Source of the DNA: a virus
Strand: one strand, 5' to 3'
Length of the DNA stretch: 60,403 bases
Virus record (IMG/VR): IMGVR_UViG_3300021335_000018
Span: 1 to 60,403 of that record
The translations under genes were made by a program, and so were the position numbers. The notes beneath the pieces were generated by a model. The model saw only the letters and a program-made list of their open reading frames with translations. It searched no databases and was not told the origin of the DNA. This document shows, one piece after another, positions 1 to 60,403 of this stretch. Numbering within the stretch: position 1 is the stretch's first letter; every line of letters starts with the position of its first letter.

Positions 1-675
1 AAGGTATTCCCACGTATTACGGTAATTTAAAACATGTCTTGTATGATCTACTACCTGCGCTAAAGGATAATCGTTTCCATCAGGGTCCATTCTATCACCG
101 AAAAACCAGGTAGTATCTTCTTCATCAAAATCTACAATAATTTGGCTTTTATCAGCACCCTTTGGAGCAATATCAATTCCTGTATCACCTCCGGGTCTAG
201 CATCTAAGTCGGGAAATGTTTTATTAAAATTACGGGCAATGATATCCCGTTCATTGTTTGCAGTATCCCATACTACATATTCGGCACGTTCTTCCATATT
301 AGCTTTACGCCCTACAATACTAAAGTTTACCATTCCGGTTCTATGTTCAAAATGTAATCCAGTGCGTTTAGCAAATTTACTTTCACTCAAACACTCAGCT
401 AAAAAGCTATGAGCATCTTCAGGTAATTGCCACTGATTTTTTCTGATATTTTTATCACCTTGCCAAACATCATTGCCTGAACAATTATACACTGTCTTAG
501 CAAGATTATAAGTATCTTTTCCTAGTTGTTCAACTGTTTTAGGTTTATCACTTCCTGTCACTAAGTAAACATAATTATGTCTACAGAATACATTAAAAAA
601 TTGCTTAAAATTAGAATCAATCGGACACCGGCTCGGCGTTAGTGTTCCGTCTACATCAAAAATAAATTTATTCAC
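1..675 (-). CDS. Phosphomannomutase-like HAD phosphatase (3' end cut by window)
   Basis: The reading frame runs off the window edge and covers about 225 codons, close to the ~245 aa of eukaryotic-type phosphomannomutases. HAD motif I is near the N-terminus (FIFDVDGTLTPSR), followed by VTGSDK and then GGDTGIDIAPKGADKS and FFGDRMDPDGNDYPLA, the signature loops of that family. Enzymes of this type interconvert mannose-6-P and mannose-1-P in the cytoplasm, feeding GDP-sugars. The start is a GTG preceded by AAGGAG at 7 nt spacing and overlaps the upstream gene by 8 bases. A related HAD phosphatase with another substrate remains possible. The neighbour is a nucleotidyltransferase, which fits a sugar-nucleotide role. 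Confidence 0.75.
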   Translation of the reverse strand, partial: MNKFIFDVDGTLTPSRCPIDSNFKQFFNVFCRHNYVYLVTGSDKPKTVEQLGKDTYNLAKTVYNCSGNDVWQGDKNIRKNQWQLPEDAHSFLAECLSESKFAKRTGLHFEHRTGMVNFSIVGRKANMEERAEYVVWDTANNERDIIARNFNKTFPDLDARPGGDTGIDIAPKGADKSQIIVDFDEEDTTWFFGDRMDPDGNDYPLAQVVDHTRHVLNYRNTWEYL

Positions 676-1072
676 AGACTCTTCTCCTTAGATCGCTAGA
701 ACTAAATCTATGATCTCTTTTATTGAAATGTAATTCAATGTCTCTTTTACGACAAATATCTTTACCAGTAAAGTCCTTATCTCTATACTCCTCACCTAAT
801 ATACGTACATCAATAGGATACATACTAAGAATATCTTCTAGGTCTTGTTCAGTGCCATAAGGTACAATTTCATCTACATACTCAACGCCCTTTAGTTGTG
901 TATAGCGTTCTACTATTGTTTGTACAGGAGCGTTCTTTTCTGCTCTATCTATACTTGGATCAACTTGTAATCCGCATATTAGATAATCACATTGTTCTTT
1001 TGCTTCACGTAACATAATGATATGTCCTGCGTGTAACAAATCAAATGTTGAACAAGTAAATCCTACTTTCAT
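668..1072 (-). CDS. Cytidylyltransferase-like nucleotidyltransferase
   Basis: 134 aa, the length of glycerol-3-phosphate cytidylyltransferases (TagD type). The N-terminal strand-loop GFTCSTFDLLHAGHIIML contains the HxGH nucleotide-binding motif, and ILGEEYRDKDFTGK and the late SSSDLRRR match the conserved end of the family, where ISTT/SSSDLR contacts the triphosphate. Family members transfer CMP or another nucleotide to a phosphorylated alcohol or sugar. The gene overlaps its downstream neighbour (phosphomannomutase-like) and its upstream neighbour by a few bases, so the three are probably co-translated. The actual substrate cannot be read from sequence. Confidence 0.8.
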   Translation of the reverse strand: MKVGFTCSTFDLLHAGHIIMLREAKEQCDYLICGLQVDPSIDRAEKNAPVQTIVERYTQLKGVEYVDEIVPYGTEQDLEDILSMYPIDVRILGEEYRDKDFTGKDICRKRDIELHFNKRDHRFSSSDLRRRVCE

Positions 1073-1317
1073 TTTTCGTCCTCGGGTAGTTTAATAACAT
1101 TGTTTTCGTTAGCAAGCATTTGTTCTTTAATATCGTACACTTGTTCATTTTTAATCATACTAATAATTGTATTTGTAAGATCAACTTCTCTTCTAAGCCA
1201 TCCTATTTTACGTTGTAGCTCGTCTAGTTCTTTCAAATAAAATTCTAGTTCTTGCTCTTTGCGTAACTTTTGTTCTATAAAATCGCTAATTAAGATAAGT
1301 TTTTGCTCTTCACTCAT
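1069..1317 (-). CDS. Small coiled-coil protein, unknown
   Basis: 82 aa, unrecognised. Heptad-like Leu/Ile spacing and many Lys/Glu residues from about residue 10 to 60 predict a helical coiled coil. It begins MSEEQ, like the tiny ORF immediately upstream, and its ATG overlaps the TGA of that ORF (ATGA), while its own end overlaps the next gene by 4 bases. It is therefore part of a tightly coupled operon with the nucleotidyltransferase. Confidence 0.6.
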   Translation of the reverse strand: MSEEQKLILISDFIEQKLRKEQELEFYLKELDELQRKIGWLRREVDLTNTIISMIKNEQVYDIKEQMLANENNVIKLPEDEK

Positions 1318-1442
1318 ATTTGACCTTTTAACACTTTCGCTATTGTATCAATAATATAGTTTTCAAATTCTGTAGGAATCCAGTTTTCTTCAGGAATTAA
1401 ACTATCGAATACTTCCCACATGGCATCTTGTTCTTCGCTCAT
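1314..1442 (-). CDS. Small acidic ORF, unknown (42 aa)
   Basis: A 42-codon frame starting MSEEQDAMWEVFDSLIPEEN and ending KGQI, acidic and aromatic-rich. It fills the whole gap between DNA polymerase and the coiled-coil gene, and its stop overlaps the next start as ATGA, which supports it being translated. The MSEEQ start is shared with the downstream gene. Function unknown. Confidence 0.5.
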   Translation of the reverse strand: MSEEQDAMWEVFDSLIPEENWIPTEFENYIIDTIAKVLKGQI

Positions 1443-1446
1443 TTTA

Positions 1447-4119
1447 TTAATCTCCAAAGTCAAACAAACTGTTAAATGTAGTATGCTGTTTTGTATCTTC
1501 TAGAGGATAGTCAAGCACACCAATCAAATTATCTAGTTTATTGTCAATAATTGTTTCAGCCATTGCTGCATCATCAAATGGCAATTCTTTGAACCATTCT
1601 GGCAAACGTAATTCATCTGTAGGATACGCAACACTTGTATAACCTAGCGGATTAGGTTTGAGCTTGCAAACAATAACTTTCATACCATCTACAATCTCTT
1701 GTGAATACTTGTCGCTATTCATACGTTTGAGCGTATTCCAGTTGATGCTTGCTCTTACGTGCCCTGGCATATTAGCCTTGCCTTGCTTTTGTTCTAGTCT
1801 TTGGTAATGACCAATCTTGTTTGCACGTTTAGGCGAACCTTTCTCCCAGCCCGGCATCTCTTGGAACTCTTTACGGAATTTCGTAATGCGTTCTAGTACG
1901 TCTGCTTGCGGAACATCTGTAAGCACCATTAATAATAGTTCTTTTAAGAAGTCTTGCATAAACACAGGTGTGTCTGATCTACGCAAGTCTAAGCCCATTG
2001 CTTTTACTTTCCCAGGCTTTCCGTCTACATCTGTTCTAAAGCCTTCGTTATCAATTACTAAGGCCGCATAGCGTTTCTTAGTAATATACAAACCTGACTG
2101 TGCAACAATTTCTCTACCTGCTGCAATAACATCTGAACGTGTCTTTGGACAATGAAATGCTCGTGCCATAAATTCAGGAAATGTTGTGTTTGCTTGCTCG
2201 CAAACTTGATCCATTAACGTGATACATTTTTCTTTAGACCATTCGAGATTGCCGCTTTCTACATCATCTTTTAGAATAGGCCAGGCGCTGAAATAACAAG
2301 AATCTGTATCACCATAGATCATTGCTTTGCCTACGTGATCGTATTCGCCTGTAATAGTTTTGTTTACTTCGGCACTCATATGCTTCACAATAGTACGCCC
2401 CGAAAGCGTAGTTGACTGTCCTATACGTTTGTCAAAAAATCTACAGCCAGGATTAAGAATGGCCCCATAAAGAGAGTTAAGATTAATTTTTTTAACAAGT
2501 TGTCTTTTGTCCCAATATTCAATTTCTGCTTTGTTTTCTGCATCCTTGGCTTTCTTAAGCATCTTTTGCATGTCTTTACGCTCTGCATACCAACGCTTTA
2601 GGATACCAGGAATAACGCCTTCAAATTCTGTAGTAAAAATAGTACCATTAGAACTTAACATCCAAGGCATTTGACTATCGAAAATTAACTGATAAATCTC
2701 CGCACCCGATAGTACATCCGACCTACCATCCTCCCAATCAATTGTAAGCGCAATATCTTTACGCTGGTCCATAACTGCTTCGTATTCTTCTGTTGCAAAA
2801 CGTCCTTCCCAACTACCTGCAAATGATTTTTTCTTTAGAGTCATATCTTCATGTACACGAGCATCTGAAATCTCAGGACGTATTTGTCCTACAATGGTTT
2901 CAGGCGCCATATTCAACGCTCGAATCACACTCGGATACAGTGAGTTCAAGTCCATTGAAGCAATCCATTTGTGCAATCCTTTTTTAGGAAACGCAACATA
3001 CGCACCTGCGGCTTGTGTGTTTTCTGTATCATCACGCTTAGGGCGATTAGGAACACGTAAATCTCTATTGTGTGCTTCGTTAATAATTCCTTGTTCTGTA
3101 ACTGCAACGGCACCCATAGTGGTTTGTAGCAACACAGTATTTTCGTGTGCAATGCTGTTACTAAGATCAATGAATCTTAGTTTTTTGTCCAGCTTGTCCA
3201 GTAGTGCGGTATCTTGTATGTTGTATTCGATGAACTTTCTAAAGTCATTGTTATACAACTGATCCAAAGTGCCTTCATAAGGGACTTTGTTTTCACCAAC
3301 TTCGATTTCACCGATAGCGTCAAGTCTATAAGTATGTCTTTCTTCATATGTGTATTTACGATATAATTCCAAACTATCTAAATGCACTCTGCCTATTAGG
3401 TCAAAGGTAACAGCTGATTTTCCGTATTTTTCATATTCACGTTTTTTAGGCAATTGACCCCATAAACAAAACCGTCTTGTGTCGTCTTTGCTTAGTACAC
3501 GACTAGTTCTATTAACAGTGTATGGAATATCATAACCTTCACTATTCCAACCTGACAAAATATCAGCATCTTCAATTAGTGTTAAGAACGTGTCAATCAT
3601 ATCACCTTCACGTTCAAACAGCATTACGTTGTCTATGCCTTCAAGTTCTGCTTTTGCTTGTTCCATAGTAAGCGTCTTAGGTGGAACAGCCAAGCACACC
3701 ATTGTCTCTAACCATTGTAAGTATACAGATATAGACGTAATGGGCATAAACGGATCTGCTGGATCAGCGAAGCCGCGCTCTGGATCAAAGTCTGTCTCAA
3801 TATCGAAGAACGCAATGTTTAGTTTAGGTGCATCTTGGTTGAGATAATGCTCACTTAAACATTGAAAGATTGGATTGATATCGCTTTCAAACAAATTTTT
3901 GCTTTTGTTAATAGCTACTTCTTTGCGAAAGTCTTTTGTATTTTTGCAAACAATACGTGTAAGAGGATCGCCGTATACACTTTTGTATTTGCCTTTTGGG
4001 TCTTCGTAGTAAAAAGTATACTTTGCAGGATATTCGGTGTATTTTCTTTTACCATCTCTGCGTTCTACAACACGGATAATATCCTGATCGCGATCGAACA
4101 TCGCGTCTACATATGGCAT
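1447..4119 (-). CDS. 43: Family B DNA polymerase (T4 gp43-like)
   Basis: 890 aa, the expected length for T4-type replicative polymerases. The 3'-5' exonuclease Exo I motif is FFDIETDFD at about residues 104-112. Polymerase motif A is SMDLNSLYPS (about 388-397), motif B KKINLNSLYG (543-552) and motif C YGDTDS (602-607). It copies the phage genome with proofreading and should work with the clamp-loader subunit encoded at 26141-27055. The start is an ATG with GAGGAG at 8 nt spacing. A small hairpin abuts this ribosome-binding site, and an AATAAATA box lies about 75 nt upstream at 4191-4200. No intein or split is visible. Confidence 0.97.
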   Translation of the reverse strand: MPYVDAMFDRDQDIIRVVERRDGKRKYTEYPAKYTFYYEDPKGKYKSVYGDPLTRIVCKNTKDFRKEVAINKSKNLFESDINPIFQCLSEHYLNQDAPKLNIAFFDIETDFDPERGFADPADPFMPITSISVYLQWLETMVCLAVPPKTLTMEQAKAELEGIDNVMLFEREGDMIDTFLTLIEDADILSGWNSEGYDIPYTVNRTSRVLSKDDTRRFCLWGQLPKKREYEKYGKSAVTFDLIGRVHLDSLELYRKYTYEERHTYRLDAIGEIEVGENKVPYEGTLDQLYNNDFRKFIEYNIQDTALLDKLDKKLRFIDLSNSIAHENTVLLQTTMGAVAVTEQGIINEAHNRDLRVPNRPKRDDTENTQAAGAYVAFPKKGLHKWIASMDLNSLYPSVIRALNMAPETIVGQIRPEISDARVHEDMTLKKKSFAGSWEGRFATEEYEAVMDQRKDIALTIDWEDGRSDVLSGAEIYQLIFDSQMPWMLSSNGTIFTTEFEGVIPGILKRWYAERKDMQKMLKKAKDAENKAEIEYWDKRQLVKKINLNSLYGAILNPGCRFFDKRIGQSTTLSGRTIVKHMSAEVNKTITGEYDHVGKAMIYGDTDSCYFSAWPILKDDVESGNLEWSKEKCITLMDQVCEQANTTFPEFMARAFHCPKTRSDVIAAGREIVAQSGLYITKKRYAALVIDNEGFRTDVDGKPGKVKAMGLDLRRSDTPVFMQDFLKELLLMVLTDVPQADVLERITKFRKEFQEMPGWEKGSPKRANKIGHYQRLEQKQGKANMPGHVRASINWNTLKRMNSDKYSQEIVDGMKVIVCKLKPNPLGYTSVAYPTDELRLPEWFKELPFDDAAMAETIIDNKLDNLIGVLDYPLEDTKQHTTFNSLFDFGD

Positions 4120-4127
4120 ATAATTTT

Positions 4128-4149
4128 CTCCTCGTTGCTTGTGGCCAAC
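4128..4149 (-). promoter_or_regulatory. Hairpin adjoining the DNA polymerase ribosome-binding site
   Basis: The leader can fold GTTG-(GCCACAAG)-CAAC: four pairs with an eight-base loop, immediately followed by GAGGAG and, 8 nt later, the ATG. In T4, gp43 represses its own translation through a hairpin with an eight-base loop at the same place. The position and loop size match; the loop sequence does not, and four pairs is short, so this is suggestive only. Confidence 0.3.
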
Positions 4150-4198
4150 TTAACCTTCATACTTGCCTGGCTATTGCCATTAGCGTTATATCTATTTA

Positions 4199-4480
4199 TT
4201 ACCACCAACCGGCAGCTACTCCAAATCCGAACACATTAACACACGCAAAATATCCGGTTAGGAGCATAATCCAAGCTGCACCTCGTCTCCAACTTGCATA
4301 AACTTGTGTTATACTACCGACAAAAAATCCTGGGTATACTATAAGCATATTAGGATCGTCTGCACTGATAGCAAGTGTCATGCTTGCTGCTACAGTAAAT
4401 ATAAAACTTATAAGTTCAAATGCAAAAGCAGTCTTATCGCTACGGTAACTGTTCAGCCAAAAATCTTTAACTTTTTGCAT
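4199..4480 (-). CDS. Small inner-membrane protein, unknown
   Basis: 93 aa. After a polar N-terminus (MQKVKDFWLNSYRSDKTAF) there are three hydrophobic segments, around residues 20-40, 46-62 and 67-88, consistent with three membrane helices. It ends AAGWW. It sits between the DsbA-like gene and DNA polymerase, 2 bases from the former, so it is probably expressed from the same sigma70 promoter. No family recognised. Confidence 0.6.
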   Translation of the reverse strand: MQKVKDFWLNSYRSDKTAFAFELISFIFTVAASMTLAISADDPNMLIVYPGFFVGSITQVYASWRRGAAWIMLLTGYFACVNVFGFGVAAGWW

Positions 4481-4482
4481 AC

Positions 4483-4743
4483 TTATTTGTCATAACCTAA
4501 TAGAGTAACAATGGCTTCCAATTCGCCAAATTCATTGTTATGATTTTCCCAATCATGGTTTTTTGCAACTTTAATTGCTTTGTTAATTAAACTAGGTTTT
4601 ATGTCCATTTCTTCTGCAATGGCCTTAACTGTTTCTTTCAATCCCATTTGAAGGTCTTCAACTTCTTGAAGCACAGTTACTCCTTCTCTAACAAGTCTTT
4701 CTAATTTTGCCTTTTCTTCTGGTCCGTAAGAACGTCCGCTCAT
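4483..4743 (-). CDS. dsbA: DsbA-like double-stranded DNA-binding protein
   Basis: 86 aa, similar in size and plan to T4 DsbA, a small helical protein that binds double-stranded DNA near late promoters. It has a charged helical N-terminus, then AIAEEMDIKPSLINKAIKVA, a helix-turn-helix-like segment at about residues 43-62, then an acidic end. In T4-like marine phages a protein of this shape is commonly placed among regulators. The ATG follows AGGAGAATCAC, and a near-perfect sigma70 promoter lies just upstream. The assignment rests on size, helix pattern and context rather than a diagnostic motif. Confidence 0.55.
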   Translation of the reverse strand: MSGRSYGPEEKAKLERLVREGVTVLQEVEDLQMGLKETVKAIAEEMDIKPSLINKAIKVAKNHDWENHNNEFGELEAIVTLLGYDK

Positions 4744-4767
4744 GTGATTCTCCTATTAATTTAATTA

Positions 4768-4796
4768 ATTATATATTATTGTGATGAAAATGTCAA
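4768..4796 (-). promoter_or_regulatory. Consensus sigma70 promoter for the DsbA-like gene
   Basis: TTGACA (4796-4791), a 17-nt spacer and TATAAT (4773-4768): both hexamers are perfect. Transcription would begin near 4761 and reach the ATG at 4743. Confidence 0.85.
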
Positions 4797-4809
4797 CCTA
4801 AAATTTAGG

Positions 4810-5547
4810 TTATTTGAAAGGCTTCTCGCCGACTTCTTGCTTGTAAATATCTATACAAGTGTCAAGCCAGGCAGCAAATATATTTTGAACTCTTTGTGTT
4901 CTAATAAGTCCATCATCTGCTAGGTCTTTTTTGATTGTATCGTTATATTTAATAAACAATCGTTGTAGAATGTTTACTTTTTCGTTCCCATCTTTGTCAG
5001 TTCCTGGGAGCTTCCAAAATTCTGCAAATTTTGGAGTAGCACGTTTATTAAATTCTGCAATAAGTGCTTTATAGTATGCACGAGCTTCGTCTGCGTTTAG
5101 ATCTATTTTTTCAGGCACAGGCACCCATGTTGCTATCATACTTAATGTTCCGGTCTTATCTACCTTAGTAGTAACAGGATCTTCTCCTGCTTGTGGTTTT
5201 TTGATATTTGATTTTTTTGCTCTATGCGGTGCTAGTATGTCATAAATTTTTTGCCAATCTAAATTTGGGCCTGCTACACCTGTTTGTATTCCATAAAGTT
5301 GTGCATCAGATGACCAATCTGCAGGACTAACATTACGAGAATTTTGCCCTAAAAGATCATTTAAATCTTGCAATGCGCCATATTTTCGTTCGTCAGTTTT
5401 ACCTTTTAAAAAGTCAGCCGCTAGAAAAGTAAAAATATTAAACCATTCTTGCTGAGTAAATGCTTTCTTTAATGCTTCAGCAGTGTCAATTGAATCTGCT
5501 TCGCCTAGCATCTCTGGCTGTTCATATATGATATCAAAAACGTTCAT
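4810..5547 (-). CDS. Unknown protein, probable virion or assembly protein
   Basis: 245 aa with no recognised domain. It is mostly helical and mixed charge, with several Trp residues (QQEWFNIF, PADWSSDAQ, AEFWKLPG). It overlaps its upstream neighbour by one base (start/stop) and is the last gene of the 14-5 kb block, whose members look like virion or assembly proteins. The N-terminus MNVFDIIYEQPEM resembles the short helical starts of the neighbouring genes (MNIFEITELLEK, MKIYELGEG), perhaps a shared targeting or scaffolding tag. Function not assigned. Confidence 0.6.
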   Translation of the reverse strand: MNVFDIIYEQPEMLGEADSIDTAEALKKAFTQQEWFNIFTFLAADFLKGKTDERKYGALQDLNDLLGQNSRNVSPADWSSDAQLYGIQTGVAGPNLDWQKIYDILAPHRAKKSNIKKPQAGEDPVTTKVDKTGTLSMIATWVPVPEKIDLNADEARAYYKALIAEFNKRATPKFAEFWKLPGTDKDGNEKVNILQRLFIKYNDTIKKDLADDGLIRTQRVQNIFAAWLDTCIDIYKQEVGEKPFK

Positions 5548-6215
5548 TAAAAATCTGCCGCTTGATTTGCTGCAATATTGTCAAGTGCGTTTGTGCCCAT
5601 TCCTGGCTTAACCATTCCTGAAGTTCTAGTGTTAGACCCTGCACTAGTAACCTTTGCTGCTGGTACGTTTGCCTTGCCTATTGGTGCTTGTGATCTTAGT
5701 GCTTGCGTAATAAGTTCAAGCGAATTTATTTTAAAATTTTTGTCATCACCACCTAAGTATTTTTTATTAATATACCCATAGGCTGCTTCGCGAACTCTTA
5801 AATCAATTGTTCCTTTTAAAGCTCTACGTTTGGCCGAACTTGGTTTGTAGTCTTTTGCTGCTGCGGTAAATAATTGCGCACCTGCTTTTCTAGTCATGTT
5901 ATAAATTTTTGAATGAATCTGTTGTGGATCAGCACCGCGCTTTCCTAATTCTGCGTCAATGTCTCGGCTTAATTTTGATTTACCCGATCTTACTGCCTCA
6001 ACAGCGTTTTTGACAAACTGTCGCATATTTGCAGCCTTATTTCCTGCTACAAGATCACCGTCTTTACCATCAAGTTTTCCTGTAACATCTCCGCCTGTTT
6101 TTTCGGGTGCACCTGCTGTGCTAAATGATGCATATGCTTTTAGTGCAGCCTTAATCTTTGCTAGATCTTTTGGACTTACTTTTTCTAATAGTTCTGTAAT
6201 TTCAAATATATTCAT
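5547..6215 (-). CDS. Unknown protein carrying the KLDGKDGDL motif
   Basis: 222 aa, basic, rich in Ala, Lys and Gly. Near residues 45-55 it contains GKLDGKDGDL, a motif that occurs twice more, with a third variant, in the neighbouring 748-aa protein. The middle is helical and Arg/Lys-rich (SRDIDAELGKRGADPQQIHS, KAGAQLFTAAAKDY), and the C-terminus is Gly/Ala/Asn-rich. N-terminus MNIFEITELLEK. Part of the putative virion block; function unknown. Confidence 0.6.
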   Translation of the reverse strand: MNIFEITELLEKVSPKDLAKIKAALKAYASFSTAGAPEKTGGDVTGKLDGKDGDLVAGNKAANMRQFVKNAVEAVRSGKSKLSRDIDAELGKRGADPQQIHSKIYNMTRKAGAQLFTAAAKDYKPSSAKRRALKGTIDLRVREAAYGYINKKYLGGDDKNFKINSLELITQALRSQAPIGKANVPAAKVTSAGSNTRTSGMVKPGMGTNALDNIAANQAADF

Positions 6216-6224
6216 TGTACTTCC

Positions 6225-8471
6225 TTAAAAGTCTGATACTGGTAGTCCAGTATCAGCGGGCGTAGGCGTTCCTACAGGTTTTTTATTTGCTGCACCAATA
6301 ATTTCCTTGAAAAGTCTTTGTTCTTCCGCACTCAGTTGTGGCAGAATTTCATCTGCAAATTCTGCAAACTGTTTTACTACCTTCGCCGCTTCATCTTGTG
6401 TCTTAAATACTGGTGCTTTACCAGTTGAAAGATCTCCTTTTTTAACATCTAACTTGCTTGAAGGCTCGTCTGTTGTTTTATTTGTTGGTTCGGTTGTTGT
6501 TTTATCTGTGTCTGAAGCAGTGCTAGATCCGCCGTTGAGTCTTGTAGCTTCTGCTTCTGCTTCTGCTTTTTCTTTTTTACCGAATTGCGCTACAGTATTT
6601 CCGTTTGCATCTTTAACATCGTAACCAAACAATCTGTTGTTACCTTGTCCTCCTTTGCGAGGAACTACAGTAAATTTAGTTGTTTTATCTGTTGGTTCGG
6701 TTGTTGTTTTATTTGTTGGTTCGGTTGTTGTTTTATTTGTTGGTTCGGTTGTTGTTTTATTTGTTGGTTCGGTTGTTGTTTTATTAGTTGCTTTGTATTC
6801 TTCTTCCGATGGAAGATTAGTAGGACCAGAGCCTCTACCACTACTTACTTCGTTACCATCTTTGTCGAAAGTCTTGTAACTTTTTCCTTGGCCGCTGCCT
6901 GTAACTGTTTTATAAACAGCATCCGTTGGTTCAACTGCAGATCCTGAACTCATATCACCATCTTTACCGTCTAACTTACCTGTTAGTTCTCCGCCACTTG
7001 TTGTATCCCCGCTAGTGCTTAGGTCACCATCCTTACCGTCGAGTTTATCTGACGGTTTGCCTGCTGCTACATCTTTTGTTGCTTCTTTTGCTTTTTCAAC
7101 AGCAGCCATATATCTGTCTAAACTTACTTTAGGCATTGCCGCAGCAAATTCTGCGTCATTTAGTAAACTGTCGTATTTGTCTAGTATGCTTTTAAGTTCT
7201 TCTTTTTCTGCATCACTTAGTGCTTCGTCTAGTCTACGTAGTGTTTCTAAAATACTAGACATTGAACTCATATCAGTGCTTTCTTTTGCACCAATTTTTC
7301 CTACTAATGTTTCTAGTCTATCCATGTCTTTGCGGAACTGTACAAAGTCTGTACCACCTTTAAACATGAAACTTCTTAGTTTGATAATTTGTCCAATAGT
7401 CTCTGGACCAGCATCTCCATCAACTGCTGCACCAAAGTATTTTTGGAATGCTTTTACGCCTTTGATCGTTGCACGACCGTATTTGCCATCTACTGTTCCT
7501 GTATCAAAACCTAGATCATTTAGATATTGTTGTAGTTCTTTGATAGCTTCTACTTCTTCGGGATCGTTTGCAAGTCCACCTTTATCTGATTTTGCAAACT
7601 TAGCTAAACTACCGCTTACTACTTTAGCTGCCTTTTTAGGTTCTGGAGTAGAATTATCTTTTGAGTCGGCATCTAACTCGTCACTAGTTTGTGGAGCATC
7701 TTTTTCACCTGGATCGCCATCAGTTGGAGTAACCTTCACTGGTTCTTTTTCACCTTGTGAGCTTGCTCTTTGCTGCCTAATACCTGCTACTGCATCTGTC
7801 ACTCTAGGAATTTGTGCATTGATCATTCTCCGATTGACATTTGAGAGGTTGGGATTTCTTACTAACAATTTTAAATCAGCGACTATTCCCATTAATTCGT
7901 TTTGTTCATCTGAAGTAAGTTTTCTTTCATTCAAGATACCGGAGTTTCTCAGTATGTTTGCTGATTCTTCTAAAGCATCTAGTAGTTGGATCAGTCTTTT
8001 AATACGTTTTGTAGCTTCTTTATCAGCAGTTGCTTTGTCAGCATTTCTCAAAAATTGGTTAGGACTATCTGCTTTTTTTGCACTTACTTGTGTAGACTTA
8101 GTTAAACCATTGTCTTTAGGAGTGTCTGCATCTTTTTGTGGTTCTTTTTTTGCTTGCATGTCAGCAAACGTAACACCTTTTGGATATTCTTTTAGTTTGC
8201 CATTGATAATTTCACCGTCTACACTAGCAGGATTCCAAGCTGCTCTGTTATTAACATTGCCAGTCCATCTTGCAATTTTTCTTTTTCCTGACTCATTATC
8301 AGTTGTCATATGGAAAAATTTGCCTTTATAGAACATTAATTTGGTGTGCGCATTTTTTTTACCAAGAAGACCACTTGCATTACTTAGGTGAAAATGCGTA
8401 GGCTTAAACTTTGTCGGAGTTTTTGCTTCTCTAAGTTTTTCAGTATCAGCTAAAACAGTCTTGAAATCCAT
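6225..8471 (-). CDS. Large repeat-rich protein with a peptidoglycan-binding domain
   Basis: 748 aa. Residues 1-110 form a compact N-terminal part with Trp/Phe-rich strands. A PG_binding_1-type module lies near residues 305-365 (IKELQQYLNDLGFDTGTVDG, then KYGRATIKGVKAFQKYFG and DGDAGPETIG). KLDGKDGDL occurs twice near 480-510. A run of about 4.5 TEPTNKTT repeats lies around 560-600, and an ALSDAEKEELKSIL segment is shared with the 987-aa protein downstream. Such modules bind the cell wall, suggesting a virion protein that meets peptidoglycan during entry or assembly, but no hydrolase motif is visible. It shares LDADSKDN and TPEP linker pieces with the 987-aa protein, so the two are partly paralogous. 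Confidence 0.7.
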   Translation of the reverse strand: MDFKTVLADTEKLREAKTPTKFKPTHFHLSNASGLLGKKNAHTKLMFYKGKFFHMTTDNESGKRKIARWTGNVNNRAAWNPASVDGEIINGKLKEYPKGVTFADMQAKKEPQKDADTPKDNGLTKSTQVSAKKADSPNQFLRNADKATADKEATKRIKRLIQLLDALEESANILRNSGILNERKLTSDEQNELMGIVADLKLLVRNPNLSNVNRRMINAQIPRVTDAVAGIRQQRASSQGEKEPVKVTPTDGDPGEKDAPQTSDELDADSKDNSTPEPKKAAKVVSGSLAKFAKSDKGGLANDPEEVEAIKELQQYLNDLGFDTGTVDGKYGRATIKGVKAFQKYFGAAVDGDAGPETIGQIIKLRSFMFKGGTDFVQFRKDMDRLETLVGKIGAKESTDMSSMSSILETLRRLDEALSDAEKEELKSILDKYDSLLNDAEFAAAMPKVSLDRYMAAVEKAKEATKDVAAGKPSDKLDGKDGDLSTSGDTTSGGELTGKLDGKDGDMSSGSAVEPTDAVYKTVTGSGQGKSYKTFDKDGNEVSSGRGSGPTNLPSEEEYKATNKTTTEPTNKTTTEPTNKTTTEPTNKTTTEPTDKTTKFTVVPRKGGQGNNRLFGYDVKDANGNTVAQFGKKEKAEAEAEATRLNGGSSTASDTDKTTTEPTNKTTDEPSSKLDVKKGDLSTGKAPVFKTQDEAAKVVKQFAEFADEILPQLSAEEQRLFKEIIGAANKKPVGTPTPADTGLPVSDF
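6680..6787 (-). repeat. 24-bp tandem repeat encoding (TEPTNKTT)n
   Basis: About 4.5 near-identical copies of a 24-bp unit, read on the plus strand as GGTTCGGTTGTTGTTTTATT plus TGTT. It is in frame in the 748-aa gene and encodes Thr/Pro/Asn-rich linker. Copy number could change by slippage without breaking the frame. A lone degenerate copy lies near 6475-6505. Confidence 0.85.
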
Positions 8472-8472
8472 A

Positions 8473-8811
8473 TTAATTTCCTTTCGCTGTTTTTGCTTTA
8501 AGTAATTTTGTTAACGATTCTTTATAGCTTGTTTCTTCTGCAACAGTTTGTTCTTTAAATTTCATATCATAATCTAAATTATGGTATACAGAATCCATAT
8601 AATCTGCTGCTTTAGTAATCTTAGCTTGTTGCCATCCTTCAATGCCTTGCGACTCAGATACACCTTTTAGCATGTCATGTAATTTTATTGCATACTTTGC
8701 AATTTTATATAGGTCAGCACGAGCCATTTGTACTTCGTGATCCATTTCAGCTCTGTTAGCAAGATCTGCTAATCCACCTTCATTGACCTTTTTTAGATCT
8801 TGTTTGCGCAT
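8473..8811 (-). CDS. Small helical protein, unknown
   Basis: 112 aa, helical and Lys/Glu/Gln-rich, starting MRKQDLKKVNEGGLADLANR. It contains QMARADLYKIAKYAIKLHDM near residues 28-47 and ends KLLKAKTAKGN. It has GGAG before its ATG and a T4-type late box 30 nt upstream, so it probably heads a late transcript through the 748-aa gene, which starts 2 bases after it. A virion or assembly role is inferred from context only. Confidence 0.6.
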   Translation of the reverse strand: MRKQDLKKVNEGGLADLANRAEMDHEVQMARADLYKIAKYAIKLHDMLKGVSESQGIEGWQQAKITKAADYMDSVYHNLDYDMKFKEQTVAEETSYKESLTKLLKAKTAKGN

Positions 8812-8840
8812 TTAAGTACTCCGATATAACGTATTTGTAG

Positions 8841-8848
8841 TATTTATC
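8841..8848 (-). promoter_or_regulatory. T4-type late promoter box
   Basis: GATAAATA on the minus strand, in the 32-base gap between two structural-block genes and about 30 nt before the ATG of the 112-aa gene. It matches the T4 late consensus TATAAATA at 7 of 8 bases. Confidence 0.55.
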
Positions 8849-9197
8849 TCTTAATAGCTTTTCCGCCCATAATATTATCTTTAACATCAAGTGCGTTTTT
8901 AGCAGTACCGTCTGCATTAGTTTTTTGAGGTGCTTTAGGAGCGCCATATCTACCCGTAGATGAAATTTTTCTTTTAGCACCTGGAACACTTGCAATAGTT
9001 CCTATATCACTAGCACTCGTAGTAGATGCAGCTACATCTTCATTCATCTTTACTTCTTTAATTTCGTTGCCGCAACAGCTACATTTTTGGCCTACTTCTT
9101 CCAAAGTATGCTTCCCTGCACAATGAGAGCAACTATCTGCTGTACATCCACAGCTTGCTCCTATTCCAGCCTTTTCAAGTAGTTCATTTATCTTCAT
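8844..9197 (-). CDS. Cysteine-rich zinc-binding-type protein
   Basis: 117 aa from the ATG that follows GGAGGAAATACA. A longer in-frame start exists but lacks a ribosome-binding site. The N-terminal 45 residues hold eight cysteines (GASCGCTADSCSHCAGKH, then CSCCGNE), which with a few histidines suggest one or two metal sites. The rest is low-complexity Ser/Ala/Lys-rich (STTSASDIGTIASVPGAKRK). It begins MKINELLEKAGIG, another of the MKI..EL starts seen in this block. Function unknown. Confidence 0.6.
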   Translation of the reverse strand: MKINELLEKAGIGASCGCTADSCSHCAGKHTLEEVGQKCSCCGNEIKEVKMNEDVAASTTSASDIGTIASVPGAKRKISSTGRYGAPKAPQKTNADGTAKNALDVKDNIMGGKAIKR

Positions 9198-9396
9198 TGT
9201 ATTTCCTCCAATAGGCATTACGTTTATTAGTACTTAGCCGTTTTTCCTCGTGGTCTTTAAGTTTTGCAACATAGTGCGACCATTGTTCTACAGTAACATC
9301 ATCATGGCCGATTAAATTATGCCAATGTGTATTATATCCATCTGGATATAGTTCTACTATTTTTTCTTCCGACCCGACTTCATATTTGCGCACCAA
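9184..9396 (-). CDS. Small His/Trp-rich protein, unknown (TTG or GTG start)
   Basis: About 70 aa. No ATG lies in frame near the beginning; GGGAGGA precedes adjacent TTG and GTG codons at 7 and 10 nt, so one of these is the likely start. The protein is rich in His, Trp and Tyr (YNTHWHNLIGHDDVTVEQWS) and ends KRNAYWRKYNEDK. It overlaps the C-terminus of the HAD gene and the start of the Cys-rich gene, as is usual in this packed operon. Confidence 0.45.
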   Translation of the reverse strand: MVRKYEVGSEEKIVELYPDGYNTHWHNLIGHDDVTVEQWSHYVAKLKDHEEKRLSTNKRNAYWRKYNEDK

Positions 9397-10439
9397 TGAT
9401 ACATCCTCCCACGTTCACCTGAATATTTTTTTGCCTTTTTTCTTAAACTTGTAACACTGCCTTTGCAACTAGCACCTGAACGTTTAACACGCCCTGGTCT
9501 GCTTTTGCCTTTTTTCTTACCGTCAGCAAAGTTTTCCTTATATGCTGGATCTACATCTTCACCTTCCATATACGCTATTTGATACAATAGATAGATGAAT
9601 GCATTTTCTGTTGCAGGTCCTGCTTTACCATCTACATCTACTGTATTGTATGGCATAATTTGATTTATTAACCATTGAAGGTTTTCCAGTTCTTCTCCAG
9701 AAGGTAATGTTACTCCTATAATTCCGTATTTTTTATTGTAAATAACATATTTTTCTAGTCCTGGCACTGCGTTAAGAGCTGCATCAGCTAATCGAGGCGG
9801 TATTGGTAAATCATAATTTTGACCTTTTAAAGGCCTATTTTTTTGGGTGGCATATTTACGTACAATATCATTTGATTCTTCGGCAAAGTTCTCTGTTACG
9901 GGATCTTGCATATGCTGTTTAATAGCACTTGCAGTTCTTTCAAACTTATGATCTTTATGTTTAAATCCGATACCGCCTGCTGCTTCCCACGCTTGAATAT
10001 TTTTGCCATAGTCATCTATTAGGATGTTAGGAGTTCCATCAGCTTGCGTTGCCCATTTTGTTTTGTTATGCGTAATGATAATTTCTTCAGGTGGAAAAAA
10101 ACTTAAATTCTTTTTAATCCATTCACGCTTGTGGGGTTCTGAATTAGGATCACCTGGAAGCGGCGAACTACATATATTGTATGAACCTTTGACATTTTTT
10201 ATAATTGAAAGTAAATTTTCTGCATTTTTTGTTAAAGGTAAGTCTAACCAAAAATTTTCCGTTTGTTTAATTTTCTCTAAAGCAGCCGGAATTTGGTCAA
10301 TACCGATATCTCGCCAATTTTCTTTCCCCATAAGTTTACCCCATTCGGTAAAAAAGTCTGCGAGAACACCGTCCATATCTACGTATATTTTAGATGAACT
10401 TGCAACCTCCTTTGCTTCTAATATGTGATAAACTTTCAT
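9357..10439 (-). CDS. HAD-family nucleotidase-like domain fused to PG-binding-like segment and basic Cys tail
   Basis: 360 aa. Residues 17-175 look like a 5'(3')-deoxyribonucleotidase-type HAD domain: YVDMDGVLADFFTEW (motif I), ICSSPLPGD (II), HNKTKWA and ILIDDYGKNIQAWE (III/IV). A middle part carries VDVDGKAGPATENAF, as in peptidoglycan-binding repeats. The last ~45 residues are strongly basic with two conserved-looking cysteines (GASCKGSVTSLRKKAKKYSG and MYHWCANMKSGR). Fusion of a nucleotidase fold to virion-type modules is unusual; the tail resembles C-terminal extensions I recall from T4-like virion proteins. It may act on nucleotides or have become structural. Confidence 0.65.
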   Translation of the reverse strand: MKVYHILEAKEVASSSKIYVDMDGVLADFFTEWGKLMGKENWRDIGIDQIPAALEKIKQTENFWLDLPLTKNAENLLSIIKNVKGSYNICSSPLPGDPNSEPHKREWIKKNLSFFPPEEIIITHNKTKWATQADGTPNILIDDYGKNIQAWEAAGGIGFKHKDHKFERTASAIKQHMQDPVTENFAEESNDIVRKYATQKNRPLKGQNYDLPIPPRLADAALNAVPGLEKYVIYNKKYGIIGVTLPSGEELENLQWLINQIMPYNTVDVDGKAGPATENAFIYLLYQIAYMEGEDVDPAYKENFADGKKKGKSRPGRVKRSGASCKGSVTSLRKKAKKYSGERGRMYHWCANMKSGRKKK

Positions 10440-11122
10440 TTAAATATTTCAACCTTCTCAGAAAATAATTGAGGATTTTTTTCTGCCCAACGTCTTAGTA
10501 AGACGCCTGCCATTGCATTTGCTTCGTTTTCGTCGGGACTTCCGTCATTGCCGTTTAACTCGTCTTTTTCTTCTCTTTGTTTATGATGTACAAGTTCGTG
10601 TGCAAGTGTACGCATAGTATCCATTTGATGTCTGCGGTCGTAGCTCACAGTTATGCTATTATCTTCGTCATCGAAATATCCAAATGTTCTGTCAAGATTT
10701 TTTCCGGTGAGTGTTATTCTAGGAGCTGTTTTGATACCTAAAGTATCTATGACAAATTTTGCAAATTCTTTATAATTTACTTTAGTTTTATCATCTACTT
10801 TTTCATCTAATATGCCCATGTAAAAAAATAAATCTTTATATGTTTCGCTAACAGGTGTTTCATCTAAACTGTGTCCACCTTCCATAAGAGCCCATTCGTA
10901 TGCTGTGTAACGTGGTTGTTCACTTTCAGCCATTCCGAGGTTAAACAGTACGTTTGTTTTAGAGCCTTTTACTTTTTTGCTTAGTGTAGGAGGACGTCCG
11001 TCTTTGTCTACTTTGTTACCAAACTTTGCAGCTTGGGTTTTAATTTCATTAGGCCCTACATCAATAGTTTGGTTTTGTTTAGTAATCCTTCCAACACCTT
11101 CGCCAAGTTCATAAATTTTCAT
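10436..11122 (-). CDS. Zincin-like metallopeptidase (HELVHH)
   Basis: 228 aa. The motif RTLAHELVHHKQ at about residues 166-177 is a zinc-binding HExxH helix, followed by EENEANAMAGVLLRRW, which offers the third ligand (Glu) in gluzincin style. The N-terminal half is Lys/Gly-rich. Located in the putative virion block, it could trim head or tail proteins or degrade a host protein; a structural relic cannot be excluded. It overlaps both neighbours by 4 bases. Confidence 0.6.
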   Translation of the reverse strand: MKIYELGEGVGRITKQNQTIDVGPNEIKTQAAKFGNKVDKDGRPPTLSKKVKGSKTNVLFNLGMAESEQPRYTAYEWALMEGGHSLDETPVSETYKDLFFYMGILDEKVDDKTKVNYKEFAKFVIDTLGIKTAPRITLTGKNLDRTFGYFDDEDNSITVSYDRRHQMDTMRTLAHELVHHKQREEKDELNGNDGSPDENEANAMAGVLLRRWAEKNPQLFSEKVEIFK

Positions 11123-11337
11123 TTTTTACGTCCTCTAAATTGCGGCACTCCTGTCATGTATGGTTTACTAAACCAAAGTTTAAACCATTCAGCATCACCG
11201 GGCTTAATACCCATTTCACGTTCTTTTTTCCTCAGTGCTGTTGCAGTCTCGGAAGGATTTTCTTCTATTTTGTATTCACTATAGCCAGTGAACTTATTCC
11301 TTATACCTGCTAGATGTTGAAGATCTGCAATATCCAT
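11119..11337 (-). CDS. Small unknown protein
   Basis: 72 aa, basic. The C-terminal part GDAEWFKLWFSKPYMTGVPQ is the distinctive element, preceded by a helical Lys/Arg/Glu stretch and a start reading MDIADLQHLAGI. The ATG overlaps the stop of the 987-aa gene by one base. I recall WFKLWFSKP-type sequences in T4-like marine phages but know no function. Confidence 0.55.
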   Translation of the reverse strand: MDIADLQHLAGIRNKFTGYSEYKIEENPSETATALRKKEREMGIKPGDAEWFKLWFSKPYMTGVPQFRGRKK

Positions 11338-14300
11338 TAGACACCTGCTAAAACCTTAATTCTATCTAATTGTATATTATCTCGCAAATCGTTTTTACGG
11401 TTAGGATCATATTGCTCGCCGTCCCATTTTCCGTCTTTAGTATTATATCTTATGTTACCGTCTTTATCTATTTGACCACCTGGATGTACCATTTCCTTTG
11501 ACTTAGCAATCTTCCCATCCATACCTCTATATGAATCATATTCTTTTCTAAGAGCTTGGTATTCTGGGGTATCCATTGCACCGAATGTATCGCCGTCTGG
11601 ATTATCTTTTTCCCATTGCTTTGCAAAGTCACGCATCTTCTTACGTACTTCTTTTTTCTCTGCACGTAACTTATTAGTCTCGTCTGTTGCTCGCATAACT
11701 TTTGAGAATCTAGTAGTGCTACCGCCACCTGAAGTTTTCTTAGTCGTCGATGTGTTACCTGTACGTGTTACGGTGCTTGTGTTGCTAGATGTTCTAGTTG
11801 TGTTACCGTCTTTAGAAGATGAAGATGTTGATGTAGTTGTCGTACCATCCTTGTCATCACCATCTAAAGCTCTATCAAAACTACCGTCACCGTCTAATGC
11901 TCTGTCAAAATCGTCTTTTCCATCTGCATCACGCTTTGTCATTGTAGCTTTGTCAAACTTGGCTTGCATTGCATCTGCTTCGTCTTTATCTATTTCAACT
12001 TCTTTGCCTGTTTCAGGATCTGTCTTGTAATATTTTCTAACACTTTTACGCTGACTTACTGTATCCCCGCCTCTTGACGGTCTTTGTCTTTTTTCTGGTT
12101 TACCTGGAATGTTTTGTATACCAGCATCTTGTAGAGCCTTAAGTGTTTTAGGTCTGTTGATAAAAGTTGCAAAATATCTACTATCTCTAACAGCATCGAT
12201 TAGTGCTTGTAATTCTTGCTTCTCTGCATCACTTAATGCTTCAGTTAATAATCTTGCTAATGGACTGTTAAAACTTATACCTTCAGATGTTCCTCTTGCT
12301 TTACGTAGTAGTGCATTTAATCTTTTAGCAACATCATTTCTTGACATTTCCTTGCCGTTAACTGTGTAGGTTTCTTTACCTGGTTTTGGTGCTGGTTTAT
12401 CGCCAGGCTTGTCTGGAGCATTTAAATCATCATCTGTAACATCACTTGCTGCATCAAATCCTTCTGGATCATCGTTAGGCGGTGTTTGATCTTGTTGTGC
12501 ATTATCTTGTGCATCTGCATCGTTTTGTGCAGTTTTATCGGTTTGCTGTTGATCTGTTTGCTGTGTATCGTCTTTTTCTTGATCACCTTGTTGTTGATCT
12601 GTTTGCTGTGCATCATCTTTTTCTTGATCTGTTTGTTTTTGATCATCTTGTGGTGCTTGTGTATCTTGAGCAGGTGCCGCAGGTGCTGCTTTACCGCCAC
12701 TTAATTTCAATCCTTTGCCTCTACTGTCAGTATCGATAAATGCTTGTAAATTCTTAGTAGGACCATAAGCACGAGTAACAGTACCATCATCATTTGGAAT
12801 GTCTAAATAAGGCTCTGGATACTTTGCCTTCATTTTCTGCACATTAAAGTTTGCTAGACCAGGACCTTGATCATTCATTTGCATATACTTTTCTGCACTT
12901 ACTTTAGGTTGTGCTGCTGGTTCTGGTGTAGCGTTGTCTTTGCTGTCTGCATCTAATTCTGCATCTGTCTGCGGTGCTGCATTTCCATCTGTTGGTACAG
13001 GTGTTGTTGAGTTAGGATCTTCTTGTGACGCCTTTTGTGCGTTAGGGTCAGGAGCTTGTTTCTGTCCTGCTTGTTGCGTTGCTTGGTCTGATGTTTGCGG
13101 TTGCGCTGGCGCAGTTTGCGCTTGTCCTGCACCTGCATCTTTTTCAGCATCAGTAGGCCCATCAGCTGTAGGGGCAGTGGCATCTCCGCCTTGTGCGGCA
13201 CTTGCAGTAGCATCTGCTGCACCGTCTACACCTGCTTTTGCATTAGGGTCTGCTGCTGGTGCTGCTCCACCGCCTGACTGTGCTTGCTTAACTGCACCCA
13301 TTGTTTCAGGACCAACTTTACCATCAACAGCAATTCCTGCTTTAGTTTGGAAGTCTTTAATCGCTGTTTGAAGTGTAGTAACTGTTTGTGCTTGTGCAGG
13401 ATCTTTTATCAATTCAGCTGCTTTTGCTCGAGTATTAGGACCAACAATACCATCAGCCTTTAATCCTGCTGCTGTTTGAAAGGCTTTGATAGCGGCAATC
13501 AAAGCATCTGCATCTGCTGCCGCTGCTGCTTCGTTAAGAGATTCGGTGGTTTTAGGCTTACCGTGTTTGTTGTGTTGTGCCCAAGCAATAGCATAAGGTG
13601 CACCAGGATCGTCAAATTTCTTTTTGAGTTTTTTGACTTGCTTTTCTCTACCCGGAGGTGCATCTTCGCCTACAGGTGCTTCTGGATCGCCTAATGCACG
13701 GTTTAGGAGTTCTACTGCTGTTTGTGCATTACCTGGATACATAAGTTCTGCAGCTTGCATTTTATCTTCATCATTCATTTCAGGCCATGTAGCTCTCAGT
13801 TCGCTTGCACTTTTAATACTCATACCTGCAAAGTCAAAATCAATTGTAGGACCATATGCTAGATAACCGTGTGTATCGGCTGTTTCTAGTTCTTGATCAT
13901 CTTTATAGGAAATAAGATATCCCATATTTCCGTCACTTTTGCGAATTTGGTCCGGCAGTGGATGGCTTGTTTTATCTTTTTCACTACGAATAAACACTAA
14001 TGTTGTGTTACTAGGATCACCTATTATACCTTTATAAGCTAAGGCATTAAATGGCGACTTTACTTGAATAAATCTTTGTGCAGGTACTCCTGCCATACCT
14101 GCAAGTTTTTGCTTTACGTCAAAGGGAAAAGGTCTTGCTTTTGTATCGTTTGTGGCTGCTACATAAACATTCTGTTTCCCGAATGTTTCTATTGCCCAGT
14201 CATACAAACTTTTATGTCCTGGATGAAAGGGATGGAATCCTCCAGGCATAACAGCTATAATTTTTTTGGATGGTGCTTCGAATAATTGACGGAGTTTCAC
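11337..14300 (-). CDS. Nucleotidyltransferase fused to peptidoglycan-binding repeats and a long acidic low-complexity protein
   Basis: 987 aa. Residues 12-200 form an HxGH nucleotidyltransferase-like domain: VMPGGFHPFHPGHKSLYDW, VAATNDTKARPF, then VFIRSEKDK. A GREKQVKKLKKKFDDPGAPY / AIAWAQHNK linker follows. Two PG_binding-like repeats lie near 265-345 (KAFQTAAGLKADGIVGPNTR and KDFQTKAGIAVDGKVGPETM). A long Asp/Gln/Thr/Pro-rich region (about 350-660) follows, then an ALSDAEKQELQALI helix and a Ser/Thr/Asp/Lys-rich tail. It is probably a virion or assembly protein given its neighbours. Whether the nucleotidyltransferase is active is unknown, though the HxGH motif is intact. Confidence 0.7.
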   Translation of the reverse strand: MKLRQLFEAPSKKIIAVMPGGFHPFHPGHKSLYDWAIETFGKQNVYVAATNDTKARPFPFDVKQKLAGMAGVPAQRFIQVKSPFNALAYKGIIGDPSNTTLVFIRSEKDKTSHPLPDQIRKSDGNMGYLISYKDDQELETADTHGYLAYGPTIDFDFAGMSIKSASELRATWPEMNDEDKMQAAELMYPGNAQTAVELLNRALGDPEAPVGEDAPPGREKQVKKLKKKFDDPGAPYAIAWAQHNKHGKPKTTESLNEAAAAADADALIAAIKAFQTAAGLKADGIVGPNTRAKAAELIKDPAQAQTVTTLQTAIKDFQTKAGIAVDGKVGPETMGAVKQAQSGGGAAPAADPNAKAGVDGAADATASAAQGGDATAPTADGPTDAEKDAGAGQAQTAPAQPQTSDQATQQAGQKQAPDPNAQKASQEDPNSTTPVPTDGNAAPQTDAELDADSKDNATPEPAAQPKVSAEKYMQMNDQGPGLANFNVQKMKAKYPEPYLDIPNDDGTVTRAYGPTKNLQAFIDTDSRGKGLKLSGGKAAPAAPAQDTQAPQDDQKQTDQEKDDAQQTDQQQGDQEKDDTQQTDQQQTDKTAQNDADAQDNAQQDQTPPNDDPEGFDAASDVTDDDLNAPDKPGDKPAPKPGKETYTVNGKEMSRNDVAKRLNALLRKARGTSEGISFNSPLARLLTEALSDAEKQELQALIDAVRDSRYFATFINRPKTLKALQDAGIQNIPGKPEKRQRPSRGGDTVSQRKSVRKYYKTDPETGKEVEIDKDEADAMQAKFDKATMTKRDADGKDDFDRALDGDGSFDRALDGDDKDGTTTTSTSSSSKDGNTTRTSSNTSTVTRTGNTSTTKKTSGGGSTTRFSKVMRATDETNKLRAEKKEVRKKMRDFAKQWEKDNPDGDTFGAMDTPEYQALRKEYDSYRGMDGKIAKSKEMVHPGGQIDKDGNIRYNTKDGKWDGEQYDPNRKNDLRDNIQLDRIKVLAGV
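12551..12640 (-). repeat. 45-bp tandem duplication (DQEKDD..QQTDQQQ)
   Basis: Two adjacent 45-base units (12551-12595 and 12596-12640) differ at a few positions and encode DQEKDDAQQTDQQQG and DQEKDDTQQTDQQQT inside the acidic linker of the 987-aa protein. Shorter degenerate pieces flank them. Confidence 0.8.
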
Positions 14301-14632
14301 ATGTATTCCCCTTTTTCTATCTCAGCTAATTCTTCAGTATAAATCTGGTTAAGTAAAGTCATTCTATCGTCATTATTAAAAACATCGTCAACAGCTCTAG
14401 CAACCTTAAATTTTTTCACATAAGAATTGCAGCCTCTTTCTATCATAGGCATTAAACATTCATTAGCGTCTACTTTTTTACCTGCTCTATATAAATCTGC
14501 TACTTTAGAAATCGCCGGAAAAAAATGCTTTCTGTAAAACATAGGATCGTTTTTCATAAATGACATACAATCTTCAACAACATTGTAAGGTAAATTTTTA
14601 TCATTTAATTGAGTAAATTCTTGTATTTTCAT
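14297..14632 (-). CDS. Small helical protein, unknown
   Basis: 111 aa starting MKIQEFTQLNDKNLPYNVVE, with an FMKNDPMFYRKHFFPAISKV segment and a mostly helical prediction. It has two well-spaced Cys residues but no metal motif. Its stop overlaps the start of the 987-aa gene by 4 bases and its own start abuts the upstream stop. It looks like a conserved structural-block gene; no function assigned. Confidence 0.6.
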   Translation of the reverse strand: MKIQEFTQLNDKNLPYNVVEDCMSFMKNDPMFYRKHFFPAISKVADLYRAGKKVDANECLMPMIERGCNSYVKKFKVARAVDDVFNNDDRMTLLNQIYTEELAEIEKGEYM

Positions 14633-14866
14633 TTAACCTCTTCCCATTATAACATTTAGTGCTTTGTCTATATCAGATTTAACATAACGTTTTGGAAACT
14701 GTTTGTCTACATTTCTGTATATCCATTGTGTTCCTCTTCTACGAAGATTGTCGCTGATCCATTTATAAAGTTCTTCATCTGGATTGTTAGACATTATTTT
14801 GCTAAAACCGCCTTTTATAGTGTCCCACCAACCTTCTTCTTCGTTTAAGAGTTCTTTTATAAGCAT
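14633..14866 (-). CDS. Small basic protein, unknown
   Basis: 77 aa. It begins MLIKELLNEEEGWWDTIKGG and ends with an Arg/Lys-rich helix (NLRRRGTQWIYRNVDKQFPK). The LIKELLNEE start again follows the short-helix pattern seen in neighbouring genes. Two bases separate it from the upstream gene. Unknown function, probably structural. Confidence 0.55.
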   Translation of the reverse strand: MLIKELLNEEEGWWDTIKGGFSKIMSNNPDEELYKWISDNLRRRGTQWIYRNVDKQFPKRYVKSDIDKALNVIMGRG

Positions 14867-14868
14867 AA

Positions 14869-15066
14869 CTATTTTCCCGATAGAGACCTTATTCTGTCTA
14901 TTTCTGTTTGCACATTTGGCGCACTAATTGATTGTTGTAAACTATCTAATACTGCCTGTGCTTTTTTATACTTCTCATAGGCTGCGGTCATTTCAGAAAG
15001 AGCAGCGTTAACATTATTAATTGCTCTTTTCATTTTGTCTTTTTCTTGTCTAACTACAATTGGCAT
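14869..15066 (-). CDS. Small coiled-coil protein, unknown
   Basis: 65 aa, almost entirely helical with heptad spacing from about residue 8 to 45 (INNVNAALSEMTAAYEKYKK), ending DRIRSLSGK. No domain recognised. It lies in the same operon as the putative virion genes. Confidence 0.55.
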   Translation of the reverse strand: MPIVVRQEKDKMKRAINNVNAALSEMTAAYEKYKKAQAVLDSLQQSISAPNVQTEIDRIRSLSGK

Positions 15067-15075
15067 AAATCTCTC

Positions 15076-15639
15076 CTACCATTTCCTACATGACCAATAA
15101 CGTGCCTTGTGTCTCGGTCCTGGATTATCACAGTTGTGTCTAGCACGGAAACTTCTACGTCTTGCTGGATTAGATTTTTTAATACGCATTTTCTTATCAC
15201 CGAAGTTAACCTTAACTATGTTACCCTTAGGATTGCGAACATATACTTTAAATTTTTTCACATCGCCGCGCATTGGCTTTCCTAATTTAACTTTACGTCC
15301 ACGATATTCCGCTTCGTCGATTTCGTCATCGTCATTGTACCACATAACACCATATTCTTCAAAGAAGTCGTTGCCGTCATATGTTTCTTCTGTTACTTCT
15401 GCTAATTCTTCGTCACTGCTTATTTCGATATCAAAGTCTTCGTAGCCTTCTGCAAAGAAATAGTTTGCAACTTTTTCAGCAAGTCTAGTTGCTTGCTCTT
15501 CATCTAATGATTTGCTTAAAGGGATTTGGAAAACTGTTGCACCTTGTGCAGATTCAAAAATTTCATATGATGGAAATGCATCTTCATTTAAACTTACGCT
15601 GTCTTGTTTTTCCATTACTACTCTTAAAAAATGTTCCAT
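15076..15639 (-). CDS. Structural-type protein with basic Cys/Trp C-terminal tail
   Basis: 187 aa. The N-terminal two thirds are acidic (DNDFFEEYGVMW and DDDEIDEAEYRG are typical). The last ~60 residues are basic, with GRKVKLGKPMRGDVKKFKVY, then RRRSFRARHNCDNPG and ARYWSCRKW. The RRRSFRARHNCD...YWSC tail resembles C-termini I recall in capsid/scaffold-associated proteins of T4-like phages. The two Cys plus His could bind metal, or the tail could contact DNA. AGGGA precedes the ATG. Role in head assembly is inferred. Confidence 0.6.
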   Translation of the reverse strand: MEHFLRVVMEKQDSVSLNEDAFPSYEIFESAQGATVFQIPLSKSLDEEQATRLAEKVANYFFAEGYEDFDIEISSDEELAEVTEETYDGNDFFEEYGVMWYNDDDEIDEAEYRGRKVKLGKPMRGDVKKFKVYVRNPKGNIVKVNFGDKKMRIKKSNPARRRSFRARHNCDNPGPRHKARYWSCRKW

Positions 15640-15648
15640 AATAGTCCC

Positions 15649-16011
15649 TTAATGATTTAATGTAATCTTTTCTACAGTGCCGTCTGTCCACGACGAAACA
15701 TATGCTCTAACCCACACATAATTTCCTGTAAAATTGTATATAAATGATCCAGTAGCATAATCACTACTATCATCTGCGCTGGTTAAGTTAACGCTAGAAA
15801 GTGTAAACCAATCATCACTTGTTGGATTGACAGCTAGTGTTGCTTGCATGTCAATAGAACCAATAAAGCCGTTTACTGTATATTGAACAGTGTGGATACC
15901 GTCACTACGTCCGTAGTATCCGTCGCCCTTATACTTGTCTCCAGTAACAGTTTCTGTTGTGCTGTCACCTGGGTGTGTATTTTGTGATAATATAGTTTCG
16001 CTCTGTGCCAT
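15649..16011 (-). CDS. Beta-rich protein, unknown
   Basis: 120 aa from the ATG at 16011 (MAQSETILSQNTHPG). A longer TTG start would overlap the upstream gene. The sequence is Thr/Ser/Tyr/Gly-rich with alternating hydrophobics (YTVNGFIGSIDMQATLAVN, GSFIYNFTGNYVWVRAY), i.e. a beta-sandwich such as a small virion decoration or baseplate piece. It has no clear Shine-Dalgarno; the start lies 4 nt after the upstream stop, so translational coupling is likely. Confidence 0.55.
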   Translation of the reverse strand: MAQSETILSQNTHPGDSTTETVTGDKYKGDGYYGRSDGIHTVQYTVNGFIGSIDMQATLAVNPTSDDWFTLSSVNLTSADDSSDYATGSFIYNFTGNYVWVRAYVSSWTDGTVEKITLNH

Positions 16012-16015
16012 ATAA

Positions 16016-16687
16016 CTATTTATCAATATCTGCTTTGACGACTAATTTGTCGACGCGGCGTATATTAGATAACATTAAACCACATAACTGTAGTATTTTC
16101 TCGTCTTTGGCATAAAAGTACATATCGGATACATAACTATTATTAGTCAAACCTTCCATCAAAATAGGTCCTACTTTAACTTGTTTTGGATTATTTTTTG
16201 CCCATTTTGCAAATCCAAACGTATCGCATAATCCGGGACCTAAAGTAACTTTATATCTGTATCCGTTATCTTTGTCCACAATAATATGATTAGGAGTTAA
16301 TAAATCAATGTTTTTAGGATTTGGCTCCCAAAATTCTAGAAGGCTATTTTTATTAATTGCACTTTTTAAAGTGTGCAACCATTCTCTATTATTAGAATAC
16401 ACACTAACATTAGGGCCTTGTATCCGTAATGTATAATCGTCAATTCTACTAATAAATTTATATAGCTTTCGGGCGTCTAAAAATGCTTGCTCTGATACAG
16501 TTTGTTGTCTTAGCCAGAAAGTAAGGCATAAATTTTCACCGTTATCATATTGAGTTTGAAGAGTGTCAAGAACCTCTCTTGCATATGAAAGATTCTTGTC
16601 TCTAAAAATTCTAGCAATGCTGCAATTAAAACAAAGTTTATATAGATATTTTCCGTAAAATAGTTTACTGGTTTCGAACTTCTGCAA
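16016..16687 (-). CDS. Unknown protein with TTG start overlapping clpA
   Basis: 223 aa. No ATG is available near the start. GGAG at 7 nt spacing precedes a TTG that lies inside the last codons of clpA (23-base overlap). The protein is mixed alpha/beta with several Cys and Trp residues (YKLCFNCSIARIF, LLEFWEPNPKNID, LGPGLCDTFGFAKWA). Nothing diagnostic is visible; the overlap with clpA suggests co-expression. Confidence 0.55.
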   Translation of the reverse strand: MQKFETSKLFYGKYLYKLCFNCSIARIFRDKNLSYAREVLDTLQTQYDNGENLCLTFWLRQQTVSEQAFLDARKLYKFISRIDDYTLRIQGPNVSVYSNNREWLHTLKSAINKNSLLEFWEPNPKNIDLLTPNHIIVDKDNGYRYKVTLGPGLCDTFGFAKWAKNNPKQVKVGPILMEGLTNNSYVSDMYFYAKDEKILQLCGLMLSNIRRVDKLVVKADIDK

Positions 16688-18914
16688 CTTTAGTCTCCAA
16701 ATATTCTAAAACGAGCTCATCGTTAACAATATTTATGGAGACAACACCGCCTGATTTTAATTTTCCGAAAAGTAATTCTCTAGATAACGGACGTTTAATT
16801 TTTTCGTCAATGACACGTTGTAATGGTCTAGCACCCATTTTTTTATTAAATCCTTTATCAACTAGGAAGTCTAATGCTTCATCAGAAACTTTGATATCTA
16901 CACCCTTATTCTTAACCATGTTTTTAAGTTCTAGCAAGAACTTACCAACAATTTTAAGCATAACTTCTTTACCCAACTTAGCAAAAGTAATAACACCATC
17001 TAACCTATTACGAAATTCTGGTTTGAAGAATTTTTTCAACTCACCGTCTTCGTAGTCTTTTTCCATGTCATCACCAAAACCTATAGTATTTTTTTCTGCT
17101 TCTTGTGCGCCTAAATTTGTTGTTAAAATTAAAATACAGTTACGTGCATCTGCTTCTTTTCCGTTGCTACCAGTTACCTTACCGTTATCCATCACTTGCA
17201 ATAAAATTTGCGAAACATCTGGGTGTGCCTTTTCAATTTCGTCTAGTAATAATACACAGTTTGGATTCTCTTGTAATTTCTCAATAAGAAGTCCACTAGT
17301 TTCTTCATGTCCAACATAGCCCGGTGGTGTCCCAATAAGTTTAGCTACACTATGCTTTTCTTGATATTCACTCATGTCAAAGCGAACAAGTTCTACGCCT
17401 AATGCCGAACTGAGCTGTTTTGCTGTTTCAGTCTTACCTGTACCTGTCGGACCCATAAAAACAAAACTACCAATAGGCTTATCCTCTGGTTTCAAACCTG
17501 CTTGTGCAACAAGTATTTTATCTACAATGTTTTCAATTGCTTCGTCTTGTCCGAAAACATTGCCCTTCATATTTTTTTCTAAATTAGCAAGGTTTTCACT
17601 TTCTTTTTCTGCTACTTGTTCTGCAGGCACTTTAATCATTTTAGATAGCTCGTATTGAATACTAGCTACTGTGACTTTTTTATCTTCTTTCTGATTTTTC
17701 ACTTTAAATCTAGAACATGCCACATCTATCAAATCGATTGCTTTATCTGGCAATTTTTTATCTGTCTGATATTTAACACTAAGTTTTACTGCTTCGTCAA
17801 TGGCTTCATCAGTAATTTCAGTTTTATGATAGTCTTCGTAATACTTTTTTATACCACGCAAAATTTCTTTTGTAACTTCTGGAGTAGGTTCGTCTATAGT
17901 TACTCTTTGGAATCGACGCATTAAGGCACGATCTTTTTCAAAATACTTTCTAAATTCATCCCAAGTGGTTGATGCAACTACTTTAAGATTTCCTTTAGTT
18001 AATGCAGGCTTGAGCATATTAGCAAGGTCATTAGAATTTCCTCCACCTGCTGCTCCTGCTCCGTTCATCATGTGAGCTTCGTCAATGAACATAATAGTTT
18101 TGCCTTTGCTTTTAAGACCTGCTAAAACTAGTTTAAACCGTTCTTCAAAGTCACCACGATATTTAGAGCCCGCAAGCATACCGCCTATATCTAAATTGTA
18201 GACTTCGTATTCTTTTAAAAAGTCAGGAACATCGTTGTTAACAATCTTAAATGCAAGGCCTTCTGCAATAGCAGTTTTACCTACCCCCGGCTCACCTACC
18301 ATAAGTACATTGTTTTTTGACCTACGCCCTAGTGCAAGAGATAGACTTTCTAACTCTTCTGAACGTCCGATAATAGGATCTATTCGACCTTTGGTTACTT
18401 CTTTGTTTAAGTTTACTGTGAAAGCATTTAGAGCTTTTTGTGCTGCTCCTGATATTTCCTCATCAATAACTTCACCTGCGACTTCAGTTTCTATATACTC
18501 TGCAAACCTATCTTTAACAATACCTTCTTTTTCTAAATAATAATTTGCATGGGTTTTCTTCTCAGATAAAATACTCATAAGCACATCGCTTAATTGTATT
18601 TCAGACCTGCCTGCAAACAAAACCTGCGTAAATGCTCTATTCAGCACACGTTCAACAGTTTTTGTTTTTTTAGGCTTATATTTTGTTTTAGGCTCTAACG
18701 CAATATCTTTTAGATCATTTTTAAGATAATGTTCAAGATTGTTTTTAATATAATCTACATTTGCGTCAAACCCTGACATTAGATTATAAAAATTTTCAGA
18801 ACAAAGCATTGCAAACAATAAATGTTCTAAAGTCACATATTCGTGATTAAGTTTTTTTGCATCTTTAATTGCTTTGTCAAAAACTAATTGTAGCTCTTCA
18901 GATGGTTCTACCAT
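16665..18914 (-). CDS. clpA: ClpA-type AAA+ unfoldase
   Basis: 749 aa, the size of bacterial ClpA. It has an N-terminal Clp-N domain (about 1-140), D1 with Walker A GEPGVGKT (207-214) and Walker B FIDEA (276-280), and D2 with Walker A MGPTGTGKT (487-495) and Walker B LLLDE (555-559). Near residue 611 it has NTIGFG, the IGF/IGL-type loop that docks ClpP in this family, so it should unfold proteins for a peptidase. The phage's own ClpP is at 54287-54907. Start: ATG with AGAGGAT upstream, behind a strong sigma70 promoter. Confidence 0.95.
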   Translation of the reverse strand: MVEPSEELQLVFDKAIKDAKKLNHEYVTLEHLLFAMLCSENFYNLMSGFDANVDYIKNNLEHYLKNDLKDIALEPKTKYKPKKTKTVERVLNRAFTQVLFAGRSEIQLSDVLMSILSEKKTHANYYLEKEGIVKDRFAEYIETEVAGEVIDEEISGAAQKALNAFTVNLNKEVTKGRIDPIIGRSEELESLSLALGRRSKNNVLMVGEPGVGKTAIAEGLAFKIVNNDVPDFLKEYEVYNLDIGGMLAGSKYRGDFEERFKLVLAGLKSKGKTIMFIDEAHMMNGAGAAGGGNSNDLANMLKPALTKGNLKVVASTTWDEFRKYFEKDRALMRRFQRVTIDEPTPEVTKEILRGIKKYYEDYHKTEITDEAIDEAVKLSVKYQTDKKLPDKAIDLIDVACSRFKVKNQKEDKKVTVASIQYELSKMIKVPAEQVAEKESENLANLEKNMKGNVFGQDEAIENIVDKILVAQAGLKPEDKPIGSFVFMGPTGTGKTETAKQLSSALGVELVRFDMSEYQEKHSVAKLIGTPPGYVGHEETSGLLIEKLQENPNCVLLLDEIEKAHPDVSQILLQVMDNGKVTGSNGKEADARNCILILTTNLGAQEAEKNTIGFGDDMEKDYEDGELKKFFKPEFRNRLDGVITFAKLGKEVMLKIVGKFLLELKNMVKNKGVDIKVSDEALDFLVDKGFNKKMGARPLQRVIDEKIKRPLSRELLFGKLKSGGVVSINIVNDELVLEYLETKVAEVRNQ

Positions 18915-18940
18915 TCGATATCCTCTTATTTTGTCTAACT

Positions 18941-18969
18941 ATTATACAACTATTTAAATTTAAAGTCAA
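18941..18969 (-). promoter_or_regulatory. Sigma70 promoter for clpA
   Basis: TTGACT (18969-18964), 17 nt, TATAAT (18946-18941). Predicted start near 18934, 20 nt before the clpA ATG. Confidence 0.85.
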
Positions 18970-18977
18970 CAACTTAT

Positions 18978-19799
18978 CTATGCTGTTAAGTCCCGTATCT
19001 TTTCAATTTGCTGTATTATATTTCCATCTTTAATTTTGGGAACTATTCCGTTGACCTTAACATAAACAGTTCCATATTTTCCTGTCTTGATATTCGGCAA
19101 TCCATGACCGTGTATAGAAAATGTAGTACCTGTTTGTGTACCTTGCGGAATGTTTAATTGGATGGATTTTTTATTTGGTAAGTCAATAATATATTCAGTA
19201 CCTATTAAGAAATCCCAGACTGGAATTTTTATACTTCCGTGCAAATCTATTCCCTCTACTCTCCAGGCTGTTTTATTTTCTACTTTAATACTAAGTAACA
19301 AATTTCCTTTAGGCATGTGTTTTATACTATTATCGCCTAAACCTTCAAATCTAATAGTGTCTCCGTTCTTTGCACCAGGAGGAATCTTAACGTCCAGATC
19401 CTTAGTATCCCCTGAAGGTAAATTATATCTAAGTTGTACATCTTTGCCTGTATAACATTCTTCTAATGTGATTTTATAGGTAAGTCTAATATCTCTATTT
19501 TGCTGTATTCGTGTTGCGCCTGGCGGGTCTCTAAAAAATGTGCTATAGAATGGATTTAAATCTTCAAACATATTGCCATTAAATCCTCCACTAAACGCCG
19601 TTTGGTGAGGCCGAGGATTGTCGTATGCTGCTCTTTTTTGAGGATCTCTTAGTGTCTGGTATGCTTCGTTTACTTCTTTAAACTTATCTGAATCGCCGCC
19701 TCTGTCTGGATGGTACTGCATAGACTTTTTTTTGAAAGCCTTTTTTATTTCGTCATCAGTAGCTTTGCGAGATACCCCTAAAATAGAATAATAGTCCAT
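18978..19799 (-). CDS. dnaJ: DnaJ/CbpA-type J-domain co-chaperone
   Basis: 273 aa. The N-terminal J domain (1-70) has the catalytic HPD at 30-32 (MQYHPDRGGDS). A short Gly/Phe-type linker follows (FSGGFNGNMFEDLNPF), then C-terminal substrate-binding beta domains (DLDVKIPPGAKNGDTIRFEG). The Cys-rich zinc domain of type I DnaJ is absent, so it is a type II (CbpA-like) protein. It should stimulate host DnaK ATPase. It lies directly upstream of clpA's promoter; the two may act on the same host or virion proteins. Confidence 0.92.
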   Translation of the reverse strand: MDYYSILGVSRKATDDEIKKAFKKKSMQYHPDRGGDSDKFKEVNEAYQTLRDPQKRAAYDNPRPHQTAFSGGFNGNMFEDLNPFYSTFFRDPPGATRIQQNRDIRLTYKITLEECYTGKDVQLRYNLPSGDTKDLDVKIPPGAKNGDTIRFEGLGDNSIKHMPKGNLLLSIKVENKTAWRVEGIDLHGSIKIPVWDFLIGTEYIIDLPNKKSIQLNIPQGTQTGTTFSIHGHGLPNIKTGKYGTVYVKVNGIVPKIKDGNIIQQIEKIRDLTA

Positions 19800-19842
19800 G
19801 TAGTTATTTACCGCACGGACTATTAGGATTTATAAGTATTGA

Positions 19843-20172
19843 TTATTTCTTTTTAGCGTATGCTTGTGCGCCAAAGAATGCCATCACAATAGCTGCTACT
19901 GAAACAAAGTATGTTGCAGCCATGTCGCCTAAAATTTTAGATGCTTGCTCTAATCCAAGTAAAACTGCTAGAACTACTGCAAACGGATACAACAGCATTC
20001 CGAATAGTGAAAACCATGCCATGTTACGTTGCGCATCTCTCATTGCGTCCATATCTTCTAGTTCTTTTCTGCGGAATTCCAAAAACATTTTGTGTTCTTC
20101 GTCAGAGACTTTTCCGTCTCCGTTTGTATCCGCTGGATGATGCCCTGCTTTTTTGATTTCTTCTTCGCTCAT
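19843..20172 (-). CDS. EF-hand membrane protein, possible holin
   Basis: 109 aa. A canonical calcium-binding EF-hand loop DTNGDGKVSDEE lies near residues 15-26, followed by a charged helix and two hydrophobic segments (about 50-70 and 80-102), ending AYAKKK. The small size, two membrane helices, charged tail and position beside spanins and endolysin fit a holin, but the cytoplasmic EF-hand is not a usual holin feature. Calcium control of lysis would be speculation. It could instead be an unrelated membrane protein. Confidence 0.6.
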   Translation of the reverse strand: MSEEEIKKAGHHPADTNGDGKVSDEEHKMFLEFRRKELEDMDAMRDAQRNMAWFSLFGMLLYPFAVVLAVLLGLEQASKILGDMAATYFVSVAAIVMAFFGAQAYAKKK

Positions 20173-20192
20173 TTTAAACCCCTCTGTTTGTT

Positions 20193-20336
20193 TTAGCGTA
20201 CTCTTTTTACGTCCGGAACCATTACTTTACCATTCGGTAATTTCATGGTTTTAAACTTTAGCCTAATTTTATCTTCTTCTTTCATCGTTTTGCGATTAAG
20301 ATGTACAGGCTGTTTTACTTTTATTGGTCCTGGCAT
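20193..20336 (-). CDS. Small basic protein, unknown (47 aa)
   Basis: 47 codons: MPGPIKVKQPVHLNRKTMKE ... LPNGKVMVPDVKRVR. Very basic. Its ATG overlaps the end of the upstream membrane-protein gene and it fills the gap to the EF-hand gene, which supports it. Function unknown. Confidence 0.5.
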   Translation of the reverse strand: MPGPIKVKQPVHLNRKTMKEEDKIRLKFKTMKLPNGKVMVPDVKRVR

Positions 20337-20614
20337 TATTTTTTCTCCAATTTTTTAATACGAGATTCTAGCTCGTCAATTTTTGATGTTATTTTAGGGT
20401 ATTTAACTCGCCATGCATTTGGATCATTTTGTAGCCAAGTCCAACCCCAACGGACTGCTAGGTATTCCAATGTGGCATCAAACTTTTTAACAGCCCATGT
20501 TGCCATCCTTGTATCCTTAAACCAGAATAAAAACGCAGCGCCAAAAAGGGATCCTACCAATGCAGTATAAATCCAAAGGCGATCACTAGCCATACGTTCG
20601 ATCATTTCCCACAT
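20336..20614 (-). CDS. Small single-span membrane protein of the lysis block
   Basis: 92 aa from the ATG 6 nt after AAGGAG; an in-frame ATG 6 bases earlier touches the Shine-Dalgarno and is less likely. One hydrophobic helix near residues 13-32 (LWIYTALVGSLFGAAFLFWF) is followed by a Trp-rich amphipathic region and a C-terminal coiled coil (SKIDELESRIKKLEKK). Located between the spanins and the EF-hand protein, it may be a holin or antiholin. A late box lies just upstream. Confidence 0.55.
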   Translation of the reverse strand: MWEMIERMASDRLWIYTALVGSLFGAAFLFWFKDTRMATWAVKKFDATLEYLAVRWGWTWLQNDPNAWRVKYPKITSKIDELESRIKKLEKK

Positions 20615-20634
20615 AAACATCTCCTTATTAAGTA

Positions 20635-20642
20635 TATTTATT
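20635..20642 (-). promoter_or_regulatory. T4-type late promoter box
   Basis: AATAAATA on the minus strand, overlapping the last codon and stop of the Rz1 gene and about 20 nt before the next ATG, with AAGGAG between. Seven of eight bases match TATAAATA. Confidence 0.55.
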
Positions 20643-21021
20643 CAGATCGGTTGTCGTCTTTGGGCTCGTAATAGTCTCTATACTGTTGAATAATTTCTTG
20701 TTGTTGTATAATGTATGCACGGATTTGTGCAAAGTTTTTTGAAAGTGTTTCGTAGTCGCCATCGCTTAAACCAAACAGCACAGGATCTTTACCTTGCTCT
20801 TTCATTTTAGCAAAAACTTCTTCTGCATTATTGCTGTGAATAATAATGAACTTTAGTTCGTCCATTTTTGGAGTAGCAGGATTTTCTAAATTTAATGGAA
20901 CTCTTTCTACTTCTGTGGTAAAGATATCTAACTCTTGTACTGTGCTACAACTAGTAAGGAACGTAGTTAGGATTAGCAATACTAGGACATTCTGAATTGA
21001 TTTCAGACTTTTTAGTTGCAT
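20638..21021 (-). CDS. Rz1: Outer-membrane spanin lipoprotein (Rz1-like)
   Basis: 127 aa. A lipoprotein signal with lipobox LTSC near residue 25 (LVLLILTTFLTSCSTVQ) is followed by a periplasmic domain ending in a Gln-rich helix (AYIIQQQEIIQQYRDYYEP). The first 71 bases overlap the Rz-like gene in another frame, the classic overlapping spanin layout. The lipid-anchored o-spanin would bind the inner-membrane i-spanin and fuse the two membranes in the last step of lysis. It is longer than lambda Rz1 (60 aa), but o-spanins of this size exist. Confidence 0.75.
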   Translation of the reverse strand: MQLKSLKSIQNVLVLLILTTFLTSCSTVQELDIFTTEVERVPLNLENPATPKMDELKFIIIHSNNAEEVFAKMKEQGKDPVLFGLSDGDYETLSKNFAQIRAYIIQQQEIIQQYRDYYEPKDDNRSE

Positions 21022-21436
21022 TTATTTCCGCCTCCGTTAATGGTGAGCCCATAGCAATTTCTACACATCTCATTGCCTTTTTACTGGCATTGTTAATAAT
21101 ACGCTCAACTGCACGATCTTTATCAATAGCAAGTTTGCCTATATCTCTTACTTCACCTTTGCCATTGATTTTGTTAAAACGCTCGTCAAGTGCTTTGAAC
21201 TCTGCTTGCAGTGTTCTATTTGTTTCTTCTAGTTTTTTGTTCGCTGCAAGTATTTGCTCAAAGTCTTTAGCCTGTTGTGCAATAACTGCTTTTTGATCTG
21301 CTATGCCCTGTTCTAATTTAATATTATTAGCTTTAGCAGTTTCTAGATCTGCTTTAACATTTTTATAGTGCAAGAAGCCGCCGCCTGCTGTAGCAAGGGC
21401 AACGACTACCATAGCAATTTTAATTGATGCGAACAT
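20951..21436 (-). CDS. Rz: Inner-membrane spanin (Rz-like)
   Basis: 161 aa. An N-terminal membrane helix (IKIAMVVVALATAGGGFLHY) is followed by a long periplasmic coiled coil (about residues 28-100) and two late cysteines. This is the i-spanin plan. The 3' end overlaps the Rz1-like lipoprotein start in a different frame, and the endolysin gene ends 10 bases upstream, so lysis genes follow the order endolysin, Rz, Rz1. The presence of spanins shows a Gram-negative host. Confidence 0.78.
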   Translation of the reverse strand: MFASIKIAMVVVALATAGGGFLHYKNVKADLETAKANNIKLEQGIADQKAVIAQQAKDFEQILAANKKLEETNRTLQAEFKALDERFNKINGKGEVRDIGKLAIDKDRAVERIINNASKKAMRCVEIAMGSPLTEAEINATKKSEINSECPSIANPNYVPY

Positions 21437-21446
21437 AGTATACTAT

Positions 21447-22319
21447 TTAGTCAAGTAATTTTGCAAATGTTGCAGGACCGGCAATACCGTCTGCGGTCAA
21501 ACCATTTGCTGCTTGCCATTCCTTCAATGCACGTTCTGTACCTGGGCCAAAGTCTCCGTCTGCACTAATGCCTAATGCTTCTTGCATAACCTTAACGCCT
21601 TCGCCTTTGCATCCTTTACGTAGCACGCCAATATCATCTAGGATCTCTTGAACGTCATCATCGTCTGCTGCTAAGTCTTCTGCATCCATACCTAGTACTT
21701 CCATGGCATGTAGGTAACGTTTCTTACGATCGTCTAAACCAATACTTCCGCCATTGATCTTTTTAGTCATACGCTTAACGTCATCTGTGTCAGCAATGTC
21801 GTTTAGATTGTTTGCGTCCCAGAACCAACAAGCTGATTCAATAGCACCTGCTGGTGTTGCTACATATTCTGCTGCTTCTTCTGCTGTCATATCAACTGAA
21901 GCACCGAAGCGTGTGTAGTTGTCACGCCCGGTAAGTTGTTTAAGTCCACGCCCGCGGAATCTCCAACCGTCGCCTTCTTCGGTGTTGCCCATTTTGTATT
22001 TGCGGTATGTGTCATTATAAACACGGTTAGCAATCATCTCTGGGTTACGTGCATATTCATCTGCGTCTGCCTTTGGTGGTTCACCGAAGTAACGTCCAAA
22101 TACTGCACGAAGTGCTTTTGCACTATAGTTTAAATTTTCTTCTAAGCGTTTAAAGCCTGCTGATTCGTGAGCGCACTGACTTAAAAAGTGTGCTACTCTA
22201 CGCTCTGTAGTAATACCGTATTTAGGTAATAGTTCGCAGAGTGCATCATACCAATCATCCGCGTCTGCGGAAATGATTTCTTCAAGGTGTTCCTTGGTAA
22301 AGTCAAAATCAAAATTCAT
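21447..22319 (-). CDS. Endolysin: GH19 chitinase-like lysozyme with PG-binding domain
   Basis: 290 aa. The GH19 fold occupies about residues 1-205: VAHFLSQCAHESAGF holds the probable catalytic Glu in HES, and GDGWRFRGRGLKQLTGRDNY is the conserved substrate-groove segment. A C-terminal PG_binding_1 domain (about 225-290: VMQEALGISADGDFGPGTER and ADGIAGPATF) anchors it to peptidoglycan. It cleaves the glycan backbone of the cell wall. No signal peptide is seen, so it needs a holin to reach the periplasm. Confidence 0.9.
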   Translation of the reverse strand: MNFDFDFTKEHLEEIISADADDWYDALCELLPKYGITTERRVAHFLSQCAHESAGFKRLEENLNYSAKALRAVFGRYFGEPPKADADEYARNPEMIANRVYNDTYRKYKMGNTEEGDGWRFRGRGLKQLTGRDNYTRFGASVDMTAEEAAEYVATPAGAIESACWFWDANNLNDIADTDDVKRMTKKINGGSIGLDDRKKRYLHAMEVLGMDAEDLAADDDDVQEILDDIGVLRKGCKGEGVKVMQEALGISADGDFGPGTERALKEWQAANGLTADGIAGPATFAKLLD

Positions 22320-22322
22320 ATT

Positions 22323-23039
22323 TTAGATCCTTTTTAATACAAGAGCCTTGTCTTCATTTTCAAAAACAAGATTCTCTCCATATTTACTTATGTTGTAGTC
22401 ACCGACATACTTGGTTAAAAAGAGTATTTCTGGGTAAGATTCGTTTAAGTTAAAAGTACCTTTGATATTGTTTTTAATAATTTTAGTATCGCCGAAGTCT
22501 ACAAACTCTAACATTAATGGATCTGCATATGCTTTTTTTAATTTTAGTGTGTCATTATACATATCAATAGATTCTAAATAACTGTTGTTAAAAAATTGCT
22601 TGTAGTTATCCATCCCAAATTGATCTTTTTTAATACCGTACGAATCAGGATCAATCGGAACTGCTTCTTTAATACTATCTAAGTTACTAGGAACACTCCG
22701 AAAGCTCTTATAATATCTAAATTTTAATTCATCGTGGTTAGTAAGTTTTGAAATACCGTCTGTTATTTCAAAAATTTGCTCTGGAACATTTTTGTTTCGC
22801 TCTAGTTCGACAAAAACTTTGTATGTACCGTCGCTTTGTTCGCCTGCTGTAGCATCAGCGTCTAATACAAAGCTATAGCCTTTTTCTAAAAAATTGACCA
22901 AGTCGTCAGCAGCTTCTTTAGTAATAACACTAAAACTTAGTGTTACTATATTTGCATCGTCTCCCATTTTACTTGCATATGAATCTATTTCAAAAATTCC
23001 ATCTACTAAATCGTGCAAGTCGTTGCTTCTTAGTGTCAT
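22323..23039 (-). CDS. Unknown protein, probable structural
   Basis: 238 aa, acidic, mixed alpha/beta (VTLSFSVITKEAADDLVNFL, YKVFVELERNKNVPEQIFEI). It overlaps the upstream structural-type gene by one base and lies 4 bases from the endolysin, all behind a late box at 23627. No known domain was recognised. A baseplate or tail role is plausible from context only. Confidence 0.55.
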   Translation of the reverse strand: MTLRSNDLHDLVDGIFEIDSYASKMGDDANIVTLSFSVITKEAADDLVNFLEKGYSFVLDADATAGEQSDGTYKVFVELERNKNVPEQIFEITDGISKLTNHDELKFRYYKSFRSVPSNLDSIKEAVPIDPDSYGIKKDQFGMDNYKQFFNNSYLESIDMYNDTLKLKKAYADPLMLEFVDFGDTKIIKNNIKGTFNLNESYPEILFLTKYVGDYNISKYGENLVFENEDKALVLKRI

Positions 23040-23599
23040 TAGATTACTGCTCCTCCTGCTGCATCACCACCTGGTGCTGGCGCTGCTGCTGGTGCTGCTG
23101 CTGGTGCCGCCGCTGCTGCTGCATCAGCTGGTTGGGCTTGTGCATTTGCTTGTGCAGCTGGATCTATAGCTAGATCCTCAGTAGGTTGACTGTTTTGATA
23201 TATTTCTGCTAATAATTTTTTAGGCATTTGTATTTCAACCACCCAAATAGGATGTCTGTCTAATTTGCCTTTTTTTGTACCAGGACGAATGTCATCTGGT
23301 TGCATAATTTTTCTTGGCTTAATAATATAATCTTTTTTGTATGAAACTTTACAATCGTAATCTAACATCCTTTTGCCGCCCATTGGGTCAGGCATATTTT
23401 TTCTGTCCCACATAAATTTGCAACTTACCCAATGTCTACTAATCTTAGGACCAGATAACAATTCGCCATCTTCCCAGTTCGCATACACATACACATCTAA
23501 GTCGTCTATAACTCTTTCGAAGTCCTTTAGTATCTGGAAAGACGTGTTTGAGTCATATACTTGTTCTACGTTTTTAACTAGATCGTAAATATCTTCCAT
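23039..23599 (-). CDS. Structural-type protein with Ala/Pro-rich tail
   Basis: 186 aa. Residues 1-140 form a folded domain with many aromatic residues (VYVYANWEDGELLSGPKISR, SCKFMWDRKNMPDPMGGKRM). The last ~40 residues are Ala/Pro/Gln low complexity. I recall this kind of protein among virion proteins of T4-like marine phages but know no function. A late promoter box sits 28 nt upstream. Confidence 0.6.
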   Translation of the reverse strand: MEDIYDLVKNVEQVYDSNTSFQILKDFERVIDDLDVYVYANWEDGELLSGPKISRHWVSCKFMWDRKNMPDPMGGKRMLDYDCKVSYKKDYIIKPRKIMQPDDIRPGTKKGKLDRHPIWVVEIQMPKKLLAEIYQNSQPTEDLAIDPAAQANAQAQPADAAAAAAPAAAPAAAPAPGGDAAGGAVI

Positions 23600-23626
23600 T
23601 TATTAATCCTAAATATTTGCTATACT

Positions 23627-23634
23627 TATTTATC
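23627..23634 (-). promoter_or_regulatory. T4-type late promoter box
   Basis: GATAAATA on the minus strand in the divergent region opposite phoH, 28 nt before the start of the Ala/Pro-tailed structural gene. It probably drives 23599 toward endolysin and spanins. Confidence 0.6.
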
Positions 23635-23688
23635 GTATGTTAGTAGATAACAATGTATTTTTTGTTTCTTGACAAATGGTAAATACTT

Positions 23689-23717
23689 TTGTAGGGCAAA
23701 TGTTCTACGGACATAAT
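23689..23717 (+). promoter_or_regulatory. Possible sigma70 promoter for phoH
   Basis: TTGTAG (23689-23694), 17 nt, CATAAT (23712-23717), about 36 nt before the ATG, with TAGGAGG before the start. Four of six and five of six bases match consensus. A better -35 (TTGACA at 23669) has no -10 at usable distance. Confidence 0.5.
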
Positions 23718-23752
23718 ACCCTGCATTTTTCCATAGCTCATAGGAGGACTTA

Positions 23753-24475
23753 ATGGGTGCAAAAAGAAAAGCTCGTGATAGACGAGTATCTAATGGTAAC
23801 AATGTTATCGATTTTAATACAATTCAAAAGAAAAACACAGTTCACTTAATTCCTAGAAACAAACATCAAGAACACTACATCCTTAAATTATTAGACAGAG
23901 AAAAATCAATAGTATTTGCTATTGGTCCTGCAGGTACAGGTAAAACATTACTTGCTGTGCAGGCTGCTGTGAAAAAATTTAAGGAAGGTTTAATTGATAA
24001 AATAATTGTTACTAGGCCAGCAGTAAGTGTTGACGAAGAACTAGGTTTTTTGCCAGGTACACTGGAACAGAAAATGGCACCATGGACAAGACCTATTTTT
24101 GACGTGCTTAGAGAATATTTTGATGCACGGCAAATTGAAGGCATGATAGAAGAAGGCATCATAGAAATTGCGCCACTAGCATATATGCGAGGCAGAACAT
24201 TCAAAAAGGCTTTTATAGTAGCAGACGAGATGCAAAATGCAACCCCTAACCAAATGAAGATGTTATTAACCAGGCTAGGAGAAGATTCTGAAATGGTAGT
24301 AACAGGTGATTTAGCACAAGCAGATAGATTAAAAGATAACGGTCTAATCGACTTTGTTCATCACCTAGAAACCTATACCAACAATAAGCACTTGGACGTA
24401 GTCCGTTTTGAACAAAAAGATATTGAAAGGCATGAGGCTGTTAAGGAGGTGTTACAAGTTTACGGCGATGAATAA
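23753..24475 (+). CDS. phoH: PhoH-like ATPase
   Basis: 240 aa. Walker A GPAGTGKT is at residues 58-65 and Walker B with DEMQNA at about 158 (AFIVADEMQNATPNQMKMLL), with the late arginine-finger region VVTGDLAQAD. PhoH proteins are P-loop ATPases related to helicases, common in marine phages; their role is unsettled (RNA metabolism or phosphate response). This is one of three plus-strand genes. It starts after TAGGAGG and converges on the dCMP deaminase gene, overlapping it by 16 bases with no terminator between them. Confidence 0.93.
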   Translation: MGAKRKARDRRVSNGNNVIDFNTIQKKNTVHLIPRNKHQEHYILKLLDREKSIVFAIGPAGTGKTLLAVQAAVKKFKEGLIDKIIVTRPAVSVDEELGFLPGTLEQKMAPWTRPIFDVLREYFDARQIEGMIEEGIIEIAPLAYMRGRTFKKAFIVADEMQNATPNQMKMLLTRLGEDSEMVVTGDLAQADRLKDNGLIDFVHHLETYTNNKHLDVVRFEQKDIERHEAVKEVLQVYGDE

Positions 24476-24876
24476 ACTTTAACTACTTCAATATCTGATG
24501 CATTAAGAAACTCGATGCCCTGTGTACTGCGATAATCATTTTTGTAGTACACAGTGGCAATACCGCTTTGATAGATTAATTTTGCGCAGTCTATACACGG
24601 AGAGTGCGTAATGAAGATACTTGCACCTTCACCACTCTCGGGCGAACGTGCTAGTTTAGCGATTGCGTTAGACTCAGCATGAAGTACCTCCGGCTTTGAT
24701 TTATTATTTTCATCTTCACAACAATTATCCCAACCAGTAGGCATACCATTGTAGCCAATTGAGATAATACGATCATCTTTGACAACAATAGCACCTACTT
24801 GTAGGCGTTTTGCAGAACTAAGTTGACCAAAACGTTCTGCTACATCCATATATGCACTAATAAATTTTTCCTTCAT
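24460..24876 (-). CDS. dCMP deaminase
   Basis: 138 aa from the ATG that overlaps the upstream stop as TAATG; an in-frame ATG 9 bases earlier is possible. Zinc and catalytic motifs are LHAESNAIAKLA (HAE) and SPCIDCAKLIYQ (PCxxC), as in ComEB/T4 CD. The enzyme converts dCMP to dUMP, the substrate of ThyX encoded two genes upstream, so together they supply dTMP for an AT-rich genome. Confidence 0.93.
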   Translation of the reverse strand: MKEKFISAYMDVAERFGQLSSAKRLQVGAIVVKDDRIISIGYNGMPTGWDNCCEDENNKSKPEVLHAESNAIAKLARSPESGEGASIFITHSPCIDCAKLIYQSGIATVYYKNDYRSTQGIEFLNASDIEVVKVYSSP

Positions 24877-25118
24877 TATATCCATCTCGGTATTGAATCT
24901 TTAGTAAGTTCGTACACAAGGTACTCGTTGGGTGTATAAATCCTATCCCAAGTTAGGCCATGTAGTGGCGGACGTCCCATTGCATCATAATATGTTTTAA
25001 CAATAATATACTTTTGACCAGGCCATATAAGTTTACCGCTTGCTGAACGCTTCCACCAGTTTGCCCTTTGTTCAAATGCTCTTTCTTGCGGATCGCCTAA
25101 GCCATTCGCACCCATCAT
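24876..25118 (-). CDS. Small unknown protein between thyX and dCMP deaminase
   Basis: 80 aa: MMGANGLGDPQERAFEQRAN, then WWKRSASGKLIWPGQKYIIV and a C-terminus PNEYLVYELTKDSIPRWI. Trp/Tyr/Pro-rich and compact. The start overlaps the thyX stop (ATGA-type) and the stop overlaps the next ATG, so it belongs to the dTMP operon. Function unknown. Confidence 0.6.
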   Translation of the reverse strand: MMGANGLGDPQERAFEQRANWWKRSASGKLIWPGQKYIIVKTYYDAMGRPPLHGLTWDRIYTPNEYLVYELTKDSIPRWI

Positions 25119-25798
25119 GTAGTTATATCATCCGCTAGTGGAAAGATTTCAGCTATAACTTTAGCACATGCATGAGCAATTTCCATATGCTCTTTCTGTG
25201 TACCATTTGCACCACGTAGTTCAATATAGTGTACCCAACTACGCAATGTACCGTTCATATACAACCGTGTTTTAGTTAATCCTTCTGGCAGGACGGCACG
25301 AGCTTGTTCTTTAGCAATGCCTGCGTTGATAGCCCATTCGTATGCTTTTTGCGCTCTAAAAATTACATCTTGTTGTTCCTCAACCCACCGCTGAGAAACA
25401 GCAATATGCTCTTGATTTTCCATGTCTAGATCAACTGAATTTTGACGATTCTTTTCGTCTTGCAAACGTGCTTCTCGAACAACAAACATGTCTCCCATTT
25501 CTTTTGGATTGGCATAACGCTGGCTAAATTCTTGGAATGCAAAACTCCTATGTCGCACAATTTGGTGGGCAATATCCCGTGTAGTATCAATCTCTAAACA
25601 AGCATTAACCATTTCTAGAGGGCTCCAGTGTGCATGTTTAATCAAATACTTGATTAGTTTTTCACTGGTTTCTTTGTTCATTTGGTTAGTAGGATTACTA
25701 ACCCTTGCACAAAATGCAATTAATTCTTGTGCATTCTTTAATCCTTCTGCTTTAAATTCGTTCGATGGTTGACTGTACGAAACTAATTTTACGTTCAC
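25115..25798 (-). CDS. thyX: Flavin-dependent thymidylate synthase
   Basis: About 227 aa. The signature RHRSFAFQEFSQRY matches the ThyX motif RHRxxSxNExSxRY, with the usual first-Ser position read here as Ala and the essential second Ser kept. It makes dTMP from dUMP using methylene-THF, FAD and a reductant. The start is taken as a GTG 6 nt after AGGAG. A longer in-frame option exists but has no ribosome-binding site and would cut into the ferredoxin gene. The adjacent ferredoxin may be functionally linked. Confidence 0.93.
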   Translation of the reverse strand: MNVKLVSYSQPSNEFKAEGLKNAQELIAFCARVSNPTNQMNKETSEKLIKYLIKHAHWSPLEMVNACLEIDTTRDIAHQIVRHRSFAFQEFSQRYANPKEMGDMFVVREARLQDEKNRQNSVDLDMENQEHIAVSQRWVEEQQDVIFRAQKAYEWAINAGIAKEQARAVLPEGLTKTRLYMNGTLRSWVHYIELRGANGTQKEHMEIAHACAKVIAEIFPLADDITT

Positions 25799-25799
25799 T

Positions 25800-26141
25800 T
25801 TATTCTCCTGGTTCTTCACTGAAGTACTGCTCATACTTATTTGGTACTCCGTCAAATTCGTTGTGTTCTGGTAATGGATCCTTTTTCTCTACAATGTTAG
25901 GCCAAATTTCGCTATACTTTCTATTAATCTCTTCCCATTTGCCTGCCTCCCCAGGAGACATTGATGAATCTAGAACAATAGCATCTGCTGGACATTCTGG
26001 TTCACACACTCCGCAATCGATGCATTCTTCAGGATTGATCACTAACATGTTTTCACCTTCATAAAAACAATCAACTGGACAAACCTCAACACAGTCTGTA
26101 TGTTTACATTTAATACAGTTGTCAATAACTAGATAACTCAT
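25800..26141 (-). CDS. Seven-iron-type bacterial ferredoxin (FdxA-like)
   Basis: 113 aa. Two cluster motifs are visible: [20 protein letters not shown] (C-x2-C-x4-C-x3-CP type, 3Fe-4S/4Fe-4S) and [15 protein letters not shown] (4Fe-4S). The C-terminal ~50 residues ([20 protein letters not shown]) match the tail of alphaproteobacterial FdxA. It is a cytoplasmic low-potential electron carrier. It overlaps the clamp-loader gene start by one base and ends 2 bases before the thyX start, so it could feed electrons to flavoenzymes; the partner is not shown by sequence. Confidence 0.92.
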
Positions 26142-27055
26142 TATACACCTGCTAATCTAATAAGCGTTGCCGCCAAGTTAATTTCAGGATCAACTACTAA
26201 AGTGTGATCCACCATCCCTTGTTTGATAATTAGAACTGCTTTATCTTGTTGTTCATTACTACCAAACAATTCAATATTGTCATATAGCCAGCGATATACT
26301 TCTTCCATTTCTTCTGGACGAATTGCACCGCACAATAACTTACGTGCTTCTTGTATCTTGCCTGCTTTAAACAATTCAACCATATCCAACTTCCAGTCAC
26401 TTTCGCCAGTATCGCCTTCGTTAGGTTTGTTCAATACACCGTCAACACTGTTCATTTGAACAGTATTAATACATTTTCTCAAGTCCGGATATGTTGCTTT
26501 CACATACGTATCAAGTGTATCCAAATCTGGGGTAACACCTTCCGTGATAAGAATTTCTGCAACACGAGCAGTAAACTCAGTTTGGTCAATTTTAGCAATG
26601 TGGAAGCCTTGACATCTACTGTGGATCGCTGGAATTATTCTGTTTGGATAGTTACAAGTAAGAATAAAACGTGCAGTTGTGTGGTATTCTTCCATCACAC
26701 CACGCAGTGCGGCTTGTGCATTTGGCGACAAGTAATCTGCCTCATCCAACAACACAACCTTAAAATCACCAAATGGAATCATTTGTACAAAGTTTACAAT
26801 CTTATCTCGTACATCATCGACGCTGTTTGTTCTACTTGCGTTTATTTCTAAAATGTCTAAGTCGTTGACTTCTAGCTCGTTGAATAGTAGTTTTGCGAGC
26901 GTTGTTTTGCCGATGCCTGCGTTCCCGCTGAAAAGCAAATGTGGAATTGTCTTGTCTTTGATCCATGTTTTTACCTGCGACCGTTGTGCGTCATCTCTAA
27001 ATACATAACCGTCCACTGTCTTTGGACGATACTTTTCTACCCATAGTTCTTTCAA
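26141..27055 (-). CDS. 44: Sliding-clamp loader large subunit (T4 gp44-like)
   Basis: 304 aa. AAA+ features: [18 protein letters not shown] (Walker A, about 41-58), [11 protein letters not shown] (Walker B, about 104), [10 protein letters not shown] (sensor 1) and IHSRCQGF (SRC arginine-finger motif, about 145). It matches RFC small subunit/T4 gp44. With gp62 it would load the gp45 clamp for DNA polymerase; neither partner is in this window. The stop overlaps ferredoxin and the start overlaps the exonuclease gene by 4 bases. Confidence 0.93.
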
Positions 27056-27588
27056 CGTGTTGCTCCTAGTTCTTTGTATGCCATTTGTATTGCTTTTGAT
27101 TGATAATATGCGTCTGCTAATGCATTGTGCAAATCGTTTTGAATTTTCTTACGAGGATCTTCTTGACATACACTAAAAAGTGTACGGCTGTCACGTACTT
27201 GCCAGAAGTTGTACGGAATAGGTTTGCTTAAACTGCGATACATATCTTCTATGATTGTATAGTCAAAACCATATCCTTGACCCCATAAAACATCAACACC
27301 AACAACAAACTTGTTAATTTTACTTAGTGCTTCTTCTACAGTTATGGCACCTTCTTGGTCAAACGCTTCCTCCATAATTTTTGGATCTTGCTTTGTCCAC
27401 CATTCAATAGTGTCGTCACTTGCTGTACGACCTAAGCGATCCTGATCATCAATTTGTATTTTAAAATACATTTCTGAGTAAGGTTCAGAATCGGCAAATG
27501 GATTGAATTTAACAGCACCCAAACTTAAAACAGTAGATTGAGGTCGTGTGTCAATAGTCTCTAAATCAATTGTTGCGTGAATAGCCAA
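27052..27588 (-). CDS. dexA: DexA-like 3'-5' exonuclease (DnaQ fold)
   Basis: 178 aa. DEDD-type motifs: ATIDLETIDT (Exo I), WGQGYGFDYTIIEDMY (Exo II region) and NALADAYYQSKA (Exo III with final Asp). The plan matches T4 DexA, a DNA exonuclease. The start is a TTG 7 nt after TAGGAG. A near-perfect sigma70 promoter lies just upstream, so it heads the dexA-gp44-ferredoxin-thyX-dCMP deaminase transcript. Confidence 0.85.
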   Translation of the reverse strand: MAIHATIDLETIDTRPQSTVLSLGAVKFNPFADSEPYSEMYFKIQIDDQDRLGRTASDDTIEWWTKQDPKIMEEAFDQEGAITVEEALSKINKFVVGVDVLWGQGYGFDYTIIEDMYRSLSKPIPYNFWQVRDSRTLFSVCQEDPRKKIQNDLHNALADAYYQSKAIQMAYKELGATR

Positions 27589-27614
27589 AAGAAAACTCCT
27601 ATCAATTTATACTA

Positions 27615-27643
27615 ATTATAACGCATAAACTAATAGGAGTCAA
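27615..27643 (-). promoter_or_regulatory. Sigma70 promoter for dexA operon
   Basis: TTGACT (27643-27638), 17 nt, TATAAT (27620-27615). The start would be near 27608, 20 nt before the TTG start codon of dexA. Confidence 0.85.
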
Positions 27644-27651
27644 GTAGTTTT

Positions 27652-28335
27652 TTATTCTCTATTGCCCAATAAATGCAATAACATTTGAAACATATTGATA
27701 AAATTAAGATACAAACTTAACGCTGTTGCGATTGCAAACTTAGCAAGTTCATCTGTTCCTAACATACCACTTAGAAATGTAGTCTTTGCTCTTTGAGTGT
27801 CATAGGCTGTGAGTCCGGTGAAAATTAATACACCTAAAATGCTAATAGCAAACATCATAGCACTGCTTTGCATAAAGATATTTACGATGCTTGCAATGAT
27901 AATACCAATTAATCCTACAAGAAGGAAACTGCCCCAACCGCTTAAATCTTTCTTAGTAGTATAACCATACAGGCTTGCACTTGCAAACGTAGCCGCCGTG
28001 ATGAAGAACACTTGTGCAATACTCATTGCCGCATAGACGGCAAAGATAGTGCTCATACTAACACCCATTACTGCCGTGAATGCCCAGTAAAATGTCCGTG
28101 TAGTTTCAAATGACCAATTCTGACCTGCGAAACTCCACCAAAAAATCATACCTAATGGTGCAAAAACAAATAGCCACATTAGTCCTCCCATTGCAGCCAT
28201 AATACCTGTAGCATAAGTCAAGTATGCAACTACACCAGTAATACCTAAGCCTAGTGCTGTATAGTTATAAAGCGCCAACATAAACTGACGCAAGTATTCG
28301 TCGTACTGTGTACGAGCTTCAGTTATTGTACTCAT
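27652..28335 (-). CDS. Bax-inhibitor-1/YccA-family membrane protein
   Basis: 227 aa with seven hydrophobic helices and the family end motif TGLTAYDTQRAKTTF (about residues 177-191), plus MGVSMSTIFAVY in the middle. BI-1/TMBIM proteins are multi-pass membrane proteins; bacterial YccA modulates the FtsH protease and YetJ is a pH-sensitive calcium leak. In a phage it may protect membrane proteins from host FtsH or alter ion balance; both are inference. It overlaps mazG by one base. Confidence 0.88.
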   Translation of the reverse strand: MSTITEARTQYDEYLRQFMLALYNYTALGLGITGVVAYLTYATGIMAAMGGLMWLFVFAPLGMIFWWSFAGQNWSFETTRTFYWAFTAVMGVSMSTIFAVYAAMSIAQVFFITAATFASASLYGYTTKKDLSGWGSFLLVGLIGIIIASIVNIFMQSSAMMFAISILGVLIFTGLTAYDTQRAKTTFLSGMLGTDELAKFAIATALSLYLNFINMFQMLLHLLGNRE

Positions 28336-28697
28336 TAGTTTTCTCCTACAAATTTTGCAAGTTCCGGTGCCTTCCAGCCTTCTGGCTTTAGAACTTTGCC
28401 GTCTTCACGTTTGCGTACTTTGCCTGTGACTGGATCAATCTTAGCAAAGTTTGTATCCATTACTTCTTTCCAAGCACCTTCTCCGTCCCAACCTGCTGCA
28501 CGAATAGCACCCATTGTCACAACAAGAATATCAACTAGTGCATCTAGTTGTTCTACACGATCATCTGCTGCAATAGCATCTGCAAGTTCATTATATTCTT
28601 CTGCAATAAGACCGAGATACATATCATAGTTTGCTTCACTTGGCTCTTGATCACACGCTGAGCCAAAGCGTTCAATATCTGCGAATGGATTTGTCAT
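28335..28697 (-). CDS. mazG: MazG-like nucleotide pyrophosphohydrolase
   Basis: 120 aa. The helical core contains LGLIAEEYNELADAIAADDR and EQLDALVDILVVTMG, the EExxE...ExxD metal-binding pattern of the all-alpha NTP pyrophosphohydrolases. Marine phage MazG enzymes cut dNTPs, especially dGTP and dCTP, which would help recycle GC-rich host DNA into an AT-rich phage genome. The start overlaps the GroES-like gene's end by 4 bases. Confidence 0.85.
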   Translation of the reverse strand: MTNPFADIERFGSACDQEPSEANYDMYLGLIAEEYNELADAIAADDRVEQLDALVDILVVTMGAIRAAGWDGEGAWKEVMDTNFAKIDPVTGKVRKREDGKVLKPEGWKAPELAKFVGEN

Positions 28698-29134
28698 CTT
28701 GCTCCAAAATCCTCTGGTTTAGGAGAGTCCATAGGACCTGCTCCTGTTTTATCTCCCCACAAAACATTTTCCTGCTTGTCTGGGTCCCACATCATAACAC
28801 TTTCAGCTTCGACAGTGCGTAACGTAATTGTTTCACCATTATCTAATTCTAAGTCATAACCTCGGGTCCATCTACCATGTTCAACTAAGATCCAGTCACC
28901 TACATCATAAGGATCGTCGTTTTCCGGACCTTTTGCAAATACCTGACCCCATCTCGGTTTGATACCACGGTCTTTTCCGTCGTCGCTTAGGATAATTATG
29001 CCACCGTTGGTTGTTGTGTCTCCGAAATGCATATCTCGCACAATAACTCTATTATGGATTGGTCTAATAGACTTAGCTTTAACTTTAGTTTTTAATCCGC
29101 CGCCGCCGTCGCCTAATTTCTTTGCATCAATCAT
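28694..29134 (-). CDS. GroES/gp31-like co-chaperonin
   Basis: 146 aa. IRPIHNRVIVRDMHFGDTTT and GGIIILSDDGKDRGIKPRWG give the GroES N-terminal beta strand and the mobile-loop/hinge position (GGIIIL corresponds to GGIVL), followed by GQVFAKGP and VGDWILVEHG. It is longer than GroES (97 aa), as is T4 gp31 (111 aa), which replaces GroES for folding the major capsid protein. It likely caps host GroEL for phage capsid folding. Confidence 0.8.
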   Translation of the reverse strand: MIDAKKLGDGGGGLKTKVKAKSIRPIHNRVIVRDMHFGDTTTNGGIIILSDDGKDRGIKPRWGQVFAKGPENDDPYDVGDWILVEHGRWTRGYDLELDNGETITLRTVEAESVMMWDPDKQENVLWGDKTGAGPMDSPKPEDFGAR

Positions 29135-29517
29135 TACTCACCTTTCTTAACAAAATTGCCCTCGTCGTCTTCTACCCAACCTTCGTCGTCGTCGACATTG
29201 GGCTCTACCCAATCATCTGTTACGTCTTTTTGATTTTCGTCTAATTGGGTCTGCATTTGTGATTCTGTAGCTTTTGCTTGAGCTTTAGATACCGGAGTTT
29301 CATCAGGCATTCCCTGAGAGTTTGCATAGTAATCTTTTAACACTGATTCTCTGCTTCTAATAATTTTTCCGCCTGGGCCTAATTCGTCACCTCGAGCATT
29401 CACCCTAGCATTACCTACAGCAGGAGTAAGTTCATTTCTTTGACGCAATAAGTCCATATCGACTGTTTTGCCCTGCATACTTCTATAAACCTTTCGGCCT
29501 GTTTGTTTCATTGGCAT
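29134..29517 (-). CDS. Conserved-type small protein, unknown
   Basis: 127 aa. It starts MPMKQTGRKVYRSMQGKTVD and then turns very acidic near the C-terminus (WVEPNVDDDEGWVEDDEGNF). Mostly unstructured in appearance. SD AGGAG precedes the ATG at 8 nt. I recall similar basic-head/acidic-tail proteins near the co-chaperonin gene of T4-like marine phages, function unknown. It overlaps the GroES-like gene by one base. Confidence 0.55.
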   Translation of the reverse strand: MPMKQTGRKVYRSMQGKTVDMDLLRQRNELTPAVGNARVNARGDELGPGGKIIRSRESVLKDYYANSQGMPDETPVSKAQAKATESQMQTQLDENQKDVTDDWVEPNVDDDEGWVEDDEGNFVKKGE

Positions 29518-29544
29518 AATATTTCTCCTATTATATACGCATAT

Positions 29545-30102
29545 TTAGCGTAGAAACTCTCTCCAATCCAGGCCATACTGGATTGAATCTATTCTATGTA
29601 CACCTATCAAATATAACACATAACTTGCTACACTTGATCCACGTCCTACGCCCCATACAATGTTATTCTCACGCATAAAGTCTACAAGATAAACCATATA
29701 GCGTAGCAAGTCTGTCATACCACGATCTAAAAACGCTTTCCATTCTTCAGTAACTCGTTTCCATTCTTCAGTATGTCTAAGTTCGTCATTTGGTTCTACT
29801 TGTAGTTTTTCTGCAAGTTTCGCAAACAGATAAACCGTAATATCTAAGTTTTTATATTCATCAGGCATAAACCATTCACTTTGACATACACCGTCAAAAG
29901 TCTTTTGATCTACATCTAGTGGAATATACTTTTGCAATGGATCCATACCTTGTTCTTTCATAGCCGTATTAAAACGGTCTACATCATCACTAGGATCGCA
30001 TAATACCACATGAACTTTATCCGCATGACCTGAATAGATCATATCGATCAAGTCGCGGTTAGAGAATCGTGGAATACCTAATTCGTCTGTTTTCATAAGC
30101 AT
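29545..30102 (-). CDS. Short DnaE-like fragment (DNA polymerase III alpha)
   Basis: 185 aa. The C-terminal NNIVWGVGRGSSVASYVLYL followed by HRIDSIQYGLDWREFLR aligns with the DnaE palm segment GPGRGSAAGSLVAY...DPLKYGLLFERFL. The N-terminal part resembles the region just before it. A full DnaE has over 1000 aa, and the catalytic aspartates downstream (PDIDxDF) are absent, so it cannot be a polymerase. Such short genes recur in marine T4-like phages and may interfere with or adapt the host replisome. Its promoter predicts a leaderless mRNA. Confidence 0.8.
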   Translation of the reverse strand: MLMKTDELGIPRFSNRDLIDMIYSGHADKVHVVLCDPSDDVDRFNTAMKEQGMDPLQKYIPLDVDQKTFDGVCQSEWFMPDEYKNLDITVYLFAKLAEKLQVEPNDELRHTEEWKRVTEEWKAFLDRGMTDLLRYMVYLVDFMRENNIVWGVGRGSSVASYVLYLIGVHRIDSIQYGLDWREFLR

Positions 30103-30108
30103 ACATGT

Positions 30109-30137
30109 ATATTAACTGATATTAATCAAATTGTCAA
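30109..30137 (-). promoter_or_regulatory. Sigma70 promoter, leaderless DnaE-fragment mRNA
   Basis: TTGACA (30137-30132), 17 nt, TAATAT (30114-30109). Seven bases past the -10 lies 30102, the A of the ATG. The promoter is embedded in the last codons of the upstream gene, and no Shine-Dalgarno precedes the ATG. Confidence 0.7.
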
Positions 30138-30348
30138 GAGAATTATCATCATTTTCATGATCTTGAATTATTTTTTGTTTTGCTCGCCTTGATCGAGCTT
30201 CTTCTTTAAACATTTCTAATACTACAGATACTTGTTGTTGCAAATGAGGATTTTGCGTTTGGAAATATTTACGGCTTAGTTCTGCTATTTTATCCTCAAC
30301 TTCTGAATCTGATAGATCTGAAAAGTTGTCTACCAAGTGGTTAAACAT
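30112..30348 (-). CDS. Small helical protein, unknown
   Basis: 78 aa, acidic then basic: MFNHLVDNFSDLSDSEVEDK, a helical middle with KYFQTQNPHLQQQVSVVLEM, then KEEARSRRAKQKI. It is joined to the fibre-like gene upstream by a one-base overlap, so it probably belongs to the late structural transcript. The end of its frame also hosts a sigma70 promoter. Unknown function. Confidence 0.55.
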   Translation of the reverse strand: MFNHLVDNFSDLSDSEVEDKIAELSRKYFQTQNPHLQQQVSVVLEMFKEEARSRRAKQKIIQDHENDDNSLDNLINIS

Positions 30349-30920
30349 TATGAACTAAATGCTCCATGATATAATCCATAAACGACTGTTCCGCCGTCGC
30401 TAGTCCAAAAATCTACAATTACGGGTTCTGCATTGTTAGTTTGGCTTAACTGAAAGGGATCAGGCCAAGTGCTATTTGTTTTTAAAATGTTACCACCCTG
30501 TACTGCCCATGTTATTGTACGAGTGTCTGCTGTATTATCTTTTGTTAGAACGACACGCATTCTGCCCATAACACCACTATCCGGCCAGTCAGTAAGTGTT
30601 AAAGTAAGGTCTCCGCCTACTTGTATAGTTTGATAATGTCCCGCCTCAAAACTTAAATTTTGAGAAGCTGTTAAATTACCGTTATCTCTAACTTCTTCTG
30701 TTACCATTAACAAATTTGCTTCTTGGATGTTATTTCCGTTAAAGTCGTTTGTTTGATCTAATCTAGCACGAGTTGACTGTAGATCTGTGATCTCTCCGGC
30801 AGCTGTTGCTAAACCTGTTTTAATAACTGAAAAGTTATCGCGGAATCCTTGAGAATCGTTATCTTGTCCTGCTACAGGATATTCTGCATCTATTGTATTT
30901 GAAATAATGTTACTGGCCAT
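30348..30920 (-). CDS. Small fibre- or baseplate-type virion protein
   Basis: 190 aa. The N-terminus MASNIISNTIDAEYPVAGQD / NDSQGFRDNFSVIKTGLATA is the short D..GFRDNF..IK module that begins several fibre-related proteins of marine T4-like phages. The rest is a beta-rich jelly-roll-like sequence (AGHYQTIQVGGDLTLTLTDW). A late box precedes it. It is likely an attachment or whisker component; the exact role is unassigned. Confidence 0.65.
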   Translation of the reverse strand: MASNIISNTIDAEYPVAGQDNDSQGFRDNFSVIKTGLATAAGEITDLQSTRARLDQTNDFNGNNIQEANLLMVTEEVRDNGNLTASQNLSFEAGHYQTIQVGGDLTLTLTDWPDSGVMGRMRVVLTKDNTADTRTITWAVQGGNILKTNSTWPDPFQLSQTNNAEPVIVDFWTSDGGTVVYGLYHGAFSS

Positions 30921-30940
30921 ATGTTTTTATCTCCTGCTAA

Positions 30941-30948
30941 TATTTATC
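30941..30948 (-). promoter_or_regulatory. T4-type late promoter box
   Basis: GATAAATA on the minus strand, 21 nt before the ATG at 30920, between two fibre genes, with GCAGGAGA as ribosome-binding site. Confidence 0.6.
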
Positions 30949-30952
30949 GGAA

Positions 30953-33292
30953 TTATGTGTTAAATTGATAATTTGCGAACACAATATATTGTTCATTGGA
31001 ATTACCTGTTGTTGAATCAATTATATACCTGTCAATGTCTATATTAAACTGGCTAAAATTAAAATTTTGATTCTTGATTGCATTTGCAACTATTTTAGCT
31101 GTGTTAGGTTTTGTATAGCATAACGGTATAGCTAAAACATATCCTAACTCCTGGATGCTTTCTTCCTGCGCAGTTCTCATCCAAAGAGGAAGAAAGTTTC
31201 GTTCTGTTTCGCCTATATTTTTAAGACTATCTCTCATATTTTCTATATTACTAATATACTTTCTATAATCTTTAGATTGGCTAATTAATACAGCATCGCT
31301 ATCTACTTTAATAGTGTTTGGATTCTCTGGTCTATTACGCATCGGCTCTAATGCATCATACCCAGTGTTGTCGTCTTTAGGAGCATACTGTATTCCGTCT
31401 ATGGTAATTGTTTTAGTTGTGTTTATGTTGTAGGCCTTTTTGGTCTTTCCTGCTGTAGGATTATAAGGGTCTAGCAGATCAAGATAAACAATTTCGTAAA
31501 CAACGTTATCTGTGCCAGGAGTTTTTGCAACAGCTGTCTTGATTCCGCCTATTTTATATTTTTTACGCTTGTGGAATTTTGCGCTTGCTGCAATATACTC
31601 TTGCACTTGCTTTGTTTCCAATCCTGCATATGCTAATATTTTAATTTGTTTCTGTATTCCGAAATTTGGATCGTTTGGTCTATAGATATAACTTGGATCA
31701 AACACTTCAGGATTACTTACTAAATTAAAAAAAGAATTACGTTGCTCTTGTTTTAGAAATGGTTTCATGTACAAGTTTGAATATAATTTATCATCAGGAT
31801 CGCTAACTGTTACTGTGAAACTTTTTTGAATTGCACTAAATTTAAATTGATCTTGAACCTCAACAGTAAAATTATAAACTCTATCTACAGTTGTTGTATT
31901 TCCATCAAAGACTGTATCTGCGCTGTCGAAAACAGTAAGGCCTGTTTGGTCAGCAGTTCCGAAACTATTTATTTTTCCTATTATTTCACCGTCGAAACTT
32001 AACTCCAGTCCTGGCGGTAATCTTCCTCCTACAAGCCTATATAACAAAACTGCATTAGGAACTGTAGTATTTGCACTTACTGCTAGTGTTGATATATAGT
32101 TTGCACTTACTGCTCCAAGATTAGTATCAGTTATCCAAGTGATAGTGCTATCAACATTGCCTAGTAATTTAACAACAAATGTTTTATCTGCAAATGCAGA
32201 TTCGTCATCTAATCCTGTTGACCTAAATGCTCTAATAGTAAATTTGTATTCTCTAGTTATTTCTGGCTGGTAAGGTACTACACCGCCAACAGATCCGTTG
32301 ATAGGATCTAGTTCCATTCCCGGCGGCAGCTTGCTAGGACTTCCATCGTCGTTAGTCTCTTGTAAAATATAACTGACAACACCTGACAGTGTATTAGGAT
32401 CAATTGTTTCAAAAAATAAAGTTACGTAATTATTTGCTCTTCTAAAGCCTAAGTCTCTAGGAGTTAACCAGATTGGTGTTCTAATGTAGGTGTTGTCAGC
32501 AGTAAAAGTTCCAGTACCTACTTGCATAATAGTGTTGTCTGAACGTAAGAAATCATCTCCTACTACATAAATTCGGAAAGTTCTTCTTGATACTGTATCT
32601 CCGTCACTTACTGAGACTGTAAATTGATAGTATCTGTTAAGTTTTTTAGGAGACCTACTTGGTGTGCTGAAATCGTATATTGTTGTATCGTAAAAGAAAC
32701 TATCAAAGCCGTTTGTAGATTTTAAACCAAAGTCAAAAGGATATCCACCGTACGGGTTTTGATCAAAAAACCCTGCTCCAGCAGCTTTGTCTAAAGCTAA
32801 AATAGGATCAACAACTCCTACTAATCTTCCGTCTTTTGTTAATTCTATGCCTGGTGGTAATTGTCCATCACCACTGCCAATAAAGAATTCAAGAACTTCA
32901 CCTGCTGCTGTATCTGTGTCAATTACTTCTAGTTGAAAATCAACTGGCGCACTGTCTAAGATATAAAATGCATTATTAGCACCTAACGGTAAAAGATCTT
33001 CATTTGTCAACCAAACTGGTTCGTCTTCGCCTTGTACTATTATGTTATAGGTTCTATCACTAATTTGTTCATTAAGTGTTCCCCTAAGTACAAATCTATA
33101 TTTTGTTTCTCGAGGAACTTCAAAAGGTGTGCCTACAATATTAGGACCTTCTATTCTCATCCCTTTAGGCAGCTGTCCACTGATTAATGTTACTACCGTA
33201 GCATTATCAACTAACGGCAAAGGAACACTTGTAGTGATTCTTTCTTGGAGTGTTATAAGTGTTGTACCTGACTGGCTTGTCCATAGCGACAT
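30953..33292 (-). CDS. Virion protein with repeated putative Ig (He_PIG/cadherin-like) domains
   Basis: 779 aa. Several copies of a beta-sandwich signature recur about every 100-110 residues: LPPGIELTKDGRLVGVVDP, LPPGMELDPINGSVGGVVPY and LPPGLELSFDGEIIGKI, each followed by YxFTVxVxD strands. Those are He_PIG-type repeats, typical of adhesive surface proteins. The C-terminal ~250 residues are different, alpha/beta, possibly a virion-attachment part. Between two fibre genes, it is likely a tail or fibre component that contacts the host surface. Confidence 0.7.
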   Translation of the reverse strand: MSLWTSQSGTTLITLQERITTSVPLPLVDNATVVTLISGQLPKGMRIEGPNIVGTPFEVPRETKYRFVLRGTLNEQISDRTYNIIVQGEDEPVWLTNEDLLPLGANNAFYILDSAPVDFQLEVIDTDTAAGEVLEFFIGSGDGQLPPGIELTKDGRLVGVVDPILALDKAAGAGFFDQNPYGGYPFDFGLKSTNGFDSFFYDTTIYDFSTPSRSPKKLNRYYQFTVSVSDGDTVSRRTFRIYVVGDDFLRSDNTIMQVGTGTFTADNTYIRTPIWLTPRDLGFRRANNYVTLFFETIDPNTLSGVVSYILQETNDDGSPSKLPPGMELDPINGSVGGVVPYQPEITREYKFTIRAFRSTGLDDESAFADKTFVVKLLGNVDSTITWITDTNLGAVSANYISTLAVSANTTVPNAVLLYRLVGGRLPPGLELSFDGEIIGKINSFGTADQTGLTVFDSADTVFDGNTTTVDRVYNFTVEVQDQFKFSAIQKSFTVTVSDPDDKLYSNLYMKPFLKQEQRNSFFNLVSNPEVFDPSYIYRPNDPNFGIQKQIKILAYAGLETKQVQEYIAASAKFHKRKKYKIGGIKTAVAKTPGTDNVVYEIVYLDLLDPYNPTAGKTKKAYNINTTKTITIDGIQYAPKDDNTGYDALEPMRNRPENPNTIKVDSDAVLISQSKDYRKYISNIENMRDSLKNIGETERNFLPLWMRTAQEESIQELGYVLAIPLCYTKPNTAKIVANAIKNQNFNFSQFNIDIDRYIIDSTTGNSNEQYIVFANYQFNT

Positions 33293-33307
33293 ATTCTTTT
33301 TACCTTA

Positions 33308-34009
33308 TTATACAAATGTACCTAAATCAACGATAGCGTCTTCAACACCAACACCAACGATTGTTCCAAAATCTACATCTGTTTGTGAAACTATGTAATC
33401 AAATAGATTTGTGTATTCTTGTCTAATAGATTTAAAATCAAACCCTGTAGGAAATGCGCTAATATCTCTAACATCTATTCCGTAAACTAACCCTTCTAAT
33501 GATCCATTGAATGTATTAGCAGTAACATTGTTAGCGTTTATAATATCATTATTATCTACATCTAAATTTGCTGCTAGTGTAGGTGTTCCGTCTTGTGACA
33601 GTATTCCGTCAGTTGCTTCTACAACTACATTTTGTCCTATAGCCCTTGTGGATAATCCTGCGTTACCGTTAAACCCTATAGTTTGTCCTTCGACAACTGT
33701 AATACTGCCGCTATCTGTTATTGCAATTAGTTGGCGTATAGAAGTCGGAACATCAAATGTAATGGTAGAGTCTGTACCTGTCAAACTTATATTTGCACCT
33801 GCAATTAAAGTTTTAAAATTTAAAACTGAATTCGCCGAGCTTGCAAAAACATTTTCGCCTAGTTCGCTTAAATTGTTTCCTTCAGCATCTTCAGGGAATC
33901 TAGTATTTAAATCATCAAAGTTATTATTGACTTTGCGAAATGCTTCTCGAAGATCATCACCTGTACCGTCGTTTGCTATATTACCTATATTAATTGTTTC
34001 GATTGGCAT
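33308..34009 (-). CDS. Short tail-fibre-like protein
   Basis: 233 aa. The N-terminus INIGNIANDGTGDDLREAFR with NNNFDDLNTRF is the same module that begins the giant fibre protein (VEGNDGTGDSIRESFRKVNE), so both probably dock to the same virion site. The remainder is Asn/Thr/Ile-rich, beta-helical in character (NLDVDNNDIINANNVTANTF). Probably a fibre accessory or adaptor. It overlaps nothing, and a GTAAATAT late-like box is upstream. Confidence 0.65.
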   Translation of the reverse strand: MPIETINIGNIANDGTGDDLREAFRKVNNNFDDLNTRFPEDAEGNNLSELGENVFASSANSVLNFKTLIAGANISLTGTDSTITFDVPTSIRQLIAITDSGSITVVEGQTIGFNGNAGLSTRAIGQNVVVEATDGILSQDGTPTLAANLDVDNNDIINANNVTANTFNGSLEGLVYGIDVRDISAFPTGFDFKSIRQEYTNLFDYIVSQTDVDFGTIVGVGVEDAIVDLGTFV

Positions 34010-34038
34010 GTTTGTTTCTCCGTTTTATATATTTACCG

Positions 34039-36309
34039 TTATACTCTACCAACAACCACTTCAACAGTACCTTGGCTTTCATCTTCTTTAGTTCCTACAG
34101 CTTTACCTATAACTGTACCCACTGTAGGATTATTATCAACCATTCCATAGCCTGGGATAGCACTAGTAACAATTATATCACCTTTTGCAACTTTTCCTAT
34201 TACCATACAAGGAACACGCCCTTGTAGTGCTAAAGGAACAACAGTGTCACCTTCTAGTCCATTATTCATTAAATGTGCTGGATTAGTTGACACAACGCCT
34301 GCTACTCGTCTATCACCTTTGGTGTTGGTTGTTGTGACTTCATTGTCTCCACCAAACACTAGTACAGTACCTTCTTCATATGCTTTATCTGCAAGATAGT
34401 TCTCTGCCAAGTCAGCGTATCTTGCTGTTGTAGCAGTACCATCAAATATTGTTGCATATACTGTATTGAATCGTAAAGGTGTGCCTCCGCCTTGACCAAT
34501 GTTTCTAGTATCGTTTGCACTTGGAAGAATATTACTGTTTACTCTACCGCTGAATACAATATTATCAGCAGTCGCGTTTCCTAGAGTAACAGCACCATTA
34601 AGTGTAGTTGCTCCGTCAACATCAAGAGTATCATTTAGTGTTGTAGCTCCGTCTGCATTTAGGGTTCCGTCAACATCGAGGTTATTTGTGATGGTAGTTG
34701 TTGCATCAGCAACACTTAATCGTACACTGCCACCTGTGATTGTTTGTATAACGTCTGCTGCTGCCCCATCAAATCCTGTATTTGCTCCTAATCCAATACC
34801 TGTACCAGCATTGTCTTTTTCGTCGATTGCTTCTATAAATGAAGTATAAACCCATCTTGATGCTAGTCCACTTACTTCTGTGGATGTAAAATTACTATTA
34901 GTGTGGAAGTTACTTTTATCTGCACTTGTATTTGCCAAGTCACCTACAACAATGTTACCACCTGATTCTAATGTTGGTTTTGATGAACCCGACGCACTCA
35001 GTATTTCTCCACCTGCAGGTGTTTTTACGTTAAGTTCTAATCCGGTTAAACTTAAAACTTCATAAGATGTATTACCACCTATTATATAACTATCAGCTTG
35101 TAGTGAACCGCTTGCATTTCTCCTGGCTATACTATTACTTGCGTTATTTTCAGATACTACAGTAGTTCCGTATACACCGTCTCTAATTTTAATTAATGCT
35201 GTACCGAGCAAGTTTTCGCCAGTGTCTACTACTGTCGGAACACTATTGCCACCAAGTGCACCTGAACTTGAGGCAGTCAATTGCCCAGCGGTATTAAATG
35301 CTCCTGTGACGTTTATTAGTACAATAGAATCTTCACTAAACACATCGCCCTGAACTGTTCCTTGACCACTAGTTCCAGCTTGTGTGATTGTTTCTCCATC
35401 GCTAACAGTTACGTCTCCGGTTAATGTTAGTATAGTACCTAAACTTGCAGTTATTTCACTTTCAGTAAAGTCTTTATCTTCAACACCATCACCTAAATCA
35501 ACAATATCACTAAATGCAACTTCTGTTGCTGTAGCATCGCTTGATGTTTTGTTTGCAATAGCAGTTTTAGAAGCTAGTGTTTCTATGTCTGCTAAATCAA
35601 CACTGTTACTTGCAAGTGTAACCCAACCGTTTGTAACAGCAAAGTCGTTACTATCAAAACTCGCAAGTCCTAAATCGCTCTGTGCAATGCCTGTGGCATT
35701 CGCCCTAGTTGTTGCAGACTGCATATTAAGTTTGCTTTGTTGAATTCCTGCACTTGCACTTACGTCATCATTAATAATTGATCCGTTTTCAATTTGCATA
35801 TTATATTCTGCACCAGATGCTGTCCTACTAACACTAAAGTTAATAATACTACCTGTTGCTTCACTTGCATTTGAAAATTCATCTACAGGTTCTTCTAATA
35901 TACTACCTGTCACACTACCGTTTGTTAGGGTATTACCTGCTGCAAACGAACCATTAACAGGTGTATAGGTTACTATACTAATTGCTCCTAATATTTCGTC
36001 ATTATATGCTTCAACATCAACAACAGTACCATTAGGAGTTGAACCTGGTGCTGCACCATTAATGTAAATTTCGTTACCTGCTGCCCATGTTCCTGCACCT
36101 GAATAATCTACGTAAATCCGTTTTTTGCCTGTTGCAACCAATATATCATTTGCTGCAACACTATTAAGTTCTACGTTACGCAAATCATTTAGTTCGTCAT
36201 ATGCACTTACCTTATCGTCTACATATGCTTTATTAGCTGCATCTGATAAGTTAGCAGGAGTTGCCACGTTTTCAATTTTGAAACTACCCATATCAAGAGC
36301 ACCTTCCAT
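34039..36309 (-). CDS. C-terminal part of the giant tail fibre, in a shifted frame
   Basis: 756 codons, starting MEGALDMGSFKIENVATPAN in the frame one base off the end of the upstream 1881-aa frame. It carries Asn/Thr/Asp-rich beta-helix repeats (TLNDTLDVDGATTLNGAVTL) and a C-terminal trimer-type end (TATTARYADLAENYLADKAY; RVAGVVSTNPAHLMN). Only a weak AGG precedes the ATG and an in-frame TAG lies directly before it, so independent initiation is doubtful. Together with the upstream frame it would form one ~2,630-aa fibre. It is either a split gene, a frameshift mutation or an assembly error. Confidence 0.75.
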   Translation of the reverse strand: MEGALDMGSFKIENVATPANLSDAANKAYVDDKVSAYDELNDLRNVELNSVAANDILVATGKKRIYVDYSGAGTWAAGNEIYINGAAPGSTPNGTVVDVEAYNDEILGAISIVTYTPVNGSFAAGNTLTNGSVTGSILEEPVDEFSNASEATGSIINFSVSRTASGAEYNMQIENGSIINDDVSASAGIQQSKLNMQSATTRANATGIAQSDLGLASFDSNDFAVTNGWVTLASNSVDLADIETLASKTAIANKTSSDATATEVAFSDIVDLGDGVEDKDFTESEITASLGTILTLTGDVTVSDGETITQAGTSGQGTVQGDVFSEDSIVLINVTGAFNTAGQLTASSSGALGGNSVPTVVDTGENLLGTALIKIRDGVYGTTVVSENNASNSIARRNASGSLQADSYIIGGNTSYEVLSLTGLELNVKTPAGGEILSASGSSKPTLESGGNIVVGDLANTSADKSNFHTNSNFTSTEVSGLASRWVYTSFIEAIDEKDNAGTGIGLGANTGFDGAAADVIQTITGGSVRLSVADATTTITNNLDVDGTLNADGATTLNDTLDVDGATTLNGAVTLGNATADNIVFSGRVNSNILPSANDTRNIGQGGGTPLRFNTVYATIFDGTATTARYADLAENYLADKAYEEGTVLVFGGDNEVTTTNTKGDRRVAGVVSTNPAHLMNNGLEGDTVVPLALQGRVPCMVIGKVAKGDIIVTSAIPGYGMVDNNPTVGTVIGKAVGTKEDESQGTVEVVVGRV

Positions 36310-39300
36310 CTAACCTGGCCATTCAAAGGTAGGAAACCAGGGCCAATTCTGTTCCCTGACGGCGATGGTTGAACTTGTGCTCCGGCAATATTGTACCCTA
36401 ATCGTCTACTTAGATAAGATCCAATTGCCTTTTCTGTTGGTACTGCTTGTCCTGAATCATCTGCAAAACTGTCGTCAGCTGAGAATTCATTAATCGTAAC
36501 ACCCTTTTTAAATCCTAAACTATTAGCATTAGAAAGACCAATTTCACCAGCAAACGTAATGTCACCTGTTGCTTGGTCAACGTTGAAGAACTTACCAACA
36601 CGGAAGAAACCAAATTGATCTGTACTTACCCAGAACACACGCCCTTTACGTCTTTCCCAAACTTGGCCAGTGGTTGCTGTTGCCGAGTCTGTATAGAATT
36701 CAGCAAGACTATTTTCTGGATCACCTAAAAGCACATTAGGATAGTTTGAATCATTGAAAGATCCTGTACCAATTTGAGTAAAGTCATGTCCTGTAGCTCT
36801 TAGTAATGAAATAGCAATAGTAATTTCTGCTGTAGAACTAGGCATAAGTCCAAAGAAGAACGATCTTGAATCAGTGTTAATTGCTGTGCTTAAACCAGAT
36901 CCGCCGTATCCGCTTATATTAGTGCTTGCTACATCTGCAAAGTTTACCTCAATCCATGTGGTATTATCAACTACACTTGTTACTTCGTGAGTCTTACCTT
37001 GCCAAGTGAATTGCATACCATTGCTATAACCTGCATCGCCTGGCTGTCTGCCAGCTACGTCTCTTGTTAATCTAGTAAGTGTGTCAGCTGTTATTTCGCC
37101 CTTTTGGAAAGCAATTCTTGTATCACCTTGTGCGCTACCATAGCCTCCTGTCAATCTTGTTGTGTCAACTTGTAATTCAACAAATTCAAAGTTTGCTTCA
37201 AATGTTGTTAATATTTCATCTGAAGCTAAATCAACTTGAACATCATCAGTTGGTTGGAAAGAAATACTTCTATATGTGATTTCGTCCGATTCGTCAAAGT
37301 TAATAGCAGTAGACGGTCTAGTTACTAGTTGTTCTGCTTCATTAACATTATCAAAGATCATATTTTGGTTATGCCTAAACTCAATAAGAGTTTCATTTGT
37401 TACTGTGGCTTGAAGGGTTCCAAAAAAGTCATCTGCAAGAACATCATCTGCTTTTAGATCTAGTTTATAAATCTTATTATTAAATACATTTGTCATTGTG
37501 CCTCCAAATGTATTTTGCACACTGAATGTTAAATTAGATCCTGTGCCGCCGATACTACTTGCTGCAATAGTTAGTGTTTCGTTTGGAACATATCCTTCTC
37601 CTGATCTAGTTTTTGTAACAACTGCTGCTCCACCACCGTCAATAATAATTGTAAATCGTGCACCAGAACCTGATCCTGTCGTTCCTGATTGTTGTACATC
37701 TTCATAAGTTCCTGGTGTTCTAGATGCATCTGCACCTGAAATATTGAATACTGTGTCAACACCGCTCACTACCGGATCTGCACCTGTACCTAAAATGCCG
37801 TCTCCGTCTTGGTCTGATAAATTAGTAACACCTGATATTACGTAATTCAAGACGCCAGTTACTCCTCCGTGATCAATCGTTATCAAACTGTTTGAAGTTG
37901 GAGCAACCTTGCAGTCAGTTACTGTAATGCTAGGTTCATCAAATGCGTTTGTATATACACTATCTGTAAATGCCTTGATAGGTTGCATTTGCGGATTTTT
38001 TAGAATAACCTGATCAGGTACTTCGTTAGGATCTGCACCTTCTGCAACTAGGCCAAATCGTCCATAACCATTAGAGCCGTTTAGTGAACGAATCTCTGAA
38101 CCGTTATTAGCATAAAACGCTGCTTGACAGTAATATGTAAAAGTAGAAACTTGTTCAGAGAACGCACCGTTGTTGGTAATAAGTCCGTATCCTAAGTCAT
38201 TGATTTGGGTAAAGTCATTTGCAAGCATTGATCTGTTACCAGCAGTTTGTAGGAACACATCTCTTTGGACTACACCTGGGTCGGTGTCAAATTGTGTCTC
38301 ATCGTATCCGTCTCCACCGTTTGAGTCAGCATCTAAATAGATAGTTGCTGTACCCAGGCCGCTATCGTAATCTGAAATAGCATTTACCTGGTAACGTCTT
38401 CCATCAACATAAAAAGGACACGGCAGCTCTGGCGGTCTAATAAATAATCCTTGGCCTGCTGAACTAGAAACTTCTAGCTGAAATGCATTTATTTTTGTAT
38501 CAATTGTGATAGGAAGGTTACCTACATATGCATCAACATACATACCTCCTCTAAATGCTTTGGCATTAATACTTTTAGAAAAACTACTTGCTGTTTGAAT
38601 ATAAGGAGATTTTGTTAAAACTTGTCCTTCGGGATCAAGCACACACATAAATCCGCCGTGCCCTTGCACTGTAACATTACGGCAGATTGTAGCATCACTC
38701 ATTAAGAAAACATCCATTTCGTCGTTTCGTTTTGGAGGATTATAATCTGCATCAAATGCATACGTCACGAGGTCAACTAAATTACCTACCACAATAGTAG
38801 GACTGTCAACTGCTGTCCATAATTGGCTATTATTTAAATCAGCTACTGATATAGATTTATGAGGTAACACAGATCTATAATAATTTCCTCCGCTTAATAC
38901 TATAACATTTTTTTCGTAATTTACGTCAGCAGCCCAAGCACTGTGAGCTACGCCTAGACTAACATCTGGCTCTTCAGTAGCGTTATTTTGCACAGGTGCA
39001 ACACCAATAAGTAAAGAAGCTGCTAGTGTTGATATATATTGAATAGCTGCTTCAGTAGTTGCTTCTTGGCCAGCAAATCCGTTATTATTAAATTGAGAAA
39101 TATAATTAGAGTAATATTCGCCCTGAGCCTCAAGTGTGGCTTCTTGATTTCCTTTAGTAATATCATTAACAATAGCGTCAATTATTAAACCTGTGTCTCT
39201 TCTACATTTTGCTTCATTATAAACAAATGCAGGAGATAGCGTATTATTAATATAATATATTACTTCTTCTTGAATAAACTCTTTGTTTCTGTCTAAAATG

Positions 39301-41864
39301 TCAGCAGCAACTTCGTATCCTCCAGGATTGTTTACTGTTCCTCCTGTGTCTCTAGGTAAGGTTGGATCTGTCAAATAATGTCTACCAAAATATCCTTGCA
39401 AGTCACCTACCTGGTTAAAGAACGGCGACCCTGCTGATGTAAGAGTTAAGCCATCAAAGTATTGGTCTCTAAAGAAATACAGATCTGCCCATTTACTTTG
39501 AGATACACGTCTTTTAGGCCTAATAATAACTCTTCTAAATTCATCTCCTTTTACGGAAACATTATTAGAAAGTCTAATAGGGTAGTCTTCTTCATATATT
39601 CCTGACTCAACAAAAATAGTCACTTGTTTTGATCTGACAAAATTGCCATATTCTAAAGGCTCATTTTCTACAAAGTCTATTGGTTTAAGTAAGTTAGTTT
39701 GGAAAACGTCATTCCCGCCGTTTCCTGCATCATTGTTAGTTAAACTAACTATTTCTGCAGTTGCTCCAGATATCTTACCTCTAATAATTTTTCCTGGAAG
39801 GGTATCAGTATTATCTGGATTACCTTGATCAATATAGAGCAAACTTCCGTTATCTACAACAATTTGGTACGTGGAACCGTATACAATATCTTCACCAGCA
39901 TCGATACCATTTTGCATAATATTAGTAATCAAATTAAATTTATCTGTGACACCAGTAATTGCATTTGCCGCAGCATCACTTACTCCAATATATTGTTCCT
40001 CATCTGTTTGATAAATTGTTCCGATATTACCGCCTGTGGTATAGTTATCAAATGAACTATTATCAAAAGGAGTAGTTAGGTCTACGTCAGTATAAAGTTC
40101 AAATGTTTGGTCTGTTATTACTTTAACATATGCAGTTTGATCATTAATTTGTACCATTCCGCCTACATTTTTAAAAATAATCTGATTCTTATTACTTAGA
40201 CCGTGATTAGTACTAGTGGTCACAACAGGAATACTAGCTTTTGTGATGCTATTAATATTTTTTTGCTGATATAGATCGTTAGTTAAAATTGCTGTGACAA
40301 GATCCCTAGCAAAATTAATACTATCAACAGTTTCGGTTAGCTGTGTTGTAATAGCTAGTCTACCACTGGAATTAGAATAGTAACTTTCAGCTGCAATTCT
40401 GGAAAGGTAATTAGCGTTTTGTCCTCTATTGATATCAAATGCAATAGCATCTAGTATTAATCCAGTATCTCTTTCACAAGTTTCTACATTATAAGTGAAG
40501 TTAGGATATGTAAATGCAATATATCCGCTTACTTCTTTAATAATGTATTCTCTATTTTCTTCAATTAGTAAACGAGCCTGTTCAAAAACCGGTGTAAGAA
40601 CATCTGCTTCAACAACAGGTGCGTCTGCGGATTGACTATCTTTTGTTATTGTTTGAAAGTAAGGACCTGGCTCTAACCCAGAAGTTTTAATAATTTCTTC
40701 TGCTCTTGCAGCCGCAGCGTTAATTGATCTATATGCATATGTAAATGATGTACCCTCTTTGCCGTTTGGCACGCCGCCCATACTATCATCACCGGAGGTA
40801 CTAACAAATAAATTTGTAGGTGAACTATAAGATGTATTATCTACGTAATATTTTGTTGCAGCTTGAAAGTCTTCAATTCCGTTAGGTGCTCCTTCACCGG
40901 ATAAATCTCCGGGGTGATCATGTAAGTATAATGCACCTTCCATATCGTCGCCCTGTCTTCGAACAGCACTTTTTCTTGGTATTGCTACATCATCTAAAAA
41001 GTTACCAAATAGGTCGTCATCATAGGCGCTATCAGTAATCGAATGAGTGTCATCAACTGCTATAGTACCTGTAACATTAATCATAGTGGTTTCTGCTACT
41101 GCATTACTTTCTTCTTGTGCGTCAGCTTGTGATGTGTGTACAGAAAATAGGCTAGGAGATCTATATCTAATAAAATATTGCTCTCCTGTAGTTAGCCCAC
41201 TAGGATCGGTATCTTCTGCCCTAAATGTATATGGAGTTCCGTTGACACCGCTATCTAAGCCATGATCAACAATTTCTATAAATCCATTAATATATCTATC
41301 TATGGTTAAAGTATATTGGGTAACAGTTGCAGGCTCATCTGCAACACGTATAGGCAAACCAGTGGTAATGTATCTTCTATCTGCATATCCTTTAGTAATA
41401 ACAAGATCGTCTATAGTGTAGGTAGTTCCGTGTTCGTTATTAATATCTTCAGCAGCTTCTGTAGTTATTGCAACGCCGCCTACACCTTTAGCCGCAGCAT
41501 TCAATGGACCGCCTAAACTTGGTGATTGATCATCTGCTAATTGTGTAAACGCTGTACTAATAACAAGTTTACCGTCAATGTTATAGGTAAAAGTTATAGT
41601 ATCACTTAAATTTTCATCAACTGCTGAATTAGAAGCTAATTCAACTAAATTAACAAATGTACCTGCATCGTTAACTAACGGAATAGTATTTGGAACGAGT
41701 TCTGTCGGTGTATCACTAAGGTTAGTAAACCTAATTGTGCCACCTTGTCCAAATACTGCATAAAGTTCTGTAAAGTTTTCATTTACTTTACGAAAGGATT
41801 CGCGGATACTATCACCGGTGCCGTCATTACCTTCTACACCGATGTTTACTTCTTGTTTTGCCAT
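36219..41864 (-). CDS. Giant tail-fibre/structural protein, N-terminal part (1881 codons)
   Basis: Starts VNIGVEGNDGTGDSIRESFR, the shared fibre attachment module. Beta-helix-like regions follow (FVSTSGDDSMGGVPNGKEGT with AYRSINAAAA, then NVSVKGDEFRRVIIRPKRR) with large Asp/Thr/Asn-rich stretches. Near the end the sequence reads GPGFLPLNGQVR and then turns into an atypical Trp/Leu-rich tail (WKVLLIWVVSKLKT) for ~30 residues, whereas the next frame resumes a normal fibre sequence at MEGALDMG. The protein also contains an internal DDMEGALYLHDHPG element, the same type of sequence. It is the likely long tail fibre and host-recognition protein. Confidence 0.8.
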   Translation of the reverse strand: MAKQEVNIGVEGNDGTGDSIRESFRKVNENFTELYAVFGQGGTIRFTNLSDTPTELVPNTIPLVNDAGTFVNLVELASNSAVDENLSDTITFTYNIDGKLVISTAFTQLADDQSPSLGGPLNAAAKGVGGVAITTEAAEDINNEHGTTYTIDDLVITKGYADRRYITTGLPIRVADEPATVTQYTLTIDRYINGFIEIVDHGLDSGVNGTPYTFRAEDTDPSGLTTGEQYFIRYRSPSLFSVHTSQADAQEESNAVAETTMINVTGTIAVDDTHSITDSAYDDDLFGNFLDDVAIPRKSAVRRQGDDMEGALYLHDHPGDLSGEGAPNGIEDFQAATKYYVDNTSYSSPTNLFVSTSGDDSMGGVPNGKEGTSFTYAYRSINAAAARAEEIIKTSGLEPGPYFQTITKDSQSADAPVVEADVLTPVFEQARLLIEENREYIIKEVSGYIAFTYPNFTYNVETCERDTGLILDAIAFDINRGQNANYLSRIAAESYYSNSSGRLAITTQLTETVDSINFARDLVTAILTNDLYQQKNINSITKASIPVVTTSTNHGLSNKNQIIFKNVGGMVQINDQTAYVKVITDQTFELYTDVDLTTPFDNSSFDNYTTGGNIGTIYQTDEEQYIGVSDAAANAITGVTDKFNLITNIMQNGIDAGEDIVYGSTYQIVVDNGSLLYIDQGNPDNTDTLPGKIIRGKISGATAEIVSLTNNDAGNGGNDVFQTNLLKPIDFVENEPLEYGNFVRSKQVTIFVESGIYEEDYPIRLSNNVSVKGDEFRRVIIRPKRRVSQSKWADLYFFRDQYFDGLTLTSAGSPFFNQVGDLQGYFGRHYLTDPTLPRDTGGTVNNPGGYEVAADILDRNKEFIQEEVIYYINNTLSPAFVYNEAKCRRDTGLIIDAIVNDITKGNQEATLEAQGEYYSNYISQFNNNGFAGQEATTEAAIQYISTLAASLLIGVAPVQNNATEEPDVSLGVAHSAWAADVNYEKNVIVLSGGNYYRSVLPHKSISVADLNNSQLWTAVDSPTIVVGNLVDLVTYAFDADYNPPKRNDEMDVFLMSDATICRNVTVQGHGGFMCVLDPEGQVLTKSPYIQTASSFSKSINAKAFRGGMYVDAYVGNLPITIDTKINAFQLEVSSSAGQGLFIRPPELPCPFYVDGRRYQVNAISDYDSGLGTATIYLDADSNGGDGYDETQFDTDPGVVQRDVFLQTAGNRSMLANDFTQINDLGYGLITNNGAFSEQVSTFTYYCQAAFYANNGSEIRSLNGSNGYGRFGLVAEGADPNEVPDQVILKNPQMQPIKAFTDSVYTNAFDEPSITVTDCKVAPTSNSLITIDHGGVTGVLNYVISGVTNLSDQDGDGILGTGADPVVSGVDTVFNISGADASRTPGTYEDVQQSGTTGSGSGARFTIIIDGGGAAVVTKTRSGEGYVPNETLTIAASSIGGTGSNLTFSVQNTFGGTMTNVFNNKIYKLDLKADDVLADDFFGTLQATVTNETLIEFRHNQNMIFDNVNEAEQLVTRPSTAINFDESDEITYRSISFQPTDDVQVDLASDEILTTFEANFEFVELQVDTTRLTGGYGSAQGDTRIAFQKGEITADTLTRLTRDVAGRQPGDAGYSNGMQFTWQGKTHEVTSVVDNTTWIEVNFADVASTNISGYGGSGLSTAINTDSRSFFFGLMPSSTAEITIAISLLRATGHDFTQIGTGSFNDSNYPNVLLGDPENSLAEFYTDSATATTGQVWERRKGRVFWVSTDQFGFFRVGKFFNVDQATGDITFAGEIGLSNANSLGFKKGVTINEFSADDSFADDSGQAVPTEKAIGSYLSRRLGYNIAGAQVQPSPSGNRIGPGFLPLNGQVRWKVLLIWVVSKLKTWQLLLTYQMQLIKHM

Positions 41865-41896
41865 TTAAGAACTCCAAATGATATGTTTAGCTATTG

Positions 41897-41904
41897 TATT
41901 TATT
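41897..41904 (-). promoter_or_regulatory. T4-type late promoter box for the giant fibre
   Basis: AATAAATA on the minus strand, about 33 nt before the ATG at 41864, with TTGGAG as ribosome-binding site. Confidence 0.55.
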
Positions 41905-41936
41905 ATTTGTTTTTATAATCTTAATGTAAATACTGT

Positions 41937-42224
41937 ATGTTCATAAGAGAATACACATTAAAAAAGAGGCACGAAAGACTAAGCAAGCATGGCAAATTGC
42001 ATGCCTATTACCGAGATCTAACTATAGTGCAATTTAGGTGTGATAATTGTAGTGCAGAGTTTGAAAGAGCAAGAGGGAGTATGGATCCTAAACGTATATC
42101 AAATAACTATTTTCATGTTTGTGCAAACTGCGATAGTAAAAAATTTGCACAAAAAAAGGGGGTAGAAAGGAAGCAGGTTTGGAACATGTCTGCAAGTTCT
42201 AATATTCCAATAAGTAAGCTCTAA
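41937..42224 (+). CDS. Small zinc-finger protein, plus strand
   Basis: 95 aa. Two CxxC pairs (FRCDNCSAEF and HVCANCDSKKF, 30 residues apart) can bind one zinc, with the basic stretch ERARGSMDPKRISNNYFH between them, so a nucleic-acid-binding role is likely. The N-terminus is very basic (REYTLKKRHERLSKHGK). It converges with the Fe-S carrier gene, overlapping by 4 bases. No Shine-Dalgarno is visible; a TATAAT at 41914-41919 may be a -10 with a poor -35. Confidence 0.65.
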   Translation: MFIREYTLKKRHERLSKHGKLHAYYRDLTIVQFRCDNCSAEFERARGSMDPKRISNNYFHVCANCDSKKFAQKKGVERKQVWNMSASSNIPISKL

Positions 42225-42571
42225 GCAAAGACACTGTCGTCAAAGTTGACACTTACGCCGCAACCACAACTAGAGTGTGCGTTAGGATTTTGGATATCAA
42301 ACATTGCACCCATAATGTCCTTTTTGTAATCAATAATTGATCCCATTAGGAACATAATACTATGAACTCCTATAACAAAACTTGCGCCATTTTTTGTTTT
42401 ATAAACTTCATCATTCTCTGCGAGATCAGTTGGGGAAGAGACTAATTGCCAATCATATTCAAAACCAGCGCATCCTCCACCTTTGATGTTTAAGCTAACA
42501 CCATATACTTCATTTTCGTTAGCAAGTTTTTCAACTTGTTCTTCAGCAGCTTGTGTAAGTTGTACAATCAT
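42221..42571 (-). CDS. A-type iron-sulfur carrier (IscA/HesB family)
   Basis: 116 aa from the ATG that overlaps the upstream stop (ATGA) after GGAAGACAGA. An upstream in-frame extension would overwrite the membrane ORF and is rejected. Conserved cysteines: GGGCAGFEYDW (first Cys) and HSSCGCGVSV (CGC pair), the three ligands of A-type carriers. The family delivers Fe-S clusters to apoproteins; the phage's own ferredoxin (25800) is a possible client. Confidence 0.88.
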   Translation of the reverse strand: MIVQLTQAAEEQVEKLANENEVYGVSLNIKGGGCAGFEYDWQLVSSPTDLAENDEVYKTKNGASFVIGVHSIMFLMGSIIDYKKDIMGAMFDIQNPNAHSSCGCGVSVNFDDSVFA

Positions 42572-42732
42572 TCTGTCTTCCAAATAGTCCAAGCACCATA
42601 AGCAATAGCACCGTATGCTGCTAATTTTGCAAAAGGTCCTGCAATAAGAACAACTAAACCTAGCGCAATTAGAACTGCGCCGTCCCATGAAGTGCGTTCT
42701 TCCATCCTATTGTTAATCCATTTCTTAAGCAT
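42568..42732 (-). CDS. Small membrane protein, unknown (54 aa)
   Basis: MLKKWINNRMEERTSWDGAV, followed by two hydrophobic stretches (LIALGLVVLIAGPFAKLAAY, GAIAYGAWTIW) and ending KTE. The stop overlaps the start of the Fe-S carrier gene and the start overlaps the previous gene's end, which supports it as a real gene. I recall similar small membrane proteins in T4-like marine phages. Function unknown. Confidence 0.7.
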   Translation of the reverse strand: MLKKWINNRMEERTSWDGAVLIALGLVVLIAGPFAKLAAYGAIAYGAWTIWKTE

Positions 42733-42979
42733 CTGTGATTCTCCTTAGTTTTTTTTCTAGTGTACTTATACGTACATCTTGATTTCGAATCTTTTCTTCT
42801 AAGCCTTCTACATACTTGTGCGAGGGTATAGTATGCTGAACTCCGTCTTCTCCAAGCACAGTCATTGTATCGACACCTTGACCTCTCAAACCTCCTAACA
42901 CTCTATTAGGATTTTTATCAGATGATGATTGGGTCTGGTCCTGTTTGTTTCTGCCGTACATTTTGTTCAAATAGGTCAT
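42725..42979 (-). CDS. Small coiled-coil-ended protein, unknown
   Basis: 84 aa from the ATG after AAAGGATATAAAA; an earlier in-frame start is possible but lies at the late promoter. N-terminal MTYLNKMYGRNKQDQTQSSS is polar; a beta segment (VDTMTVLGEDGVQHTIPSHK) follows; the end is a helical coiled coil (EEKIRNQDVRISTLEKKLRR). Preceded by a perfect late box, so probably a virion or late protein. Confidence 0.6.
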   Translation of the reverse strand: MTYLNKMYGRNKQDQTQSSSDKNPNRVLGGLRGQGVDTMTVLGEDGVQHTIPSHKYVEGLEEKIRNQDVRISTLEKKLRRITDA

Positions 42980-44045
42980 TTTTATATCCTTTGTAGTATT
43001 TATACAGTTCAATGCTTGCTAAATTTTTTGCTTTGCTTTCAACCATAATGTCTGCTATAGGTAAAAACTCTAATGCCCAGTCATTAACTGCATGATTCCA
43101 CATAAAATCACTATGAGCTCTCAGTTTTGCCTTTTTGTAGCCCATTGCGAGGAGTTCGCCCATGGCTGGTCGTGTGCTTGCGTCATGCTCGTCCAGTAAT
43201 TCTTCTTTAGATACAGAATAGTGTATGACAGGACGCACACCACGCCAACTATCAATAACACGTTGAAAACGGTCGTCATCAGGTTCAATATATTCTCCTT
43301 CCCTACACCAATGATGGTGTATATCTAGCACCAAAGCGAGATCGTCTGCAAGCTCAAGACTGTGTTCGAGTCCCCATTTGTTTTCGTCGTTCTCGATTGT
43401 AATACAGTTTCTTGCCTCCGGCGAGAGGCGTTTAAGTGCGTCTTTGATACCGGCTGGACCTTTGCGGCCTGAGATGTGTACATTGCACTTGAAATCTTGG
43501 AATTGTTTGCCGTATCCCATCCAGCGTATGACATCGGTGTGATATTCAAATTCTTCTATGCTCCTATCTACTATTTCTTCGTTGTCTGATGCAAGGACTG
43601 TGAACTGTCCTGGGTGCATGGATAATCTGACATCAAGGGCTCTTGCCGTTTCGCCAACTGGCGCAAACTCTTTTTCACAATATGCAACAACATCAGGCTT
43701 GCGCCAAAAATAACACCAAGTAGGCTCGGTATAAACAGGAAGTACATCGCTACCCAGTCTGACCATTCTAAGTTCAGTGGGAAGATTTCCAACATATTCT
43801 ATCAACCTTTTATAGGACGCAATGTTATGGACCATAATATCCCATAAGCGTTCTTCAGCAACATCACGTGTCTGCCTATTCAACCACTGTACTGTTGTGC
43901 TACGAGTATTTAGCGGACGTTGAATCTCTTCTAGCAGTTTCTTTTTCTGTGTTTGATCCGGATGCATATACTTGCAAGCAAAGCCTATGCGTTGTTGTTG
44001 TGCTGACAAGTAATCGCCTGCTGTTGTAAATTTCAAGTCATTCAT
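42918..44045 (-). CDS. uvdE: UV damage endonuclease (UvdE/UVDE)
   Basis: 375 aa, the family length. Motifs of the TIM-barrel endonuclease: RIGFACKYMHP, LSMHPGQFTVLAS (metal/His), TIENDENKWGLEHSLELA (Glu and Asp ligands), VLDIHHHWCREG and PVIHYSVSKEE, then RAHSDFMW. It nicks DNA 5' of UV photoproducts, starting repair without photolyase, useful for a surface-ocean phage. The start overlaps the TGA of a small upstream frame (ATGA). A sigma70 promoter lies about 60 nt upstream. Confidence 0.93.
   Translation of the reverse strand: MNDLKFTTAGDYLSAQQQRIGFACKYMHPDQTQKKKLLEEIQRPLNTRSTTVQWLNRQTRDVAEERLWDIMVHNIASYKRLIEYVGNLPTELRMVRLGSDVLPVYTEPTWCYFWRKPDVVAYCEKEFAPVGETARALDVRLSMHPGQFTVLASDNEEIVDRSIEEFEYHTDVIRWMGYGKQFQDFKCNVHISGRKGPAGIKDALKRLSPEARNCITIENDENKWGLEHSLELADDLALVLDIHHHWCREGEYIEPDDDRFQRVIDSWRGVRPVIHYSVSKEELLDEHDASTRPAMGELLAMGYKKAKLRAHSDFMWNHAVNDWALEFLPIADIMVESKAKNLASIELYKYYKGYKNDLFEQNVRQKQTGPDPIII
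42997..43004 (-). promoter_or_regulatory. Perfect T4-type late promoter box
   Basis: TATAAATA on the minus strand, 8 of 8 to the T4 late consensus, 18 nt before the ATG at 42979. It lies within the coding sequence of the upstream uvdE gene and would drive the coiled-coil, membrane and Fe-S carrier genes late. Confidence 0.8.
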
Positions 44046-44170
44046 TTATAATTACCATTTCTATCATAATATTTGCTATTATGTCTTGCATACTCTATAC
44101 ATATAATACTGCCATATCCTTTAGATGTCAAGTGTTTATACCACCATATAAAATCTTTTATCCTTTTCAA
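44042..44170 (-). CDS. Possible 42-aa ORF with TTG start
   Basis: A frame of 42 codons fills the gap between the glycosyltransferase and uvdE, beginning TTG in the upstream stop (AAGGAAA about 10 nt before) and ending ATGA at uvdE. The translation (KRIKDFIWWYKHLTSKGYGS, ending RNGNYK) is plausibly coding, but it also contains the uvdE promoter. Weakly supported. Confidence 0.3.
   Translation of the reverse strand: MKRIKDFIWWYKHLTSKGYGSIICIEYARHNSKYYDRNGNYK
44103..44131 (-). promoter_or_regulatory. Sigma70 promoter for uvdE
   Basis: TTGACA (44131-44126), 17 nt, TATTAT (44108-44103), giving a start near 44096 and a leader of about 50 nt. Confidence 0.7.
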
Positions 44171-45021
44171 TCCCAATTTTCCTTCACCCAAGGATCATCA
44201 CAATTATGTGGATTAGGATCTCCGTGAAACACACAAATACAACATTCTACATTAGGTGTAACATTTTCTATTGTTTTTAGCTTTCTGCCGCCTTTCAAAC
44301 CCGGAGCAAGATGCCTGTCTTTACGTATTTCCCATTTCCAACTTTGAATCCAGCTATCAGGCCATAGTATTGCAGAGTTATCTCTTTCATACAACCAGTC
44401 TTGGTCTCCGTGCATACGTTTCATAATATTTCTAAAATCATCTTTGAAGTCTGTCCATACATGATCTAATTGTCCTGTTTGGAAGCGGACAACAGAACTA
44501 TTGTACTTTGCCCATTTGGGACGCATTGCCCTTGTAAAATCTCTAATGACACACCATTTACCTGGATGATAAGTAAAAAGTTTATCGATATTACCAGAAA
44601 GAACAACATCTAGGTCCATATACAATATTGTGCCCTGAATAGGTAAATCTTTACTGTACATGTAAGGCTTTACCCACCATCCGCCTAAGTCTTTAGGCAG
44701 AGAATATGTAACAACTTCTGGGTCAATTCCTCTAGGATCATCAGTTAAACAAACCATTTGGTAGTCAAGTGTGATATTACGCTTAACCATTCTGTGTAAT
44801 ATATTCACATATTCTGAACTGTATTTTTTACCATGTTTTATACATAATACATAACGCTTCTCATTAGAGGTATCCTCTATACTATAAGCTTCTGCTATTT
44901 TTTTAGTATTGCGAGCATTTACCTTAGCAGGTTTGCGACTAGACTGTTTAGCTTGCCGTCTTGCCTCTTTTATTTTTTTCCATTCAGTTTTAGAGTACTT
45001 ACTTTTATCAATCTTAGCCAT
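44167..45021 (-). CDS. Glycosyltransferase-like protein (DxD motif)
   Basis: 284 aa. A basic N-terminal leader (MAKIDKSKYSKTEWKKIKEA) precedes a GT-A-like fold: YVLCIKHGKKYSSEYVNILH, then LGGWWVKPYMYSKDLPIQGT and ILYMDLDVVLSGNIDKLF with the DxD metal motif, then HGDQDWLYE. Such enzymes transfer a sugar from a nucleotide donor. The target could be phage DNA, virion protein or host glycan. It is grouped with QueD and another transferase-like gene. Confidence 0.75.
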   Translation of the reverse strand: MAKIDKSKYSKTEWKKIKEARRQAKQSSRKPAKVNARNTKKIAEAYSIEDTSNEKRYVLCIKHGKKYSSEYVNILHRMVKRNITLDYQMVCLTDDPRGIDPEVVTYSLPKDLGGWWVKPYMYSKDLPIQGTILYMDLDVVLSGNIDKLFTYHPGKWCVIRDFTRAMRPKWAKYNSSVVRFQTGQLDHVWTDFKDDFRNIMKRMHGDQDWLYERDNSAILWPDSWIQSWKWEIRKDRHLAPGLKGGRKLKTIENVTPNVECCICVFHGDPNPHNCDDPWVKENWD

Positions 45022-45493
45022 CTACAAACGTTGTCTTCTGTACTTGAAAGGGTGTATAGATTGCACTGTTAGCACCATGCTCTGCACATTCAACTGACTC
45101 GCACCAGCAACGTCCATCAGTCATTTCTTTAACGAGGTTGTCTGCAAACCGCCATGCATGTTCTGCAAACTTCTCTGCACCTACACCATCAAACTCTCTT
45201 ACTTCGCACAAATCTTTGTCCTGTAGTTCATAAAAGTCTTGTTTATGCGGATCGTTTACGTCTACACAAGTCTTATGATCAAATGAATCTTCTAACCAAG
45301 CCTTCAAAGGTTTAAGTCCTCCAAAGTCAACTGCCCAGTTTTTATTGTCTAAATCTGAACAACCAAAAGTAAATTTAAATTGCAAACTGTATCCGTGAAG
45401 CAGATGACAATGTGAGTGATCTGCATTTGGTTGACGGAACACCGCTGATAAACCAATGTTGTGTCCGTATGTTTTTGTTGAATAATAAGCCAT
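45014..45493 (-). CDS. queD: QueD/6-pyruvoyl-tetrahydropterin synthase-like protein
   Basis: 159 aa. The family's zinc and catalytic motifs are present: YGHNIGLSAVFRQPN and HSHCHLLHGYSLQF (CxxxHG), WAVDFGGLKPLKAWLE and FDHKTC, plus ECAEHGANSAIY with the late Glu/His. QueD makes 6-carboxy-tetrahydropterin, the second step toward preQ0/queuosine or 7-deazaguanine DNA bases. QueC/QueE are not in the window. The start ATG follows TAGGAGAAAACA, and the leader can form a pseudoknot masking this site. A consensus sigma70 promoter is upstream. Confidence 0.9.
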   Translation of the reverse strand: MAYYSTKTYGHNIGLSAVFRQPNADHSHCHLLHGYSLQFKFTFGCSDLDNKNWAVDFGGLKPLKAWLEDSFDHKTCVDVNDPHKQDFYELQDKDLCEVREFDGVGAEKFAEHAWRFADNLVKEMTDGRCWCESVECAEHGANSAIYTPFQVQKTTFVDG

Positions 45494-45499
45494 TGTTTT

Positions 45500-45543
45500 C
45501 TCCTATAAAAATAATGGCGGCAGAATTAGAAGGGTTGACGCCA
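45500..45543 (-). promoter_or_regulatory. Candidate pseudoknot/riboswitch-like leader of queD
   Basis: Stem TGGCG/CGCCA (45543-45539 with 45519-45515) closes a 19-nt loop. Within the loop, CTTCTA (45532-45527) can pair with the Shine-Dalgarno TAGGAG (45505-45500), giving an H-type pseudoknot that would block translation. PreQ1 and SAM-II riboswitches use this plan. I cannot confirm any known class from sequence. Confidence 0.4.
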
Positions 45544-45559
45544 AGTCCTGTAAATAATA

Positions 45560-46156
45560 TTAATTATTATATGATATATTACTTATGTTGTCAACCATAA
45601 CATTGGCAAATTTCCAGACTTTTGGTAATTGCCAATTCGGTTCTTGATAGATAGTAAACTTAATGTTTGGAAAACATTCAAAAACCATACCTATCTGATG
45701 TATCCAGTATCTAGGATCTACAGCTCGTTTATCTGCATCATCATAATTTGGTGTGCTTTTGTATACATTGTTAACTTGCTTTGTTTTACTGTGCAAGTCA
45801 AACCCAATTAGCTTAACTTCCTTTAGCTTAGTGTACATTGCTGCTATGAGAACAGCATACGGTCCGCTACCCCACTGAAACGGTTCGTCCCATCTCTGAT
45901 CTCCGTTGTATGGAAGGGGAGGCACTTTACGTACCCTAGGAGTTTTGAAGGTCGGATACCAATCAGGTCTTGTATAAATTAAGGTGTTATTAAGATTAAC
46001 TTTGGCATGTAGTGCTTCTTGCACCATACGCCTATCAACACAAACAAGGTAGTCTGTATAATAATCTCTATGTATAGCATTGCACCCAACTTTAGGTCCA
46101 TCGAGTAGGTCAACATTAATTTGTTTCCTGCTCTCTCCGTTGCCAATCGCCCACAT
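45560..46156 (-). CDS. DUF115/GT29-like transferase-type protein, uncertain
   Basis: 198 aa. MWAIGNGESRKQINVDLL is the glycine-rich N-terminal loop of DUF115/sialyltransferase-like folds, and WGSGPYAVLIAAMYTKLKEV, then KLIGFDLHSKTKQ, is the second conserved segment (GxxALxxAxxxGxxxIxLxGxD). These proteins use nucleotide-activated substrates on surface glycans or pterins. It belongs with the glycosyltransferase and QueD cluster. The exact activity is not clear, so keep this as a fold-level call. Confidence 0.55.
   Translation of the reverse strand: MWAIGNGESRKQINVDLLDGPKVGCNAIHRDYYTDYLVCVDRRMVQEALHAKVNLNNTLIYTRPDWYPTFKTPRVRKVPPLPYNGDQRWDEPFQWGSGPYAVLIAAMYTKLKEVKLIGFDLHSKTKQVNNVYKSTPNYDDADKRAVDPRYWIHQIGMVFECFPNIKFTIYQEPNWQLPKVWKFANVMVDNISNISYNN
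45566..45594 (-). promoter_or_regulatory. Consensus sigma70 promoter for queD
   Basis: TTGACA (45594-45589), 17 nt, TATAAT (45571-45566). It lies in the last codons of the upstream gene and gives a leader of about 66 nt. Confidence 0.85.
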
Positions 46157-46427
46157 CTTTCTTTATCTCTTTTAGTTCATCTTTAAGTGTATCAAAGTTC
46201 TCTTCTGTTCGTTTGGCACATTGTACCATATACACTATTTTACTTATCGCCCACCACCACCAGAATACACTGGTTGCGACAAAAATGACTACAATACTTA
46301 CTGATGTGATATTAACTAATGATTCAAAGCCTAATAATATTTCGCCTAAGATGATGGCTAGTGCGACAAATGGTGCTGTCCACGCCGCATATCTCCACCA
46401 ACGTGCCTGTTGTTCTGTTTTGTTCAT
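46116..46427 (-). CDS. Small two-span membrane protein
   Basis: 103 aa from the ATG after GAGGGAGAATCA (MNKTEQQARWWRYAAWTAPF). Two hydrophobic segments (about 14-32 and 38-60: VALAIILGEILLGFESLVNI, TSVSIVVIFVATSVFWWW) are followed by a cytoplasmic coiled-coil tail. It ends inside the next gene's start (overlap of 41 bases). Unknown function; a late box lies upstream. Confidence 0.6.
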   Translation of the reverse strand: MNKTEQQARWWRYAAWTAPFVALAIILGEILLGFESLVNITSVSIVVIFVATSVFWWWWAISKIVYMVQCAKRTEENFDTLKDELKEIKKDVGDWQRREQETN

Positions 46428-46463
46428 TGATTCTCCCTCTCTGAAAAAGTTCTTCAGCAATAA

Positions 46464-46471
46464 TATTTATT
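46464..46471 (-). promoter_or_regulatory. T4-type late promoter box
   Basis: AATAAATA on the minus strand, 37 nt before the membrane-protein start at 46427, in the gap between that gene and the fibre-like gene at 46501. Confidence 0.5.
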
Positions 46472-46500
46472 GGGGATTTTTCTAATATTAAGTGTCAGTA

Positions 46501-47595
46501 TTATGAACTAATAGCACCGAAGGTCTTCCATTCGCCCGGAGTACCTTCCCTAATACATATCCAGCCTACATGTCCTGTTGGAACAGGATTAGAGTTCCAA
46601 ATAATGTCACCCTTGGCATATACACCTGAAGTAGGAATACCTTCGCCTACTTCAAACTTTTTGTTTTGGAATCTTACTGGCCCGGCTGTTGTGATATCTG
46701 CATCGGTTGCAAAGTTTTTAACATTTACTCCGAACGAACCTTTTACCACTACACGATCATTTAATGTAATTGTGCCAGTTGAACTTACGTGTATTCTTTG
46801 TGTATCGTCGGTGACAATATCTAAGCTACCTGTAGTCCAAGTTCCTAATTTAAAAGATGTGTCATCTGTAGCATCAATAATAAATTCGTGATCCCAACTA
46901 CCTACACTTAGTGCACCATTAGGCGATTCGATTCCAATACCTAATCTTTGAGAATTTGCGTCCCAGAACAGGTACTGATCAATGACTACCGGACCGTCGA
47001 CTGCAAGACCTACTAGTGTACCTAGTGATCTTAGATTACTTTTTTGTACGCTTGCACCTAATTGTGTTTCAGATAATACAAGATTGTTGCCTATACGGTA
47101 TTCTTTTTCTCTATGAATATCGATTGATTCTGAACTGAATAATCTATCATTTTTTAGTACAAATTGTTTTGTATATTCGTTACTCGTCCAAATCAGACCT
47201 TTACCGTTAGGACTACTACCGTTTTCGCCTTTAAATTCTAGTGGACTTGTACGTTCATTACGAATGTCGGCACTAATCTCATCAACATGGAGTTTAGTTG
47301 CATGGACTTCACCTTCTACAGTCAAAGTACCTTTTACTACCAGTGGATTGTTAATTTGTGGTGTAGCTATAGAAGGAACACTAATTTTGTCATTTTCAAT
47401 TATTAAAACTTGTTGTCCTGTATATGTGGCATTATCTTTAATACCTACACTGGAAAAATTCGTAATCATTCCGCCATTAACTTTATCTCCGCTCAGTGAG
47501 CGATCATTAATGACAGGTTTTTCTGCCGGACGATTTAGCTTCTGTTCTAAGGTAGTTGCTAACTGATCTAGTGTTTCTCTAATAGTATTTGACAT
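46501..47595 (-). CDS. Fibre-like virion protein
   Basis: 364 aa. A coiled-coil N-terminus (RETLDQLATTLEQKLNRPAE) is followed by beta-rich repeats (VVKGTLTVEGEVHATKLHVD, RIHVSSTGTITLNDRVVVKG), ending GEWKTFGAISS. The phrase GLIWTSNEYTKQFVLKNDRL recalls tail-fibre or baseplate-wedge proteins in T4-like marine phages. A GATAAATA late box is 25 nt upstream. Probably a virion fibre or whisker. Confidence 0.65.
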   Translation of the reverse strand: MSNTIRETLDQLATTLEQKLNRPAEKPVINDRSLSGDKVNGGMITNFSSVGIKDNATYTGQQVLIIENDKISVPSIATPQINNPLVVKGTLTVEGEVHATKLHVDEISADIRNERTSPLEFKGENGSSPNGKGLIWTSNEYTKQFVLKNDRLFSSESIDIHREKEYRIGNNLVLSETQLGASVQKSNLRSLGTLVGLAVDGPVVIDQYLFWDANSQRLGIGIESPNGALSVGSWDHEFIIDATDDTSFKLGTWTTGSLDIVTDDTQRIHVSSTGTITLNDRVVVKGSFGVNVKNFATDADITTAGPVRFQNKKFEVGEGIPTSGVYAKGDIIWNSNPVPTGHVGWICIREGTPGEWKTFGAISS

Positions 47596-47619
47596 TAAGT
47601 TTTCCTGCTCTATACATTG

Positions 47620-47627
47620 TATTTATC
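47620..47627 (-). promoter_or_regulatory. T4-type late promoter box
   Basis: GATAAATA on the minus strand, overlapping the stop of the 430-aa gene and 25 nt before the fibre-like ATG at 47595, with GCAGGA between. Confidence 0.6.
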
Positions 47628-48918
47628 AGGAAACCTTTAGAAGTACTGTATCCGGATTGCATCTTCCGTTAAGTTTTGTATCAGTAGTAGTAATATCATC
47701 TAAGAATGTACGCAATTTAACTTTACCTGCAGACTTAAAATCTTTAAGCTGGTCTACTGGTTTACGCAATGTCTTTTGAATACTTTCTTTTTCGTTGTAT
47801 CCAATAATAGTTGTGCCTTTTACGCTAAGTCCGCTGCCTTCTCGTTGCATACCTTTAGGGTCAATGTTTTGTGCTACATACTTTCCAAGTTTACGTGTCT
47901 TAACATTGAAAACCCAAAGCTCGTTTGCACCTATAACTTGTTCAGGAGACACACTTGCAAGTTGATATTTGGCGTCTACTTTCAAATACTTGAGCTTTTC
48001 TACTAACTTTGTAGCACTTTTTGGTTTTGCCTTACGTGGCTTCCGTGTTGCTTTTGCTGTGTCAATAACAAAATCTAATGCAGACATAAGTCCATCGATA
48101 GCAGTTCTATAATTTTTGATATCAGCTTTCTTTAGATGTGCGTAACCTTCTTTGAGTTGTTCCCACATGTCAGCGTCATGTTCACTCATCTTTTTCAACT
48201 GCCCTTTGGTAGGCATTCTTTCTAATTCGTCATAGTCAGATAGTTCGTCAGCATAAAAGTTTTTAAGTTTCCTTGCATGAGCTTGAGTTACTCCTGTATC
48301 AGAGAAGTGCTTTTTAAAATCAAAGCCTTTAGGATCAAAGTTATCTCTGTCTGATACCCACCCGTCTAACCATTCTTCAATTTCTTCACTTTGCTTACGT
48401 GCTTGCTCAGTTAAACGTTCTTGGATTGTTGGCACATATACATTTGATTTTTCTTTTTCTTCTTCTTTCTTTTCTTCTACTACTTTAGAACCGGCATTAA
48501 TTGCACGTTCAATACGTTCCTTTAAAAACTTTGTAGCCGGCTGTGTTGTGCCCATCGTACCAGGCAAACTTTCCCAGTACTCTGCTTCCTTAGGATTATA
48601 ATCTGGCATTCCATCAATAAGTTGCTTTGCAACAATAGCCGCTGTTATGCTTAGTTCAAAACTAGGAGCGGCTTTAGCGTGTTTAATTTGTTCTTTGCTA
48701 TATCCGTTGTCAGCCATCCATTTGAATGTGTGCGGATACAAGTCTGCTGGCTTATAGTTTTCATAATAAAAAGAACGACTAGCATCACGGAATCGGTGAT
48801 ATTGTTCACCAGTCCAGTCTTCCCAGCCTTCCCAACTAGGTGCTGTTAATTTATTACCACGCTTGATACGGGGAGCCCCGCGAACAACTTTTTTCTTCTT
48901 TGCTTTTGGCAGTGCCAT
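47626..48918 (-). CDS. Conserved-type protein of unknown function, early-expressed
   Basis: 430 aa. The N-terminus is strongly basic (PKAKKKKVVRGAPRIKRGNK); the middle is helical and charged (EEKKEEEKEKSNVYVP) with a Lys/Arg-rich DTAKATRKPRKAKPKSATKL stretch near 290-310; the C-terminal ~110 residues are compact (LKYLKVDAKYQLASVSPEQV, LWVFNVKTRKLGKYVAQNID). I recall such proteins in T4-like marine phages without a function. The basic segments suggest nucleic-acid binding. It has its own sigma70 promoter, so it is not a late virion gene. Confidence 0.6.
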   Translation of the reverse strand: MALPKAKKKKVVRGAPRIKRGNKLTAPSWEGWEDWTGEQYHRFRDASRSFYYENYKPADLYPHTFKWMADNGYSKEQIKHAKAAPSFELSITAAIVAKQLIDGMPDYNPKEAEYWESLPGTMGTTQPATKFLKERIERAINAGSKVVEEKKEEEKEKSNVYVPTIQERLTEQARKQSEEIEEWLDGWVSDRDNFDPKGFDFKKHFSDTGVTQAHARKLKNFYADELSDYDELERMPTKGQLKKMSEHDADMWEQLKEGYAHLKKADIKNYRTAIDGLMSALDFVIDTAKATRKPRKAKPKSATKLVEKLKYLKVDAKYQLASVSPEQVIGANELWVFNVKTRKLGKYVAQNIDPKGMQREGSGLSVKGTTIIGYNEKESIQKTLRKPVDQLKDFKSAGKVKLRTFLDDITTTDTKLNGRCNPDTVLLKVS

Positions 48919-48943
48919 AAGTTTCTCCTAACAGTGTTTTGCT

Positions 48944-48972
48944 AGTATATAGTTATGTCGACAAAAAGTCAA
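48944..48972 (-). promoter_or_regulatory. Sigma70 promoter for the 430-aa gene
   Basis: TTGACT (48972-48967), 17 nt, TATACT (48949-48944). Leader of about 20 nt with TAGGAG before the ATG. Confidence 0.8.
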
Positions 48973-49002
48973 CCTTCTTTTTCGAGATCCCAAACGACTA
49001 CG

Positions 49003-50310
49003 TTAGATTTTCTCGCCGATTTCGAATCCTCGGAAAGTCTTGAATCGGGGAAACCTAAGAGAATAAGTACCGTCTTGATTTTGCGTAATAGCATCTGCTC
49101 GTACCTCTACAAGTTGCCCAATAAGTGAGCCGCGATCACTCCAAAAACTATCACGATCGCTGTCGCTAAACCCGCTACCGCAATTGACCTGGACCATTCG
49201 TCCATCATCTTCTCCAGCGCATACCAACGCTCCCAGGCGTCCTTCGTTTCTTCCTGTTCCTTCTTCAACATCTTTCACCTCTAATGTCACTTCAATAAAT
49301 GGCTTCGCTTTTAGCCATGCATGAGTTCGTTTGCATTCATAAGGAGCATCAACGTCCTTAATCATAACACCTTCATAACCACCGTCTACAGCCGCTTTAT
49401 TTAACGCTACAAAGCGTTCTTGTCCTTCAGGAGTACTAAGGTCTACCTCTTCCCACTCAAGTGCTTGTACATGCTTTAAAATGCTTTCATTTTCTAGTAC
49501 CCAATACTTGACTAAGTTACTGCGATAAGTCTGTGGCTTATTCCATACACCTTTTTGGAAATCTTCTAGTGGAATAAAATCAAACAAGTGTAGAACAGCA
49601 TCTTCACTTTGTACATTATCTTTACGATGTACCTGCTTCATAAGGTCTTGGAAGTTAGCACTCATTACTTCACCGTCTAGTACACAGTCGTAAGGTGCAG
49701 GTTTCTCTGCAAGTACTTGTTCAATCTCTGCAATAATATGCGGAAAGTTATGAAACTGTTTTCCATTACGACTAAACAATTCTACTTTGCCATCACGACA
49801 TACTGCTAGTACACGAACACCATCTAGTTTGATTTCGATCTGCTTCTTGCCTGTCATTTTCTTTTCGTGCTTGGCACTGTCATGAGCAAGAGCACAAGTA
49901 AACACAGGCACAGTACCTGGTGCCACTTTGTTCACAGTTTTTTCACTTACGCCGCAACGTAGGTCTTTGATAAGAATACGACGGTACCAACCGTTCCATT
50001 GCTCTACAGTGCAAGAGCTTTTAACAAGATTAATTGCATCACGGGCTGCATGTCCGGTTAGCTCTCGTGCAATAAGTTTATCTGCCAGTTCTTTGAACAA
50101 AGACCATTCGCATCCCTGTCCTGCCCATTCGCTATCCAGTTCGTCTACCTGCTTAACACCGAAAGTAGTTAACGGATCTAGTGCCATCCGCAATCCATCA
50201 AAGAACTCCGGAAGCCCTTCTTCGTATGCTTCTTTCAAGATTGCTTCTTTTGCAAGACGGCTGTTGTCTTTTTCAAGTTTTTTAATAATATCTTGTGGTT
50301 GTGTTCTCAT
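49003..50310 (-). CDS. 30: ATP-dependent DNA ligase (T4 gp30-like)
   Basis: 435 aa. The adenylated lysine motif KLDGVR is at about residues 161-166 (QIEIKLDGVRVLAV). Other nucleotidyltransferase motifs: ELFSRNGKQF (III region), CVLDGEVM (IIIa), EGVMIKD (IV) and AWLKAKPF (V). It seals nicks during replication and repair. The start ATG follows CCGAGGCAAAT. A promoter within the upstream gene gives it independent early transcription. Confidence 0.95.
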   Translation of the reverse strand: MRTQPQDIIKKLEKDNSRLAKEAILKEAYEEGLPEFFDGLRMALDPLTTFGVKQVDELDSEWAGQGCEWSLFKELADKLIARELTGHAARDAINLVKSSCTVEQWNGWYRRILIKDLRCGVSEKTVNKVAPGTVPVFTCALAHDSAKHEKKMTGKKQIEIKLDGVRVLAVCRDGKVELFSRNGKQFHNFPHIIAEIEQVLAEKPAPYDCVLDGEVMSANFQDLMKQVHRKDNVQSEDAVLHLFDFIPLEDFQKGVWNKPQTYRSNLVKYWVLENESILKHVQALEWEEVDLSTPEGQERFVALNKAAVDGGYEGVMIKDVDAPYECKRTHAWLKAKPFIEVTLEVKDVEEGTGRNEGRLGALVCAGEDDGRMVQVNCGSGFSDSDRDSFWSDRGSLIGQLVEVRADAITQNQDGTYSLRFPRFKTFRGFEIGEKI

Positions 50311-50591
50311 ATTTGCCTCGGTTCTGTGCCTGTTAAAAAATACATTTTACTTATAATAGCATCAACATCTGAAGTTGTCAACCATCCTTTTACTGTATCT
50401 CCAGGATTGGTAACACCCGGAAGTTCACATTGCTCGCCATCTTTAAATACAGCAATTTCGTATAAGCCTTGCTTATTGCCATAGGATGCTTCGTTGTTGA
50501 TAATACTTAGTTCGTAGTTGTCAAACTGAAGTAAGGCTTGTACACCTTTAGGTACATCAGTTTCCAATAATTGAAAGTCTTTTAGTTTCAT
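50307..50591 (-). CDS. Small unknown protein upstream of ligase
   Basis: 94 aa: MKLKDFQLLETDVPKGVQAL; the middle is beta-like (YELSIINNEASYGNKQGLYE, VFKDGEQCELPGVTNPGDTV) and it ends TGTEPRQI. A helix-turn motif is not evident. Its start lies inside the preceding gene (35-base overlap) and its end overlaps the ligase start by 4 bases. Unknown function. Confidence 0.6.
   Translation of the reverse strand: MKLKDFQLLETDVPKGVQALLQFDNYELSIINNEASYGNKQGLYEIAVFKDGEQCELPGVTNPGDTVKGWLTTSDVDAIISKMYFLTGTEPRQI
50353..50381 (-). promoter_or_regulatory. Sigma70 promoter for DNA ligase
   Basis: TTGACA (50381-50376), 17 nt, TATTAT (50358-50353), inside the C-terminal codons of the upstream 94-aa gene. Start near 50346. 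Confidence 0.7.
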
Positions 50592-50754
50592 AATATTCTG
50601 GCTCCATATCTAATGATGCAGTAAAGTCGAACACTGTCCATCCTTTAAGTGCATACCAAGTTGCTTGTTTAGGTGTAGCAAGGACGGTAAGTCTATCAGT
50701 AATACTACCGTCCTGCCACTTTTCAAACTCATACAATCGGTGTTCGTAAAGCAT
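50557..50754 (-). CDS. Small unknown protein
   Basis: 65 aa, aromatic and compact: MLYEHRLYEFEKWQDGSITD, then ATPKQATWYALKGWTVFDFT and a polar end. It starts within the last codons of the metallophosphoesterase gene and ends within the next one, which is the usual packing here. No function recognised. Confidence 0.5.
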   Translation of the reverse strand: MLYEHRLYEFEKWQDGSITDRLTVLATPKQATWYALKGWTVFDFTASLDMEPEYYETKRLSIIGN

Positions 50755-51253
50755 CTAAGTTCACCGGAGTGTAGTTAATTTGCTCTACACATACACACTT
50801 GTACGGGCCTTCTGGTGAAGGATTGCTGTGAATGTGTCCATGTACGTTAAGCATGTCCTGTCCGTCCCAACGCAACCTTTCAGCAAGTGTCTGTGGGTGC
50901 AACGGCATGTGCGTAAATACAAAATTGTCAATGTTGTACCAATATTGCACATCTTTGAAGAACTGTGCTACATGCTTGATGTTATCATGGTTTCCAAGTG
51001 CAAGTTTTTTCTTACCAGGCAACTTAGCAAAGTTTGCTTCCATCCACTCTACTTTATCCATGCCAAACAGCACATCACCACAGTGAATAACAATGTCACC
51101 GTCTTTCACTGTGTCGTTCCAGTTGTCAAGCATACACTCGTTCATCTGTTCTACAGTAGCAAACGGTCTGATAGGCTTACCTCCGTAATCGTTGAAGGTC
51201 AAAATGCCACTGTGGTTAAAGTGTGTATCGCTAATAATCCAGATGTCTTTCAT
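50729..51253 (-). CDS. Calcineurin-like metallophosphoesterase
   Basis: 174 aa with the full motif set: ISDTHFNHSG (Dx[H]), HCGDVLFG (GDx), ALGNHDNI (GNHD) and VHGHIHSNP (GHxH). Such single-domain enzymes hydrolyse phosphodiesters; phage versions can act on cyclic nucleotides or polynucleotide ends (T4 Pnkp-associated activities are a different fold). It heads an early transcript through the ligase from a perfect sigma70 promoter. Confidence 0.9.
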   Translation of the reverse strand: MKDIWIISDTHFNHSGILTFNDYGGKPIRPFATVEQMNECMLDNWNDTVKDGDIVIHCGDVLFGMDKVEWMEANFAKLPGKKKLALGNHDNIKHVAQFFKDVQYWYNIDNFVFTHMPLHPQTLAERLRWDGQDMLNVHGHIHSNPSPEGPYKCVCVEQINYTPVNLDALRTPIV

Positions 51254-51275
51254 GACGCCCTCTAAAATTCTATTG

Positions 51276-51283
51276 TATAAATA
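51276..51283 (+). promoter_or_regulatory. Perfect late promoter box, plus strand
   Basis: TATAAATA, 8 of 8 to the T4 late consensus, about 52 nt before the plus-strand gene at 51335. It overlaps the start site of the minus-strand sigma70 promoter. Confidence 0.7.
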
Positions 51284-51285
51284 AC

Positions 51286-51314
51286 ATTATACATATTTAA
51301 TAACGTCTTGTCAA
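51286..51314 (-). promoter_or_regulatory. Consensus sigma70 promoter for the phosphoesterase-ligase operon
   Basis: TTGACA (51314-51309), 17 nt, TATAAT (51291-51286). Its start site, near 51279, falls within the opposing late box at 51276-51283. Confidence 0.88.
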
Positions 51315-51334
51315 GAGATTTATAGGAGAAACAT

Positions 51335-51646
51335 ATGAAATCTGTCGTTAGAGTTATCAAGCCTAATTTTTCAACAATTGAAGAGTTTCAGTCAAGCGAT
51401 TTGTACAATCATATTAACGCTGTACAAGGCCCTAAGGATGTTTCTATCGAAGTTGTTAGAGGTACAAACGGCAAGATTGCAGTGATTGCATCTAGCACAA
51501 ATCCAGATATCGACGCTGAGCTAGAAACAGATGTTAGAACAGCAATTCGGAATGGCGGCATCCGCGGTCCACAAGTTGATAGCAAACATACCTTTAATAC
51601 AGACGAAGAACTCCAGACCTGGAAAGACAGCTGGGTTGCATCTTAA
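51335..51646 (+). CDS. Small acidic protein, plus strand, unknown
   Basis: 103 aa: MKSVVRVIKPNFSTIEEFQS, then DVSIEVVRGTNGKIAVIASS and an acidic middle, ending DEELQTWKDSWVAS. The ATG follows TAGGAGAAACAT. It probably is expressed late from the box at 51276. Its stop is 2 bases from the tRNA array, which is transcribed on the other strand, and no terminator for it is visible, so its transcript would run antisense through the tRNA genes. Confidence 0.6.
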   Translation: MKSVVRVIKPNFSTIEEFQSSDLYNHINAVQGPKDVSIEVVRGTNGKIAVIASSTNPDIDAELETDVRTAIRNGGIRGPQVDSKHTFNTDEELQTWKDSWVAS

Positions 51647-51647
51647 T

Positions 51648-51741
51648 TGGTAGTCCCGGGGGGATTCGAACCCCCATCGCTCTCTAATCTGGAGACTGTG
51701 CCGAGTATAAGCCGGGTGTTTTACCGTTAAACTACGGGACT
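51648..51741 (-). tRNA. tRNA, anticodon UAU (Ile) by position, with long variable arm
   Basis: 94 nt with encoded CCA. Acceptor AGTCCCG/CGGGACT is perfect; D arm GTTT-AACGGTA-AAAC; anticodon arm CCCGG-CTTATAC-TCGGC with one mismatch, giving TAT; T arm GGGGG-TTCGAAT-CCCCC. Between anticodon and T arms are 24 nt, able to fold as TCTC-CAGATTA-GAGA. Ile tRNAs are normally class I, so the long arm is odd. A degenerate tRNA or other identity is possible. Confidence 0.7.
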
Positions 51742-51744
51742 ATA

Positions 51745-51820
51745 TGGTGCGCCTGGAGAGATTCGAACTCCCAATCAACCCGTTATGAGCGGGGGGCTTT
51801 AACCGTTAAGCTACAAGCGC
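51745..51820 (-). tRNA. tRNA-Met or Ile2 (CAT anticodon)
   Basis: 76 nt with encoded CCA. Acceptor GCGCTTG/CAGGCGC, anticodon loop CTCATAA, T arm GGGAG-TTCGAAT-CTCTC. The G1-C72 pair argues against an initiator. A CAT anticodon could be elongator Met or lysidine-modified Ile (AUA). Confidence 0.88.
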
Positions 51821-51826
51821 ATATTT

Positions 51827-51902
51827 TGGAGTGGGTGAGGAGACTCGAACTCCCATAACACGGATTTGCAATCCGGTCCGTAACCATTCCGGACACACCC
51901 AC
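51827..51902 (-). tRNA. tRNA-Cys (GCA)
   Basis: 76 nt with encoded CCA; acceptor GTGGGTG/CACCCAC, anticodon loop TTGCAAA, T arm GGGAG-TTCGAGT-CTCCT, discriminator U as in Cys tRNAs. Confidence 0.92.
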
Positions 51903-51906
51903 AAAT

Positions 51907-51980
51907 TGGCATAGGTGAAGGGAATCGAACCCCTATCTTCAGTTTTGGAGACTGACATGTTACCATTACACCACACCCAT
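51907..51980 (-). tRNA. tRNA-Trp (CCA)
   Basis: 74 nt with encoded CCA; acceptor ATGGGTG/CACCTAT, anticodon stem TCAGT/ACTGA with loop CTCCAAA, discriminator G. Its 5' end abuts the T-run of the terminator at 51981-52016. Confidence 0.92.
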
Positions 51981-52016
51981 AAAAAAAGCCCCTAACATTA
52001 TTAGTGCTAGGGGCTT
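51981..52016 (-). terminator. Rho-independent terminator (minus strand)
   Basis: AAGCCCCTA (52016-52008) pairs with TAGGGGCTT (51994-51986) in a nine-pair stem, followed by seven T residues at 51987-51981. This ends transcripts arriving from higher coordinates, right at the 5' end of tRNA-Trp. Confidence 0.88.
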
Positions 52017-52130
52017 ATCTTAAATTACTTTTTCAAAAAGTCGTGTTAAGACATACCCCCTTTTGGTGGCCAACATATTATACATATTGTGTTAGTCTTA
52101 ATCACGTATCTATTCCTTCTTTTTTAGTAT
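51981..52130 (-). ncRNA. Candidate structured small RNA with own promoter and terminator
   Basis: From the predicted start (52130) to the terminator is about 150 nt with no convincing gene. CGTGATTAAGAC (52106-52095) pairs with GTCTTAACACG (52052-52042): 11 pairs with one bulged A. Inside it, ACAATAT-GTATA-ATATGT and TGG-CCA-CCA can form hairpins. ACTTTT-TGA-AAAAGT (52041-52027) stacks directly on the 3' side, then the terminator. A GTG-started 19-aa frame (52105-52046) overlaps the stem and is probably fortuitous. Confidence 0.55.
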
Positions 52131-52136
52131 TTTTAT

Positions 52137-52165
52137 ACTATACTATCTTTATTTTGCGTTGTCAA
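52137..52165 (-). promoter_or_regulatory. Sigma70 promoter for the candidate small RNA
   Basis: TTGACA (52165-52160), 17 nt, TATAGT (52142-52137). It lies in the last codons and stop region of the small zinc-ribbon gene at 52149. Confidence 0.7.
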
Positions 52166-52322
52166 CCACTTTTGGTTCACATCTTGCTTTTTTTCCGCAG
52201 TGGGGACAATGAAATGTTGTCCGGTCTATGCAATAGTGTTCTTCCATTGTAGCAAAAGTAAACCAGCCCTTGCAATTACTGCAAGTTAAGTGCCAGATTA
52301 TTTCTTTTACTGCTTTGAACAT
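52149..52322 (-). CDS. Small zinc-ribbon protein (57 aa)
   Basis: MFKAVKEIIWHLTCSNCKGW, then THFATMEE-type linker and TTFHCPHCGKKARCEPK. Two CxxC pairs (LTCSNC and FHCPHC) about 22 residues apart form a zinc ribbon, as in small nucleic-acid-binding or adaptor proteins. The gene fits between the 33-aa ORF and the promoter of the small RNA. Two other CxxC mini-proteins occur in the window (41937 and 52417). Too short for most gene callers. In the linker read FTFATMEEHYCIDRTTF. Confidence 0.6.
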   Translation of the reverse strand: MFKAVKEIIWHLTCSNCKGWFTFATMEEHYCIDRTTFHCPHCGKKARCEPKVVDNAK

Positions 52323-52424
52323 TTACATACACAAATCTTCGTACTTAGTAGTGTATACTCTATGTTCGCTCATATCTCTCGATTCAGCTTTGCTGTTAAA
52401 AAGAGAAAGTAGAAAATTAAACAT
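52323..52424 (-). CDS. Possible 33-aa ORF
   Basis: MFNFLLSLFNSKAESRDMSE, then HRVYTTKYEDLCM. GAAAGGCA precedes the ATG, and the frame ends one base before the next start. Plausible but short; no function known. Confidence 0.4.
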   Translation of the reverse strand: MFNFLLSLFNSKAESRDMSEHRVYTTKYEDLCM

Positions 52425-52614
52425 TGTACTGCCTTTCAATGTATTTAGCATTGGTGCGCCTGGAGGGACTTGAACCCCCACGCCGTAAAGCACTAGAACC
52501 TAAATCTAGCGTGTCTACCAATTTCACCACAGGCGCTTTTCTTTTAACTCGACAAATAGGGCAGAACCTGCCTTCCGGCAATTCAAAATTACATTCTGGA
52601 CATTTTTCTACCAT
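52417..52614 (-). CDS. Small zinc-ribbon ORF running through tRNA-Leu
   Basis: 65 codons with a strong AAGGAG 7 nt before the ATG. The first 23 residues form a rubredoxin-like knuckle pair (EKCPECNFELPEGRFCPICR). From codon 27 to about 54 the frame is the tRNA-Leu gene itself, so the C-terminus is tRNA-derived. The real peptide may effectively be the N-terminal ribbon, as tRNA processing would cut the mRNA. Start supported; C-terminus doubtful. Confidence 0.45.
   Translation of the reverse strand: MVEKCPECNFELPEGRFCPICRVKRKAPVVKLVDTLDLGSSALRRGGSSPSRRTNAKYIERQYNV
52452..52536 (-). tRNA. tRNA-Leu (TAG)
   Basis: 85 nt class II tRNA with encoded CCA; acceptor GCGCCTG/CAGGCGC, anticodon stem CTAGA/TCTAG with loop TTTAGGT, long variable arm, T arm GGGGG-TTCAAGT-CCCTC. 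It lies wholly inside the 65-codon zinc-ribbon frame. Confidence 0.93.
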
Positions 52615-52630
52615 ATTTGTCTCCTTAAAA

Positions 52631-52706
52631 TGGTGCTGGTTGAGAGACTCGAACTCCCGACCTGAGGTTTACAAAACCCCTGCTCTACCAACTGAGCTAA
52701 ACCAGC
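52631..52706 (-). tRNA. tRNA-Thr (TGT)
   Basis: 76 nt with encoded CCA; acceptor GCTGGTT/AACCAGC, D arm GCTC-AGTTGGTA-GAGC, anticodon stem GGGGT/ACCTC with loop TTTGTAA (TGT), T arm GGGAG-TTCGAGT-CTCTC. Confidence 0.92.
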
Positions 52707-52728
52707 GTGTGTTATTTAACATCAAGTA

Positions 52729-52802
52729 TGGAGCGGGTAAGGAGAATCGAACTCCTATCCTCAGCTTGGAAGGCTGCGATAATACCATTATACTATACCC
52801 GC
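52729..52802 (-). tRNA. tRNA-Gly (TCC)
   Basis: 74 nt with encoded CCA; acceptor GCGGGTA/TACCCGC, anticodon stem CAGC/GCTG with loop CTTCCAA, T arm AGGAG-TTCGATT-CTCCT. Confidence 0.93.
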
Positions 52803-52803
52803 A

Positions 52804-52893
52804 TGGCAGAGAGGAAGGGATTCGAACCCTCGGAACGCTTACACGTTCAACACCTTAGCAGGGTGCCGCTTTCGACCACTCAGCCACCTCTCT
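52804..52893 (-). tRNA. tRNA-Ser (GCT)
   Basis: 90 nt class II tRNA with encoded CCA; acceptor AGAGAGG/CCTCTCT, anticodon loop CTGCTAA, variable arm GAACG-TGTAAG-CGTTC, T arm GAGGG-TTCGAAT-CCCTT, discriminator G. Confidence 0.93.
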
Positions 52894-52900
52894 GTATTTT

Positions 52901-53347
52901 TTACTTATTGAACCTCAGTGTCTGTTTACGACCGTTGTGATAAAACGTTACTGTGCTATGACTATATACTTCACGAGCTGTTTCTTCATACCGTGTTTCT
53001 ATACTGCATTGCCGTTCTGTTCGATAACCAGTTACGCCTTGCTTGCTTTGATTCTTATCAGCGGCAATCATACCACCAATGACAGCACCAGCGGCTGCAC
53101 CATTGTCTTTGTTAGTGACACCTTTACCAATAAGTCCTCCAATGATCATTCCGCCTAGTACATCACCTGCACTAGCGCCGCCGCCAACATTGCCATAAAT
53201 AGGAGTTTGTACATCTTTACAAACTTCAACTCTATACGGCGTTTGTTCAATTACAGTTTTAAAATGATCTTGGATACTTGCAGATGTATCAGCAATAGCC
53301 GGAGTGGTAATTGCCAATAAACCTGCGATTAAAAACATTTTTTTCAT
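52901..53347 (-). CDS. Glycine-zipper outer-membrane lipoprotein-like/17-kDa-antigen-type exported protein
   Basis: 148 aa. A cleavable signal peptide (MKKMFLIAGLLAITTPAIADT) is followed by a Gly-zipper region, VGGGASAGDVLGGMIIGGLI and GAAAGAVIGGMIAAD, the hallmark of the Rickettsia 17-kDa surface-antigen family, then a C-terminal beta part with paired Cys (VEVCKDV earlier, RQCSIETRYEE). No lipobox Cys after the signal. It should insert in or coat the outer membrane; a role in superinfection exclusion is speculative. Signal-bearing phage proteins of this type are uncommon. Confidence 0.75.
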   Translation of the reverse strand: MKKMFLIAGLLAITTPAIADTSASIQDHFKTVIEQTPYRVEVCKDVQTPIYGNVGGGASAGDVLGGMIIGGLIGKGVTNKDNGAAAGAVIGGMIAADKNQSKQGVTGYRTERQCSIETRYEETAREVYSHSTVTFYHNGRKQTLRFNK

Positions 53348-53350
53348 TGT

Positions 53351-53935
53351 TTATTCTCCTGTGACAATCTCATAGATTTCTTTCCAGTTTAAAACACGTC
53401 GACATCTATCATCATCCATGTTGTATCCGTGTTCCATAACCAAAGGACGCAGACCAACCTCTTGACCATGTATAGCATTTTCGACCTTGTCCTCAACCCA
53501 CCATAGGTTGCTACCTTCGAACTGTTTAAGAACTTTATCTTTATCTGCTCCAGTACCTAGACAAATTACATCAGTAAATGTGTCATCACCAAATAGTTTA
53601 TTAATATTTTTCTTACGCAGTTTCTGTGCATATTTATTCGTACTTAAACTGGTGATACAAATAAATTTCCAACCTTCATCTGATAGTCTAGTAACATACT
53701 CTACTGCATCACGTAAGGGAGGAAGAAACCCAATCATCGCACTTTCGTTAAAATGTTTGATCATTGTTTTTCCTTGCTTGTCAGAAATATCATATCTGGC
53801 ACCGATACTATAAAGTAAGTTACCCTTCGATACCTGAGCGAACCCGTGTTCTTCCATAAACAAATTGAAAGCATATTCCCAATTAAAAAGTACACCGTCT
53901 GCATCTACAAGCATTGTTTTTTTGATTTTAGTCAT
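53351..53935 (-). CDS. HAD-like hydrolase (5'-nucleotidase/phosphatase type)
   Basis: 194 aa. HAD motif I MLVDADGVLFNWEYAF, motif II FICITSLSTNKYAQKL and motif III/IV area LWWVEDKVENAIHGQEVG. Architecture matches small phage nucleotidase-like HADs. Substrate unknown; deoxynucleotide monophosphates are likely. It lies between the glycine-zipper gene and a sigma70 promoter that drives it. Confidence 0.75.
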   Translation of the reverse strand: MTKIKKTMLVDADGVLFNWEYAFNLFMEEHGFAQVSKGNLLYSIGARYDISDKQGKTMIKHFNESAMIGFLPPLRDAVEYVTRLSDEGWKFICITSLSTNKYAQKLRKKNINKLFGDDTFTDVICLGTGADKDKVLKQFEGSNLWWVEDKVENAIHGQEVGLRPLVMEHGYNMDDDRCRRVLNWKEIYEIVTGE

Positions 53936-53967
53936 TTACTGCCTTTTTCTTGCCTTATTATGTGTGT

Positions 53968-53996
53968 ATTATAGTATACTTTTTACTTTAAGTCAA
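53968..53996 (-). promoter_or_regulatory. Sigma70 promoter for the HAD gene
   Basis: TTGACT (53996-53991), 17 nt, TATAAT (53973-53968); start near 53961, 26 nt before the ATG. It overlaps the last codons of the upstream gene. Confidence 0.85.
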
Positions 53997-54324
53997 CTGT
54001 TTTTTTGTCTAAAACCTCGACATTTTTCACACGATCGTAACGGAAACTGCGAAAGCCATTACTTTCAATTGCCCATACTGCAACAACTTTATCAGATATT
54101 TCACGTACTTTCTTTTGGCTTAGAGGATCGTCCTTTTTTGCAGGCGGCAAAAAACTTTCGATTAATGTGCAAGGCATTACCCTTTCTTCGCCATTTAATT
54201 TAGTAAATGTCACCTTGACTATTTCTTCTTTTAAAAGATCATAAAGCTCTTCTTTGGTAGGAATACCTTTTAAGTTTGCTACTGTATCACTTACGTTTAT
54301 CGACGACTTTGTCTGCGAATCCAT
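53983..54324 (-). CDS. SH3-like (DUF2693-type) small protein
   Basis: 113 aa. The middle [20 protein letters not shown] and the end [20 protein letters not shown] match the small SH3-barrel/WYL-like proteins common in T4-like phages. They are thought to bind nucleic acid or act as adaptors. It starts inside the end of clpP (38-base overlap), and directly follows it, so the two may be co-translated. Confidence 0.6.
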
Positions 54325-54907
54325 TTTCTACTGCCTCTTCTGCTGTTAAGAATGTGTCAAATTTCATTGTTTCAAAAAGTTCTTCATAGGTCTTGCCTGC
54401 GGTATTGTGTTTTACATACAATTCAGTCAGACGTTTGTTTACTTTTTGACTTTCTTCGTAATGACGCTTTGCATCTTCAAATTGCAATTCTTGTACGTGA
54501 ACACTTCCGCTAGTGCCTGGTGTACCTGAACTGACACGGTGAATCATTGTGCGACTTTCAGGTAACACAATACGCTTTCCTGGTGTTCCTGCTTGTGCAA
54601 GGAAACTGCCCATAGAACAGGCTTGACCCATCACAATAGTACGCACATCAGACTTGATATATTGCATTGTATCATAAATTGCAAGTCCTGCTGTTACTGC
54701 TCCGCCAGGTGAATTGATATATAAATTAATTTCTTTTTCAGGATTTTCCGATTCTAAATACAAAAGTTGTGCAACAATAAGATTTGCCATATAGTCCTCA
54801 ACCGGGCCATTAAGCATAATAATTCTGTCTTTCATCAAACGACTGTAGATATCGTAAGAACGTTCTCCTCGAGATTCTTGTTCTACTACCATAGGTACTA
54901 AAGGCAT
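54287..54907 (-). CDS. clpP: ClpP serine protease
   Basis: 206 aa, closely following bacterial Clp[21 protein letters not shown] at the N-terminus, then LYINSPGG. The catalytic triad is Ser98 in GQACSMGS, His123 in MIHRVSSG and Asp184 in MKFDTFLTA. The start is taken at the ATG after GGGAGGA. No propeptide is seen before MPLVPMVV. It would form the tetradecameric chamber used with a Clp ATPase; the phage's ClpA at 16665 has the docking loop. Confidence 0.95.
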
Positions 54908-55071
54908 TATAATTCCTCCCAAATTCCAATAAATTCAGCAATAGCAAAAAATAAAGCTAGAGCTACAACTGACCCTGTAGCGGCTGCCCAAAGACACCCA
55001 CCTAATCTTACTGCACTTTTAACTAAACTTAGATAAAAATGTTTTTTTGAAACGTCTACAGGTTCAGGCAT
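54907..55071 (-). CDS. Small membrane protein upstream of clpP (54 aa)
   Basis: [20 protein letters not shown], then a hydrophobic helix ([20 protein letters not shown]) and ending FIGIWEEL. The last base of its stop is the first base of the clpP ATG, so clpP translation may be coupled to it. Function unknown. Confidence 0.6.
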
Positions 55072-55264
55072 CTTTTACCTCGACTAACGGAACAACAGTG
55101 CTTGTGTCAATCCAATCTTTTCCATCTGTTTGAAATGTTCTTGTTGTAGTTTCCTTACGCAACATTCCATCTTTTACACGATATGTTATAAATTCTTGTT
55201 TCACAACACCTGTAGTTTCTGCTTCGAATGCACCTATAAGAGGTCCATCTAATCTACTATTCAT
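55064..55264 (-). CDS. Small beta-rich protein, unknown
   Basis: 66 aa from the ATG after GAAGGAGACAAGATA (MNSRLDGPLIGAFEAETTGV). A longer frame upstream lacks a ribosome-binding site. Contents: VVKQEFITYRVKDGMLRKET, TTRTFQTDGKDWIDTSTVVP. Looks like a one-domain beta protein. It overlaps the membrane gene by 8 bases. Unknown. Confidence 0.55.
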   Translation of the reverse strand: MNSRLDGPLIGAFEAETTGVVKQEFITYRVKDGMLRKETTTRTFQTDGKDWIDTSTVVPLVEVKDA

Positions 55265-55488
55265 TATCTTGTCTCCTTCAAATAGTGGAACTTTGGCCCT
55301 TCTGAGGTAAACTCCATTCCGTGTGCATTGCCTACATAAATTCTGCCATTCCAACGCATGGGAATTTTATTTGTTGCTAAAAAAGCATCAAAACTTTTAC
55401 CTTCTCTAAAATTATCTATTTCCGCTTCTACACTTACTTCACTTCTGGTGTTAGTAAGCATAGCTGTGTTATCTACTACTGTTTTCAT
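55264..55488 (-). CDS. Small unknown protein
   Basis: 74 aa: MKTVVDNTAMLTNTRSEVSV, DNFREGKSFDAFLATNKIPM, and FTSEGPKFHYLKETR. One-base start/stop overlap with the following gene; its own start overlaps the preceding gene by 4 bases. A possible promoter lies within that preceding gene. No function recognised. Confidence 0.55.
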   Translation of the reverse strand: MKTVVDNTAMLTNTRSEVSVEAEIDNFREGKSFDAFLATNKIPMRWNGRIYVGNAHGMEFTSEGPKFHYLKETR

Positions 55489-55715
55489 TTTTTTCCTATT
55501 AGTTTTAAATTTAATACAAAGTTTTCTACAAGTAGTTTAACAATAATTGCACGGTTTGTCAAGTCATCATTTTCCATTTCCGCTACGTGCATCGCCATTA
55601 AGTTAAACGCTTCTGCTTCACTTATGTTTAGATCTCCCCAGTCAATAGGATCTACAGTTTCGGTTTCTTGTGCTAATTCTGCTATTAAACGCCAGTCAGT
55701 CCCAGAGGTTTTCAT
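55485..55715 (-). CDS. Small acidic protein, unknown
   Basis: 76 aa from the ATG after TTGGAAAGTATT (MKTSGTDWRLIAELAQETET). Acidic, helical: VDPIDWGDLNISEAEAFNLM and VAEMENDDLTNRAIIVKLLV. It begins inside the end of the upstream gene. Part of the run of small early-type genes; function unknown. Confidence 0.55.
   Translation of the reverse strand: MKTSGTDWRLIAELAQETETVDPIDWGDLNISEAEAFNLMAMHVAEMENDDLTNRAIIVKLLVENFVLNLKLIGKK
55534..55562 (-). promoter_or_regulatory. Possible sigma70 promoter inside the 76-aa gene
   Basis: TTGACA (55562-55557), 17 nt, TAAACT (55539-55534). A good -35 with a weaker -10, about 50 nt before the start at 55488. Confidence 0.5.
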
Positions 55716-56130
55716 AATACTTTCCAAATAATCTAAATCCGTTAGAAATACGTTCTTGTTCTTTGTTCATTCCGTCTCGATCTTTTATATCAAAACGCAT
55801 ATACACATCATCTTTGTTTGCTTTGCAATCAAAAGCATAGATCATTTCATCCATCACCCAATCCCAACGTTTGAAATAGTTTTCATCTGTTTCACCATTT
55901 TGTGCGTACAGTTTATTAAACGCTTCTGCATCGGGTGGCCACAACTCTTCAGGCACATCTTTGAACTCTACAGCCGGAGCACCGTGTTTTGTTTCCTTTA
56001 GTTGCTTGAGCATAGGAAGTACAATATGTGCAAGAGTGTAGTCCATACTCCAAGTATCCCAAGGATCAATTTGTACTTCTACTACCTGGTCTTCACCGTC
56101 ATCTGTATAATTTTCAATATTAATCTTCAT
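55696..56130 (-). CDS. Acidic protein, unknown
   Basis: 144 aa, strongly acidic and Trp/Tyr-rich: MKINIENYTDDGEDQVVEVQ, then DPWDTWSMDYTLAHIVLPML and VPEELWPPDAEAFNKLY, ending FGKYYENLWD. Resembles small conserved proteins of T4-like marine phages of unknown role. It overlaps the upstream gene by 11 bases. Confidence 0.6.
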   Translation of the reverse strand: MKINIENYTDDGEDQVVEVQIDPWDTWSMDYTLAHIVLPMLKQLKETKHGAPAVEFKDVPEELWPPDAEAFNKLYAQNGETDENYFKRWDWVMDEMIYAFDCKANKDDVYMRFDIKDRDGMNKEQERISNGFRLFGKYYENLWD

Positions 56131-56305
56131 AACTTACTACCTTAACATTCCGCTCTTTGCCTTCGACTTCAAAAGTTCTTGCATAAGTGAGTGCTAATTT
56201 AGCATCCTCAAACAACATAGGTTTTAAATCCCAGCAATGTTCAGTCTGCTCTGTGATATAGATCCAATCGTCTTTACCATCTAAGCATATCATAATTGCA
56301 TACAT
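56120..56305 (-). CDS. Small unknown protein
   Basis: 61 aa: MYAIMICLDGKDDWIYITEQ, EHCWDLKPMLFEDAKLALTY and a charged end (EVEGKERNVKVVSYED). Compact alpha/beta. One-base overlap with the upstream gene. No function assigned. Confidence 0.5.
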   Translation of the reverse strand: MYAIMICLDGKDDWIYITEQTEHCWDLKPMLFEDAKLALTYARTFEVEGKERNVKVVSYED

Positions 56306-56496
56306 TAATAATCTACCTCTTCAAAACTATCTGCAATATATGCCATATTGTATTTAGAAGGATAATGTTTCAACAACCTACTTGCTTCTTCACGCACCGC
56401 TTTAGGCACACGAGGATACTTCTTAGGATCTCGCAAGTCCATTAAGAATCGTTCAACATTTAATACTGCGTTTGTTCTTTCAATTGGTAATGTCAT
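56305..56496 (-). CDS. Small unknown protein
   Basis: 63 aa, basic helical: MTLPIERTNAVLNVERFLMD, LRDPKKYPRVPKAVREEASR and LLKHYPSKYNMAYIADSFEE. The RTNAVLNVERFL opening recalls short helical early-phage proteins I have seen in T4-like genomes without functions. It overlaps the upstream gene by 4 bases. Confidence 0.5.
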   Translation of the reverse strand: MTLPIERTNAVLNVERFLMDLRDPKKYPRVPKAVREEASRLLKHYPSKYNMAYIADSFEEVDY

Positions 56497-56876
56497 GCTA
56501 GGTCCGTTATCAATTTATAGTTATCCCATGCTTTCTGCTGTGCAGGATTCATTTCGTTGGGTGGCACAAAACACTCTAGCCAATAGTAGGGCATACGCAG
56601 TGGATGTGCGTTTTTAAACTGTCGAGGTTGATGCAACTTGCCTGAGTCATACAACTCTACAAGTAAATCGTGCATAGCCTTTTGTCTATCTTCTAATCCT
56701 GCCCATTCAGGATGACTCAATCCGCCGTACAAATAACCTTCCCAGATTTGACTCCAGTGGCTGTCATTGTGAGGATCTACGTCTGTGCGGGCAACAATTA
56801 CCAGCACGTCTTCAATATCTACACGTTCTTCTAAAATATCTCGCATACAACGACTAAGGCTTAACCCTATTTTCAT
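56493..56876 (-). CDS. Unknown small protein
   Basis: 127 aa with MKIGLSLSRCMRDILEERVD, EDVLVIVARTDVDPHNDSHW, YLYGGLSHPEWAGLEDRQKA and YYWLECFVPPNEMNPAQQKA. Mixed alpha/beta, aromatic-rich, no metal-binding cluster. It sits 10 bases from the upstream gene. Function unknown, probably an early host-takeover gene by position. Confidence 0.55.
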   Translation of the reverse strand: MKIGLSLSRCMRDILEERVDIEDVLVIVARTDVDPHNDSHWSQIWEGYLYGGLSHPEWAGLEDRQKAMHDLLVELYDSGKLHQPRQFKNAHPLRMPYYWLECFVPPNEMNPAQQKAWDNYKLITDLA

Positions 56877-56886
56877 ATAACCTCCG

Positions 56887-57108
56887 TTAATGCAAAGTGT
56901 CAGTTAGCGGTTCGCCCAGATCGTCATCTTCTTCAGTTAAGTCTAGGCCAAAATATTTTTCCATAATATAAAGAATGCTTTGCGGTACAAGATCTTCGTC
57001 CTTGCCTTCCGGAATAAACAATCCTTTTAGATTGCCATCATTGCCGATAATAATTGCCCAATCGTCTGCTTCTAATTGTGCTTCTAATGTTTTTGATTGG
57101 TCTTTCAT
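56887..57108 (-). CDS. Small acidic protein, unknown
   Basis: 73 aa, acidic: MKDQSKTLEAQLEADDWAII, GNDGNLKGLFIPEGKDEDLV, ILYIMEKYFGLDLTEEDDDL. A short beta segment plus helices. It lies one base from the upstream gene's stop. Function unknown. Confidence 0.55.
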   Translation of the reverse strand: MKDQSKTLEAQLEADDWAIIIGNDGNLKGLFIPEGKDEDLVPQSILYIMEKYFGLDLTEEDDDLGEPLTDTLH

Positions 57109-57109
57109 A

Positions 57110-57853
57110 CTACACCTTATACAACTTTACGTAGTTGAGTCTTGTTTCGTTAGCATCAAACAAACGGTTTTTTGTTTGAGCTTTTACTTTGGCTTTGATA
57201 CGTTTCATACTGCCAATTTCTTGATCAAACTTGTTCATATAAGAAACAAGATTGCCGTCTGTAGTAACTGCGGTAAAATTATATGATTCCCACTGCGAGC
57301 TATATCGCTTGTCAAGAATCTTAATGACAGCTTCTACAGAATCTTTTTCTTTGCCTAAATATTGACTGTCGCGATATTCTACACGAATCTCTTTCTTCAG
57401 TCCGCTTTCGTGCTGATCGCGGGTAATAAACTCTGGAGCAAATGCAATACGACCCATACTTTTAACAGGTACTTCTTCTTTGCTAAGTTCATTCACCATA
57501 TCACGTTTGAAATCATCTAAGTCAGCAAGACCAAGCATTACATAACGCTTCATCCACTTGAGTGCTTCTTGCACATTAACGTAATCTTCTTCAGTGGGCT
57601 CAAACATTACAAAATCTGTAGGGAGATATTGTGCATCACGAGTATCATGCTTCTTCTCCCAGTAGAAACGCACAAGACTCTTGTTGTCAAATTGAGTAGG
57701 AGTATCTTCACTAAAGCGTCGAGTGTCTTTAGTATAGGTATTTTTGTTAATGCGATATGCTGCATATGCAACAGCAAGTGCATCAACTAGCGTAACTTTT
57801 TTTAATGGTAACACTTTAGGTTTCATTTGAATCGATTCCATACTAGTTATCAT
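57110..57853 (-). CDS. Unknown protein, early region
   Basis: 247 aa (or 243 from a second ATG). Contents: KVLPLKKVTLVDALAVAYAA, YRINKNTYTKDTRRFSEDTP, EDYVNVQEALKWMKRYVMLG and SMKRIKAKVKAQTKNRLFDA. Basic overall, alpha/beta. The plan KRIKAKVKxQxKxRLF near the end looks like nucleic-acid contact. I recall similar proteins in marine T4-like phages with no known function. Overlaps the metallopeptidase by 11 bases. Confidence 0.6.
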   Translation of the reverse strand: MITSMESIQMKPKVLPLKKVTLVDALAVAYAAYRINKNTYTKDTRRFSEDTPTQFDNKSLVRFYWEKKHDTRDAQYLPTDFVMFEPTEEDYVNVQEALKWMKRYVMLGLADLDDFKRDMVNELSKEEVPVKSMGRIAFAPEFITRDQHESGLKKEIRVEYRDSQYLGKEKDSVEAVIKILDKRYSSQWESYNFTAVTTDGNLVSYMNKFDQEIGSMKRIKAKVKAQTKNRLFDANETRLNYVKLYKV

Positions 57854-58304
57854 GCGTCCATTTCCTTTTGCCTAAGTTATTTGCCTCTGCCCATCTTATA
57901 AACAATCCTGCTTCTCTACCTGCTGCTTCTATTTCCCAAGGTTGGTCCCAATAATTAAGATCTTTAATCCACTTGCCTTGCCAGCGCATTTTTGCATTAC
58001 GAGAACCTTCATATAATTCTCCTCTTGCGTATTGTTTAACATGAACCATTTCATGACATACCGTTTCAAGAAGTTTACGTAATGGCAAATCTTTTTGAAT
58101 TTCCAACTCAAAGTTTCTGGGTCTGTCTAGTCTTGCTTCGTCATCATCTGCTAAACAATATCCATAGGCATCACCTTTGATACTTTTTAGATTTACTTTG
58201 ATAGATAAATTATGCATACGAGGCATTAACTTTTGGATACAAAATTCAACAACGCTTTTCACGTATTTTTTCTGATATTGCGATCCGCCAACAACTTCTA
58301 TCAT
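57843..58304 (-). CDS. SprT/zincin-like metallopeptidase
   Basis: 153 aa. LETVCHEMVHVKQYARGELY (about residues 79-98) contains the zinc-binding HExxH, and WEIEAAGREAGLFIRWAE downstream can supply the Glu ligand. Plan resembles SprT-like or M4-type minimal zincins in phages. A role against host proteins or DNA-protein crosslinks is possible. A sigma70 promoter precedes it. Confidence 0.65.
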   Translation of the reverse strand: MIEVVGGSQYQKKYVKSVVEFCIQKLMPRMHNLSIKVNLKSIKGDAYGYCLADDDEARLDRPRNFELEIQKDLPLRKLLETVCHEMVHVKQYARGELYEGSRNAKMRWQGKWIKDLNYWDQPWEIEAAGREAGLFIRWAEANNLGKRKWTHDN

Positions 58305-58333
58305 AGTAGCCTCTTTTGCTAATTTATAATAGT

Positions 58334-58362
58334 AGTATACTGCCTATATGAGGGAATGTCAA
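58334..58362 (-). promoter_or_regulatory. Sigma70 promoter for the zincin gene
   Basis: TTGACA (58362-58357), 17 nt, TATACT (58339-58334); start near 58327, 23 nt before the ATG. Confidence 0.8.
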
Positions 58363-58376
58363 CTGTTTTTGGTTAA

Positions 58377-58595
58377 TTATAAACGGAAAATAATACGCCC
58401 TTTTTCTAGGTCGTAAGGACTAACTTCTACTCTAACTTTATCTCCCTGCACCATGCGTATCCTAAACTGTCGCATCTTGCCGCCGGTATATGCAGTTATA
58501 ATATGTCCGTTTTCTAGTTCTACTTTAAACATTTGATTAGGAAGGACATCAATGATTTCCCCTTCAAATTCAATAATGTCGCTGTTTTTTGCCAA
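58377..58595 (-). CDS. infA: Translation initiation factor IF-1
   Basis: 72 aa, the same length as bacterial IF-1. The OB-fold sequence follows E. coli IF-1 almost block by block: [52 protein letters not shown]-1 binds the 30S A site and supports start selection with IF-2 and IF-3. The start is a TTG 6 nt after AAGGA, reading MAK as in bacterial IF-1. The gene sits 2 bases after an AbrB-like gene and before a promoter, so it is co-transcribed with the small genes upstream. Confidence 0.93.
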
Positions 58596-58597
58596 TT

Positions 58598-58810
58598 TTA
58601 TTCCTTCTTGCTGTTATACTCTTCTTCAGTAATTTTTTCAATAATTAGAGTACCTTGATCGCCTAGTAGAACACGAATATGATCCCCGGGCTCTAGCCCA
58701 ACTTCTTTCCTTACGGGTTCAGGTATATTCATAATTACATTTTCTGGATCATCTGGAATATCTTCAAAAATATCTTCTACTTTGTAGACCCATGTATTGT
58801 CTGATTTCAT
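58598..58810 (-). CDS. AbrB/MazE-like DNA-binding protein
   Basis: 70 aa from ATG ([20 protein letters not shown]); a TTG start 7 codons earlier is possible. The swapped-hairpin core is [20 protein letters not shown] followed by [16 protein letters not shown], the SpoVT-AbrB pattern found in transition-state regulators and antitoxins. It may repress its own operon or bind host DNA; no toxin is adjacent. It is 2 bases from IF-1. Confidence 0.7.
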
Positions 58811-58818
58811 GTTACTAT

Positions 58819-59022
58819 TTACTCTTTCCAACTAGATTTACTTTCTATTGCATACCGGCAACCGTGGATATAATCTTTGTCCTCTTCGGACAAAACACTC
58901 CAAAATTTAGAAACAGTAGTAATGTGTTCTTCTACTACTTCTGGTCGACTGAGATGGTAATCTGCTTCCATCCAACTCTGCAAAATATCCATGCGCTGTT
59001 TTATTTTTGTTTTTATATTCAT
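58819..59022 (-). CDS. Small helical protein, unknown
   Basis: 67 aa from the ATG that overlaps the upstream stop as TAATG (MNIKTKIKQRMDILQSWMEA). Helical, Trp/His-containing: DYHLSRPEVVEEHITTVSKF, WSVLSEEDKDYIHGCRYAIE. Function unknown; operon with the acidic protein upstream. Confidence 0.55.
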   Translation of the reverse strand: MNIKTKIKQRMDILQSWMEADYHLSRPEVVEEHITTVSKFWSVLSEEDKDYIHGCRYAIESKSSWKE

Positions 59023-59744
59023 TAATTTTGCCAAACACTGGCATAATATCCTTTGCCGTTTGTGTCTCCGCCACCATTGTCGATTTCTACACCATCATAA
59101 GTAATACTAGTAACAGTGTCTTCTCCATTAAGAAATTCTGTTGTATAAATTTTTAATTTCTTTGGATTAAAATCTCCGATAGTTTCAATCACGCCGTCAA
59201 AGAAACAGCCTTTTTCGCTAGAATAAAGTTGTGCAATATATTCGCATTCTGGTTCTTCACAGCAGTCCATTTCTAAAATTTCTAATTGGTTGTCAGACTC
59301 TTCTAAAATTTGATCGTTTAGATCAGTAATGTCCATACTTGCAATAACTTCACGTAAATGTTTAGCATTGTAGTCGTCACTATCTACTTCATCAATATCA
59401 ATACGTGCTGATCCGTACTCTGCACCGTAAGTATGCTCAAATTCTGTATGAGATTCATACCAAGGACGTTTGTAGTTGTCATCATCTTCGTCATGCAAAA
59501 ACTTTGCCTCGTCTGGAACTGTATCTATGTACTCATATTCAGGTTCCTCATCGCCATCAGATGCCATATAAGAAACAAGATCATTATCGCCATGTTCGTC
59601 AGTTATTCCTTTCCAAAAGTCATGGGCTTCTTTTGATATACTCATGTACGCACTTTCGCCGCCATAACCTTGTACCAAGATACGATAATATCTTTTTCCT
59701 TTAATTTCTTCTACTAGTTCTTGTTTTTCTTCAGACGTTGCCAT
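59022..59744 (-). CDS. Highly acidic protein, unknown
   Basis: 240 aa, very acidic: LVEEIKGKRYYRILVQGYGG, then VSYMASDGDEEPEYEYIDTV, DEDDDNYKRPWYESHTEFEH, and LEILEMDCCEEPECEYIAQL. It begins with a compact beta segment and ends with a beta part (VTSITYDGVEIDNGGGDTNG). The acidity is suggestive of a DNA mimic, but nothing specific is shown; I recall such proteins in T4-like marine phages without a function. Confidence 0.6.
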   Translation of the reverse strand: MATSEEKQELVEEIKGKRYYRILVQGYGGESAYMSISKEAHDFWKGITDEHGDNDLVSYMASDGDEEPEYEYIDTVPDEAKFLHDEDDDNYKRPWYESHTEFEHTYGAEYGSARIDIDEVDSDDYNAKHLREVIASMDITDLNDQILEESDNQLEILEMDCCEEPECEYIAQLYSSEKGCFFDGVIETIGDFNPKKLKIYTTEFLNGEDTVTSITYDGVEIDNGGGDTNGKGYYASVWQN

Positions 59745-59746
59745 TT

Positions 59747-60283
59747 TTATATCTCCATATCAGCTGCAACAATGTAGCGCCATTCATTAGTTTCTAAAAT
59801 TCCAGGTCTGTGCCATGTCTTTCCTGGAAATATTAACCAATGTCCTTCTTTTGCAGGACAATACTCTGTTTCACCTTCCGGTGTAGTATGAGCAAGCTCA
59901 GTTCCGCTTGTTTCTAAATTCACATCATTTGGAACACTAGCATAAAACACACCACTTAAGACTAAGTTATTATCTCTAATGTGCTGATGCCAATAAGTAT
60001 CTCTATTTTCTTGAGTGTCTAAATTAGTTTTATAGCCCCAACTTTTAATACTTTTGATTTGCTTCTCTTGATTCATAAATGCAAAACAACTCCAGATAAA
60101 ACTCATTTTAAGATTTATCCAGTTTTCATGAGGTATACCAAAAACGTTAATGTTAGTTTGATATGGGGGGCTATTGTGCCAAAATTTTCCTGATGCTATT
60201 GTGTTATCTATATCACTAACTAATGAACTCCTTGCATTAGCAGTAATAAGCGATGTCCAATCATAATACTCATATTCAATCAT
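59747..60283 (-). CDS. Putative 2OG-Fe(II) oxygenase
   Basis: 178 aa. The double-stranded beta-helix pattern appears as YWHQHIRDNNLVLSGVFYAS, then a late GHWLIFPGKTWHRPGIL, the H...D/H...R-type segment of prolyl-4-hydroxylase-like phage oxygenases. The likely iron ligands are His in YWHQH and His in TWHRPG. Phage homologues are thought to modify proteins or DNA bases. The gene starts on a leaderless mRNA from a perfect sigma70 promoter. Confidence 0.65.
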   Translation of the reverse strand: MIEYEYYDWTSLITANARSSLVSDIDNTIASGKFWHNSPPYQTNINVFGIPHENWINLKMSFIWSCFAFMNQEKQIKSIKSWGYKTNLDTQENRDTYWHQHIRDNNLVLSGVFYASVPNDVNLETSGTELAHTTPEGETEYCPAKEGHWLIFPGKTWHRPGILETNEWRYIVAADMEI

Positions 60284-60289
60284 GTGTAC

Positions 60290-60318
60290 ATTATAGCAAA
60301 CTGAACATCGCTTGTCAA
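60290..60318 (-). promoter_or_regulatory. Consensus sigma70 promoter, leaderless oxygenase mRNA
   Basis: TTGACA (60318-60313), 17 nt, TATAAT (60295-60290). Seven bases past the -10 is 60283, the A of the ATG, with no Shine-Dalgarno. Confidence 0.85.
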
Positions 60319-60325
60319 CCTTTAT

Positions 60326-60403
60326 TTAGGCTGCGGCAATATCTTGTGATGCTTGTGCTTCACGTAGATAGTTTACCATGTTTTCTGGTGTAGTTTCACT
60401 GTA
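60326..60403 (-). CDS. C-terminal end of a gene cut by the window
   Basis: The last 25 codons of a minus-strand gene, ending NMVNYLREAQASQDIAAA followed by TAA. Helical, Ala-rich end. The gene identity cannot be told from so little. Confidence 0.5.
   Translation of the reverse strand, partial: YSETTPENMVNYLREAQASQDIAAA

Follow-up and report, generated by a model that had tools for sequence, protein, structure and literature searches.

A promoter, a leader ORF and a terminator precede a phage tRNA operon

The window analyzed here is a 60,403-nt stretch of viral DNA, positions 1–60,403 of IMG/VR record IMGVR_UViG_3300021335_000018. On its minus strand, a leader element lies directly ahead of four tRNA genes, with the following features (positions are those of the window).

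52137..52165, minus strand: sigma-70-type promoter TTGACA-17-TATAGT, read from the sequence and conserved in distinct leaders
52113..52118, minus strand: Shine-Dalgarno AAGGAA of the leader ORF, present in all 83 distinct leaders
52095..52106, minus strand: region 1, 5' arm of stem 1:2, covering the start codon (fold; covariation with region 2)
52046..52105, minus strand: leader peptide ORF, VIKTNTICIICWPPKGGMS, 19 aa, from a GTG start to a TAA stop (83 distinct leaders carry a homologous ORF)
52070..52087, minus strand: predicted sensor codons ATA TGT ATA ATA TGT TGG (codon-tRNA association)
52042..52060, minus strand: region 2, holding the stop codon; 52052–52042 pairs with region 1 and 52060–52046 with region 3
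52027..52041, minus strand: A/T hairpin, in the loop of predicted antiterminator 2:3 (fold)
52009..52023, minus strand: region 3, which supplies the 3' arm of antiterminator 2:3 and shares bases with the 5' arm of the terminator (fold, all leaders)
51981..52016, minus strand: regions 3:4, an intrinsic terminator of 12 pairs, followed by seven T at 51987–51981 (fold)
51907..51980, minus strand: tRNA-Trp(cca), first gene of the operon proposed to be controlled, and first after the terminator at every leader locus
51827..51902, minus strand: tRNA-Cys(gca)
51745..51820, minus strand: CAT-anticodon tRNA, called Met, accompanying ATA codons in leaders
51648..51741, minus strand: tRNA-Ile(tat), AUA reader with a long variable arm

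The promoter consists of TTGACA at 52165–52160, a 17-nt spacer and TATAGT at 52142–52137, where the first-pass annotation had placed it. It occurs at the same place in relatives, scoring at least 10/12 in 70/76 leaders versus 2/76 shuffles. Against 200 dinucleotide shuffles, the fold of the 155-nt leader span is better by 5.3 sd. Its minimum-energy structure includes three elements that had been drawn from the sequence beforehand: the 11-pair stem and its bulged A, the A/T hairpin, and the terminator (52016–51986) with its seven T directly before tRNA-Trp, which starts at 51980, immediately behind the T run. The same annotation had dismissed the 19-aa GTG frame as not credible. This did not hold, as the frame has an AAGGAA Shine-Dalgarno sequence, is conserved in relatives and, in our reading, is the sensor. 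A competing 14-pair antiterminator, 2:3, had also been missed.

Several further features surround the leader. The −35 box falls within the 3' end of a 57-aa ORF (52322–52149) located directly upstream, which is small, Cys-rich and zinc-ribbon-like. An inverted repeat, TAGTAT-N9-ATACTA, at 52145–52126 spans the −10 box and the start site, and relatives carry similar repeats, such as TGTAT-N5-ATACA; the repeat at 52145–52126 is a possible operator. Upstream, a second tRNA group (Ser-Gly-Thr-Leu, 52452–52893) follows directly after a lipoprotein-like gene (52901–53347). We found no comparable leader ahead of this group, so just one of the two tRNA groups looks attenuated. Downstream of the tRNAs, a metallophosphoesterase gene is preceded by a 12/12 sigma-70 promoter, TTGACA-17-TATAAT, at 51286–51314. 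The tRNA-Ile(tat) gene is 94 nt long, and its long variable arm, unusual for an isoleucine tRNA, is kept in most relatives.

The leader is conserved across IMG/VR loci

We scanned IMG/VR with the neighboring phosphoesterase, which gave 80 loci, and obtained further loci by using the sensor, region 2 and the terminator as search patterns. In total, 170 loci with 83 distinct leaders were collected, bearing out the expectation that the region would be conserved. All 83 leaders have an ORF of 15–24 codons, a Shine-Dalgarno sequence, a TGG codon and a terminator, the invariance of TGG being partly by construction because the ORF finder demanded that codon. The only failing terminators were contig-end truncations or unrelated upstream ones. 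ARAGORN called tRNA-Trp as the first gene after the terminator in 80/82 cases; in the remaining two (L138 and L194) it missed the gene, which is recognizable there by eye. Of the loci retrieved by the neighboring protein only, 54 contain tRNA-Trp, and each of these has the leader or, at a contig edge, its terminator.

A pattern scan of bacterial genomes in GTDB found no leader; its sole match (L179) was rejected as a chance hit without the leader or terminator layout. Isolate phages searched by DNA similarity gave matches to tRNA genes only and no leader. Four isolate tRNA arrays around tRNA-Trp are without leader and terminator at that place, and in three isolates that encode a related phosphoesterase no tRNA array is annotated there. 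In Erythrobacter phage vB_EliS-L02 (L244:2937), ARAGORN places a tmRNA gene, with tag VNDNDVVVARDEVRLAA, at the end of the tRNA array.

Leader codons match the tRNA genes downstream

Each of the six sensor codons in the window (codons 7–12) has a reader among the four tRNAs of the adjoining downstream operon. Given phage codon usage, a run of six codons like this would arise by chance with a probability of ~1.5e-9 per site. We evaluated the association between leader codons and tRNA genes in 65 distinct leader-operon pairs, each with at least 1.4 kb of downstream sequence. Two or more ATA codons were found for 16/16 operons with Ile(tat) or a CAT tRNA versus 1/49 without (p=2.6e-14); L065, with an ATA-rich leader and an operon without an AUA-reading tRNA, is an exception. 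A Cys codon was present for 38/38 operons with tRNA-Cys versus 18/27 without, TCA for 7/9 with Ser(tga) versus 8/56, two Tyr codons for 3/3 with tRNA-Tyr versus 0/62, a Gln codon for 6/7 with tRNA-Gln versus 13/58, a Glu codon for 3/6 with tRNA-Glu versus 0/59, and an Arg(acg) codon for 3/6 with that tRNA versus 4/59. Gly codons were also associated with Gly tRNA. No association was seen in these 65 pairs for Arg(gcg), Lys and Ala, which are represented in the leader in 0/7, 0/2 and 0/2 cases, respectively. Like Cys codons (18/27), Pro codons are often kept in operons without the tRNA (32/35), and those for Pro are uninformative because nearly all leaders carry them.

When operons were shuffled among leaders, the observed match stood out at z=9.7 for tRNAs with a codon and z=11.2 for codons with a tRNA. 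It was confined to the ORF frame (z=9.7/11.5), the other two frames giving −3.7/−3.1 and −0.6/−0.5. Kinship was controlled with a tree built from leader flanks, terminator and tRNA-Trp but not from the sensor codons. Where phylogenetically independent pairs differed in a tRNA, the codon was concordant 31 times and discordant 0 times, although the pooled sign-test p is too small by some factor because a few pairs serve for more than one tRNA. Leaders also fit their own operons better than those of their 3–12 nearest neighbors (p 0.0002–0.0013). These sequence comparisons indicate that relatedness does not explain the codon-tRNA match. Loci found by the neighboring protein only, with no leader sequence used, gave z=4.8 and 5.4 over 24 pairs, so the signal is not an effect of how the loci were fetched. 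Examples of leaders and their operons, ending with three close pairs, are as follows.

L004: CGT TGG TGC CCG CCA; tRNAs Trp, Pro, Cys, Arg(acg)
L102: TCA TCA TTA CAG TGT TGG TGC CCA TCA; tRNAs Trp, Pro, Ser(tga), Cys
L021: TAT TTG TAT TGG TGC CCG CCA; tRNAs Trp, Pro, Tyr, Cys
L216: TGT TGG CGC CGC; tRNAs Trp, Arg(acg), Cys
L034: GAA TGG TGT GGT TGT GAA; tRNAs Trp, Cys, Glu
L194: ATA ATA TTA ATA TGC TGG TGC CCA; tRNAs Trp, Pro, Cys, CAT, Ile(tat)
L190 (Ile, Tyr, Pro): CCG ATA TAT TGG TAC CCA ATA
L193, partner of L190 (Ile, Pro, no Tyr): CCG ATA TTT TGG TGC CCA ATA
L148 (Gly, no Cys): ATA ATA GGT TGG CCA TCA
L171, partner of L148 (Cys, no Gly): ATA ATA TGT TGG CCA TCA
L027 (no Ser): TGG TGC CCA CCA
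L028, partner of L027 (Ser gained): TGG TGC CCA TCA

The leaders also bear on the identity of the CAT-anticodon tRNA. CAT tRNAs accompany ATA-rich leaders in the window (51745–51820) and in L009, L086, L092, L134 and L204, and all five operons with a CAT tRNA but without Ile(tat) have an ATA-rich leader. The CAT tRNA has a C at acceptor position 4, as in tRNA-Ile2. Because ATA-rich leaders accompany it and it has this base, it is probably an AUA-reading tRNA-Ile2 rather than tRNA-Met. Leader codons help to re-annotate CAT tRNAs of these operons as AUA readers.

An inner hairpin lies within the sensor (52070–52090), of the form ACAA..UUGG in many leaders and with the compensatory variants CAAUUU/AAAUUG, CAAUAU/AUAUUG and CAUC/GAUG. 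It is possibly an RNA polymerase pause hairpin. A purely structural cause of the codon pattern was considered, as in many leaders this hairpin pairs the codons before TGG with codons 5–6, and was rejected: the hairpin accounts for part of the choice among Cys, Asn and Tyr, not for the link to tRNA genes.

Mutually exclusive helices follow the modeled position of the ribosome

Stem 1:2 joins 52106–52095 to 52052–52042 (11 pairs, one bulged A), and antiterminator 2:3 joins 52060–52046 to 52023–52009 (14 pairs, one mismatch, −20.6 kcal/mol for the nascent segment). The two pairings are mutually exclusive, and region 3 comprises the 5' side of the terminator together with the bases preceding it. 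A role of the A/T hairpin as a switch element was rejected, as it simply occupies the loop of 2:3.

We modeled 81 leaders with and without a ribosome. Without one, 1:2 formed in 89% and 3:4 in 100%, with 1:2 weak or absent in the fold of nine leaders. For a ribosome stalled at TGG, the RNA 3' of it was folded as far as the terminator loop, and 2:3 formed in 81/81 leaders (median −20.1 kcal/mol, z −3.9). With the ribosome at the stop codon, 3:4 formed in 81/81.

Covariation in relatives, which the first-pass annotation had proposed as a check on the 11-pair stem, was found there: the first base of the start codon covaries with its partner (A-U 24, G-C 11, other 2). Base 6 goes with the choice between UGA and UAA as stop codon, and the true register of 1:2 has 91.7% standard pairs versus 29–40% when slid. 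The GGGG/CCCC core of 2:3 is invariant across leaders, so covariation says little for this helix. In the distant clade of L034, both 2:3 and 3:4 can be built from different sequence.

The leader as a probable ribosome-mediated attenuator

We interpret the leader as a ribosome-mediated transcription attenuator of the trp-leader type that controls the phage tRNA-Trp/Cys/Met(cat)/Ile(tat) operon, with a probability of roughly 0.9. A short ORF with a ribosome binding site lies between promoter and terminator, its regulatory codons are cognate to what the operon supplies, here the tRNA itself, and in silico the mutually exclusive helices 1:2, 2:3 and 3:4 have an outcome set by ribosome position. 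Weighing against this reading are the operon tRNAs that have no codon in the leader (Arg(gcg), Lys, Ala), the Cys and Pro codons kept where the operon has no such tRNA, the exception L065, the invariant core of 2:3 and the nine leaders whose 1:2 is weak or missing.

From the anatomy of the leader, its conservation, the codon-tRNA matching and the foldability of the competing structures in relatives, we infer switching, its direction and its physiological signal. RNA polymerase would start at ~52130, with a ribosome trailing on the 19-codon leader. If tRNAs for AUA, UGU/UGC or UGG were scarce, the ribosome would stall at codons 7–12, region 1 could not reach region 2, and antiterminator 2:3 would form, permitting read-through into tRNA-Trp, -Cys, -CAT and -Ile(UAU), which would relieve the stall. 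As a stall at any sensor codon would lead to the same outcome, the leader would act as an OR gate over several tRNA species. If the sensed tRNAs were plentiful, the ribosome would mask region 2 from the stop codon, and terminator 3:4 would leave a short leader RNA only; this terminated transcript probably exists as the "off" product. Without translation, 1:2 would form and the terminator would likewise win. The earlier remark that the tRNAs need another promoter or read-through would thus be answered on its second branch, by regulated read-through, with the terminator serving as the operon's attenuator.

When the A site of the ribosome is at the Trp codon, its footprint leaves region 1 uncovered, immediately on the 5' side. 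Because region 1 precedes the sensor codons, stalls at the last of these would have to block 1:2 by steric separation of its arms on either side of the ribosome, not by direct masking. Candidate causes of stalling are tRNA dosage feedback, host shut-off and a host tRNA-cleaving defense, the last of which agrees with what phage tRNAs are known to do against retron-Eco7.

Alternative explanations of the leader

The first-pass annotation had proposed a structured regulatory RNA, and this part stands, as the leader has its own promoter and terminator and is conserved. Its further proposal, a discrete trans-acting or scaffold RNA without coding content, does not, because the codons track the tRNAs. 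Such a small RNA, to which the ORF and the downstream tRNAs would be incidental, would account for the promoter, the terminator, the strong fold and the conservation, and the "off" transcript of an attenuator would look identical to it. We nevertheless consider it very improbable, since the Shine-Dalgarno sequence and ORF are retained in 83/83 leaders, the element always lies directly ahead of tRNA-Trp, and its most variable part varies with the downstream tRNA genes in one reading frame only. The cis arrangement explains the conservation of the leader. Nor is the leader easily read as the gene of a small functional protein with its own terminator that precedes the tRNAs by chance. A peptide core such as M-x-K-T-N-T-..-C-W-P-P is conserved, but outside residues dictated by the tRNA set or by either helix the peptide is free to vary, as VIKTNTICIICWPPKGGMS, VLRTIQQSSLQCWCPSQGRGMS and MNTKYTNNYEWCGCEPPGGVL illustrate, and the start and stop regions are under constraint as RNA arms, which leaves this explanation scarcely credible.

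Direct sensing of the T-box kind, in which an uncharged tRNA pairs with the leader and no translation is involved, would have the same outcome, a tRNA-responsive terminator, and the invariant UGG recalls the T-box UGGN. However, one leader matches up to five different tRNAs, and Rfam gave no T-box match even at E≤5. Synonymous wobble codons are interchangeable in the sensor (TGT/TGC, CCA/CCG/CCT, TCA/TCG, TAT/TAC, CGT/CGC, CAA/CAG), with Shine-Dalgarno sequence, start, stop and frame retained, so that frame and wobble codons point to translation, and we give direct sensing next to no weight. That the terminator is strong and abuts a tRNA would also suit a plain insulator without regulated antitermination, the tRNAs being served by other promoters. 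This would leave unexplained why a strong promoter pointing at the tRNAs is conserved, why the competing helix 2:3 is kept in 81/81 leaders and why the codons match, and we judge it highly unlikely.

Comparison with known leaders and phage tRNAs

The general logic of trp-leader-type attenuation has been described (PMC1183508). The phage leader resembles the trp, his, thr and phe leaders of Enterobacteria (RF00513, RF00514, RF00506, RF01859) in its short translated ORF, Shine-Dalgarno sequence and run of regulatory codons, and in its mutually exclusive 1:2, 2:3 and 3:4 helices with a U-run terminator. It differs from them in occurring in phages, in controlling tRNA genes rather than amino-acid biosynthesis or synthetase genes, in sensing up to five tRNA species with mixed codons, and in having a region 1 that covers the start codon, with the stop codon inside region 2; in the trp leader, unlike here, region 1 does not precede the sensor codons. 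Consistent with the first-pass statement that no named family has this fold, Rfam searches at the gathering score and at E≤5 returned nothing above threshold. Amino-acid leaders scored far below their cut-offs (Thr 25.1 vs 55, His 20.9 vs 49, Phe 15.4 vs 55, Trp 14.4 vs 41); that several of them are among the sub-threshold matches is suggestive but is not evidence. T-box riboswitches share the choice between terminator and antiterminator set by tRNA level, but there the tRNA binds the RNA directly, no ribosome takes part, and the response is to a single tRNA.

Phage-made tRNAs that compensate for missing host tRNAs offer another likeness. In phages T5 and SP15, tRNA-Tyr replaces host tRNA cleaved by retron-Eco7/PtuAB, and the sections of that paper considered here report its production from a strong promoter and describe no conditional control (PMC11555353). 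Anticodon-loop variants have been found among phage tRNAs that replace defense-cleaved host tRNAs (PMC10264068). Compared with T5 and SP15 as described in those sections, the operon studied here would be expressed conditionally, on shortage of an encoded tRNA.

Implications for phage tRNA genes

Searches of open-licence papers turned up no report in which leader-peptide attenuation controls tRNA operons or phage tRNAs, and to our knowledge there is no earlier case of tRNA genes under codon-sensing attenuation. The class of mechanism is an established one. Applying it to tRNA genes, through a mixed-codon sensor that is rewritten alongside operon content, appears to be new. We suggest tentatively, at somewhat less than even odds, that a large marine phage group carries a multi-input sensor of tRNA shortage, which would release matching tRNAs only when those of the host are missing and would be rewritten with each tRNA gain or loss. 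Host tRNA loss might follow, for example, a tRNA-cleaving defense or phage-driven host shut-off.

The presence of tRNA genes in phages has been the subject of decades of debate, the main ideas being codon compensation and defense evasion. A leader that tests the codons of its own tRNAs would amount to the phage's own statement of which tRNAs it needs and when, and would make the "shortage" hypothesis directly testable, codon by codon. It would offer a natural multi-codon sensor of tRNA depletion, and tRNA demand would become readable from metagenomic sequence alone. If this reading is true, a phage could sense and repair a shortage of particular host tRNAs.
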